Of a stretch of 31,935 nt of DNA, positions 1 through 31,935 are shown piece after piece. Numbering within the stretch: the first letter of the stretch is position 1; each line of letters opens with the position of its first letter. A model generated the notes under the pieces. The model was not told the origin of the DNA and did not search any database. It saw nothing but the letters and a program-made list of their open reading frames with translations. The stretch is from positions 1-31,935 of IMG/VR virus record IMGVR_UViG_3300044631_001618. The stretch is one strand, 5' to 3'. Both the position numbers and the translations under genes were made by a program. This DNA comes from a virus.

Positions 1-807
1 ACATTTTATGTATACACAAAGACAACAGCAATTGGAACAGTTGTAATTACAAATGGCCCAGTTACAGTAACATACTACGTACAGGGTACTGCTGGTCTAA
101 TCAATAACCTAACAGTATCTGCTCCAACAGCAGGTGCAGCAGGAACAAAGCAGGACATTGTCGTAACAGCAACAGATGCGTTTGGAAATAAAGTATCTGG
201 TAAGTCTATTACAGCAACAGTTTTTGCTTCAACAGCAGTGATGGACACAGCAACAGTAACAACTGGTGCCACACTTGCAGATTTTGGAACAGCAACCTTT
301 AAGGCAACTCTTCCAACAACTGGAACACGCTCACTTATTACATTTGCACCAACAACATCAACAGATGCAGTTGCAGCAGCAGTAGTAGGATTGACAGCTC
401 CAACACTAGCACCTTTTGCAGAAATTACAGTTCGTGATCTAGCATCAGAGCTTGCTGCTCAAACTGCTGCTAAGGATGCAGCGCTTGCTGCTAAGGCAGT
501 CTCAGATGCCGCAGTCCTAAAGGCTGCTGCTGATGCAGTGGTCGCTAAAGCTGCTGCTGACAAAGCCCTTGCTGATGCAAAGATTGCTGCTGATGCAGCG
601 CTTGCTGCAGCAGTTAAGGTAGAGACAGACAAGGCTGCTTCTGCTAAGCTAGCATCCGATGCAGCACTACTTGCTAAGGATGCAACTATTGCTAAGCTAA
701 CAGCAGATAATGCTGCTGCGCTTAAGGCAATTAAGACATCATTCAATGCACTTGCTAAGAAGTGGAATGCAAAGAATCCAAAGGCTAAGGTTACCTTAGT
801 TAAGTAA
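1..807 (+). CDS. Partial Ig-like / alanine-rich coiled-coil structural protein (5' end missing)
   Basis: The frame is open from base 1, so the gene starts upstream; the internal ATG at 238 is not the start. About the first 80 residues are Thr/Val/Gly-rich and resemble a bacterial Ig-like (Big) beta-sandwich, with a TVSAP...VTATDAFGN type strand pattern. From about residue 145 the protein becomes an alanine-rich helix with repeating AAADKA/AAKDAA units, likely a coiled coil, and it ends in a short basic tail (KKWNAKNPKAK). This layout fits a phage fibre or surface-binding protein, or an actinobacterial-type surface protein. A perfect hairpin terminator follows directly. Function is inferred from composition and fold type only. 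Confidence 0.75.
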   Translation, partial: TFYVYTKTTAIGTVVITNGPVTVTYYVQGTAGLINNLTVSAPTAGAAGTKQDIVVTATDAFGNKVSGKSITATVFASTAVMDTATVTTGATLADFGTATFKATLPTTGTRSLITFAPTTSTDAVAAAVVGLTAPTLAPFAEITVRDLASELAAQTAAKDAALAAKAVSDAAVLKAAADAVVAKAAADKALADAKIAADAALAAAVKVETDKAASAKLASDAALLAKDATIAKLTADNAAALKAIKTSFNALAKKWNAKNPKAKVTLVK

Positions 808-813
808 TTTAAT

Positions 814-843
814 AAATGGGGCGGTGAAATATCCGCCCCATTT
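814..843 (+). terminator. Intrinsic terminator after the Ig-like/Ala-rich gene
   Basis: A perfect 11-bp stem (AAATGGGGCGG with CCGCCCCATTT) encloses an 8-nt loop, and the sequence then runs TTTACCTTTT. It lies 6 nt after the stop codon. The AAAT/ATTT base makes it usable in both directions. Confidence 0.85.
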
Positions 844-869
844 ACCTTTTATACAAAAGAGAGTATAAT
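841..869 (+). promoter_or_regulatory. Sigma70-type promoter, leaderless start
   Basis: TTTACC (841-846), a 17-bp spacer, then TATAAT (864-869). The ATG of the next gene starts 6 nt after the hexamer, so the transcript probably begins at or next to the start codon. No Shine-Dalgarno sequence is present. Confidence 0.7.
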
Positions 870-875
870 GTAACT

Positions 876-1076
876 ATGGAATCAAATAAAAGAACATTAT
901 TAAAAACAGCAAGTTGGGAAACATTTCATTTAGTTGGAGTTGCTGGAGTAATTTATTTATTTACTGGTGAATGGGAATATGCAAGCTTAGGAGCTCTAAT
1001 TTATATTGGCTGGGAAGCAATAGGTTATTTTATTCATGAAAGAGTATGGGTAAAGTTTGGCAATAAAGTTAAATGA
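876..1076 (+). CDS. DUF2061-like small membrane protein
   Basis: A 66-residue protein with two hydrophobic segments (about 15-30 and 36-52). It opens with a basic KRTLLKTASWETFH segment and ends in a WEAIGYFIHERVW motif, the hallmark layout of DUF2061 small membrane proteins. Its role is unknown in the family. A second copy of the same family lies at 4185-4388, so the phage carries two paralogues. The gene appears leaderless and opens a run of tiny overlapping genes; its stop overlaps the next ATG (ATGA). Confidence 0.75.
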   Translation: MESNKRTLLKTASWETFHLVGVAGVIYLFTGEWEYASLGALIYIGWEAIGYFIHERVWVKFGNKVK

Positions 1077-1195
1077 AATTTAAAATTATTAAATTTGTTT
1101 GTAAGATATTGGGTTATGAGTTAGGTTTAAATAACCTTAATTTACCAGTATGGACTATAAAAGAAAAGAGCAAAAGTGGGAAAGCACCTAGATAA
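1073..1195 (+). CDS. Small basic protein, unknown function
   Basis: A 40-residue ORF starting MKFKIIKFVCKILGYE, with an ATGA overlap to the DUF2061 gene. The N-terminal half is amphipathic or weakly hydrophobic and the C-terminus is Lys/Arg/Ser-rich. No family recognised. The start-stop coupling and the next gene overlapping its 3' end support translation as part of the run. Confidence 0.5.
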   Translation: MKFKIIKFVCKILGYELGLNNLNLPVWTIKEKSKSGKAPR

Positions 1196-1316
1196 AATGC
1201 AAAGAGCCTTGGCTCAAAGACAATCAGGAACTTATGCTAGTGGACAAAAAAAGCCTGGATCAATGAATATTAAAAAAACTGGCTACAGAGGTCAAAAGGC
1301 CAAAGGATCCAAGTAG
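1176..1316 (+). CDS. Small basic protein, GTG start
   Basis: A 46-residue, Lys/Arg/Gln-rich, probably disordered protein. I prefer GTG at 1176 (GKHLDKMQRALAQRQSG) over the in-frame ATG at 1197, because a purine-rich GAAAAGAG lies upstream of the GTG and the longer form gives a coherent amphipathic start. The stop overlaps the next GTG start by one base (TAGTG). Function unknown. Confidence 0.5.
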   Translation: MGKHLDKMQRALAQRQSGTYASGQKKPGSMNIKKTGYRGQKAKGSK

Positions 1317-1438
1317 TGTTTAGTGGGTTTTGTGAAATAAAAGACTGTGGCAAAAAAGCAACAAGGCTTTCTGGAAAGCTTAATGGACCGATAATAGACA
1401 TATGTGACGACTGTTGGCATGAACAATACAAGTCTTAA
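1316..1438 (+). CDS. Four-cysteine mini zinc finger, GTG start
   Basis: A 40-residue protein with a C-x4-C pair near the start (CEIKDC) and a C-x2-C pair near the end (CDDC), followed by WHEQ. The spacing suggests a single treble-clef or ribbon zinc site. Start chosen from the one-base overlap with the previous stop. It belongs to a group of at least a dozen tiny Cys-pair proteins in this window. Function unknown; a protein- or nucleic-acid-binding accessory role is a guess. Confidence 0.55.
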   Translation: MFSGFCEIKDCGKKATRLSGKLNGPIIDICDDCWHEQYKS

Positions 1439-1447
1439 TCAACTAAA

Positions 1448-1456
1448 TGCTATAAT
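1448..1456 (+). promoter_or_regulatory. Extended -10 promoter
   Basis: TGC followed directly by TATAAT (1451-1456) in the gap between two small genes; no good -35 is visible. The transcript would have a leader of about 50 nt ending in an AGGAG ribosome-binding site before the ATG at 1514. Confidence 0.55.
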
Positions 1457-1513
1457 AGATACATAGACAGCGCCTTTAGCCAGTCTAAATAACAAACTTA
1501 TAGGAGAAATAAA

Positions 1514-1660
1514 ATGACAGACGGATTGAACTTAACAGGATTTAACGAAGTAAAGCCAGCAGTACAGCACACATTGGGAGAGCAGTACGCAGCAGCACCA
1601 GGAGCAGCTGATTCAGCATCAGATGTTTCAAACCAAGCATCAGCACAAGGCCCAAAGTAA
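1514..1660 (+). CDS. Small acidic/Ala-Ser-rich protein, unknown function
   Basis: A 48-residue protein rich in Ala, Ser, Gln and Gly, likely disordered (MTDGLNLTGFNEVKPAVQ start). A clear AGGAG lies 8 nt before the ATG, and the gene is first after an extended -10 promoter. No family recognised. It could be a small structural or scaffold-associated peptide, but nothing in the sequence decides this. Confidence 0.6.
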   Translation: MTDGLNLTGFNEVKPAVQHTLGEQYAAAPGAADSASDVSNQASAQGPK

Positions 1661-1664
1661 AAAT

Positions 1665-1826
1665 ATGTGCGCTATGTGTGGATGTAGCTCAGAAGCCTTT
1701 ATGGGTGTAGAGCTACCAAATCAAAATGTTTATGATGTTGGTGCAACAGCAATTGTGATCGAGCCAGCTATGTTTGGGACAGAATCTTCTAACCCACTTG
1801 GAGCTAAATCGGGGGACACGGATTAA
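1665..1826 (+). CDS. Cys-rich N-terminus small protein
   Basis: A 53-residue protein starting MCAMCGCSS, three cysteines within seven residues, followed by a hydrophobic VGATAIVIEPAMFG stretch. The frame is open further upstream (to 1623), but that part overlaps the previous gene; the ATG at 1665 puts the Cys cluster at the N-terminus and leaves a 4-nt gap. The stop overlaps the next ATG (TAATG). A metal-binding role is possible; function unknown. Confidence 0.6.
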   Translation: MCAMCGCSSEAFMGVELPNQNVYDVGATAIVIEPAMFGTESSNPLGAKSGDTD

Positions 1827-2035
1827 TGTCTGAAAACGGAACAGGAATGGCATCGCCATCAAATTCTGAACCATCTGGTGCAGTTACATCAAGAGAAGCA
1901 ACAGCAAAATCTCCAAGCCAAGGCAAGTTTAGATCTGGAATGAACAATCCTAAACCTAAAATTGATACTAATAAGCACGGCATTAGAAGAGAAACTTCTT
2001 TAGCTCCAAAAAAAGTTGGTAGAAAAAAGATTTAA
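1826..2035 (+). CDS. Ser/Lys-rich disordered protein
   Basis: 69 residues, almost entirely Ser, Gly, Pro, Asn and Lys, with a strongly basic C-terminus (KKVGRKKI). No hydrophobic core is visible, so it is probably intrinsically disordered. One-base overlaps with both neighbours (TAATG) place it in a translationally coupled set with the hydroxylase that follows. Confidence 0.6.
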   Translation: MSENGTGMASPSNSEPSGAVTSREATAKSPSQGKFRSGMNNPKPKIDTNKHGIRRETSLAPKKVGRKKI

Positions 2036-2766
2036 TGACTAATATACCAGATTACTATCTTCCATATAAAAAAATATTTGACTTAATTGGAAGAGATAAA
2101 AGTAATATTGTTATCATTAACAATTTTATTGAAAAAGATCATATAGAGTCTATACAAGAGTATCTTAAAAAATACGAAAGTAATGACGAATTCCTTGGCG
2201 GTAAAGATTTAAGATACGAGAAGGTTGTTTTAGACAATCCATATATTGCTAGTCTTCTTAGACTGTATGAAGAAAAAACATTTCAAGTCATTAAAGAGAA
2301 CTTTATGGATAGATATGACATAGATGTATGGAGAAATCCAGAAAACAGGACACACTTTGTAAAGTGGGTTGAGTCTATGGATACAAAGCTGCACGCAGAC
2401 TGTGAAAAGCCTGATGGAACCCCAGCAACTGCAGCTAATTTTTATAAATATAGTCTTTCTGTTTTAATGTATCCAAACAGTAATTATGAGGGCGGAGAAA
2501 TATCTTTTCCAGAATATGGAGTAAAATTAAAACCTTCAGATGGAGATTTAATAATTTTCCCAAGTAATTCTGCATATAGCCACATAGTTTCTACTATAAC
2601 TAAGGGCGTAAGATATACAATGCCAAGCTGGTTTACATTTAATGTTGATGGTATTGAGCCAAACAACGATACAAAAGATTATACATTTTTGGACTCTGTT
2701 CAATTATGGGAAGGCCAAGAAGTTAATCCAGTTGGCCCAGGGTGGAATAAGAATAGTAAAATCTAA
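2035..2766 (+). CDS. 2-oxoglutarate/Fe(II)-dependent oxygenase (prolyl-4-hydroxylase-like)
   Basis: 243 residues. The C-terminal half has the double-stranded beta-helix signature: iron ligands H120-x-D122, a distal H183 in an AYSHIVSTI context, and R193 ten residues later to bind 2-oxoglutarate. GGEISFPEYG (about 153-162) and GDLIIFPSN (170-178) match the P4H-type core. The family uses O2 and 2-oxoglutarate to hydroxylate proteins or small molecules. Its stop overlaps the start of a sulfotransferase-like gene, which is followed by an APS kinase gene; I infer that the hydroxyl group made here could be sulfated. The substrate is not visible from sequence. Confidence 0.88.
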   Translation: MTNIPDYYLPYKKIFDLIGRDKSNIVIINNFIEKDHIESIQEYLKKYESNDEFLGGKDLRYEKVVLDNPYIASLLRLYEEKTFQVIKENFMDRYDIDVWRNPENRTHFVKWVESMDTKLHADCEKPDGTPATAANFYKYSLSVLMYPNSNYEGGEISFPEYGVKLKPSDGDLIIFPSNSAYSHIVSTITKGVRYTMPSWFTFNVDGIEPNNDTKDYTFLDSVQLWEGQEVNPVGPGWNKNSKI

Positions 2767-3326
2767 TGGATTTACTGATATCCTCTTACCCAAGAGCAGG
2801 ATCAACATATTTAGCCTATGAACTTTCTAATTACATTAGCAGCAAAAATATAAAAAAAACACACGAGATTGATTTGGACTTGAGAGCAACAACAAATGTT
2901 TATTTGCTAAGAAATCCAGTTGAAAGCATATCATCTGCAGTATCTATGCTAAAGCATTTTGGAAAAAAATCTGACATAGATCATGAAATTAAAACTTATA
3001 ATAAAAGCATAGAATATCATATAAAAAATATTGATATGTTTATTCCATTTAAATATAGTCAGGTTATTGCAGACTCTTACCTATGTTCTAAGTATATTCT
3101 GTCTCTAGGATACAACTTAGAAATTTCTAAAAAAAGCATATCTTTACCAGTTAAAGATGATAATTCTGAAAAATTTTTAAGAACATCTAAGTCTTATAGC
3201 GGATATGATTATGAATGGATTAATGTATTTAATAATAAAAATATAGAAAGTTCTGTACTTTTTTATCAAAAAATGATAGAATGTATAGATAAAAGACAAA
3301 AAGAGCTGAATATTAAAATAGATTAA
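2766..3326 (+). CDS. Sulfotransferase-like P-loop protein
   Basis: 186 residues, shorter than typical sulfotransferases (250-350). SYPRAGSTYL (7-16) corresponds to the 5'-phosphosulfate-binding loop, and LLRNPVESISSAVS (about 47-60) to the 3'-phosphate-binding segment, with R49 and S56/S57. These are the two PAPS-contacting motifs of the family. Base composition is more AT-rich than the neighbours, which may mean recent acquisition. It overlaps the hydroxylase stop by one base (TAATG). The same gene pair recurs at 21034-22255. An alternative is another P-loop NTPase, but the order and spacing of the two motifs favour sulfotransferase. Confidence 0.72.
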   Translation: MDLLISSYPRAGSTYLAYELSNYISSKNIKKTHEIDLDLRATTNVYLLRNPVESISSAVSMLKHFGKKSDIDHEIKTYNKSIEYHIKNIDMFIPFKYSQVIADSYLCSKYILSLGYNLEISKKSISLPVKDDNSEKFLRTSKSYSGYDYEWINVFNNKNIESSVLFYQKMIECIDKRQKELNIKID

Positions 3327-3334
3327 GGATAATC

Positions 3335-4096
3335 ATGATTATACAAATTATTGGACTACCAGGATCAGGCAAAACAGAGCTTGCAAAAGCTTTAAAAGAA
3401 AGAATTAATGCTATTCATCTAAACGCAGATGAGGTACGTGCAACAGTAAACTCTGATTTAAGTTTTACTCCAGAAGACAGGATTGAACAGGCAAGGCGAA
3501 TGGGTGAAATGGCTCGTTTAATTGCCAAGCAAGATGTTGCCCCAGTCATTGTTGACTTCGTATGTCCAACTGAAATAACTCGTGCAGCGTTTGGTAAGCC
3601 AGACGTTCTTGTATTTATGGACACCTTAGCAGAAGGCCGTTTTGAAGATACCAATAAAATGTTTGAACGCCCAGATAATTTTGACGTATCTTTTATTAGT
3701 CATAATCTTAATGCAGATGCAAAGGCATCTCACATTATTGAAAAGTTTGGTTTGCATGATTGGTCAGCTCCGACAACTCTTATGCTAGGTAGGTACCAGC
3801 CTTGGCACGAAGGCCACCATGCTCTTTACAAAGAGGCGGGGAAGAGAACTGATCAAGTTCTACTTGGAGTTCGTAATACCTATAACACAAGTGATAAAGA
3901 CCCACTTACTTTTGATCAGGTAAAGGGTTACATTGCTAAGGATGAATTTATGGATGGAGCATTAGTACTAAGACTACCTAACATTACAAACATTGTGTAT
4001 GGTCGTGATGTAGGATATAAGATTGAACAGGTAGATTTGGGGGCAGATATCCATGCTATTTCTGCTACGCAAAAGCGTAAGGAAATGGGCATATAA
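3335..4096 (+). CDS. Fusion of APS kinase (CysC-like) with an HxGH nucleotidyltransferase domain
   Basis: 253 residues in two domains. Residues 1-140 are APS kinase-like: Walker A GLPGSGKT (7-14), LNADEVR (29-35), a PEDRIEQARRMGEMA helix (46-60) and EDTNKMFERP (104-113). This enzyme phosphorylates adenylylsulfate to PAPS, the donor used by sulfotransferases. Residues about 146-253 form a compact nucleotidyltransferase domain, with GRYQPWHEGH (152-161) giving the HxGH motif and ISATQKR (242-248) the second motif, as in NMN adenylyltransferase or cytidylyltransferases. ATP sulfurylase uses a related HxxH fold but is far larger, so that role is not supported. The gene lies 8 nt after the sulfotransferase-like gene, with a weak AGGAT ribosome-binding site. 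Confidence 0.83.
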   Translation: MIIQIIGLPGSGKTELAKALKERINAIHLNADEVRATVNSDLSFTPEDRIEQARRMGEMARLIAKQDVAPVIVDFVCPTEITRAAFGKPDVLVFMDTLAEGRFEDTNKMFERPDNFDVSFISHNLNADAKASHIIEKFGLHDWSAPTTLMLGRYQPWHEGHHALYKEAGKRTDQVLLGVRNTYNTSDKDPLTFDQVKGYIAKDEFMDGALVLRLPNITNIVYGRDVGYKIEQVDLGADIHAISATQKRKEMGI

Positions 4097-4204
4097 ATGC
4101 TAGAGAATGCTATTGCAGTTGTTGCCTCACTTATAATTGCAATGGTTGCAGTTTACTTTGTTGATAAAAAATGGGGTGGAACTGATGACAGTAACCAAAG
4201 CTAG
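4097..4204 (+). CDS. Single-pass membrane peptide
   Basis: 35 residues with one clear membrane span (about residues 4-21, rich in Ala, Val and Ile), followed by KKWGG and a polar tail. The ATG directly follows the previous stop. Its end overlaps the DUF2061 gene by 20 nt, a typical arrangement in this window. Confidence 0.5.
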   Translation: MLENAIAVVASLIIAMVAVYFVDKKWGGTDDSNQS

Positions 4205-4388
4205 GTCATTTGCAAAAGCCCTTAGTTATCGTGTATGGGGAACTATTTCGTCAGTTGCTGTTGCTTATGTTATAACAAAAAATGCTGCTCTTTCTGTAAC
4301 GATTGCGTTTTGGGAAACGGTAGTTAAGATATTTATTTACTATGCACATGAGCGTGGTTGGAACTATATTCAATGGGGTAGAAAATGA
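4185..4388 (+). CDS. DUF2061-like small membrane protein (second copy)
   Basis: 67 residues with a basic start (MTVTKARSFAKALSYRVWG), two hydrophobic segments and the family-type end (FWETVVKIFIYYAHERGWNYIQWG). I chose ATG 4185 because GGGTGGA lies just upstream and the protein begins like its family; an in-frame start at 4137 would add a segment that overlaps the upstream peptide. Paralogue of the 876-1076 gene. It ends in an ATGA overlap with the next membrane gene. Confidence 0.75.
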   Translation: MTVTKARSFAKALSYRVWGTISSVAVAYVITKNAALSVTIAFWETVVKIFIYYAHERGWNYIQWGRK

Positions 4389-4669
4389 TGCAATATTGGT
4401 CTTGGCTTTTAGCGGTAATTGGTGTAACTGGCATTTTTTTTGTTGGTCGCAAAACCATATGGGGATGGCACATATTATTAATTAATGAAACCCTGTGGAT
4501 TACGTACGCAGTTATAACAAAACAATATGGGTTTATATTTTCAGCTTTAGCTTATGGAGTAGTTTACATTAAATCGTATTTACATTGGAAGCTGGAAGAG
4601 CCAGAAGATAAAGAGATGTATAATGAGATATACACTCATGGTCAGATAGATCATAAATACATTAAATAG
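4385..4669 (+). CDS. Small three-span membrane protein
   Basis: 94 residues with three hydrophobic segments (about 5-21, 25-42 and 47-66) and an acidic, charged tail. Repeated Trp residues flank the membrane segments. It resembles small transporter-like or PnuC-like phage membrane proteins of unknown substrate, but I cannot assign a family firmly. It starts by ATGA overlap with the DUF2061 gene, so the two membrane proteins are probably made together. Confidence 0.6.
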   Translation: MMQYWSWLLAVIGVTGIFFVGRKTIWGWHILLINETLWITYAVITKQYGFIFSALAYGVVYIKSYLHWKLEEPEDKEMYNEIYTHGQIDHKYIK

Positions 4670-4680
4670 ATTGGTTTAAA

Positions 4681-4869
4681 ATGAAAGAAAGCTCGATGTG
4701 TTCCAGTTGCGACATAGAAACAAATAAAGCACAGTGGGAAAAGTATCCAGAAATGATGGATATGTGTAAGATGTGTCAAGGCTTTCAAGACGCTATTAAT
4801 GAAGCGATAGATAAGCATAAAAAGTTAACTAAAAGACTTGAAAAAGCCATTGACAAAAACTCTAAATAA
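4681..4869 (+). CDS. Four-cysteine zinc-binding helical protein
   Basis: 62 residues: CSSC near residue 7 and CKMC near residue 29, then a long Lys/Glu-rich helix (about 37-60). The two C-x2-C pairs could hold one zinc ion. The start lacks a good ribosome-binding site; the in-frame ATG at residue 6 is an alternative. Function unknown. Confidence 0.55.
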   Translation: MKESSMCSSCDIETNKAQWEKYPEMMDMCKMCQGFQDAINEAIDKHKKLTKRLEKAIDKNSK

Positions 4870-4932
4870 TACTATTATTAGTATATCGGCCACAATTAGT
4901 GAAGTGAAAAAGTTCGGCGGTAGAGAGAAGAA

Positions 4933-5076
4933 ATGTTAAAAAACTTTTTAAATGGCATCATCTGCAGAGTAAAAGGACACACACTTAAGCAGGCAGGAAC
5001 CTGCCCATTTACTGGATCAGCCTACGATGTTTGCATGAGATGTTTAATAATGATTCCAATTCAGGTGGCAGAATGA
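4933..5076 (+). CDS. DUF1660-like small Cys protein
   Basis: 47 residues. C-R-V-K-G-H near residues 11-16, CP at 24-25 and C-M-R-C near 34-37 match the pattern of small phage DUF1660-type zinc proteins (Cys-x4-His then Cys pairs). AGAGAGAAG precedes the ATG. It lies directly after a repeated AATTAGTGAA...CGGCGGTAGAGAG element and overlaps the next gene by ATGA. Confidence 0.55.
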   Translation: MLKNFLNGIICRVKGHTLKQAGTCPFTGSAYDVCMRCLIMIPIQVAE

Positions 5077-5159
5077 AAGCCTTTTTAATATTAATGCTAG
5101 GGCTATTTATATTTCTCAACTACATGGCTTGGCTACAACAACAAAGAATGGGTGTGTAA
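5073..5159 (+). CDS. Single-pass membrane micropeptide
   Basis: 28 residues, mostly one membrane span (FLILMLGLFIFLNYMAW), ending in QQQRMGV. Start and stop are both coupled to the neighbours (ATGA at the start, TAATG at the end), the main evidence that it is real. Confidence 0.45.
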   Translation: MKAFLILMLGLFIFLNYMAWLQQQRMGV

Positions 5160-5452
5160 TGATTGATTGGTTAGTTAATCGTATATTTAGATTTACCTCT
5201 TTAAGAGAGGCAATTTTTGCTGAAGTGCATATGTATGACGCATTAGATGCCGCTATGGATGAGCCTATAACTAATCTAACTTGGGAAGAAGGCGGATTGT
5301 GGTATGGCTACACACTTAATGAAATGCATAACATGTACCTATTTGATGATACAGGGTATGAAACAGCAACTGAACTCTGGGACAATTTATGGGCCAGAGA
5401 CATGGAACATGGATTGGTTATAAGTCATGAGCCTAGACGAAATGATGCTTAG
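5159..5452 (+). CDS. Acidic hypothetical protein
   Basis: 97 residues starting MIDWLVNRIFRF, then acidic and aromatic-rich (WEEGGLWYGYTL, DNLWARDMEHG). I chose ATG 5159 because it overlaps the previous stop; an in-frame ATG at 5129 would lie inside the membrane micropeptide. No recognised family. The 3' end overlaps the next small gene by 26 nt. Confidence 0.6.
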   Translation: MIDWLVNRIFRFTSLREAIFAEVHMYDALDAAMDEPITNLTWEEGGLWYGYTLNEMHNMYLFDDTGYETATELWDNLWARDMEHGLVISHEPRRNDA

Positions 5453-5558
5453 GGAAGAGATTGCAAGAAAGATCGAAGCCATCCCAATTGAAGAATCAGT
5501 GACTAATGCACTAGGTATGCAGATTTTGGCAGCTAAAGTAGCAAGAGGCCAGATATGA
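5427..5558 (+). CDS. Small helical protein
   Basis: 43 residues, predicted mostly helical (MSLDEMMLREEIARKIEAI...). It overlaps its upstream neighbour by 26 nt and its downstream neighbour by ATGA. No family recognised. Confidence 0.5.
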   Translation: MSLDEMMLREEIARKIEAIPIEESVTNALGMQILAAKVARGQI

Positions 5559-6091
5559 ATATAATTTCTCCAATAAAGATAAGCAAAGAAGATAGAGACC
5601 GATTTGTTCAATTTGCATTAAACAACTATTTAAATGAAAATGTATTTACAGTAAATGGCGAAGGAAGAAGTTTTTGCAACATACTTAATGCTCCAGAGAT
5701 ATCAGAGTTTGCAAAAGACTTTAGAGTTAAAGTTTTTAATGAAATAGGTATACATTCATTTATAGAAGAGCCAATGTTTGGAATATTTATAGGTGTAAAC
5801 ACTTTAGGTGGAAATGTGCATCAGCATAAAGATTCTACCATGAAGGGATACTATCATTTTAGATTGAATTTTATGTTATCTAAGCCAACGGCTGGCGGTA
5901 ATCCTGTTATAAATAACATAGAGTACGAGGTGCCAGAAGGCAGCTCCTGGGTTAACCTTGCCTCAGAGTGGAATCATTCATCCACAGTTGTAAGCGGTGA
6001 TAAGCATAGGATTGTTTTAAGTGTTGGCGCTACCGTTAAGAAAGATATATTAGATCCATTACTAGATACTCTTGATATAGGTAAATATTGA
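5555..6091 (+). CDS. 2-oxoglutarate/Fe(II) oxygenase-like protein
   Basis: 178 residues. The putative iron ligands are H91-x-D93 (VHQHKDS) and H141 (EWNHSST), with R152 (KHRIVLSVG) as the 2-oxoglutarate contact eleven residues later. NFMLSKPTAGGNP supplies the central beta strand. The core is more divergent from classic P4H proteins than the oxygenase at 2035-2766, and no sulfotransferase follows it. It starts by ATGA overlap with the upstream small gene. Substrate unknown. Confidence 0.72.
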   Translation: MNIISPIKISKEDRDRFVQFALNNYLNENVFTVNGEGRSFCNILNAPEISEFAKDFRVKVFNEIGIHSFIEEPMFGIFIGVNTLGGNVHQHKDSTMKGYYHFRLNFMLSKPTAGGNPVINNIEYEVPEGSSWVNLASEWNHSSTVVSGDKHRIVLSVGATVKKDILDPLLDTLDIGKY

Positions 6092-6136
6092 TTAATTTGA
6101 TCGCAATTAGTGAAATCGGCGGCGGTAGAGAGCATT

Positions 6137-6158
6137 TTGTCACTACGTGACTTATAAT
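6137..6158 (+). promoter_or_regulatory. Promoter with short spacing and an overlapping palindrome
   Basis: TATAAT (6153-6158) lies 8 nt before the ATG at 6167, so the transcript is probably leaderless. TTGTCA (6137-6142) sits only 10 bp upstream, similar to the TTGTCAG boxes of the minus strand. The palindrome GTCAC-TAC-GTGAC overlaps this region and may be an operator. Confidence 0.5.
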
Positions 6159-6166
6159 TGATACCT

Positions 6167-6328
6167 ATGGGAAATCCTAAATATACTGATAAAGACTGGC
6201 TAATTGAGCAGTATATCGTTAAAGAACGATCAGTTACTCAGATAGCAGAAGAATTAAAGATTGAGAAATGGCTGTTAATTAAATGGCTAGATGAATACGG
6301 TATATATAGAAACTGGAGAAGGCTCTAG
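6167..6328 (+). CDS. Helix-turn-helix DNA-binding protein
   Basis: 53 residues. Residues about 21-45 (RSVTQIAEELKIEKWLL then IKWLDEYGI) form a helix-turn-helix of the kind that lets phage proteins read DNA with WxxxYGI after the recognition helix. It is small enough to be a stand-alone regulator. It appears leaderless. A palindrome overlapping its own promoter could be a self-regulation site (inference). Confidence 0.65.
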   Translation: MGNPKYTDKDWLIEQYIVKERSVTQIAEELKIEKWLLIKWLDEYGIYRNWRRL

Positions 6329-6508
6329 ATGTATGATTACGGATGGAAATGTAAGTGTAAAGCGGAATTAAAGATGAGTGTAAATAAGCTTACCTCCGTA
6401 CCTGATTGTAAATCTTGCGGGGAGTCCATGTACCTGATGTATTCCATGAATCCAGCAGGTGAGATCTGGATGAATAAAGCTTTACTTGTAGATGGGGAAG
6501 AGGAATGA
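6329..6508 (+). CDS. Zinc-ribbon small protein
   Basis: 59 residues with C-K-C at 8-10 and C-K-S-C at 27-30, the usual spacing of a zinc ribbon (beta hairpin with two Cys knuckles). The ATG directly follows the previous stop; the end overlaps the next gene by ATGA. Confidence 0.6.
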   Translation: MYDYGWKCKCKAELKMSVNKLTSVPDCKSCGESMYLMYSMNPAGEIWMNKALLVDGEEE

Positions 6509-6624
6509 AACCACCAGAGTGTGATGTATGCAATCAACCATTTAAAGATCCTTTATTTTGGGATTGGCATAAGGTAGAAGATCAATTAATCTATTGTAAG
6601 GTAATGTCCATATCAGTTGACTAG
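6505..6624 (+). CDS. Mini zinc finger protein
   Basis: 39 residues: C-D-V-C at 6-9, then a Trp-rich middle with His and a single Cys near residue 31 (C-C...H-C type). The gene ends SISVD-stop, and that end forms part of the promoter region of the next gene. Confidence 0.5.
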   Translation: MKPPECDVCNQPFKDPLFWDWHKVEDQLIYCKVMSISVD

Positions 6625-6638
6625 GAATATGGTATAAT
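6617..6638 (+). promoter_or_regulatory. Promoter, leaderless start
   Basis: TATAAT (6633-6638) ends 6 nt before the ATG at 6645. TTGACT (6617-6622) lies 10 bp upstream of the hexamer and overlaps the end of the previous gene. No ribosome-binding site separates promoter and start codon. Confidence 0.55.
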
Positions 6639-6644
6639 AGATTT

Positions 6645-6875
6645 ATGGAAAACAACGACAACATTGAATTAACAGATGAAGAGATCTCAAAGGGCTATAC
6701 CTCAGATAATGAAGAAGAGGACAAATGGGACAATATGGAGAAGGCTTGCTGGAGCGGATATAAGCAGGTGGGTATGAAGGATAAAGGCGGTAGAAGAGTA
6801 CCTAATTGTGTCCCAGTAAAGAAATCCCTATTTGGTACAGAAGGACCACAAACACTAATCCCAAGGAATAAGTAA
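6645..6875 (+). CDS. Acidic phage protein with a CWxGYKQVGMKxKxGxxVPNCVP motif
   Basis: 76 residues. The N-terminal half is strongly acidic (Glu/Asp/Asn). The C-terminal half carries a Cys-Trp-x-Gly-Tyr segment and a PNCVP segment, a motif that I recognise from many phage proteins, often at the end of larger structural proteins. Function of the motif is not established to my knowledge. Leaderless start. Confidence 0.6.
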   Translation: MENNDNIELTDEEISKGYTSDNEEEDKWDNMEKACWSGYKQVGMKDKGGRRVPNCVPVKKSLFGTEGPQTLIPRNK

Positions 6876-6876
6876 T

Positions 6877-7047
6877 ATGGGTATATTAGATAACTTTGAA
6901 GCCTATTTAGAGGCGGAAGAGCAAGAGATACAGACATGCTATTACTGTAAAGCTATAGCTACATATAATGATTTAGCTGAAGTAGATAGAAATTATCAAA
7001 TAGTAGGCGTATGTGCATGTCATGCATATCAAGGATTAAGTTCATGA
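6877..7047 (+). CDS. Cys-pair zinc-binding small protein
   Basis: 56 residues with C-Y-Y-C at 21-24 and C-A-C-H near 47-50, a likely zinc site joined by a helix. It starts one base after the previous stop and overlaps the next ATG by ATGA. Confidence 0.55.
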   Translation: MGILDNFEAYLEAEEQEIQTCYYCKAIATYNDLAEVDRNYQIVGVCACHAYQGLSS

Positions 7048-7577
7048 AGAAATACATGGTTGCTGATTTAGTTAAGGATTTAAGGTCTGAACTCATAGCA
7101 ATAGCAGCAGAGGAATTTGATCTAAATGACTCTGAAGCTGAAAGATTTGTCGACAATTTCCCAAATCAGTCTACATGGGCAGATGCTGAAGAAGTAGCAG
7201 AATCCCTTGGGGTAGGAATTACTGATGTAGATGATGACGATGTTGAGAATTATATGTCGATGGGCGGGAACTCAAAAGGGGAGATCGATTCTTCTATGGG
7301 TATAATACAATGGATATATAACAATACTACCAAAGCATACACAATTCATATGATTGTTGAAGCTTCATGTGGTGGAGAAATACAGAATAGAGATATCCTA
7401 TACTACAATATATCTCCAGAACAAATGAGAGAATGGAATAATTCTGACTCTGCTGGAGAATACTTTAATAATTATATAAAAGGACAGCCAGATGACAATG
7501 GTTGTGGATGCTGTGATGATCCTTGTGATCCACAAGATATATCACAATTTAACACAAGATATTCGTCCATATCCTAG
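7044..7577 (+). CDS. Acidic hypothetical protein with C-terminal Cys cluster
   Basis: 177 residues. Start chosen at ATG 7044 (ATGA overlap); an upstream GTG in the same frame lies inside the previous gene. The N-terminal third is acidic and helical, the middle (about 70-130) is mixed beta (IIQWIYNNTTKAYTIHMIVEA), and the tail has CGCCDDPC, which could bind a metal. Last gene of the plus-strand run before the convergent spacer. Confidence 0.6.
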   Translation: MKKYMVADLVKDLRSELIAIAAEEFDLNDSEAERFVDNFPNQSTWADAEEVAESLGVGITDVDDDDVENYMSMGGNSKGEIDSSMGIIQWIYNNTTKAYTIHMIVEASCGGEIQNRDILYYNISPEQMREWNNSDSAGEYFNNYIKGQPDDNGCGCCDDPCDPQDISQFNTRYSSIS

Positions 7578-8077
7578 TATCCCCCGCCTTTTATACATGT
7601 CTTAAAACCCCCTTAGAAGCCCATTTTGACTGCATAGATCAATGTATCTATGAAATAATTTACTATTAATTCCCTTGTGATTACTATCTATTTATCGACA
7701 AATATATATACGTATAATGGTGCGTCCCCCATATGTAGACATTTCGTAATGTTTTGTCTAATGTCTGGCATATTCCCCCATATTTGTCAATAGATACATT
7801 TCAGGGAATTTTTGTCAACTGTCGTAAATAGACAATTTCGCCCTCTTTGTCCAATATATATCTATATTTATTCTATTATATTCTGGACAATTTATGGCAA
7901 TTTGTCTACAATTCTGTATGTATTTAAATAGATTTGTCGACATTTCTATATAATTTTCAGGGATTTTTATTATGTTGTCGTAATAGAAAAATTTCGCCCC
8001 ATGCCCACGCATTTTATCCACAAAAAAATCCACACCCTGTGGATAAGGATGTGGATAATTCTGTGAGCTATGTCTAT
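7578..8077. other. AT-rich convergent spacer with DnaA boxes, candidate replication origin
   Basis: 500 bp without a convincing gene, between convergent gene blocks. It is very AT-rich and full of TTTGTC/GACAAA words. Three exact DnaA boxes sit at 8014-8022 (+), 8038-8046 (-) and 8050-8058 (-). Two related stretches at 7799-7850 and 7955-8003 share TTTCAGGGA, GTCGTAA and AATTTCGCCC. Clustered DnaA boxes beside an AT-rich stretch fit an origin; there is no direct proof. Confidence 0.5.
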
Positions 8078-8440
8078 TTAATCTAACTTGACCCAAGACC
8101 TTTTTGAATAAGGGATTGCTTCTTCTTGTTTTGGCTTATGTACTTTTAACTTCTGTGGTAATTTAAGATTGTTCCATTTGTAGGAATCTGTTAGATGTTT
8201 AAGCATTCTATCTAACTCCTTAGCAAGGAATAAGCCTTCGCTTGTCTTGCCGTTCGTTGCTTCCGTCTTGTATCGCTTGGCTTGGTAACTAATTATTTGA
8301 GCAACCATTTCCATAATGCGGTCTGTCGTATAAAGTGGTTGGTCTGCTAGTACTCGACCAAAGATTGCTGGATTAAAGAAATGGTTCTCTGTTAGTTCTA
8401 CTAGTTGGTCTGCTACTTTGTCTGCTGGTGATTTAGCCAT
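8078..8440 (-). CDS. Hypothetical phage protein, helical N-terminus
   Basis: 120 residues. Residues 1-95 look mostly helical (KVADQLVELTENHF, RIMEMVAQIISYQAKRY); the C-terminus is basic and Lys/Pro-rich. A good AAAGGCGG ribosome-binding site lies before the ATG, and a sigma70-type promoter precedes it. No family recognised. Last gene of the minus-strand block before the candidate origin, so a replication-linked role is possible but unproven. Confidence 0.65.
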   Translation of the reverse strand: MAKSPADKVADQLVELTENHFFNPAIFGRVLADQPLYTTDRIMEMVAQIISYQAKRYKTEATNGKTSEGLFLAKELDRMLKHLTDSYKWNNLKLPQKLKVHKPKQEEAIPYSKRSWVKLD

Positions 8441-8461
8441 TGGTTCCGCCTTTCTTAGTTG

Positions 8462-8490
8462 ATTTTACCACAATAGGGAAGGGGTGGCAA
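8462..8490 (-). promoter_or_regulatory. Sigma70-type promoter for the 120-residue gene
   Basis: On the minus strand: TTGCCA (8490-8485), a 17-bp spacer, then TAAAAT (8467-8462). The ATG lies 22 nt downstream, after AAAGGCGG. The -35 overlaps one arm of a strong hairpin (8478-8512), so termination of the upstream gene and initiation here are intertwined. Confidence 0.6.
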
Positions 8491-8512
8491 GCCTTGACTC
8501 AACCACCCCTTC
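8478..8512 (-). terminator. Hairpin after the small RGR-motif gene
   Basis: A perfect 10-bp stem (GAAGGGGTGG with CCACCCCTTC) around a 15-nt loop, 12 nt beyond the stop of the minus-strand gene at 8524-8673. The U-tract is weak, so termination may be partial. Confidence 0.55.
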
Positions 8513-8523
8513 GATCTAGTTTG

Positions 8524-8673
8524 TTACTTAGCCTTGTTAGTTGGCGCCTCTGCTGTGAAGGTAATGCCCTTGTTTACTGCCTCTTGCAAAGCTACCTTGG
8601 CTGCTCCTGAGAAACGGCCACGGGCTCCTACTGTAATGCCTTGCTGCTTTAGATATTCACGCTTTGTTGTCAT
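8524..8673 (-). CDS. Small basic protein with an RGRF motif
   Basis: 49 residues: MTTKREYLKQQGI, then VGARGRFSGAAKVALQEA. The R-G-R-F turn followed by an Ala-rich helix recalls the C-terminal DNA-binding part of Lsr2-like proteins (R-G-R motif), though the match is short and I hold it loosely. AAAGGAG lies 8 nt before the ATG. It has its own strong promoter. Confidence 0.6.
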   Translation of the reverse strand: MTTKREYLKQQGITVGARGRFSGAAKVALQEAVNKGITFTAEAPTNKAK

Positions 8674-8710
8674 TTGAATCTCCTTTCAAGAGATATTAGT
8701 TGTTGTATTT

Positions 8711-8739
8711 ATTATATATCAATTTACAGAAATTGTAAA
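8711..8739 (-). promoter_or_regulatory. Strong sigma70-type promoter with inverted repeat
   Basis: On the minus strand: TTTACA (8739-8734), a 17-bp spacer, TATAAT (8716-8711). The inverted repeat ATTTACA-N5-TGTAAAT (8722-8740) covers the -35 and may be an operator. It drives the gene at 8524-8673. Confidence 0.75.
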
Positions 8740-8757
8740 TAGATATTCCGCCTATAT

Positions 8758-8892
8758 TTAGTTTTTTTCTAGATGTCTAATTAAACTAGCAACGATGTTG
8801 TGGGCCTCAATGTTCTCTGTTTCTGACCCACCCCACAAAAGCTCCTGTGCCTTATTTAATTGTTCATTGATATATTTACTCGTCGCTTGCAT
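8758..8892 (-). CDS. Small helical protein
   Basis: 44 residues (MQATSKYINEQLNKAQELLW...), largely helical. The start overlaps the 3' end of the upstream gene by 17 nt in another frame, with GAGGATGAAG just before the ATG. No recognised family. Confidence 0.5.
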   Translation of the reverse strand: MQATSKYINEQLNKAQELLWGGSETENIEAHNIVASLIRHLEKN

Positions 8893-9199
8893 CTTCTTCA
8901 TCCTCATCATCAAGTGAATCTAGTGGGTCCAAGATGTACCCACGATTTAACATCCATTCAAGTACATCGTCCTGGTGCTGTTCTGCTCCGTACTCTAAGG
9001 AGAATCCCTGGCCTGCCTCTACAGCCTCACACAGGTGCTCCCACATCTCATCAAGAGTTGCCTGGGCAGTCCAGTTGTCATCGCTAACGATGTTTTGAAT
9101 AGTCGACCAGGTCCACAGCCATACCATGGATAAACCAAGGTCGGTAGTGTCCAAGATCTCTAAACACTTATTTAGTTTGTCTTTGTCATCAGGCTTCAT
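8876..9199 (-). CDS. Hypothetical acidic protein
   Basis: 107 residues. I chose the ATG at 9199 (MKPDDKDKLNKCLEI) because GGAG lies six bases upstream; an in-frame ATG at 9241 has no ribosome-binding site and lies deeper in the previous gene. Helical and Trp-rich in the middle, with a very acidic tail (DSLDDEDEEDASDE). Unknown function. Confidence 0.6.
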   Translation of the reverse strand: MKPDDKDKLNKCLEILDTTDLGLSMVWLWTWSTIQNIVSDDNWTAQATLDEMWEHLCEAVEAGQGFSLEYGAEQHQDDVLEWMLNRGYILDPLDSLDDEDEEDASDE

Positions 9200-9461
9200 T
9201 CCGTGCTCCAATCGCAAATGATAGTTGGTAAGTAAGTTCATATAGCGCTACCAAGGTGTCTAGTGCGCCTTCACATTCCGTACGGACCATGGAGTCCATT
9301 GCTTCTTCTGACTCCTCTTCCCGTTCGATTGCGTCTGCAAGTTCCTGCTCAGCAATTAGCATTAGGTTCTTAAGTTCACCGTGGATAATGTCAAGGCCTG
9401 ATACTCCTGCATTGACCATGCGTTGCAAATGGGGCGGGAGCCCGATGTCTTCTGCATTCAT
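9189..9461 (-). CDS. Hypothetical helical acidic protein
   Basis: 90 residues, strongly helical and Glu-rich (IAEQELADAIEREEESEEAMD). The start overlaps the previous stop by one base (TAATG). No recognised family. Confidence 0.55.
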   Translation of the reverse strand: MNAEDIGLPPHLQRMVNAGVSGLDIIHGELKNLMLIAEQELADAIEREEESEEAMDSMVRTECEGALDTLVALYELTYQLSFAIGARNEA

Positions 9462-9664
9462 TAGATTACCTCATAGTTCACTAGTGTTGATTCATTTAAG
9501 TTGTTTGCCCAATCAGGCTTTCCTTCTACCCAATCATATTCAATATCGATATCTCCTCCGCCTTCGGCAGGAGCACCAATTGTTATTACCAATTCAGTCC
9601 CGTCCTCAAAAAATATTTGTTCGACGGCGGAACGATAAGTAACTTCTCTAGATGTTATATTCAT
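9461..9664 (-). CDS. Hypothetical beta-rich protein
   Basis: 67 residues, alternating beta-type pattern (EVTYRSAVEQIFFEDGTELVITIG), acidic. Its leader has AACGAAAGG 8 nt before the ATG and follows a TTGTCAG-type promoter located inside the end of the upstream gene. Confidence 0.6.
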   Translation of the reverse strand: MNITSREVTYRSAVEQIFFEDGTELVITIGAPAEGGGDIDIEYDWVEGKPDWANNLNESTLVNYEVI

Positions 9665-9872
9665 TATTATACCTTTCGTTAGTAGAGTTCATTATATCAG
9701 TTGCCACTGACAATAAATGCTCAGTTGCCTCAATTGCACCCATATAATAATTATCTGATTCAAAGTATTCATCTTCATTTAAAGCAACATTGTTGCGTGC
9801 ATCCTCTAAGTCTTGGTTAAGACTAATTAGATGAACTTTCATATATTCAAGGAAGTGAGATGACTTAGTCAA
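9648..9872 (-). CDS. Small helical protein, TTG start
   Basis: 74 residues. The long in-frame ATG at 9908 lies inside the upstream gene; the TTG at 9872 has GGCGGAGGG at the correct distance and overlaps the upstream stop by 8 nt, so I take it as the start (TKSSHFLEYMKVHL). The last codons contain the promoter for the next gene: TTATTGTCAGTG encodes Leu-Leu-Ser-Val. Unknown function. Confidence 0.55.
   Translation of the reverse strand: MTKSSHFLEYMKVHLISLNQDLEDARNNVALNEDEYFESDNYYMGAIEATEHLLSVATDIMNSTNERYNNEYNI
9691..9713 (-). promoter_or_regulatory. TTGTCAG-type promoter
   Basis: On the minus strand TTGTCA (9713-9708), 11 bp, TATAAT (9696-9691). Leader with AACGAAAGG. Lies inside the 3' end of the upstream coding sequence. 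Confidence 0.65.
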
Positions 9873-10038
9873 AATAGCCCTCCGCCCAAAGACCGTCAAA
9901 AAATTCATTTACTTTTTCAAGCTCTGAAATAAACTTATCCTTGGGCATTAAATCGGACGGGTATCTAAGATAAAACTTCTGAGCCTTATATATAGTGTCT
10001 TGCATAGAAACAATATCATCTTGTGTATAACCTAGCAT
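9865..10038 (-). CDS. Small hypothetical protein
   Basis: 57 residues (MLGYTQDDIVSMQDTIYKAQ...), with Lys/Phe/Tyr-rich helices and a GLWAEGYFD end. GGAGG precedes the ATG. The 3' end overlaps the TTG start of the next gene. No family recognised. Confidence 0.6.
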   Translation of the reverse strand: MLGYTQDDIVSMQDTIYKAQKFYLRYPSDLMPKDKFISELEKVNEFFDGLWAEGYFD

Positions 10039-10178
10039 TCAATTGCCTCCATATATTTAATCATAGTATTAAGTGTTATATGAATGTGACAATCACAATC
10101 ATCTGATGTATCTCTGTCGTCAAAATGGATTAAGTTGTCATCATAGATATAATCAATTAGTTCTTGACTGGTAATCAT
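10032..10178 (-). CDS. Small acidic protein with Cys/His cluster
   Basis: 48 residues. DDCDCHIHI (about 26-34) places two Cys and two His together, which could bind a metal. ATGA overlap with the upstream gene and a 7-nt overlap with the downstream one. Confidence 0.5.
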   Translation of the reverse strand: MITSQELIDYIYDDNLIHFDDRDTSDDCDCHIHITLNTMIKYMEAIEC

Positions 10179-10387
10179 AGTAGGAATTCATCTCCTTCAA
10201 TATACCCGTAGTATTCATTGTATGATTGTTTTAAGTTATCAGGAGCAAATTGCATGAACTTATATTCAGCATATGCTTCCCCTTCTTCTAAATTAGCATT
10301 GTTCCATTGCTCAAATAGATGTTGCTCAATATCTACCTGGATTGCTCCAAGAATATGTTCTCCTACTGTATCTGTAAATGCTTCCAT
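10175..10387 (-). CDS. Hypothetical acidic protein
   Basis: 70 residues (MEAFTDTVGEHILGAIQ...), helical N-terminus, Tyr/Glu-rich end. I chose ATG 10387 because AACGAAAGGG lies just upstream and a TTGTCAG promoter lies 25 bp further; the frame is open to 10483, but that stretch contains the promoter. First gene of the operon 8876-10387. Confidence 0.65.
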   Translation of the reverse strand: MEAFTDTVGEHILGAIQVDIEQHLFEQWNNANLEEGEAYAEYKFMQFAPDNLKQSYNEYYGYIEGDEFLL

Positions 10388-10411
10388 TTTTATCCCTTTC
10401 GTTATGTGATT

Positions 10412-10434
10412 ATTATATATTAAGGCACTGACAA
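10412..10434 (-). promoter_or_regulatory. TTGTCAG-type promoter
   Basis: On the minus strand TTGTCA (10434-10429), 11 bp, TATAAT (10417-10412), then a leader with AACGAAAGG before the ATG at 10387. Confidence 0.7.
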
Positions 10435-10451
10435 ATGGAATAGAAAATCTA

Positions 10452-10484
10452 TGTGATACCCGCCACATTGTGGCGCATCTCACA
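10452..10484. promoter_or_regulatory. Split TGTGA...TCACA site with inserted hairpin
   Basis: TGTGA (10452-10456) and TCACA (10480-10484) are separated by 23 nt instead of 6; the insert carries its own inverted repeat GCCACA-TTG-TGGC. TTTCAGGGG follows after 3 nt, as in the intact copies, so this looks like a modified copy of the same element. Confidence 0.5.
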
Positions 10485-10548
10485 AAATTTCAGGGGATTT
10501 TTACTTGACTTCTTAAAGAGAATAATATACCCTCATGTCTTTGTGGGC

Positions 10549-10582
10549 AAAAAGAAAGTCCCCCAGATCTTACCTGGGGGAC
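10549..10582 (-). terminator. Intrinsic terminator of the predicted small RNA and upstream operon
   Basis: GTCCCCCAG (10558-10566) pairs perfectly with CTGGGGGAC (10574-10582), loop 7 nt. On the minus strand the stem is followed by TTTCTTTTT. It also ends read-through from the operon starting at 12892. Confidence 0.9.
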
Positions 10583-10673
10583 CATAGATTAGGGCTGCTA
10601 AGAGTAACCAACGAAAGTAACAATCTCTGCCTTACTTAGCTCCTGGCCATACGACTAGATAGAAGCACCCTAA
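10549..10673 (-). ncRNA. Predicted small RNA, possible antisense to phage ribosome-binding leaders
   Basis: No gene fills 10388-10690. An extended -10 (TGATATAAT) at 10680-10688 would start a transcript near 10673. It would end at a textbook intrinsic terminator: a 9-bp stem at 10558-10582 followed by TTTCTTTTT. The two ends of the body pair (TAGGGTGCT with AGCAGCCCTA, one bulge), as expected of a folded RNA. The transcript contains CTTTCGTTGGTT (opposite plus-strand 10606-10617), exactly complementary to AACCAACGAAAG. AACGAAAG is the shared ribosome-binding leader of ten minus-strand transcripts. It has no tRNA features. Existence and action are predictions. Confidence 0.5.
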
Positions 10674-10679
10674 AATACT

Positions 10680-10688
10680 ATTATATCA
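10680..10688 (-). promoter_or_regulatory. Extended -10 promoter for the predicted small RNA
   Basis: Minus-strand TGA-TATAAT, with the hexamer at 10685-10680. No good -35 at 17 bp, but TTGACT lies 7 bp upstream at the end of the preceding gene. It sits directly beyond that gene's stop. Confidence 0.5.
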
Positions 10689-10690
10689 TA

Positions 10691-11056
10691 TTAGTCAACT
10701 GAGACTAATGTATACCTATTTACAAATTCAGCAATCCCGAACTTTGCTACGACTGTAGTAAGGTCTTCTTCAAAAAGAGTTACGGTTTGCGCTTCCCAAT
10801 TGACAACAGGTACCTTGTGCTCGTTGTCATCCAATCGATTAATGCTAAAGCCCCAACCAGTTGTTGAAGTCCATTCATCTCCAATTAAATGTGATGTAGC
10901 AATTCGTGTTGCATAGGATGAGTCACCCCACCTTGGCTCTGCTGCAGACAGCGCTGCTGCCAAGTTGCCAAGCATGTTGTGACCTGCCCAGTGCCCGTAC
11001 AAAAACAATGTGTCACCGTTGTTTTGTTTAAATCCAAAATTTGCTCTGTTTCCCAT
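10691..11056 (-). CDS. Conserved actinophage-type hypothetical protein
   Basis: 121 residues. It starts MGNRANFGFKQNNGDTLFLYGHWAGH and continues with ATRIATSHLIGD and GWGFSINRLDDNEHKVPVV, a pattern I recognise as a widespread small protein of actinobacteria and their phages with no known function. One-base overlap with the upstream DUF7455-like gene (TAATG-type junction). The gene ends TCAGTTGACTAA, which is also the upstream part of the small-RNA promoter region. Confidence 0.7.
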   Translation of the reverse strand: MGNRANFGFKQNNGDTLFLYGHWAGHNMLGNLAAALSAAEPRWGDSSYATRIATSHLIGDEWTSTTGWGFSINRLDDNEHKVPVVNWEAQTVTLFEEDLTTVVAKFGIAEFVNRYTLVSVD

Positions 11057-11262
11057 TATAGTTCCGCCTCTTCTAATGTAGGTACTGCTTCGGTTTTGTT
11101 TAATTCTACTACTTCATATGCGACCTTGTCAAGGCCACGCTTGCTTGCGTTATAGTGGTGGCCACAAAAGAAAAGCTCACCTTCTACTAGTTTAACTAAA
11201 TACATTGCTTGAGCAGTGCCACATTGGTCACAGCCAATCCATCTATTTAGATCTTCGGTCAT
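11056..11262 (-). CDS. DUF7455-like zinc-ribbon protein
   Basis: 68 residues. C-D-Q-C-G (11-15), a beta hairpin (MYLVKLVEGELFFC) and CGHH (33-36) match the zinc-ribbon family DUF7455, common in actinobacteria and their phages. Two Cys pairs with the CGHH end would hold one zinc. A GAAGG ribosome-binding site lies inside the end of the upstream gene. One of the better host-range clues in this window. Function unknown. Confidence 0.75.
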   Translation of the reverse strand: MTEDLNRWIGCDQCGTAQAMYLVKLVEGELFFCGHHYNASKRGLDKVAYEVVELNKTEAVPTLEEAEL

Positions 11263-11405
11263 AGGTCGTTGCCTTCAATCATATCTGCTAATTGATTAAG
11301 TAACCATGAATCGATATCGGTGATATCAATCTCACGCAACTTATCCATTAGTTCTTCACGAGCAAACTTGTACCCGTCTGTAAATCCTTCTTTATAGTCT
11401 GACAC
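11259..11405 (-). CDS. Small helical protein, GTG start
   Basis: 48 residues (SDYKEGFTDGYKFAREELMD...). GTG at 11405 is preceded by GAGGAG at the right distance. Ends in an ATGA overlap with the DUF7455-like gene. Unknown function. Confidence 0.6.
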   Translation of the reverse strand: MSDYKEGFTDGYKFAREELMDKLREIDITDIDSWLLNQLADMIEGNDL

Positions 11406-11406
11406 T

Positions 11407-11622
11407 TTAACTCCTCATATATCCCGTTGGTTCGAATTCAGAAACATACACTTCTTCAAGATTATACTTTTCTCTAAGATGTGTTACTTTCTCAATACTA
11501 CCAGTTCCAATGTTGAATGTCAACGGCTCTTCGTTGGCTTCAGGATCTAAACCAAGTATCTCGGCCTCCCAGGTGGCCCGTGCATAGGCCACCTTATTTG
11601 GTGCAGTAAGTTCAAAGTACAT
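11407..11622 (-). CDS. Hypothetical protein
   Basis: 71 residues, mixed alpha/beta (MYFELTAPNKVAYARATWEAE). One-base overlap with the upstream gene's stop. The end of this gene carries the GAGGAG ribosome-binding site for the next one. No family recognised. Confidence 0.6.
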   Translation of the reverse strand: MYFELTAPNKVAYARATWEAEILGLDPEANEEPLTFNIGTGSIEKVTHLREKYNLEEVYVSEFEPTGYMRS

Positions 11623-12242
11623 TAGTCCACCTCGATTGAATCGATAGAGGATGACAAATATGTAATTGGTTCATCATATGACACTGTGTCAAAGTCTGTA
11701 TCGTGAATTGAATTAATAGCATCCTCTTCGCTTCTAGCATTAACTGTAACTGAATATTGAACTGTTACAGTCAACTCAAATTCATTTGTTAGTTCGAAAC
11801 CGCAGATGCTTGCAATTTCTTCGGCTTGATATTCTGTAATAGAATCGTCATCAAGTCCCTCCATAGTAAATATCTTCATGTCATCACGCAACTTATTTAA
11901 GGTTGATGCGGTTGCATAGTCACGCTGAGTTACACGCTGAATCTGTTCTTCTAACTGTGCTATGCGTGCTTTGTTTTCTACTAACTGTGACTCAAGGAAG
12001 TCTCGTGTCATGTAGTGGTTATCGATTACTGGCTGGTCCATTTTTTCCTCTTTCGTTTGGTTTGTTGTTGGTAGTGTAGCATGCTCCACTGACAATAATG
12101 TAGTCTTGCGACCACAAGGGCATGTGAGCTCGGTCACACCAGATGGGAATCCAAATCCATCTGATGATGTTAGTTCGATTAAAGAATCACATTCATTTGG
12201 ATCGCAAACAAATGTATATTTAGATGAGATTAAATCTGTCAT
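11622..12242 (-). CDS. Zinc ribbon fused in frame to a coiled-coil protein, with an internal promoter and start
   Basis: The frame gives 206 residues. Residues 1-53 form a zinc ribbon (C-x4-C, CDPNEC, at about 13-18 and C-P-C-G at about 41-44). Residues 68-206 contain a coiled coil (about 80-115) and an acidic beta-rich domain. The joint (codons 50-67) is the DNA of a complete TTGTCAG promoter and an AACGAAAGAGG ribosome-binding site, followed by ATG at 12041. Two products are therefore likely: the full 206 residues from the upstream operon and 139 residues from the internal start. The zinc ribbon looks complete without the second half, so a lost stop codon between two genes is a likely origin. 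The start overlaps the upstream stop (ATGA). Confidence 0.65.
   Translation of the reverse strand: MTDLISSKYTFVCDPNECDSLIELTSSDGFGFPSGVTELTCPCGRKTTLLSVEHATLPTTNQTKEEKMDQPVIDNHYMTRDFLESQLVENKARIAQLEEQIQRVTQRDYATASTLNKLRDDMKIFTMEGLDDDSITEYQAEEIASICGFELTNEFELTVTVQYSVTVNARSEEDAINSIHDTDFDTVSYDEPITYLSSSIDSIEVD
12073..12095 (-). promoter_or_regulatory. TTGTCAG-type promoter inside an open frame
   Basis: On the minus strand TTGTCA (12095-12090), 11 bp, TACACT (12078-12073), leader with AACGAAAGAGG, ATG at 12041. Every base is also coding sequence for the longer protein. Confidence 0.65.
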
Positions 12243-12892
12243 GATTCATACCCACACTTCTGGCATATCTCTACACCCTTCTCATCATCATACATTAAAC
12301 AATCAGTCTCATCACATTCACGACACATGTTGTCGTATTCTGATTCTGAGATAACTTCTCCACGAAGGATTTCTAGTTCTCCACCCCAGCCTGTTTCTTC
12401 TTCATATGATAAAGTAAATAGCAAATCAGGATACTGTGCAGATAGTTTTTGCAAGGCAGGCATAGGGCGAGACCAAGCGGTATTAAAGTTATAATGAACT
12501 ACATGGTTATCACCATTAGCAGTATCTTCAACTGTAGTATCAGGATACTTATCATTTACAGATACGGCAACATCCCACTTAGTTCCCCATTCACGAACAT
12601 TAAATGAATACCAGTCATTTGTTTTGAATTGCATTTGCTCCTGAAGAGGAATTGTATGGTCGGGCTGGGCAAGGTATTCTTCCTCAGTAATACCTGCATC
12701 TAAATAGTTATAGATATTATGAAATGCAAATAGTGGCTCAGAATAAATAGTATTCTTCTTCATGAATGTATTAGTACTTACATCCCATGAGTCATGCATT
12801 TGCTTAAATGGCTTATTTAATTGAGCCATCATTTTCTTAACTGATTCAGGATTGCCCTCTACAGTTAATCCGTTATATACCCAGTTTGGCAT
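12239..12892 (-). CDS. Api92-like protein (DUF1281 type) with C-terminal zinc ribbon
   Basis: 217 residues. The start MPNWVYNGLTVEGNPESVKK is the typical opening of Api92-like/DUF1281 proteins, which have a ferredoxin-like fold and occur on phages and plasmids; function unknown. Trp-rich core (DWYSFNVREWGTKWDV, ETGWGGELE). The last 35 residues add C-R-E-C and C-Q-K-C-G, a zinc ribbon not needed for the main fold. I chose ATG 12892 because AACGAAAGG and a TTGTCAG promoter precede it. First gene of the operon 10691-12892. Confidence 0.75.
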   Translation of the reverse strand: MPNWVYNGLTVEGNPESVKKMMAQLNKPFKQMHDSWDVSTNTFMKKNTIYSEPLFAFHNIYNYLDAGITEEEYLAQPDHTIPLQEQMQFKTNDWYSFNVREWGTKWDVAVSVNDKYPDTTVEDTANGDNHVVHYNFNTAWSRPMPALQKLSAQYPDLLFTLSYEEETGWGGELEILRGEVISESEYDNMCRECDETDCLMYDDEKGVEICQKCGYES

Positions 12893-12923
12893 ATTTATAT
12901 CCTTTCGTTGGTGATATGTCAGA

Positions 12924-12946
12924 ATTATAGCGGATGCCACTGACAA
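12924..12946 (-). promoter_or_regulatory. TTGTCAG-type promoter
   Basis: On the minus strand TTGTCA (12946-12941), 11 bp, TATAAT (12929-12924). A TTGACA also lies 18 bp before the -10, so a standard promoter reading is possible here, unlike the other copies. The leader contains ACCAACGAAAGG, the longest match to the predicted small RNA. Confidence 0.75.
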
Positions 12947-13036
12947 ATGTCAACAGATTTCAGGGGTTTTTTTAAATTGGTCGTAACAGGATTGGGCCGC
13001 CTTCAGGTATGGGGGCGTCTTTGTGTAATTGTAAAG

Positions 13037-13110
13037 TGTGCCATGTAGGACTTGAACCTACGACGACCGAATTATGAGTTCGGGGCTCTAACCAACTGAG
13101 CTAATGGCAC
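13037..13110 (-). tRNA. tRNA with CAU anticodon (Met, or Ile2 if modified)
   Basis: Cloverleaf on the minus strand: acceptor GTGCCAT/ATGGCAC, D arm GCTCAGTTGGTTAGAGC, anticodon stem CCGAA/TTCGG with loop CTCATAA, T arm GTAGG-TTCAAGT-CCTAC, discriminator A. Anticodon at 13074-13076. CCA is not encoded. A CAU anticodon could be elongator Met or lysidine-modified Ile; sequence alone does not decide. Confidence 0.92.
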
Positions 13111-13114
13111 CTTG

Positions 13115-13188
13115 CGATCTGTATCGGACTTGAACCGACGGCCTCTACCGTGACAGGGTAGCGCTCTAACCAACTGAGCTAACAGACC
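13115..13188 (-). tRNA. tRNA-Asp (GUC anticodon)
   Basis: Cloverleaf on the minus strand: acceptor GGTCTGT/ACAGATC (one G-U), D arm GCTCAGTTGGTTAGAGC, anticodon stem CTACC/GGTAG with loop CTGTCAC, T arm GTCGG-TTCAAGT-CCGAT, discriminator G as usual for Asp. Anticodon at 13152-13154. It is 4 nt from the CAU tRNA and would be co-transcribed after the DUF932 gene. Confidence 0.93.
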
Positions 13189-13230
13189 AAATGGTGAGCA
13201 GTTTTAAATCTTGCTCAGGATTTTTATTTA

Positions 13231-14235
13231 TTAAAACGCAGAAACTAATTTCTTAATTTTGTTTTTTTCTGCGGTAAGAACAGGGTCAAATCCTGATGCA
13301 CCTGCAATAAGTGATTCAGAATTTCCTCGTGCAGTACGATAGTAATCTAGGCGTTCAGTAAGTGCATTAAATGCGCCCCACTTTGTTCCCTTGATTGTCG
13401 CATTGGTTGGTGAGTTATGATACAAATCATCAAGCAAAACAACTTTGTTTTCCCACTTCTTTAGCGCACCCTTAGAATCTTTTTCAGGCTTTGGGTAGAT
13501 AGCGTGAATTAACTTTGAGAATTCTGCATCTGTAATAGATTGAGAATAGAGTGCTTGCGCTTCCTTCTCAAATTCATCAAAGTATCCGAGAGCAAGACCG
13601 AGAGTTTCACGGGCAACTTGAATTCGTCCTTCAACTGATTGTGTATGACGAATCTTGAAAGATTGCTTTGCATTACGCATGGCAAGGTTAAGAGTGTTTT
13701 GGCATACAACACGAACAGGAGTAACAGCAGCCTGAACAGCAACTGACCCGTCATGAGATGTCCAAACAATTAAATAAAGTTTTGTCTCGTCATTTGCACC
13801 TTGTGGGTCAAGCACCATTGTGCGGGGAATGTCCACAGTACCAAAAACAACTTTACCGCTACGCAATGAGCCAGCAGATTCCCAAAAACAATTTGGGTCT
13901 GCATCATGAATAGCATCAGCAAATGCAAACAATTCTTCATTCTGCACTGGCTTGTAACGCTTACCAACAGTAGCAAGAACATCAGTTCCGCCATTGAATG
14001 GATTGTCACGCAATACAAGAGATGCGGTAGAAACATCATTCCATGATTCTGGAATGTGCTCAGTGATTGGAGATAGACGAACATTCCAATTAGACAACTT
14101 TGCTTCATCAAGCATTGTTTGTGTTGTAACTTCTTCGTCTTGATTAAAGATGCGATTTGCTAATCCATGCCATGCTGGTTTTCCACGCAAAGCAAAAGCA
14201 ACTTCGCCATTTTCAGTTTCTAGATTATGAGCCAT
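13231..14235 (-). CDS. DUF932 / phage-plasmid-like protein (TIGR03299 type)
   Basis: 334 residues, the usual length of this family. It opens MAHNLETENGEVAFALRGKPAWHGL, with family features such as KRYKPVQNEELFAFAD (about 92-107), CQNTLNLAMRNA (about 179-190) and a C-terminal alpha-helical region. DUF932 proteins are common on phages and plasmids of actinobacteria; their function is not established. ACCGAAAGGAAAT is the ribosome-binding site, following a TTGTCAG promoter. The two tRNAs lie just downstream on the same strand. Confidence 0.9.
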   Translation of the reverse strand: MAHNLETENGEVAFALRGKPAWHGLANRIFNQDEEVTTQTMLDEAKLSNWNVRLSPITEHIPESWNDVSTASLVLRDNPFNGGTDVLATVGKRYKPVQNEELFAFADAIHDADPNCFWESAGSLRSGKVVFGTVDIPRTMVLDPQGANDETKLYLIVWTSHDGSVAVQAAVTPVRVVCQNTLNLAMRNAKQSFKIRHTQSVEGRIQVARETLGLALGYFDEFEKEAQALYSQSITDAEFSKLIHAIYPKPEKDSKGALKKWENKVVLLDDLYHNSPTNATIKGTKWGAFNALTERLDYYRTARGNSESLIAGASGFDPVLTAEKNKIKKLVSAF

Positions 14236-14267
14236 AATTTATTTCCTTTCGGTTGGTTGATAAACTG

Positions 14268-14290
14268 AGTATAACATAGGGCACTGACAT
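14268..14290 (-). promoter_or_regulatory. TTGTCAG-type promoter
   Basis: On the minus strand ATGTCA (14290-14285), 11 bp, TATACT (14273-14268). Drives the DUF932 gene. A TGTGA-N6-TCACA palindrome is centred about 74 bp upstream of the predicted start. Confidence 0.65.
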
Positions 14291-14326
14291 TAACAAGATT
14301 AGACAGTCATTTGTCGACAAATAAAA

Positions 14327-14342
14327 TGTGATAAATTTCACA
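14327..14342. promoter_or_regulatory. CRP/GlxR-type palindrome
   Basis: Perfect TGTGA-TAAATT-TCACA, the consensus of CRP-family regulators, including actinobacterial GlxR. Followed after 3 nt by TTTCAGGGG and then by a DnaA-like box. Confidence 0.65.
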
Positions 14343-14354
14343 AATTTTCAGGGG

Positions 14355-14386
14355 TTTTCCACAGGAGGCCGTAAGGCTGTGGATAA
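14355..14386. other. Inverted pair of DnaA-box-like sites
   Basis: TTTTCCACA (14355-14363, +) and TTATCCACA (14378-14386, read on -) face each other and could form a hairpin with GCC-GTAA-GGC between them. The two fit the DnaA consensus TTWTNCACA. They may bind DnaA, or the pair may be a structural element. Confidence 0.45.
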
Positions 14387-14426
14387 CCGCCCACATATTT
14401 GGGGGCAGCTTTAAAGTTGGGAAGAT

Positions 14427-14461
14427 GGGGCGGGACACAAAAGGCATTAAGATCCCGCCCC
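14427..14461 (-). terminator. Hairpin after the 86-residue gene
   Basis: GGGGCGGGA (14427-14435) pairs perfectly with TCCCGCCCC (14453-14461), loop 17 nt, 6 nt beyond the stop at 14467. There is little U-tract, so termination may be weak. Confidence 0.5.
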
Positions 14462-14466
14462 AAGCT

Positions 14467-14727
14467 TTATGCTAAATGTAATTCCTTAGCAGTATTAGAT
14501 AGTTTAGATTTAACAGATGTAATTATTTCCATTGGTAAAAACATTGCAGTTGTCTTCTTCTTTTTAATTGTATCGAATACAAATGCTTTTACATTACCAT
14601 CAAAGCGTGTTATGTTGCTATAAACTAATTCAGTTAAATAGTCTTTGTCCACGCCTTGCTCTGAATAAATTGTTAAATCATTTTGCTTGTTTTCATCATA
14701 GATTTCTATTCTGAAACGATTAGCCAT
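14467..14727 (-). CDS. Hypothetical protein
   Basis: 86 residues, mixed alpha/beta (MANRFRIEIYDENKQNDLTIYSEQG), with a KKKK patch in the middle. AACAAAGG precedes the ATG. The leader has a small hairpin (ACACC-CGAA-GGTGT). No TTGTCAG promoter is obvious, so it is probably transcribed with the upstream 140-residue gene. No recognised family. Confidence 0.6.
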   Translation of the reverse strand: MANRFRIEIYDENKQNDLTIYSEQGVDKDYLTELVYSNITRFDGNVKAFVFDTIKKKKTTAMFLPMEIITSVKSKLSNTAKELHLA

Positions 14728-14799
14728 TTTATTACCTTTGTTAGTAGGGACACCCGAAGGTGTGAGCAGTTTGGCGACATACTCAGGTCGTTAGATTAT

Positions 14800-15222
14800 T
14801 TATAGATAACGAGCAACAGCATTGTAAGTGCTAGTATTAACTGTTTCCTCATCTGTCATCTTGAGAATACGAATTGCGTTTTCGATTTCTTGCTTTTGCT
14901 CTAGGTATGTGTGACGACCCATCTGCTCAAAGTCACGCTCAGGCTCTGCTGGCAGTTCTGATTGTGTAACTGTCAAATCAAAGTCAATGTTGAGAGTGTT
15001 ATTCCAAGCACGATAGTTGGTACGGAAGTTTTCTGCCTTCTTGATGTTAGAAACGGCATAGGCAGTAATTTCCTTCTGCCACTTTTCCATAGCCTTCTTG
15101 TACTTTGCTTCGTTTGTTTCTTGATTAGCATAGTTGGCGTTAAGTTCTACTAACTTTGCCTCAAGTGCCTTGATTACCTTTGGTGTTGCGATTTTTACTG
15201 AGATTGCTTTTCCTCTAGCCAT
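14800..15222 (-). CDS. Helical hypothetical protein
   Basis: 140 residues starting MARGKAISVKIATPKVIKALEAK. Mostly helical, with Lys/Glu-rich coiled-coil-like segments at about 14-60 and 105-122. AACGAAAGAGG before the ATG; TTGTCAG promoter upstream. Unknown function; a DNA- or protein-binding helical bundle is possible. Confidence 0.65.
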   Translation of the reverse strand: MARGKAISVKIATPKVIKALEAKLVELNANYANQETNEAKYKKAMEKWQKEITAYAVSNIKKAENFRTNYRAWNNTLNIDFDLTVTQSELPAEPERDFEQMGRHTYLEQKQEIENAIRILKMTDEETVNTSTYNAVARYL

Positions 15223-15258
15223 TTGTTTCCTCTTTCGTTAGTTGGTTTGGTTAATTGT

Positions 15259-15281
15259 ATTATAGCGGAGGGGTCTGACAA
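15259..15281 (-). promoter_or_regulatory. TTGTCAG-type promoter
   Basis: On the minus strand TTGTCA (15281-15276), 11 bp, TATAAT (15264-15259). Leader with AACGAAAGAGG for the 140-residue gene. Confidence 0.7.
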
Positions 15282-15303
15282 ATAGTGAGACCCCTCCACT
15301 TCC

Positions 15304-15480
15304 TTATACTAGGCTACTGTTGCTAACTGTTGTCCAACGAGTTTCCTTTGTTGGCATTTCCAGTAGCACACGCACCGAGCCAGATGCGTTAGGAATAATC
15401 TCTTTGATTACTCCAGTTTTCTTTGACTTAAGAGTGGTGAATAAATCGCCAACCTTGTAAGTGTATCCATTTACTGTCAT
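15304..15480 (-). CDS. Small SH3-like beta protein
   Basis: 58 residues (MTVNGYTYKVGDLFTTLKSKKTG...). A pattern of short strands with a KVGD turn near the start and a KTG turn in the middle suggests a small SH3/KOW-like barrel, which often binds nucleic acid. GAAAGGAAG is the ribosome-binding site. Fold assignment is tentative. Confidence 0.6.
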   Translation of the reverse strand: MTVNGYTYKVGDLFTTLKSKKTGVIKEIIPNASGSVRVLLEMPTKETRWTTVSNSSLV

Positions 15481-15506
15481 TTTGCTTCCTTTCTGTTTAG
15501 GGTGTT

Positions 15507-15529
15507 ATTGTAGCATTAGGGTCTGACAT
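15507..15529 (-). promoter_or_regulatory. TTGTCAG-type promoter
   Basis: On the minus strand ATGTCA (15529-15524), 11 bp, TACAAT (15512-15507) preceded by TGC. The leader has CAGAAAGGAAG rather than AACGAAAG, so it is an exception to the shared leader. Confidence 0.65.
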
Positions 15530-15546
15530 TTATCAAGCCCCTGGTG

Positions 15547-15562
15547 TGTGATAAGCATCACA
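15547..15562. promoter_or_regulatory. CRP/GlxR-type palindrome
   Basis: Perfect TGTGA-TAAGCA-TCACA. It overlaps the stop codon of the gene at 15558-15698 and lies about 55 bp upstream of the predicted start of the next promoter. No TTTCAGGGG follows. Confidence 0.6.
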
Positions 15563-15698
15563 AGTATTCTGTTAGGTCGCCGTCCATAATTTCGTTCAGC
15601 TCCAAGCCTTCTGAGTCTGCGATAGCCTCCCATAGATCCATTTCATTAAAGTCTCCGTCTGGGTGTCTTTCGGATAAGATAGAATAAAGATTGTTCAT
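15558..15698 (-). CDS. Small acidic protein
   Basis: 46 residues (MNNLYSILSERHPDGDFNEMD...), strongly acidic, helical. One-base overlap with the upstream gene (TAATG). Its stop codon lies in a CRP-type palindrome. Unknown function. Confidence 0.55.
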   Translation of the reverse strand: MNNLYSILSERHPDGDFNEMDLWEAIADSEGLELNEIMDGDLTEYL

Positions 15699-15967
15699 TA
15701 GTATTCCTCCTCTGGTAGCCAAGCATTTAAGTGGTGTGCATCAACAATTGCGGATGCGGGTGCAGTAACCTGTCCACGCCATAACACGCCTTCAGGTAAA
15801 GCAATTTCACGATTGTAGTCCTCATCATAGAAAGCATCAATTGCTTCTATGCAAGGCTCCACCATAGAAAGCGGAACTGGTGGATAGTGATTACCTTGCA
15901 AGTGATAACCAAGAGCAACCTCTAAATCTAATTCATTAGATAAATCTAGCGCAGTGTTGTATCCCAT
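15698..15967 (-). CDS. Conserved actinophage-type small protein
   Basis: 89 residues. LEVALGYHLQGNHYPPVPLSM followed by an acidic domain and VDAHHLNAWLPEEEY matches a small protein I recognise from many actinophages (ALGYHL..NHYPP pattern); function unknown. It sits directly after the 68-residue gene. Confidence 0.65.
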   Translation of the reverse strand: MGYNTALDLSNELDLEVALGYHLQGNHYPPVPLSMVEPCIEAIDAFYDEDYNREIALPEGVLWRGQVTAPASAIVDAHHLNAWLPEEEY

Positions 15968-16174
15968 TTATTCTGCCACCTTTACGATAGCCCAAGAGCC
16001 ACCTTCGTTAATTGTTTCTAGTACTGGATAAATTGCAGGTAGCACCATAGACTTTAATGCGCCTTCTAGCATAGCAATTTGTGACGCCTTATCAAGTGCC
16101 AATAGACGGGCACCTGTTGGGTTAGTTTCATCAACCTCTGTTACGAAGTTTAGAGAGTGTGCGATTGATACCAT
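15968..16174 (-). CDS. Hypothetical helical protein
   Basis: 68 residues (MVSIAHSLNFVTEVDETNPTGA...), helical and Ala/Leu-rich in the middle. AACGAAAGG before the ATG; first gene of the operon 15558-16174. No recognised family. Confidence 0.6.
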   Translation of the reverse strand: MVSIAHSLNFVTEVDETNPTGARLLALDKASQIAMLEGALKSMVLPAIYPVLETINEGGSWAIVKVAE

Positions 16175-16204
16175 TGTTTTACCTTTCGTTTGTTTGATAA
16201 TGGA

Positions 16205-16227
16205 ATTGTAGCATGGTCCACTGACAA
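16205..16227 (-). promoter_or_regulatory. TTGTCAG-type promoter
   Basis: On the minus strand TTGTCA (16227-16222), 11 bp, TACAAT (16210-16205) preceded by TGC. Leader with AACGAAAGG. Confidence 0.7.
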
Positions 16228-16264
16228 AAATTCCAACACGCCCAATGCTTATCTAATTTATTTA

Positions 16265-16280
16265 TGTGATAAACCTCACA
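16265..16280. promoter_or_regulatory. CRP/GlxR-type palindrome
   Basis: Perfect TGTGA-TAAACC-TCACA, centred about 75 bp upstream of the predicted start of the 16205 promoter. After 3 nt comes TTCCAGGGT, a variant of the CAGGGG motif. Confidence 0.65.
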
Positions 16281-16321
16281 AAATTCCAGGGTGTTTTGGT
16301 GCTTGACTTAAAGAGATCTTT

Positions 16322-16341
16322 GCCCCCGCACCTTTGGGGGC
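16322..16341 (-). terminator. Hairpin after the 30-residue membrane peptide
   Basis: GCCCCC (16322-16327) pairs with GGGGGC (16336-16341), loop 8 nt. The same GCCCCC...GGGGGC word occurs in the 82-bp repeats at 17588-17607. The downstream U-tract is weak. Confidence 0.5.
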
Positions 16342-16356
16342 AGCTTTAAAGAATTG

Positions 16357-16449
16357 TCAACTCTTCCACACTTTATATGCAACGTATAGCGGTGCGGCCA
16401 TTGCAAAAATTATTCCAATTGAAATTACTCCAGCAATAAAACTAGTCAT
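16357..16449 (-). CDS. Single-pass membrane peptide
   Basis: 30 residues with one membrane span (ISIGIIFAMAAPLYVAY). Its ATG lies within the end of the upstream basic gene (overlap of 8 nt). Small membrane peptides recur in this genome. Confidence 0.45.
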   Translation of the reverse strand: MTSFIAGVISIGIIFAMAAPLYVAYKVWKS

Positions 16450-16576
16450 GATCAGAATTCTTTTTGTGTTTTATTTTGCGTGTGTAAGTTTTTTTATTGC
16501 GAACAGGTTGCGCCGCATTACTGCGGCGCAATTCCTGAATGCGTTTTACTTTATCTCGAAGTGAATTTTGGAACAT
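16442..16576 (-). CDS. Small basic protein
   Basis: 44 residues, very Lys/Arg-rich (MFQNSLRDKVKRIQELRRSN...), ending KKNSDHD. It starts inside the end of the upstream gene in another frame, with GAGTGG just before the ATG. The middle contains a GCGCCGCA/TGCGGCGC palindrome. The basic charge suggests nucleic-acid contact. Confidence 0.5.
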   Translation of the reverse strand: MFQNSLRDKVKRIQELRRSNAAQPVRNKKTYTRKIKHKKNSDHD

Positions 16577-16742
16577 TGTATCCACTCGCTTCGTGAAATC
16601 GTGTTACATCAAATCGGTCGTTATCTTTTGCGAACATTTCCGCAAAATCATTTACCATTTTAGAAAAAACAGCGGGATGAGTTTTATCGCTAACATACTT
16701 TAGAATTTCTGCGGTTGCGACATAGTCTTTACGGGTCATCAT
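16551..16742 (-). CDS. Conserved phage protein of the MTRKDY type
   Basis: 63 residues. MTRKDYVATAEILKYV at the start and DNDRFDVTRFHEASGY near the end match a small, very widespread phage protein of unknown function; the whole length is covered. The upstream stop overlaps the ATG (ATGA). Confidence 0.7.
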   Translation of the reverse strand: MMTRKDYVATAEILKYVSDKTHPAVFSKMVNDFAEMFAKDNDRFDVTRFHEASGYNVPKFTSR

Positions 16743-16942
16743 TTAATTGTTACCTTTCCCATGCGGTCAATTACTTTTGTGTACATCTTGCCTGTTGGCA
16801 TTGATAGGTTAATCGTTGAGTATTCGTTAGCAAATCCGACATCAGTAAATTTAGCAAATGCGGTAAATGCTTCCAATGCATCATCATAGTCATTACTCCA
16901 GCGAACAGAATTTCCGTCATAGGATAAAGTAATCTTATACAT
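16739..16942 (-). CDS. Hypothetical protein
   Basis: 67 residues (MYKITLSYDGNSVRWSNDYDD...), beta start then a helical Ala/Phe-rich region. I chose ATG 16942 with TGGAGAT upstream, not the TTG at 16957, which lies inside the previous gene. No recognised family. Confidence 0.6.
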   Translation of the reverse strand: MYKITLSYDGNSVRWSNDYDDALEAFTAFAKFTDVGFANEYSTINLSMPTGKMYTKVIDRMGKVTIK

Positions 16943-16943
16943 T

Positions 16944-17096
16944 TTAGTAATCTCCAATTTCGTTAGTTACGCAATCGCATGGCTCTACATCATAGGAGTT
17001 TTCATCTCCCCAAAAGATTGCGCCAAATCCTAAGCAATCCTCGCAAGTGATGACGGAGATAGTTCCCTCGTCCATTACATCTAAGAAATTTCCCAT
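16944..17096 (-). CDS. Small zinc-binding acidic protein
   Basis: 50 residues with C-E-D-C at 18-21 and C-D-C near 40-42, a likely single zinc site in an acidic background. Start at ATG 17096, after AACGAAAGGAAAA and a TTGTCAG promoter. Confidence 0.6.
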   Translation of the reverse strand: MGNFLDVMDEGTISVITCEDCLGFGAIFWGDENSYDVEPCDCVTNEIGDY

Positions 17097-17129
17097 TTAT
17101 AGTTTTCCTTTCGTTTGTTTGTTTAAGTT

Positions 17130-17152
17130 ATTGTATCAGTTAGGGCTGACAA
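17130..17152 (-). promoter_or_regulatory. TTGTCAG-type promoter
   Basis: On the minus strand TTGTCA (17152-17147), 11 bp, TACAAT (17135-17130) preceded by TGA. Leader with AACGAAAGG; drives the operon 16357-17096. Confidence 0.7.
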
Positions 17153-17222
17153 ATTGTGTGAGGGTTCTTACTTACGACATTGGGCGAGGACTCCCTCTAA
17201 ACTGCCCCTGTTTCGATACCCG

Positions 17223-17429
17223 TTAAATCTTTACTGCCAAATAACGATAAGTGTCTTTGAGGTTTAGCGGTGCAGAATAAAGAGGTCGCACCTGAACCCT
17301 GTAAGTATCGCAATCTGCATACCAGACATCATTAGACTTTTCTGCGTCAATGATTTCGCCTGTTAAAGACTTTGAGCGATACATTTTTCCTACAAGTAGG
17401 CTTTCGATTGTATAGACATTTGCTGACAT
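17223..17429 (-). CDS. Hypothetical beta-rich protein
   Basis: 68 residues (MSANVYTIESLLVGKMYRSKS...), alternating strands, mixed charge; a small barrel is possible. AACGAAAGGCGG before the ATG, following a TTGTCAG promoter. After the stop, the transcript can form a nested hairpin (GGGC, GAGG-GAGT-CCTC, GCCC) in 17170-17200. Confidence 0.6.
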   Translation of the reverse strand: MSANVYTIESLLVGKMYRSKSLTGEIIDAEKSNDVWYADCDTYRVQVRPLYSAPLNLKDTYRYLAVKI

Positions 17430-17459
17430 GGTGTCCGCCTTTCGTTTGTTGATAAGAGT

Positions 17460-17482
17460 ATTGTACCAAAAGCCACTGACAT
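17460..17482 (-). promoter_or_regulatory. TTGTCAG-type promoter
   Basis: On the minus strand ATGTCA (17482-17477), 11 bp, TACAAT (17465-17460). Leader with AACGAAAGG for the gene at 17223-17429. Confidence 0.65.
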
Positions 17483-17529
17483 AAACTAATTACTAGCCAG
17501 TAATTCCAAGATGTGAGACGCTCAAGCCA

Positions 17530-17545
17530 TGTGATAAATCTCACA
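17530..17545. promoter_or_regulatory. CRP/GlxR-type palindrome
   Basis: Perfect TGTGA-TAAATC-TCACA, followed after 3 nt by TTTCAGGCG and a TTTTCCACA DnaA-like box (17558-17566). Centred about 85 bp upstream of the predicted start of the 17460 promoter. Confidence 0.65.
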
Positions 17546-17562
17546 AAATTTCAGGCGTTTTC

Positions 17563-17644
17563 CACAGGCCTTCTTAAGTTATCCACAGCCCCCTCTCTTT
17601 TGGGGGCCAGCTTGACTATTGTCAAGCCGACACGCCGTTAGTTA
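17563..17644. repeat. 82-bp direct repeat, copy 1
   Basis: Identical over 82 bp to 18232-18313. Contains TTATCCACA (DnaA box, 17579-17587), hairpin GCCCCC/GGGGGC (17588-17607), and palindrome GCTTGAC-TATT-GTCAAGC (17610-17627), then GACACGCCGTTAG. Confidence 0.9.
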
Positions 17645-17645
17645 T

Positions 17646-17843
17646 TTATTCATTTTCCATTTCTGCTAAATAATCTTCGTGTTCTACTAAACCAATAGCA
17701 AAAGCAACTGGGTCACAACACTCTAAAATTTCGGCGGGTGTAAAAGTTGAATAACCAATCTTTACATTAGGGTAACAATCATTTAGCAAATCAATAAAAC
17801 TTTCCTTGATTTCTAAATCTTTTTCAAATTGTGTTTTTTCCAT
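17646..17843 (-). CDS. Hypothetical acidic protein
   Basis: 65 residues. SFIDLLNDCYPNVKIGYSTFTP then EILECCDPVAFAIGLVEHEDYL resembles a small actinophage protein family of unknown function. The upstream gene's stop lies immediately before its ATG. The stop codon is just outside repeat copy 1. Confidence 0.6.
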   Translation of the reverse strand: MEKTQFEKDLEIKESFIDLLNDCYPNVKIGYSTFTPAEILECCDPVAFAIGLVEHEDYLAEMENE

Positions 17844-17984
17844 TTACTCAGCCTCAATCTGTCGATAGTCGATTACATGAAAGTCTAATTGTTTTTCTAG
17901 TGGCATAGCCTTAAGCCATGAATAAGCAGACTCAAAGTCATCTGCCTCAACATCTACAAATAGTTCAAAGTTAAATACTGCCAT
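17844..17984 (-). CDS. Small acidic protein
   Basis: 46 residues (MAVFNFELFVDVEADDFESAY...), likely alpha/beta. AAGGAGGC ribosome-binding site within the end of the upstream gene; one-base overlap (TAATG). Confidence 0.55.
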   Translation of the reverse strand: MAVFNFELFVDVEADDFESAYSWLKAMPLEKQLDFHVIDYRQIEAE

Positions 17985-18112
17985 TAGTTTGCCTCCTTAG
18001 TATTGAATAGTTGAGACATTTTAGCATTAGCCTCTGACATTGTTTCGATAGCCTTTAATAGGCTAGCCTTGCGTTGCGCCTCTACATGCGCCTTGTATTC
18101 GTCTAGTGTCAT
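17984..18112 (-). CDS. Small helical protein
   Basis: 42 residues, one long amphipathic helix (MTLDEYKAHVEAQRKASLLK...). AACGAAAGG before the ATG. A TTGTCAG-like promoter match (18018-18040) lies within its coding sequence. Confidence 0.6.
   Translation of the reverse strand: MTLDEYKAHVEAQRKASLLKAIETMSEANAKMSQLFNTKEAN
18018..18040 (-). promoter_or_regulatory. Possible internal TTGTCAG-type promoter
   Basis: On the minus strand ATGTCA (18040-18035), 11 bp, TAAAAT (18023-18018), closely similar to the 15507 promoter (ATGTCAG..CTAATGCTA). It is inside a coding sequence, so it may be chance; if active it would transcribe the gene at 17844-17984. Confidence 0.35.
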
Positions 18113-18144
18113 TGTAACGACCTTTCGTTGTTGTTATAGTAAGG

Positions 18145-18167
18145 ATTATACACGAGCTGACTGACAT
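18145..18167 (-). promoter_or_regulatory. TTGTCAG-type promoter
   Basis: On the minus strand ATGTCA (18167-18162), 11 bp, TATAAT (18150-18145) preceded by GTG. Leader with CAACGAAAGG for the operon 17646-18112. Confidence 0.7.
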
Positions 18168-18198
18168 AACCTAATCGACACGCCGATAAACTAACCGA

Positions 18199-18214
18199 TG
18201 TGATGAACCTCACA
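18199..18214. promoter_or_regulatory. CRP/GlxR-type palindrome
   Basis: Perfect TGTGA-TGAACC-TCACA, 3 nt before ATCCAGGGG and a TTTTACACA DnaA-like box (18227-18235). Centred about 69 bp upstream of the predicted start of the 18145 promoter. Confidence 0.65.
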
Positions 18215-18231
18215 GAGATCCAGGGGTTTTA

Positions 18232-18313
18232 CACAGGCCTTCTTAAGTTATCCACAGCCCCCTCTCTTTTGGGGGCCAGCTTGACTATTGTCAAGCCGAC
18301 ACGCCGTTAGTTA
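18232..18313. repeat. 82-bp direct repeat, copy 2
   Basis: Identical to 17563-17644, including DnaA box TTATCCACA (18248-18256), the GCCCCC/GGGGGC hairpin and the TTGAC-TATT-GTCAA palindrome. Overlaps the end of the 19-residue peptide gene. Confidence 0.9.
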
Positions 18314-18366
18314 GCGATTAAATACGCTATACCAAAACCCACCATGGCACACAATAGAACTACCAT
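18307..18366 (-). CDS. Possible 19-residue membrane micropeptide
   Basis: MVVLLCAMVGFGIAYLIAN: one membrane span, with AAGGAGAG at a good distance before the ATG and an overlap of 7 nt with the upstream membrane gene. Very short, so held with caution; the strong ribosome-binding site is the main support. Confidence 0.4.
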   Translation of the reverse strand: MVVLLCAMVGFGIAYLIAN

Positions 18367-18515
18367 TTATCTCTCCTTACCTTGTAGATCTTATAAGCAA
18401 CAGTAATAAAAACGGCGGTGGCAATAGTGTGCCAAGGTAGATAGATAGCCCCTAAAAAACTATCTAACTCCATGCCATAGTCATTAATACGAAACACTAA
18501 TCCGCTAATGCTCAT
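18360..18515 (-). CDS. Small membrane protein
   Basis: 51 residues with one membrane span (about 23-43, WHTIATAVFITVAYKIY), then a basic end (KVRRDKW). The ATG directly follows the upstream stop, with GGAG upstream. Together with the following micropeptide it may form a membrane pair. Confidence 0.55.
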   Translation of the reverse strand: MSISGLVFRINDYGMELDSFLGAIYLPWHTIATAVFITVAYKIYKVRRDKW

Positions 18516-18701
18516 TTACTTATCTCCAAACATGTTAAAGACCTCGTCTAGTTCTTCATCTGTTAAGTGGTCAATCTGTATAGCCTTAACAAATCCGAAT
18601 ACATCTTCTTCTTCTGCCATTAGTTGCTCATACATTTCTTCTTCTGCTAGGTGTGCGTATTGGTCTTGCACATCTGCCTGTATCGTGTCCCATTTAGTCA
18701 T
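18516..18701 (-). CDS. Acidic helical protein
   Basis: 61 residues, Glu-rich helices (LAEEEMYEQLMAEEEDVFGF), ending DELDEVFNMFGDK. The upstream stop overlaps the ATG by one base. No recognised family; its acidity could suit a DNA mimic or protein inhibitor, but nothing proves this. Confidence 0.6.
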   Translation of the reverse strand: MTKWDTIQADVQDQYAHLAEEEMYEQLMAEEEDVFGFVKAIQIDHLTDEELDEVFNMFGDK

Positions 18702-18871
18702 TAGTTAGCCCCTACCTTGATGTCCATTACATTAGCGGTAAATTTCTTACCCTTGCCTAGTTCGCTATCGTTAAGCGAGTTGATTAAGTGGTCAATAGCC
18801 TTGACCTCATGTGCAACATTATTAACCGAGATTAGTTTAGAGCCTTGCCAGATTGAGTAAGTGATAGTCAT
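18701..18871 (-). CDS. Hypothetical protein
   Basis: 56 residues (MTITYSIWQGSKLISVNNVAHEV...), alpha/beta. I chose ATG 18871, which follows AACGAAAGAAGAA and a TTGTCAG promoter; the open frame further upstream contains that promoter. Confidence 0.6.
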   Translation of the reverse strand: MTITYSIWQGSKLISVNNVAHEVKAIDHLINSLNDSELGKGKKFTANVMDIKVGAN

Positions 18872-18907
18872 TGTCTGTTCTTCTTTCGTTAGTAGGTTAT
18901 GTATGGA

Positions 18908-18930
18908 ATTGTAGCGGATAGGTCTGACAA
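18908..18930 (-). promoter_or_regulatory. TTGTCAG-type promoter
   Basis: On the minus strand TTGTCA (18930-18925), 11 bp, TACAAT (18913-18908). Drives the operon 18307-18871. Confidence 0.7.
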
Positions 18931-18947
18931 ATTGGGGAGACACGCCG

Positions 18948-19130
18948 TTAGGCGATTGGGTTTCCCCAAACGTCTCTACCGCAAGCGGTATGTAGGCAAG
19001 TGCCATTTGGTAGGCAAATGTCGTGAATTGTAGCGGGGGCTAAAACAACCTGTCCGCATTGACAAAGGTTCATTAACCCTTGTGGATAATCGCTAAGAGT
19101 TGCTACTCTTGCAAAGTTTGAGTTAGTCAT
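18948..19130 (-). CDS. Small Cys-rich protein
   Basis: 60 residues with C-Q-C-G near 31-34 and further Cys/His at CLPNGTCLHTACG, a likely zinc site. ATG 19130 is preceded by AAAGGAG; the GTG at 19154 is further from it. A DnaA-box word at 19081-19089 is simply the codons for Asp-Tyr-Pro-Gln. First gene of the minus block. Confidence 0.6.
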   Translation of the reverse strand: MTNSNFARVATLSDYPQGLMNLCQCGQVVLAPATIHDICLPNGTCLHTACGRDVWGNPIA

Positions 19131-19175
19131 TTCTAACTCCTTTCTGTTAATCACCTTGATTAACCTTATGTCTTA

Positions 19176-19198
19176 AGACTATACTAAGCCACTGACAA
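19176..19198 (-). promoter_or_regulatory. TTGTCAG-type promoter, weaker -10
   Basis: On the minus strand TTGTCA (19198-19193), 11 bp, TAGTCT (19181-19176); TATAGT two bases upstream is an alternative -10. Drives the gene at 18948-19130. Confidence 0.5.
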
Positions 19199-19245
19199 AT
19201 TCAAATCCAAAATGGGTTTAATTCGGACATTTCTAAAAAAAGGTA

Positions 19246-19261
19246 TGTGATAAGGGTCACA
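19246..19261. promoter_or_regulatory. CRP/GlxR-type palindrome
   Basis: Perfect TGTGA-TAAGGG-TCACA, about 85 bp upstream of the 19176 promoter's predicted start. No CAGGGG follows. Confidence 0.6.
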
Positions 19262-19605
19262 AAGACTGGTCATATGGTCGCACTATCGGACAATTTGGAC
19301 ATTCTAAATAGTGTGTATCATACAAGAAAAAAATATATTAACATTTTTAAAAATCTCAAAAAGCTTGACCTACAAAAATGTCTCATGTTACAATTGGAAA
19401 GGTTTCGGGGGTTACACTAAGACTCAATATGCCAAGTTATCAACTTGCGAATATGATCTAGTAACTTCTCCTACTTTCCAAAAAGTTAAAATTTGGGGGG
19501 TAGGGGGGGTTTGCTAAAATCTAATTTCCAAGTTGAAAGTTATAAAGATAAAAGCAAAAGACAAATACAAAAAATAAAATTATATTAACATTATACTATA
19601 TGAAA

Positions 19606-19634
19606 TTGCAGTTGACTAGAATATAGTGTATACT
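19606..19634 (+). promoter_or_regulatory. Promoter of the methyltransferase, leaderless start
   Basis: TATACT (19629-19634) ends 6 nt before the ATG at 19641. TTGCAG (19606-19611) is 17 bp upstream; TTGACT (19612-19617) is 11 bp upstream, as in the TTGTCAG-type sites. Which is used cannot be told from sequence. Confidence 0.55.
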
Positions 19635-19640
19635 AAACAA

Positions 19641-20351
19641 ATGGGTACAACGGAAAAAGTAGTATACGATATGCTAGATAGAATCTACGGTCATACTGAT
19701 ATAAACTTCATGAATCATGGATATTCTCCATCTGACGATAGAACCCTTGGCACAAATCTTAGAAATCAAAAAACTCTTTACTTAAATCTTCTAGAAGGCG
19801 TTAACACAGATAATAAAAAAATATTAGATATTGGATGTGGAAGAGGCGGGGGAACAATAGTATACAAAGACTACTTTAATTTCAAAGAAATTCACGGATA
19901 TGAAATAAACTTAAAAAACTTTGAATACTGCAATAGAAATACTCCAGGTGGAATTGAATATAAGCTGGGAGATGCTGAAAATCTAGATTATGCAGACGAT
20001 AGCTTTGATATAGTCAGCAATGTCGAATCTTCGCACTCTTACACAGATGTGAATAATTTTTTAAAAGAAGTGCATAGAGTTTTAGTTCCAGGTGGTGTAT
20101 TTGCGTTTACTGACATAAAAACACTGACTAGTCATGCTATTAAGCAGATTGGTTTGTTTGAAGATATTGTAGAGACAGATACTACAGAAAATGTTGCCAA
20201 TGCTTGCAGAGAAGATATGGAAATGTATTTAGATCAAAACGATTCAAATGCCAATAAGCTTTCTGCAACAAGAGCAAAGGATATGTTTAATTACTACACT
20301 AAAGACGGTGGAGAATATATAAAGATTATATGTAGAAAGGCAATGGTATGA
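19641..20351 (+). CDS. Class I SAM-dependent methyltransferase
   Basis: 236 residues. Motif I ILDIGCGRGGG (61-71), acidic end of beta 2 in EIHGYEIN (83-90), GDAENLDYADDSFDIVSNVES (110-130) and the motif III region HRVLVPGGVFAFTDI (145-159) place it in the Methyltransf_11 group (UbiE-like small-molecule and lipid/sugar methyltransferases). Substrate unknown. I start it at ATG 19641 rather than GTG 19626, because the -10 hexamer at 19629-19634 covers the GTG region. It precedes tRNA-Ile and the second hydroxylase-sulfotransferase pair, so it may belong to the same modification cassette. Confidence 0.83.
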   Translation: MGTTEKVVYDMLDRIYGHTDINFMNHGYSPSDDRTLGTNLRNQKTLYLNLLEGVNTDNKKILDIGCGRGGGTIVYKDYFNFKEIHGYEINLKNFEYCNRNTPGGIEYKLGDAENLDYADDSFDIVSNVESSHSYTDVNNFLKEVHRVLVPGGVFAFTDIKTLTSHAIKQIGLFEDIVETDTTENVANACREDMEMYLDQNDSNANKLSATRAKDMFNYYTKDGGEYIKIICRKAMV

Positions 20352-20428
20352 AAACGATACTTTGGTCAAGCATCATAGCTATCCTAGTTTGTATATGCGG
20401 AATTATTCTGCAATTTAATATAAACTAG
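20348..20428 (+). CDS. Single-pass membrane micropeptide
   Basis: 26 residues: one membrane span (SSIIAILVCICGIILQF). ATGA overlap with the methyltransferase gene. The last base of its stop codon is the first base of tRNA-Ile. Confidence 0.45.
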   Translation: MKTILWSSIIAILVCICGIILQFNIN

Positions 20429-20502
20429 GGGATATAGCTTAATCTGGTTAAAGCAATTGTCTTATATACAATCGACTTTGGGTTCAAATCCTAATATCCC
20501 TA
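20428..20502 (+). tRNA. tRNA-Ile with UAU anticodon
   Basis: Cloverleaf: acceptor GGGGATA/TATCCCT (one G-U), D arm GCTT-AATCTGGTTA-AAGC, anticodon stem ATTGT/ACAAT with loop CTTATAT (anticodon TAT at 20463-20465), T arm TTGGG-TTCAAAT-CCTAA, discriminator A. It reads AUA directly, a rare anticodon in bacteria. CCA is not encoded. Confidence 0.88.
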
Positions 20503-20537
20503 CTATATATTCTAGTTGACTAAGATATGGAGCAATA

Positions 20538-20687
20538 ATGAAAAATAAAATAGGAACAACTGTACTATTGCTGGCAACAGCAATCGCTTCTGGATATGCG
20601 CTGTATTCAATATTAAAAATGGCGGGACTGGGAGATTCTTTCGACTTTGATCTATTTGAAGATATAGACGAAGATGATCAACTCTAA
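20538..20687 (+). CDS. Small membrane protein with acidic tail
   Basis: 49 residues: a membrane span near the start (TVLLLATAIASGYALYSI), then an acidic tail (FDFDLFEDIDEDDQ). GGAG lies 5 nt before the ATG. TTGACT (20516-20521) lies upstream but no clear -10. Overlaps the next gene by 14 nt. Confidence 0.55.
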   Translation: MKNKIGTTVLLLATAIASGYALYSILKMAGLGDSFDFDLFEDIDEDDQL

Positions 20688-20961
20688 CCTTGTTCACGAT
20701 ATAGCTAAACATTTTAAACAAAGACGATATAGGGAATGTAACTACTATATGGCAGATACTTTACTTGCCTCCGCCGCCCTGGAATGGGCCGTAGAACGGC
20801 TACAAGGCTATTTAGGCAAATGTTTGAACACATCTTATGGATATTGTGACACATGGTACTTAGAAAGCCATTCTCAGTGTAAGATGTTAATGGATATTCT
20901 GTACGAATTTACACAAGATGAAAAATATAATAAGACATGGGGCAAAAGAGTAATTCAATAA
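20674..20961 (+). CDS. Hypothetical helical protein
   Basis: 95 residues (MINSNLVHDIAKHFKQRRYREC...), helical, Cys/Tyr/Trp-rich (LNTSYGYCDTWYLES), basic end. No recognised family. Between a membrane peptide and the promoter of the hydroxylase gene. Confidence 0.6.
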   Translation: MINSNLVHDIAKHFKQRRYRECNYYMADTLLASAALEWAVERLQGYLGKCLNTSYGYCDTWYLESHSQCKMLMDILYEFTQDEKYNKTWGKRVIQ

Positions 20962-20998
20962 TTGGTTCTTCTACCGCCGACGCACTTTTTTCGCACTT

Positions 20999-21027
20999 TT
21001 TACACTATATACCATAAATGGTAGAAT
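20999..21027 (+). promoter_or_regulatory. Sigma70-type promoter, leaderless start
   Basis: TTTACA (20999-21004), 17-bp spacer, TAGAAT (21022-21027), then 6 nt to ATG at 21034. Same layout as the promoter at 841-869. Confidence 0.75.
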
Positions 21028-21033
21028 ATATAT

Positions 21034-21618
21034 ATGAAACACTATACTCCAGCCCCAGGAATCGAAGTTTACGAAACAGGTGTAGACCTTAATAAATATT
21101 TCTCAACGATCTTTGAAAATAAAAAAGTAAGGACTATTAATGAAAAAAGAGACAAAAAGGACTTAGTAGGATTTGATTTAACATCTTCTATTGATACGCA
21201 ATTAGTAAAGCCTTTTGTTGATTTAATATCTGAGCAAGTAAATGAGTACAAAGAAAAGTATGAGATAAAAGTTTTATATAGTCATGAAATAGATTTTATA
21301 CAGTATCAGCCAGGCGGACACTTTGACAGTCATCACGATGATGATGGCTATGGTAGAAGACAAATTTCTTTTATATTTTATGTCAATGATGATTACGAAG
21401 GTGGAGAAGTTGACTTCCATCAGTTTGACTATGTCTTAAAACCTAAAAAAGGAATGCTTGTTATATTTCCATCAAACTATGCCTATATTCACACAGCTTA
21501 TCCAGTTCTTCAAGGAGAAAAAAGATTAGTCCTTGGATTTTTAAGCAAATATGAAAGAAAAGATTGGCTTATAAGAGAATTTGAAAGAGAAAACATTAGA
21601 TACGATTGGGGATATTAA
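21034..21618 (+). CDS. 2-oxoglutarate/Fe(II)-dependent oxygenase (prolyl-4-hydroxylase-like)
   Basis: 194 residues with a full P4H-type core: H100-x-D102 within HFDSHHDDDGYG, FIFYVNDDYEGGEVDF (113-128), KPKKGMLVIFPSNYAYIH (136-153) with distal H153, and R164 for 2-oxoglutarate. The best P4H match in the window. Leaderless, behind a strong promoter. The following sulfotransferase-like gene overlaps its 3' end by 38 nt, repeating the gene order at 2035-3326. The substrate is not visible; P4H-type phage enzymes may modify proteins or surface glycans. Confidence 0.9.
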   Translation: MKHYTPAPGIEVYETGVDLNKYFSTIFENKKVRTINEKRDKKDLVGFDLTSSIDTQLVKPFVDLISEQVNEYKEKYEIKVLYSHEIDFIQYQPGGHFDSHHDDDGYGRRQISFIFYVNDDYEGGEVDFHQFDYVLKPKKGMLVIFPSNYAYIHTAYPVLQGEKRLVLGFLSKYERKDWLIREFERENIRYDWGY

Positions 21619-22255
21619 GGTTAATACTCATATCTATGTAAACTCTCATCCGAGATCTGCCTCAACTTATTTAGTTAGATTATTACAGACAAGGTACGGA
21701 TACTGGGACAATCTTAACGACCACCTGCTAGCACCAATATGGAAAGAACATTTTCAGCAGGTACTTCTAGCTAGTATACCCAGCACTTTACAGATAACTT
21801 TAGTTAGAGACCCTATTGACTGTTTGGTATCTTCAACAATTAAAGACATAGGGGATTTTGTAGAGGTTACATTTCCAGATAGCAAAAATTTTTACGACAG
21901 CTACTTTAAAAATAAAATATCTGTTTATAATGAGTATTTAGATAATACTATATCTAATCATAGCGGACTAATGCCAATCAGTTTTGAATCAGTAACTTTA
22001 GATATTCATAACATCGTAGAAAAAATAGATAGTGTCGTTGATTTAATTCCAATAGAACAATTAGACTTATCGATAGATAAAGCAGTAAATGCCATGAAAA
22101 AAAGCAATAATTATAATTTTTTTCATCATAATTATCCAATGAATAAAACTAATTTGTACAATGAGTATAAAAAAACTATATCTTCTTACAAAGATAATTA
22201 TTTAAAAGAATCTTATGAAAAATACAATTATTTAAAATCAGAAATTCTTTTATAA
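21581..22255 (+). CDS. Sulfotransferase-like P-loop protein (second copy), non-ATG start
   Basis: 224 residues. SHPRSASTYLVRLLQ (22-36) is the 5'-phosphosulfate loop; LVRDPIDCLVSSTIKDI (74-90) is the 3'-phosphate segment with R76 and S84/S85. No ATG is available in frame near the start; TTG at 21581 is within the end of the hydroxylase gene, with AAGAGAA upstream. Translation from ATT 21616 or nearby cannot be excluded. The AT-rich 3' end overlaps the opposing gene at 22228. Partner of the hydroxylase upstream; with the APS kinase at 3335 it would have its own donor supply. Confidence 0.72.
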   Translation: MKEKTLDTIGDIKVNTHIYVNSHPRSASTYLVRLLQTRYGYWDNLNDHLLAPIWKEHFQQVLLASIPSTLQITLVRDPIDCLVSSTIKDIGDFVEVTFPDSKNFYDSYFKNKISVYNEYLDNTISNHSGLMPISFESVTLDIHNIVEKIDSVVDLIPIEQLDLSIDKAVNAMKKSNNYNFFHHNYPMNKTNLYNEYKKTISSYKDNYLKESYEKYNYLKSEILL

Positions 22256-22404
22256 TTTTTTCTAAACTTTAAAAAAAAGGTTTTAATTTTTTTATTTTTC
22301 TTTTTTTCATCATTTTTAACAAAATGCTCTGGCCCACCAGAAAAATGCCACCAGCCATCGCTATTAATGCTAGTAAACTTAGAATGATAGTTTCTGGGGC
22401 TCAT
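22228..22404 (-). CDS. Small basic protein, tail-to-tail overlap
   Basis: 58 residues (MSPRNYHSKFTSINSDGWWHF...), then a very Lys-rich half (KNDEKKKNKKIK). AGGAG lies 8 nt before the ATG. It runs over poly-A/T stretches and overlaps the opposite sulfotransferase-like gene by 28 bp, so it could be spurious, but the ribosome-binding site and the short gap to the hydroxylase gene support it. Confidence 0.45.
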   Translation of the reverse strand: MSPRNYHSKFTSINSDGWWHFSGGPEHFVKNDEKKKNKKIKTFFLKFRKNYKRISDFK

Positions 22405-22419
22405 ATTAATACTCCTAGT

Positions 22420-22980
22420 TTATAGAATTACTTTATTTTTTATTTTTTCATTTGTTGCATCACCCATAAAAAAAGATAAAACGTATCTTTCTCCAGATAT
22501 TATTTTTTTAACAGCGTGCACAGTGCCTTCATTTGCCCTATGTACTATTGCCATACCAGACTTGGGTTTAATTTCTATATTTATATTTGGGTATACAATT
22601 TCCCCACCTTTGTAATTATCATTTATGTAAACAATTGCTCCAAATTGCCATGGATCTTCCTGTCCATCATGATGAGGCTCCATTGCCCAATCTTCACTAT
22701 CATTAATGCTTGGTAAATATCTTCTTATTGTTTCTCCCTTTACAACTGATAAATTTTTGTTGTCATCTATGCTTTCAAAAATTCTTTTTCTAATTAAGGA
22801 GAACAGCTCTTTGTTTTTAATATTTTTTATTTTTCCAGACCACTGATCGGTCAGTATTAGATCCTTGCTTTGCTCAACCCAATTATCTTCTTCAGCTTCA
22901 TTTTTTAGCATAAAAATTTCTTCTTCTGATAAAAAGTTTTCTACATAAAAAATGTCTGGGGTTACATATATCTTGTTCAT
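22420..22980 (-). CDS. 2-oxoglutarate/Fe(II)-dependent oxygenase (P4H-like)
   Basis: 186 residues. MEPHHDGQEDPW (100-111) gives H103-x-D105; FGAIVYINDNYKGGEIVYP (113-131) and KPKSGMAIVH (138-147) are core strands; H155 in GTVHAV is the distal ligand and R165 follows ten residues later. Leaderless: TATAAT at 22993-22988 on the minus strand ends 7 nt before the ATG. It is the fourth oxygenase in the window and the only one on the minus strand, with no sulfotransferase next to it. Substrate unknown. Confidence 0.88.
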   Translation of the reverse strand: MNKIYVTPDIFYVENFLSEEEIFMLKNEAEEDNWVEQSKDLILTDQWSGKIKNIKNKELFSLIRKRIFESIDDNKNLSVVKGETIRRYLPSINDSEDWAMEPHHDGQEDPWQFGAIVYINDNYKGGEIVYPNINIEIKPKSGMAIVHRANEGTVHAVKKIISGERYVLSFFMGDATNEKIKNKVIL

Positions 22981-22987
22981 ATAATCT

Positions 22988-22993
22988 ATTATA
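22988..22993 (-). promoter_or_regulatory. -10 element of the minus-strand hydroxylase, leaderless
   Basis: TATAAT on the minus strand, 7 nt before the ATG. TTGCAT lies 11 bp upstream, again like the TTGTCAG-type spacing; no good -35 at 17 bp. It overlaps the tail of the terminator at 23010-23041. Confidence 0.55.
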
Positions 22994-23009
22994 CATCAAA
23001 TAAAATGCA

Positions 23010-23041
23010 AAACCCATTTGGAGGCGGATCCAAATGGGTTT
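23010..23041 (-). terminator. Intrinsic terminator of the transglycosylase operon
   Basis: A perfect 13-bp stem (23010-23022 with 23029-23041) and 6-nt loop; on the minus strand it is followed by TGCATTTTATTT. Ends transcription from the genes at 23119-24088. Confidence 0.75.
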
Positions 23042-23118
23042 GTATGCATATAGCATAATGGGGAGCATAAATGCTCAACCCAATCTTATTGTAATGTTTA
23101 TTATTTTTTAAGTCAATA

Positions 23119-23319
23119 CTATTCTTCAGTATTTTGAGTAAAGCTTGGGCTTGGACCGAGTAAATACCCTTGTTCATGATATTCAACCATTCTAGATGTT
23201 TCTTCTCCGCCAGCCACTTTGTTTGCTATCAATGTAAGCATGTCGTAAATTCTATGAAGCATTATATAATTTACCATAGGCAAGTTATCTTCTATTGATT
23301 GCTCTTCATTGTTTTCCAT
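23119..23319 (-). CDS. Small hypothetical protein
   Basis: 66 residues (MENNEEQSIEDNLPMVNYIML...), acidic start, then a helix (HRIYDMLTLIANKVAGG). GGTGGAAAAAT lies before the ATG; overlaps the upstream gene by 14 nt. No family recognised. Confidence 0.6.
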   Translation of the reverse strand: MENNEEQSIEDNLPMVNYIMLHRIYDMLTLIANKVAGGEETSRMVEYHEQGYLLGPSPSFTQNTEE

Positions 23320-23524
23320 ATTTTTCCACCGCCTTAATTATTTCATCATAAAAGCCAAAACCGATAAACTTTTTATAGTCACAAGATAGGCAGTATAAAT
23401 AAACCTCATCAATATCTGTTTGGTTAGAAAAAAGAAGACCTTGATCTAGTGGACATTCCAGTCTAGATACAAGGCCTTCTTCAGAAAGTGCTATGTATTT
23501 AGATACATACTGTATCTTACGCAT
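23306..23524 (-). CDS. Zinc-ribbon small protein
   Basis: 72 residues. Cys-Pro-x3-Gly (LECPLDQG, about 23-30) and C-L-S-C (45-48) around strand pairs suggest a zinc ribbon. AGGAG before the ATG, 6 nt after the transglycosylase stop, so co-transcribed. Confidence 0.6.
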   Translation of the reverse strand: MRKIQYVSKYIALSEEGLVSRLECPLDQGLLFSNQTDIDEVYLYCLSCDYKKFIGFGFYDEIIKAVEKYGKQ

Positions 23525-23530
23525 TTTCTC

Positions 23531-24088
23531 CTACTTCTGTGTAGTTGGGAATTTTAAGTAAAACTCCTTTGCTCTTGGGGTTAAACCCTTCCAAGCCGAC
23601 CAATTTAAACCGCCATTAGTCATGTAGTACGTTATCTCTGCATTTATTACTGGATCAAATAATAGTACATTTGATCTCAGGTCAAATTTTTCTTTACGAG
23701 CAACACCAAGGTTTCCCAACATGTTGATCTGAAAAATTCCATAGGAACTGTCTCCAGTATTCCTGTTGCCATTGTAGGCTAATGGGCGTCCACTGGACTC
23801 CGTCTTAGCTATGGCCCAAGCCGTTCTAAGGGCTTTTCCTTCAAAACCTACTGCTGCCAGTAGTTCTTTCAATTGATAGTCTGAAAGCTTTTCCGAAGGC
23901 TTGTAAACAGTATTGCTGTACTTTTCTAAGGTTTCTTTCTTAAGTTGTACTTCTGTCTTTGGTTGTACTTTTAAAGCTTGAGCAGGAGTTGCAATTACAG
24001 TATTGTTTGTAAATAGAAATAATGTTATCATTACTACTACAGTTGTACTGTGAGCAAAATCACTCAGCTTTTGTTTTATATTCTCCAT
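23531..24088 (-). CDS. Lytic transglycosylase / lysozyme-like exported protein
   Basis: 185 residues. An N-terminal hydrophobic segment (14-33) ending ATPAQA looks like a signal peptide or anchor. The catalytic domain spans about 65-185: AIAKTESSGRP with E97 as the likely catalytic acid, SSYGIFQIN (114-122), and LNWSAWKG near the end, as in SLT/resuscitation-type folds. It would cleave the peptidoglycan glycan strand, for lysis or virion entry. I prefer ATG 24088 over ATG 24094 because AAAGGAGG is at a better distance. It heads a three-gene operon with a strong promoter. Confidence 0.83.
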   Translation of the reverse strand: MENIKQKLSDFAHSTTVVVMITLFLFTNNTVIATPAQALKVQPKTEVQLKKETLEKYSNTVYKPSEKLSDYQLKELLAAVGFEGKALRTAWAIAKTESSGRPLAYNGNRNTGDSSYGIFQINMLGNLGVARKEKFDLRSNVLLFDPVINAEITYYMTNGGLNWSAWKGLTPRAKEFYLKFPTTQK

Positions 24089-24123
24089 TGGCATTTCCTC
24101 CTTTAGAGAGATAACGAACTATA

Positions 24124-24153
24124 ATAATAACATCTACTAGCAAGTAGTGTCAA
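24124..24153 (-). promoter_or_regulatory. Sigma70-type promoter with operator-like inverted repeat
   Basis: On the minus strand TTGACA (24153-24148), 18-bp spacer, TATTAT (24129-24124). The inverted repeat CTACT-AGCA-AGTAG (24134-24147) fills the spacer and is well placed for a repressor. Confidence 0.7.
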
Positions 24154-24175
24154 GCCAGTCAACTAGGAAGGTTTT

Positions 24176-25180
24176 ATGCAAATATCGTTTTCAACACCAA
24201 CTATTAATATGAAAAATAATAATGGCTACGGTTATGCAGGCTTAAACATAGTTGAATCTTTAATTAATTTAGGACATTCTGTTCCATTTCAGAGTCCGAA
24301 GGCTCCAGTTCAATTAAATTTTTCTCAACCAGATCATTTTAAGATGCATAGGAAACAATATCAAATATCTTATACCCCATGGGAATCTACTGTAATACCA
24401 TCAATATGGAAACCCAATCTAGAACTTGTAGATGAAATATGGACAACATCAGATTGGTGTGCAAATGTGTTTGAATCAAACGGTTATTCCGATGTTAAAG
24501 TTTTTCCACATGGAGTTTCATCTGCATGGACTCCAAAAAGAAGAAATGATGATGGAGTAATTAGGTTTTTACATATTGGAGAGCCAGCACCAAGAAAAGC
24601 GGGACAAATGGTGTTAGACGCATTCTTATCTTTATTTGCAGATAACCCAAATTACTCATTAACTATAAAAGCTTATGGGGTTAATACTACTAGAGTTTAC
24701 AATAACTACATAGATAAGAACATAATCGGTTTGCCTCAAAATATATATGAAAATGTTAATGTTGTAACAGATAATCTTAATGAAGAAGATTTGGTAAAGC
24801 TTTATCATGATCATGATGTTTTAGTTTATCCAAGCTATGGAGAAGGGTTTGGCTTTATACCACTTCAAGCTTTAGCTACTGGCATGCCAACAATATGCAC
24901 AGCTGCTTGGGCACAGTACAAAAATTATCTTGGCCCATTAAAATTAAAATCTCAACTTATAGACTCACCATGGCAGTTTCCACATGAAGGTAAAGTTTTT
25001 GAGCCAAGCCGTCAACATCTAGTTGAACTTATGAGAGAAGTTTCAATTAATTTTAACGCTTATTCTGGATATTATTACTCTCAGGCAACTAAAATACATG
25101 AAGAGTATAACTGGATTCAGTTAACTAATAATGCGTTTTCAGATATATTTAAAAAGTTTTCTAATCCCTTCCCTCAGTAA
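24176..25180 (+). CDS. Glycosyltransferase, GT4-like (GT-B fold)
   Basis: 334 residues. N-terminal half with YGYAGLNIVESLINLGHSV (18-36), and VFPHGV (109-114); C-terminal half with HIGEPAPRKAGQMVLDAF (133-150) and the sugar-nucleotide site YPSYGEGFGFIPLQALATG (218-236). The EX7E motif is present as E223 but its second Glu is Gln231, an unusual substitution. It would transfer a sugar from a nucleotide donor, perhaps onto a virion protein, DNA or cell-surface glycan. AGGAAGG is the ribosome-binding site. It stands alone, diverging from the transglycosylase operon. Confidence 0.85.
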   Translation: MQISFSTPTINMKNNNGYGYAGLNIVESLINLGHSVPFQSPKAPVQLNFSQPDHFKMHRKQYQISYTPWESTVIPSIWKPNLELVDEIWTTSDWCANVFESNGYSDVKVFPHGVSSAWTPKRRNDDGVIRFLHIGEPAPRKAGQMVLDAFLSLFADNPNYSLTIKAYGVNTTRVYNNYIDKNIIGLPQNIYENVNVVTDNLNEEDLVKLYHDHDVLVYPSYGEGFGFIPLQALATGMPTICTAAWAQYKNYLGPLKLKSQLIDSPWQFPHEGKVFEPSRQHLVELMREVSINFNAYSGYYYSQATKIHEEYNWIQLTNNAFSDIFKKFSNPFPQ

Positions 25181-25250
25181 ATAAAGTTTGATACACTTAG
25201 GGACTAATTAAAATTTAACAACCGCAAGGCGGAGAAAAGGTGACTCGTAA

Positions 25251-27182
25251 ATGTCAAGAACTATTGAAAACCCATATGAAAACTTTATTGCATTATCTCG
25301 TTATGCAAGATGGCTAAAAGAAGAAAATCGCCGTGAAACATGGGGTGAGACAGTAGATAGATATTTTGACTTTATGTTAAATCATTTATCAAAAATGAAT
25401 TATGTCCCAGAAGATAAGTTAGTAAATGAACTAAAGCAAGCGGTATATGATAGAAATGTTATGCCTTCCATGAGATCTGTAATGACTGCAGGTGCCGCAC
25501 TAGATCGTGATCATGTCGCAGGGTACAACTGCTCTTTTGTTCCAGTGGACAACCCAAGATCATTTGACGAAACTATGTATATTCTTATGTGTGGAACAGG
25601 AGTGGGTTTTTCTGTTGAATACAAATATATCAATAAGCTTCCATCAGTTCCAGAAAAATTAGAAAAGTCAACTACAGTAATTACAGTAGATGATTCAAAA
25701 CAAGGTTGGGCAAAAGCATATCGTGAACTGCTAGCATTGCTATGGTCGGGACAAATACCAGCAATTGATGTAAGTAAGCTACGTCCAGCAGGTGCACGAC
25801 TTATGACTATGGGGGGAAGATCTTCTGGGCCACAACCATTAATTAACCTTTTTGATTTTACAATTGCAAAGTTTAAGTCTGCAGCAGGCCGTCAATTTAA
25901 GCCAATTGAAGCACATGATATTATGTGTAAGATTGGCGAGATTGTTGTTGTCGGTGGTGTGCGTCGATCTGCAATGATTTCTCTTTCAAACATTAACGAC
26001 ATTGAAATGGCACAAGCAAAGTCAGGTAACTGGTGGGAGAATAATTCACAGCGTGCCCTTTCAAACAACTCTGTTGCATATTCTCGCAAACCAGAGATGG
26101 AGCAGTTTATTGCAGAATGGAAGTCTTTATATGATTCAAAATCTGGAGAGCGTGGAATTTACAATGTTGCAGCTGCTCAAAAACAAGCTGCTAAGTTTGG
26201 TCGTAGAGATCCAGAAGTTCACTATGGCACAAACCCATGTTCAGAAATTATTTTGCGTCCTTATCAGTTTTGTAATCTTTCAGAAGTCGTATTACGTGAA
26301 AAGGATACAAAAAAAGATATTGAAAGAAAAGTAGAATTAGCAACTATACTTGGAACATGGCAGTCAACTCTTACAGATTTTAAATATTTACGTAAGATTT
26401 GGAAAGATAATACAGAAGAAGAAAGATTGTTAGGGGTTTCTTTAACTGGACAATTCGGACATAAGTTTATGTCTGGTAAAGAAGATCTAGTTTCTTTAGA
26501 GGCATTCCTGATGTCATTGAGAGAAAAAGCAAGAGAAACAAATAAGGATGTAGCTGGGAAAATTGGGATTCCTGAGTCTGCCGCAATTACTTGCGTAAAG
26601 CCTTCAGGAACTGTTTCCCAATTGGTCGGGGTGTCTTCAGGAATGCATGCATGGCATTCAGATTATTATATTCGCACTGTTCGTGGTGACAAAAAAGATC
26701 CACTTTCAACTTTCTTAAAAGAAGTTGGAATCCCAGTAGAAGATGATGTGATGAAGCCAAATGACACTCATGTATTTTCATTTCCAGTAAAAGCACCAGA
26801 AGGTGCAATAACAAGAAATGATTTAACTGCCATAGAGCATCTAAATATATGGCTTGTATATCAGCGTGCTTGGTGTGAGCACAAACCATCAATTACAGTT
26901 TCAGTAAAAGAAGAAGAATGGATGGAAGTAGGAGCTTGGGTTTATAAGCATTTTGATGAAGTATCTGGAATTTCATTCCTACCTCACTCAGATCATTCAT
27001 ATAAGCAAGCCCCGTACCAAGAAGTAACCAAAGAGCAATACCTAGACCTTGTTTCTAAAATGCCAAAGAATATTCGATGGGAAGATCTATCTTTTTATGA
27101 AACAGAAGACGGCACAAGTGGAACTCAAACCCTTGCCTGTACATCTGACGGTAATTGTGAGATTGTAGATATATCAGCATAG
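25251..27182 (+). CDS. nrdJ: Class II (adenosylcobalamin-dependent) ribonucleotide reductase
   Basis: 643 residues, monomeric RTPR type like that of Lactobacillus leichmannii. Key residues: C94 (YNCSF), the NPCSEI motif with N328, thiyl-radical C330 and E332, C341 (QFCNLS, 11 residues after C330 as in the family), and the mobile C-terminal redox pair C630/C636 (CTSDGNCE). It reduces ribonucleotides to deoxyribonucleotides with B12 and needs no oxygen and no small subunit. The host must supply cobalamin. A CCGC-AAG-GCGG hairpin and GGAGAAAAGG precede the ATG; the 70-bp gap is too short for a cobalamin riboswitch. No thioredoxin or glutaredoxin gene is seen nearby. Confidence 0.95.
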   Translation: MSRTIENPYENFIALSRYARWLKEENRRETWGETVDRYFDFMLNHLSKMNYVPEDKLVNELKQAVYDRNVMPSMRSVMTAGAALDRDHVAGYNCSFVPVDNPRSFDETMYILMCGTGVGFSVEYKYINKLPSVPEKLEKSTTVITVDDSKQGWAKAYRELLALLWSGQIPAIDVSKLRPAGARLMTMGGRSSGPQPLINLFDFTIAKFKSAAGRQFKPIEAHDIMCKIGEIVVVGGVRRSAMISLSNINDIEMAQAKSGNWWENNSQRALSNNSVAYSRKPEMEQFIAEWKSLYDSKSGERGIYNVAAAQKQAAKFGRRDPEVHYGTNPCSEIILRPYQFCNLSEVVLREKDTKKDIERKVELATILGTWQSTLTDFKYLRKIWKDNTEEERLLGVSLTGQFGHKFMSGKEDLVSLEAFLMSLREKARETNKDVAGKIGIPESAAITCVKPSGTVSQLVGVSSGMHAWHSDYYIRTVRGDKKDPLSTFLKEVGIPVEDDVMKPNDTHVFSFPVKAPEGAITRNDLTAIEHLNIWLVYQRAWCEHKPSITVSVKEEEWMEVGAWVYKHFDEVSGISFLPHSDHSYKQAPYQEVTKEQYLDLVSKMPKNIRWEDLSFYETEDGTSGTQTLACTSDGNCEIVDISA

Positions 27183-27191
27183 TGGTAGAAT
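27163..27191 (+). promoter_or_regulatory. Promoter of the holin-like gene, with structured leader
   Basis: TTGTAG (27163-27168), 17 bp, TAGAAT (27186-27191). The leader can form TTGGG-GAAA-CCCAA (27199-27212) and GGGC-ACACC-GCCC (27219-27231) before TGGAG and the ATG at 27249. Confidence 0.5.
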
Positions 27192-27248
27192 AATAGAATT
27201 GGGGAAACCCAAAATTCTGGGCACACCGCCCAAAATGGAGATGATAAA

Positions 27249-27488
27249 ATGAGTAAATTCGATAAAGCGGATTTAAACAAAGATGGAAAGGTAACAATGA
27301 CAGAACAATTATTAGCAGCTTTAGGAACATACGCAAGAGCATTCCTATCTGCAGCAATTGCATTATATATGACTGGGAATACAAATCCAAGAGATCTTCT
27401 CATGGGTGGAGTTGCAGCGGTAGCTCCAGTTATCCTAAAGGCACTAAGCCCAAGCAACCAAGAATTTGGTTTTAAAAGCCCAAAGTAA
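27249..27488 (+). CDS. Holin-like membrane protein with an EF-hand loop
   Basis: 79 residues. Residues 8-19 (DLNKDGKVTMTE) match the 12-residue calcium-binding EF-hand loop with D8, N10, D12, K14, T16 and E19. Two hydrophobic segments follow (about 24-42 and 50-66). Size, two membrane segments and position before tail genes fit a holin, which would form the lesions that let lytic enzymes reach the wall. Calcium binding could gate it (inference). The lytic transglycosylase lies 3 kb away on the other strand. Confidence 0.65.
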   Translation: MSKFDKADLNKDGKVTMTEQLLAALGTYARAFLSAAIALYMTGNTNPRDLLMGGVAAVAPVILKALSPSNQEFGFKSPK

Positions 27489-27501
27489 ATAGTTGATTAG
27501 A

Positions 27502-27535
27502 AATACTCCTGTGCTAAAATTGGTACAGGAGTATT
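27502..27535 (+). terminator. Strong hairpin between the holin-like and tail genes
   Basis: AATACTCCTGT (27502-27512) pairs perfectly with ACAGGAGTATT (27525-27535), 12-nt loop. No clear U-tract, so it may act as an mRNA processing or stability element. An extended -10 word TGCTAAAAT lies in the loop region. Confidence 0.5.
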
Positions 27536-27557
27536 CCTATTTAGGAGACTATGGCAA

Positions 27558-27908
27558 ATGGCAGTATCAAAAAACTTTGAAGTAGATCAAAATGCTACAT
27601 TCATTTTTGAAGTTCAATACACTTTAGAAGATGAAGTAACGCCTATTGATATTACTGGTGCATCCGCAAAGATGCAGGTTCGTGACACCCAAGGTGGTTC
27701 TAAGTTAGCTTTTACATTAACTTCACCAACTGGCGGGATTACAATAAATGGCCCACAAGGAACATTAACTGTAAAGATGACACCTACTCAAACAAACAAG
27801 CTGTTCTATCCAAAATCTTCTTATGACATTATGATAATTGATTCTAATGGGAATAAAATAAAACTCCTTGAGGGTTTTATGACGCTCAGTAGATCGGTTA
27901 CCATCTAA
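27558..27908 (+). CDS. Baseplate/tail protein, BppU-N-like
   Basis: 116 residues, all beta. NFEVDQNATFIFEVQYTL, PIDITGASAKMQVRD, GTLTVKMTPTQTNKL, YDIMIIDSNG and a final MTLSRSVTI follow the beta-sandwich pattern found at the N-terminus of BppU-type baseplate proteins. Likely a small tail or baseplate component. TTAGGAGAC lies before the ATG. One-base overlap (TAATG) with the next gene. Confidence 0.65.
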   Translation: MAVSKNFEVDQNATFIFEVQYTLEDEVTPIDITGASAKMQVRDTQGGSKLAFTLTSPTGGITINGPQGTLTVKMTPTQTNKLFYPKSSYDIMIIDSNGNKIKLLEGFMTLSRSVTI

Positions 27909-28360
27909 TGGCTGAAAAAGTAATAGTAAAAGAAACCAAAAATAAAGTAATCATTTCAACTCCTGGCCCACAAGGACCAAGGGGTAGAACTATTTTGAGT
28001 GGTACAGGCGCACCTGCTAATAATTTAGGCTTACAAGGCGATTTTTATTATAATACCTTAACAACAGATTTTTATGGACCAAAATTATCAGACATTACTT
28101 GGTCTAATGCAACAGTAATAAAGTTTATTCAAGAGGGTGCAGAATATGCATACACAACATCATGGGAGCTTACTCAAGTTTCTGGACCAATTAATAATCA
28201 ATATTACGTAGAAATAAATCACAATCTAGGATTCTATCCAAACGCTACTATAAAAGACAGTGCAGGAGATTTAGTAGAAACAGGAATAGATTATAGCAAT
28301 ACCAATAAAATAACACTGACTATGGCTCAACCATTTTCAGGGACAGCATACCTGTCATAA
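27908..28360 (+). CDS. Short tail-fibre protein with collagen-like segment
   Basis: 150 residues: GPQGPRG collagen-like motif (about 19-25), GAPANNLGLQGDFYYNTLTTDFYGP (a common fibre motif) and a beta-rich C-terminal domain. A fibre subunit or adaptor. It is in the same run as the other fibre genes. Confidence 0.7.
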   Translation: MAEKVIVKETKNKVIISTPGPQGPRGRTILSGTGAPANNLGLQGDFYYNTLTTDFYGPKLSDITWSNATVIKFIQEGAEYAYTTSWELTQVSGPINNQYYVEINHNLGFYPNATIKDSAGDLVETGIDYSNTNKITLTMAQPFSGTAYLS

Positions 28361-28373
28361 AGGAGAATAACAA

Positions 28374-29555
28374 ATGGCTAGAAAATTTTTAGTTAGTTTA
28401 GATCTCAATAAAAATGAGTTATTAAACGCTAGACTACAAAATCTGTCCTCCGACCCATCTTCACCAGTGGCAGGTCAGATTTATTACAACACGCAAGAAA
28501 ATGTAACAAAATTTTACGATGGAACACAGTGGATTGCTGGTGGCTCAACCAAGTTTGGCAATACAGCGTCTAGACCAGCTGCATCAAAAGCTGGAACCCT
28601 TTATATTGATACACAAACAAGTACAATATTTTTAGACAACGGTACAGCCTGGCTTCAAGCTACAGTAAATGCTTCAGATGTATCAAATGCAATAGATGCC
28701 CACAATAATTTAACAAGTGGGGTTCATGGAGTAACTGGAGATGTAGTTGGTACTTCAGATACACAAGATATTTCAAATAAGAGAGTTATAGATACACTTT
28801 ACTTTACAGATGGTGTAACTATTGCTAATGAAGGCGAAATTGCAGTTCGTGCAGTAAGCCACGATTTTGATGTTAAAGCTAACTATGGAGATTTAAATCT
28901 TACTTCGTCTGCTGGAGATGTAAATGTTACATCAACCACTGGAGATATTATTCTTAATCCAGATAGTGGAGCATACGTTGGTTCAGTTTCATCAGGTAAT
29001 CAAATCGCAACAAGAAGCACATTAGACAGCCTTATTGGAGACAACACAGTAGACGGATCTGCTGGCAATACCGTTAAGGATAGAATTGATTCAGCAATCA
29101 ACAATCTTGTTGATGGAGCACCTGGTCTTTTAGATACACTTAATGAAATTGCAGCAGCAATTAATGATGATGAAAATTATTTCACAACAGTAACAAACGC
29201 AATTAATACAAAGCAAAATACACTAATACCTGGTGACGGCATTGATATTGACGGCAGTTCAAACATAACAGCAAAGCTAGGAACAGGACTTACTTTTGAT
29301 AGTTCTGGAAATATTATTCCATCTGCTGGTTATGGAGTAAGAAAACATGCTGAGACAATTGGCGATGCAACACTAACATCATTTTCTATAAACCATGAAT
29401 TTAATACAAAAGATGTAACTGTTCAGGTTTTTCAAAATGCAGCAGATTACGGACAAGTTGAAGTAGATGTTGAACATACACATGTAGATTATGTAACCAT
29501 TAAGTTTGCCTCAGCGCCAGCTTTAAATGAGTTTAGAGTTGTAGTTATAGGATAA
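28374..29555 (+). CDS. Tail-fibre protein
   Basis: 393 residues. The N-terminal part has two GxIYYNT.../GTLYIDT... motifs (about 33-50 and 73-90) typical of fibre repeats; the middle has short DVNVTS/DIILNPD repeats, probably a beta-helix; a helical region ([19 protein letters not shown]) and a beta C-terminal domain ([18 protein letters not shown]) follow. AAGGAG precedes the ATG. It likely forms a trimeric fibre that contacts the host. Confidence 0.75.
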
Positions 29556-29557
29556 TT

Positions 29558-30019
29558 ATGTCAAGACGTATGATGGTTCCCTTAAAGTTCCTAACTCTTT
29601 CAACAGACCCGTTAATCGGGTCTGTTGGGGAGGTATACGTCAACACAATTACAAAAAATTTAAGGGTTCACAATGGAATCTCTTGGATTGATTTAACTCC
29701 AGCATCAACTGACCCAGCTCCGTTCTATATGCATACACATACATATGATGGAGCAGTTCACACAATTGATGTTGAAAATCCAATTAATTTCTTAGAGTTA
29801 AATAAGAATGCAAATACACCAACTGTTTCTCTTCCAGAAGTAATTGGAATTATTGGTGGAACACCGTCTTCTGAATCAACCGCTTATCAACAAGATCTAG
29901 ATTTATTTGATGGAGGAAACCCAAATTCAATATACTATCCAGAATCTGGATATTCTGGTCATGGCGGCGGAGCAGTACAGCTTGAAATTTTATATGATGG
30001 AGGAGACTCTACACAATAA
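29558..30019 (+). CDS. Tail-fibre-associated protein
   Basis: 153 residues starting MSRRMMVPLKFLTLSTDP; GEVYVNTITKNLRVHNGISW (about 24-43) is the same fibre motif as in the neighbouring genes. The C-terminal part is Gly/Asp-rich. Starts 2 nt after the previous stop and overlaps the next ATG by one base. Confidence 0.65.
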   Translation: MSRRMMVPLKFLTLSTDPLIGSVGEVYVNTITKNLRVHNGISWIDLTPASTDPAPFYMHTHTYDGAVHTIDVENPINFLELNKNANTPTVSLPEVIGIIGGTPSSESTAYQQDLDLFDGGNPNSIYYPESGYSGHGGGAVQLEILYDGGDSTQ

Positions 30020-31569
30020 TGGCTGCCACTATATTAATTAAAAGAGATACATCAACAAATTGGTTTAACAATAATCCAATTTTAAGATCTGGTGAATTTG
30101 GTTTAGAAACAGATACTAGAAAAATTAAAATTGGTAATGGGCAAAGATGGAATAGTATAAATAAATTTATGCAGCCTTCAGAAAATAACCTAGAGGCTTT
30201 ACTTGTTAATTATATTTTAGCATCAGAAAAAGGAGCAATTAACGGTATTGCAACTTTAGATTCTTCTGGTAAAATTCTGCTTTCTCAGCTCCCAGATCAA
30301 CTGTCATTAGATACAGAATTATCAAATGCATTATCTGCATTAACAACAAGTTCAATACCAGAAGGAACAAATAAGTATTTTACAAATCAGCGTGCAATTG
30401 ATGCGGTAGCAACTAACTATGACCCTGCTGGCTCTGCAGCAACAGCTAAAACACAGGCACAGGCTTACGCAGATGGTCTAGCAACTAACTACGACCCTGC
30501 TGGCTCTGCAGCAACAGCTAAAACACAGGCACAGGCTTACGCAGATGGACTAGCAACTAACTATGACCCTGCTGGCTCTGCAGCAACAGCTAAAACACAA
30601 GCATGGGCTTACGCAGATGGACTAGCAACTAACTACGACCCTGCTGGCTCTGCAGCAACAGCTAAAACTGAAGCACAGGCATACGCAGATGGACTAGCAA
30701 CTAACTACGACCCTGCTGGCTCTGCAGCAACAGCTAAAACACAGGCACAGGCTTACGCAGACGATTTAGCAATAGATATATTAAATAATATTGGAGATAG
30801 CCTAGGAGAATATATACCACTATCTCAATTTGGAACCGCTGGAGGAGTTGCAACATTAAACTTGAGCGGTGTTTTAAATTTATCTCAAATTCCAGACACA
30901 CTTGCAACAAAAGCCTACGCAGATGGACTAGCAACTAACTATGACCCTGCTGGCTCTGCAGCAACAGCTAAGACTGAAGCACAGGCATACGCAGATTTAG
31001 TTGCTTCATCCGCAGCTGCAGCCGTAGTTGCATCTGCCCCATCAGCATTAAATACTTTAAATGAGTTGGCAGCAGCTTTAGCAAATGATTCAAATTATGC
31101 AACTACTATAAATAATGCTCTTTCACTAAAAGCTCCAATAGACTCACCAACATTTACAGGTACAGTTTATGGTGTTACAAAGTCAATGGTTGGCCTTGCA
31201 AACGTAGACAACACTTCAGATGCCAATAAACCAGTTTCAACTGCCACACAGATAGCACTTGATACAAAAATAAATAGAATAATTGAAACCAACCCTCAGC
31301 CAGCTTCCTATTCAATTGTTGCTTCTGATGCTTTTAAGTTAATTGAAATGTCAGGCGGAGGAACCTTAACAATAGTTGATTCATTGAGCTTTTTAGTAGG
31401 AACAACTATAGAAGTTTTACAAACAACAGATTCTCAAGTTACAATTGAAGGATCAGGTTTTACTCCAAATTCAACTCCTGGACTAAAACTTCGAGCACGT
31501 TGGTCTAGCGCTACTTTATTAAAGCGTGGAACAAATAGTTGGGTTGTTATGGGCGACCTGAGTGCCTAA
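30019..31569 (+). CDS. Repeat-containing tail-fibre protein
   Basis: 516 residues. RSGEFGLETDTRKIKIGNG (about 23-41) matches the N-terminal fibre motif that follows a virion-attachment segment. Residues about 131-250 hold five near-identical 24-residue repeats (ATNYDPAGSAATAKT...), with a sixth copy at about 305-327, likely extended helical shaft. A helical Ala-rich region and a C-terminal beta domain follow (TLTIVDSLSFLVGTTIEV). Likely the long host-recognition fibre; the repeats could change in number by recombination. Confidence 0.8.
   Translation: MAATILIKRDTSTNWFNNNPILRSGEFGLETDTRKIKIGNGQRWNSINKFMQPSENNLEALLVNYILASEKGAINGIATLDSSGKILLSQLPDQLSLDTELSNALSALTTSSIPEGTNKYFTNQRAIDAVATNYDPAGSAATAKTQAQAYADGLATNYDPAGSAATAKTQAQAYADGLATNYDPAGSAATAKTQAWAYADGLATNYDPAGSAATAKTEAQAYADGLATNYDPAGSAATAKTQAQAYADDLAIDILNNIGDSLGEYIPLSQFGTAGGVATLNLSGVLNLSQIPDTLATKAYADGLATNYDPAGSAATAKTEAQAYADLVASSAAAAVVASAPSALNTLNELAAALANDSNYATTINNALSLKAPIDSPTFTGTVYGVTKSMVGLANVDNTSDANKPVSTATQIALDTKINRIIETNPQPASYSIVASDAFKLIEMSGGGTLTIVDSLSFLVGTTIEVLQTTDSQVTIEGSGFTPNSTPGLKLRARWSSATLLKRGTNSWVVMGDLSA
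30409..30999 (+). repeat. 72-bp coding repeats in the tail-fibre gene
   Basis: Five tandem copies at 30409-30768 in steps of 72 bp, and a sixth partial copy at 30931-30999. Differences are mostly single bases. All stay in frame. Confidence 0.95.
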
Positions 31570-31935
31570 TGAGAAGATTCTTTGCTGGTAAAATTGGAGT
31601 TAGAAAAACTCAAGTACCAACTTTAGTTGGATTAAAGCAATCAGCAGCAATTTCATTACTATCTTCAAGGTTATTAAATTATACTTCAACACATGTAAAC
31701 GTTGGCCAATCATCTCAAGACAAAGATGTTTTATCACAAGATATTTCTGCTGGAACAGTATTACCAGTTGGAACAGTAGTTCCATTTGTTTATAAAATTT
31801 ATACAGGGGTAACAGTTCCTAATCTTTCTGGCCAGTCAAGATCTTCAGCCCAGTCAATGATTGCATCTGCTGGACTAGTTTATTCTGGAGAGTCCTCCAC
31901 TTCTTCAGGTGCAACATCTGAAAATAACGGTACGG
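31569..31935 (+). CDS. Partial structural protein with PASTA-like repeats (3' end missing)
   Basis: 122 residues visible. VPTLVGLKQSAAISLLSS (17-34) then ISAGTVLPVGTVVPFVY (60-76) form one PASTA-like unit, and VPNLSGQSRSSAQSMIASAGL (82-102) opens a second. PASTA domains bind peptidoglycan or muropeptides in Gram-positive bacteria, so this protein may help the fibre or baseplate touch the cell wall. Its ATG overlaps the fibre stop (TAATG). The Ser-rich start of a linker runs to the window edge. Confidence 0.7.
   Translation, partial: MRRFFAGKIGVRKTQVPTLVGLKQSAAISLLSSRLLNYTSTHVNVGQSSQDKDVLSQDISAGTVLPVGTVVPFVYKIYTGVTVPNLSGQSRSSAQSMIASAGLVYSGESSTSSGATSENNGT

Follow-up and report, generated by a model that had tools for sequence, protein, structure and literature searches.

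A fragment of phage DNA encodes what we strongly predict, from sequence and gene context, to be a compact PAPS synthetase, and we think it rather probable that this gene and its neighbors constitute a phage sulfation module in which the PAPS synthetase and a DUF2061 membrane protein form the core and the genes in front of them occupy an exchangeable oxygenase/sulfotransferase slot. The stretch of DNA analyzed here (the window) is a whole virus record of 31,935 bases. Its ribonucleotide reductase is most similar to those of actinophages (66 to 67% identity to Coruscant-type Streptomyces phages), and a related contig (L087) contains an ORF that reads as WhiB-like, suggesting that the host is likely an actinobacterium. 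The kind of contig may point to a freshwater setting.

The features of the window are listed in Table 1. The first-pass annotation had described a run of three consecutive ORFs for an oxygenase, a sulfotransferase, and an APS kinase, and this layout was confirmed: the oxygenase stop codon and the sulfotransferase start codon share one base (TAATG at positions 2764 to 2768), and the kinase ATG lies 8 nt past the sulfotransferase stop codon. The small ORF at the left border and the oxygenase gene overlap in the same way. Far downstream, positions 30019 to 31569 encode a tail-fiber-like protein with repeated ATNYDPAGSAATAKTQAQAYADGL units.

TABLE 1 Coordinates of the genes and domains of the window
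Feature	Position	Strand	Remarks
Virus record	whole window		31,935 bases
Small ORF	1826..2035	+	Left border of the swap slot; 1-base overlap with oxygenase start
2OG/Fe(II) oxygenase, P4H-type cupin, swappable-cassette member	2035..2766	+	243 aa
Predicted PAPS-dependent sulfotransferase, minimal	2766..3326	+	186 aa
Kinase/nucleotidyltransferase fusion ORF	3335..4096	+	253 aa
APS-kinase domain	3335..3760	+	Residues 1 to about 142; PF01583
Compact HxGH nucleotidyltransferase domain	3761..4096	+	Residues about 143-253, about 110 aa
DUF2061 membrane protein, core partner 3' of kinase	4170..4388	+	PF09834, E = 6.6e-16
Second 2OG/Fe(II) oxygenase	21034..21618	+	PF13640, E = 6.6e-15
Second sulfotransferase, same family	21581..22255	+	SHPRSASTY, KEH, and RDPIDCLVSS motifs
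Third oxygenase	22420..22980	opposite strand	3' of the second oxygenase/sulfotransferase pair

The fusion protein matches PF01583 over residues 2 to 85 (E = 4.8e-14) and phrog_10255 along its full length (E = 6e-63). The best 30 VIA matches of its AF2 model (pLDDT 88.5) are APS kinases or APS-kinase-domain proteins (Z, 16.4 to 18.7), followed by a gluconate kinase (Z, 15.6); the VIA matches listed for the whole model are taken up by the N-terminal domain, which is an APS kinase by PDB sequence search as well. This domain carries a GLPGSGKT P-loop and DxxR, DLxF, EDR, and RR motifs. A canonical lid motif and the asparagine of ENxRR are typical of APS kinases; both are absent from this kinase, in which GRFEDTNKMF takes the lid position and EQARR or RQxKR is found, and its score against the CysC equivalog TIGR00455 (52.4 bits) is far under the cutoff of 138.7. 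By its modeled fold, the N-terminal domain is a divergent APS kinase. The APS kinase call of the first-pass annotation was thus right about the fold and incomplete about the protein, since it overlooked a second conserved domain, by which a plain APS kinase is ruled out.

This C-terminal nucleotidyltransferase domain contains the motifs GRYQPWHEGH (at 152), YGRDVGY, and ISATxxR and matches CTP_transf_like (E = 7e-4); its best sequence match in the PDB is an NMNAT, with a profile match to 2qjt (E = 1.3e-9). The likeness to NMN adenylyltransferases is confined to the first half of the domain, and against PRK01153 (NMN adenylyltransferase) the fusion protein scores 27 bits, with a cutoff of 127. 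Sat (PF01747) does not match the protein, and PDB matches to Sat chains reach the kinase domain only. Assignment of the domain to the ATP sulfurylase family on the resemblance of YGRDVGY to the GRDHAG motif was rejected: the likeness is unsupported by profile search, and the SAR11 copies read GRGVGY. The order of an APS kinase followed by an HxGH nucleotidyltransferase is that of animal PAPS synthetase. From its context, and against the annotation of its nearest homologues, we infer a predicted ATP-sulfurylase activity for this domain, and the fusion protein would then probably make PAPS from sulfate itself.

The sulfotransferase encoded just upstream has no significant profile family match (Sulfotransfer_3, E = 0.27, below the cutoff), and orthologues were retrieved neither by tblastn in phages nor by scanning viral sequences with peptides of the protein itself, so that the search had to rely on a profile built from diverse phage sulfotransferases. 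Its structure was predicted from an alignment of 15 phage sulfotransferase-like proteins (AlphaFold2 pLDDT, 87.5; pTM, 0.84), and the model was searched with VIA-align and also with Foldseek. The best 50 VIA-align matches are all PAPS-dependent sulfotransferases (Z, 10.4 to 12.2; 140 to 176 residues aligned). The protein contains a 5'-PSB loop, SYPRAGST, at residues 7 to 14 (PRAGST at 9 to 14), a KTH motif (K31-T32-H33), and a 3'-PB motif (R49...S57), and R10, H33, R49, P51, and S57 are invariant in the 15 phage members aligned with it. In SULTs, the KTH motif is the site of the catalytic Lys and His. Given the modeled fold and these motifs, we confidently predict a PAPS-dependent sulfotransferase. 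The earlier call of a sulfotransferase-like protein is therefore borne out by fold, PAPS motifs, and catalytic His, and the structural check for a PAPS pocket, named beforehand as a point on which the proposal could be refuted, came out in its favor because the sulfotransferase fold was found together with the 5'-PSB, KTH, and 3'-PB motifs. The second sulfotransferase matches Sulfotransfer_3 below the cutoff (E = 0.0026) and the first sulfotransferase by BLASTP (E = 6e-4), with their motifs aligned.

The adjoining oxygenase had been annotated as P4H-like, which agrees with a PF13640 match above gathering (E = 3.2e-9; 38.1 bits versus a gathering score of 27) and with an HxD motif at residues 120 to 122 (H120 and D122), H183, and the downstream R193, i.e., the facial triad and the 2OG-binding Arg. 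The second oxygenase, which the first-pass annotation missed together with the sulfotransferase gene that it overlaps, has two candidate HxD motifs (at 96 or 100), a distal H153, and K163/R164. Another ORF, at positions 5555 to 6091, shows an HKD...H...R spacing like that of a fourth 2OG oxygenase, though without a Pfam oxygenase match; its match to phrog_13746 is weakly shared by the third oxygenase.

We mapped 80 kinase-bearing phage relatives from IMG/VR, 77 of which had enough sequence for a count of DUF2061 genes. A DUF2061 gene lies at most 900 nt downstream of the kinase gene in 74 of these 77 loci, and the kinase and the DUF2061 membrane protein are a core phage pair. What ties DUF2061 to sulfate activation is its fusion to CysN-CysC in one alphaproteobacterium (L276:575-3127), where it forms the C terminus of a CysN-CysC-DUF2061 protein encoded downstream of CysD. 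A second DUF2061 gene is found at positions 876 to 1076 of the window and, in many relatives too, some distance upstream of the kinase gene.

The oxygenase and sulfotransferase genes 5' of the kinase occupy an exchangeable slot, the contents of which are swapped freely. In one relative (L030), the left neighbors of the slot are 94 to 100% identical to those of the window (100% for the counterpart of the small ORF) and the kinase is 91% identical, and a different oxygenase comes next, ending 8 nt before the kinase. Elsewhere the slot holds sulfotransferases of very different subfamilies, as in L034 and L043, where they end 1 to 3 nt before the kinase; several of these slot sulfotransferases score above curated Pfam cutoffs, and many relatives have oxygenases alone in this place. 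The sulfotransferase of the window was found upstream of the kinase in none of the 80 kinase-bearing relatives (tblastn), so the expected co-occurrence of the three genes in relatives fails, and a conserved three-gene operon was rejected after the mapping. What the gene-order search yielded instead of a conserved trio is a clustering of oxygenases and sulfotransferases within 1 kb: in nine near-complete relatives (L195-L247), which were used for gene counts and spacing and have 2 to 15 oxygenases and 0 to 4 sulfotransferases per genome, 11 of 18 sulfotransferases have an oxygenase no more than 1 kb away, versus 3.4 expected. These genomes contain tandem 2OG oxygenase arrays (up to 15 oxygenases per phage genome of about 115 kb). 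Sulfotransferase subtypes are diverse within the same phages. Sulfotransferases near the phage kinase number 16, versus 5.7 expected, a nominally significant enrichment that vanishes once related loci are collapsed (P of about 0.13), and one near-complete relative of 118 kb has the kinase and no detectable sulfotransferase. Another contig (L087:411-5672) encodes, in order, an oxygenase, a flavin-monooxygenase-like protein, an oxygenase, two sulfotransferases with overlapping genes, a 337-aa protein, and a third sulfotransferase.

In bacteria, the family occurs either as a fusion or as two neighboring genes. The gene that immediately follows the family member in L097, a polysaccharide cluster of the Pelagibacteraceae, encodes a Sulfotransfer_1 protein; in L127, a Sulfotransfer_3 protein is encoded before the family member, and in L106, a Sulfotransfer_2 protein is encoded after it. 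Curated sulfotransferases lie beside the family in these three loci, in the phage locus L034, and in L037. CysQ is the phosphatase for PAP, the by-product of sulfation. It is encoded directly upstream of the fusion in L153 (TIGR01331, 291 bits; cutoff, 229), and a CysQ match was found in 27 of 80 bacterial loci. Among 31 bacterial genomes with the family, which are partly incomplete, Sulfotransfer_3 is present in 24, Sat in 1, and CysD in 1. In 88 SAR11-family genomes, sulfotransferases occur in 15 of the 33 with the kinase half versus 8 of the 55 without it (P = 0.002), an association that is absent in genomes of at least 1.15 Mb (P = 0.71); of the eight genomes that have a sulfotransferase and lack the kinase half, four or more carry another APS kinase. 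A class-wide survey of the Alphaproteobacteria was uninformative, as nearly all matches were ordinary CysNC. Three SAR11 loci (L248:3040-9387, L249:2923-7324, and L250:2813-7462) encode two to three large, secreted-looking proteins (591 to 777 aa) exactly between the kinase and nucleotidyltransferase genes.

The nucleotidyltransferase half also occurs alone in some SAR11 genomes. In 16 of the 22 SAR11 loci sampled (L252-L255, L258, L260, L262-L270, and L272), the standalone gene lies directly upstream of aprM-aprB-aprA; given their shared descent, these do not amount to 16 independent cases. AprA and AprB score above equivalog cutoffs in those of the loci tested, fused copies take the same place upstream of aprMBA in L099, L100, and L105, and another standalone copy adjoins an ORF that reads as TauE/SafE-like. 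Pelagibacter (P. ubique) is reported to have AprBA and neither sat nor cysDNC (PMC5069961). Both settings would make sense if the nucleotidyltransferase were an ATP sulfurylase, which would close sulfite oxidation with AprBA and make PAPS with an APS kinase, and the standalone protein is a candidate for the ATP sulfurylase that has been missing from SAR11. We see an even chance that the NMNAT-like domain is a third, unrecognized class of ATP sulfurylase, which would serve as the Sat partner of AprBA in SAR11 when alone and which, fused to an APS kinase, would give a 253-residue PAPS synthetase in hundreds of phages, several of them with their own sulfotransferases and thus self-sufficient in sulfation.

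In the module that we propose, ATP and sulfate would be turned into APS by the nucleotidyltransferase domain, acting as an ATP sulfurylase with an NMNAT-like fold; the kinase domain would phosphorylate APS to PAPS; and the sulfotransferase would transfer the sulfuryl group of PAPS to a hydroxyl (or amine) of an acceptor, e.g., a virion protein or a glycan at the surface. The stable core would consist of the PAPS synthetase and DUF2061, and the slot in front of them would receive varying oxygenases and sulfotransferases. A reading as PAPS supply and sulfation has good support from the modeled folds and the context. Against the module stand the divergent lid and ENxRR motifs and the low TIGR00455 score of the kinase, the loss of the SAR11 association in the larger genomes, the loss of the phage enrichment on collapsing related loci, and the 118-kb relative with the kinase and no detectable sulfotransferase. 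The sequence of the nucleotidyltransferase domain also counts against it, being closer to NMN adenylyltransferase than to ATP sulfurylase, and the fusion might be an NAD-salvage enzyme, a nucleoside kinase joined to an NMN adenylyltransferase by a NadR-like logic, unrelated to the sulfotransferase and next to it by chance in a mosaic genome. The NMNAT-like GRxQPxHxGH and ISATxxR motifs and the 2qjt match (E = 1.3e-9) fit such an enzyme, as does the retention of the kinase family in phages without a detected sulfotransferase. In the Stenotrophomonas phages Suzuki and Bhz60, moreover, the fusion gene follows a NADAR gene, which in Suzuki (L002:5553-5996) overlaps its start, so that an NAD role is conceivable. 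We nevertheless consider NAD salvage unlikely: the kinase domain matches APS kinases and not ribosylnicotinamide kinases, the links to CysQ, sulfotransferases, APS reductase, and DUF2061/CysC are recurrent, and the stretch past the HxGH strand reads as much shorter than that of NMNAT.

Within the sulfation module, the acceptor group may be generated or modified by the oxygenase, a link suggested by gene position only. A pathway that hydroxylates and then sulfates one and the same group is possible but finds no support in conservation. Its strict form, one co-selected three-gene system in which the sulfotransferase uses the PAPS made by the kinase to sulfate the very hydroxyl that the oxygenase has put on one specific target, would account for the one-base and 8-nt gene spacing, for the second overlapping oxygenase/sulfotransferase pair in the window, and for the oxygenase-sulfotransferase-sulfotransferase run in L087. 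We regard it as improbable in view of the lack of a conserved trio among the 80 relatives, the many slots that hold oxygenases only, and the numbers of oxygenases (2 to 15) and sulfotransferases (0 to 4) in near-complete relatives; immediate adjacency of the two (100 nt or less) was seen for 4 of 18 sulfotransferases, versus 2.0 expected, and is not significant (P = 0.14). The oxygenase and the sulfotransferase could instead be independent cargo of a hypervariable slot, each modifying a different surface or virion component, with their co-location reflecting the place of insertion only. To this reading we assign a real probability, if somewhat under an even one: the swap in L030 (neighbors 94 to 100% and kinase 91% identical, oxygenase different), the diversity of sulfotransferase subtypes, and the tandem oxygenase arrays all favor it, whereas the overlapping frames in two separate oxygenase/sulfotransferase pairs of the window suggest cotranslation.

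The predicted PAPS synthetase resembles several known systems without coinciding with any of them. Animal PAPSS1/2 have the same arrangement of an N-terminal APS kinase and a C-terminal HxGH-superfamily nucleotidyltransferase, and their product would be shared, PAPS being predicted for the phage protein; the latter, however, has 253 aa versus about 620, with an NMNAT-like C-terminal domain of about 110 aa that has no ATP-sulfurylase family match. Because this domain is NMNAT-like by sequence, we propose that the phage protein works like a PAPS synthetase and do not file it as a member. It has in common with CysC and CysNC the APS-kinase fold and the GLPGSGKT, DxxR, DLxF, EDR, and RR motifs and differs from them in its GRFEDTNKMF lid, its sub-cutoff score, and its fused nucleotidyltransferase. 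With Sat (PF01747) and CysDN it would share the reaction (ATP + sulfate = APS + PPi) and the place beside aprBA or with an APS kinase, but membership is not detectable in its sequence, and it would be a third, unrelated solution. NadM/NadR-type NMN adenylyltransferases share GRxQPxHxGH and ISxTxxR, whereas in the fusion family the acceptor region is truncated and the context, in most bacteria with informative neighbors, is one of sulfur and not NAD.

Phage sulfotransferases are already known, and their function has been called unclear (PMC10580990). Those of the Synechococcus phages S-SCSM1 and ACG-2014f and of OM43 phages have the sulfotransferase fold, as in the window; the portion of that report considered here describes no accompanying PAPS-making enzyme, and the identity of the window's first sulfotransferase to those viral models is at most 18% among the best-ranked phage matches. 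Searches of the open-access literature turned up no prior account of a phage PAPS synthetase, of the kinase/nucleotidyltransferase fusion, or of a substitute for Sat in SAR11. What is likely new here is a PAPS-making fusion, with a likely ATP-sulfurylase domain, that accompanies sulfotransferases.

If these predictions are true, phages own a sulfate-activation enzyme together with sulfotransferases, and whether the virion or the surface of the host is sulfated becomes a question that phage biologists can test. There would also be a new class of ATP sulfurylases, the nearest annotated models of which are nicotinamide-nucleotide adenylyltransferases. For SAR11, the family would offer a concrete candidate gene for the gap left by an APS reductase without a known enzyme to connect APS with sulfate and ATP (for the absence of sat, see PMC5069961).
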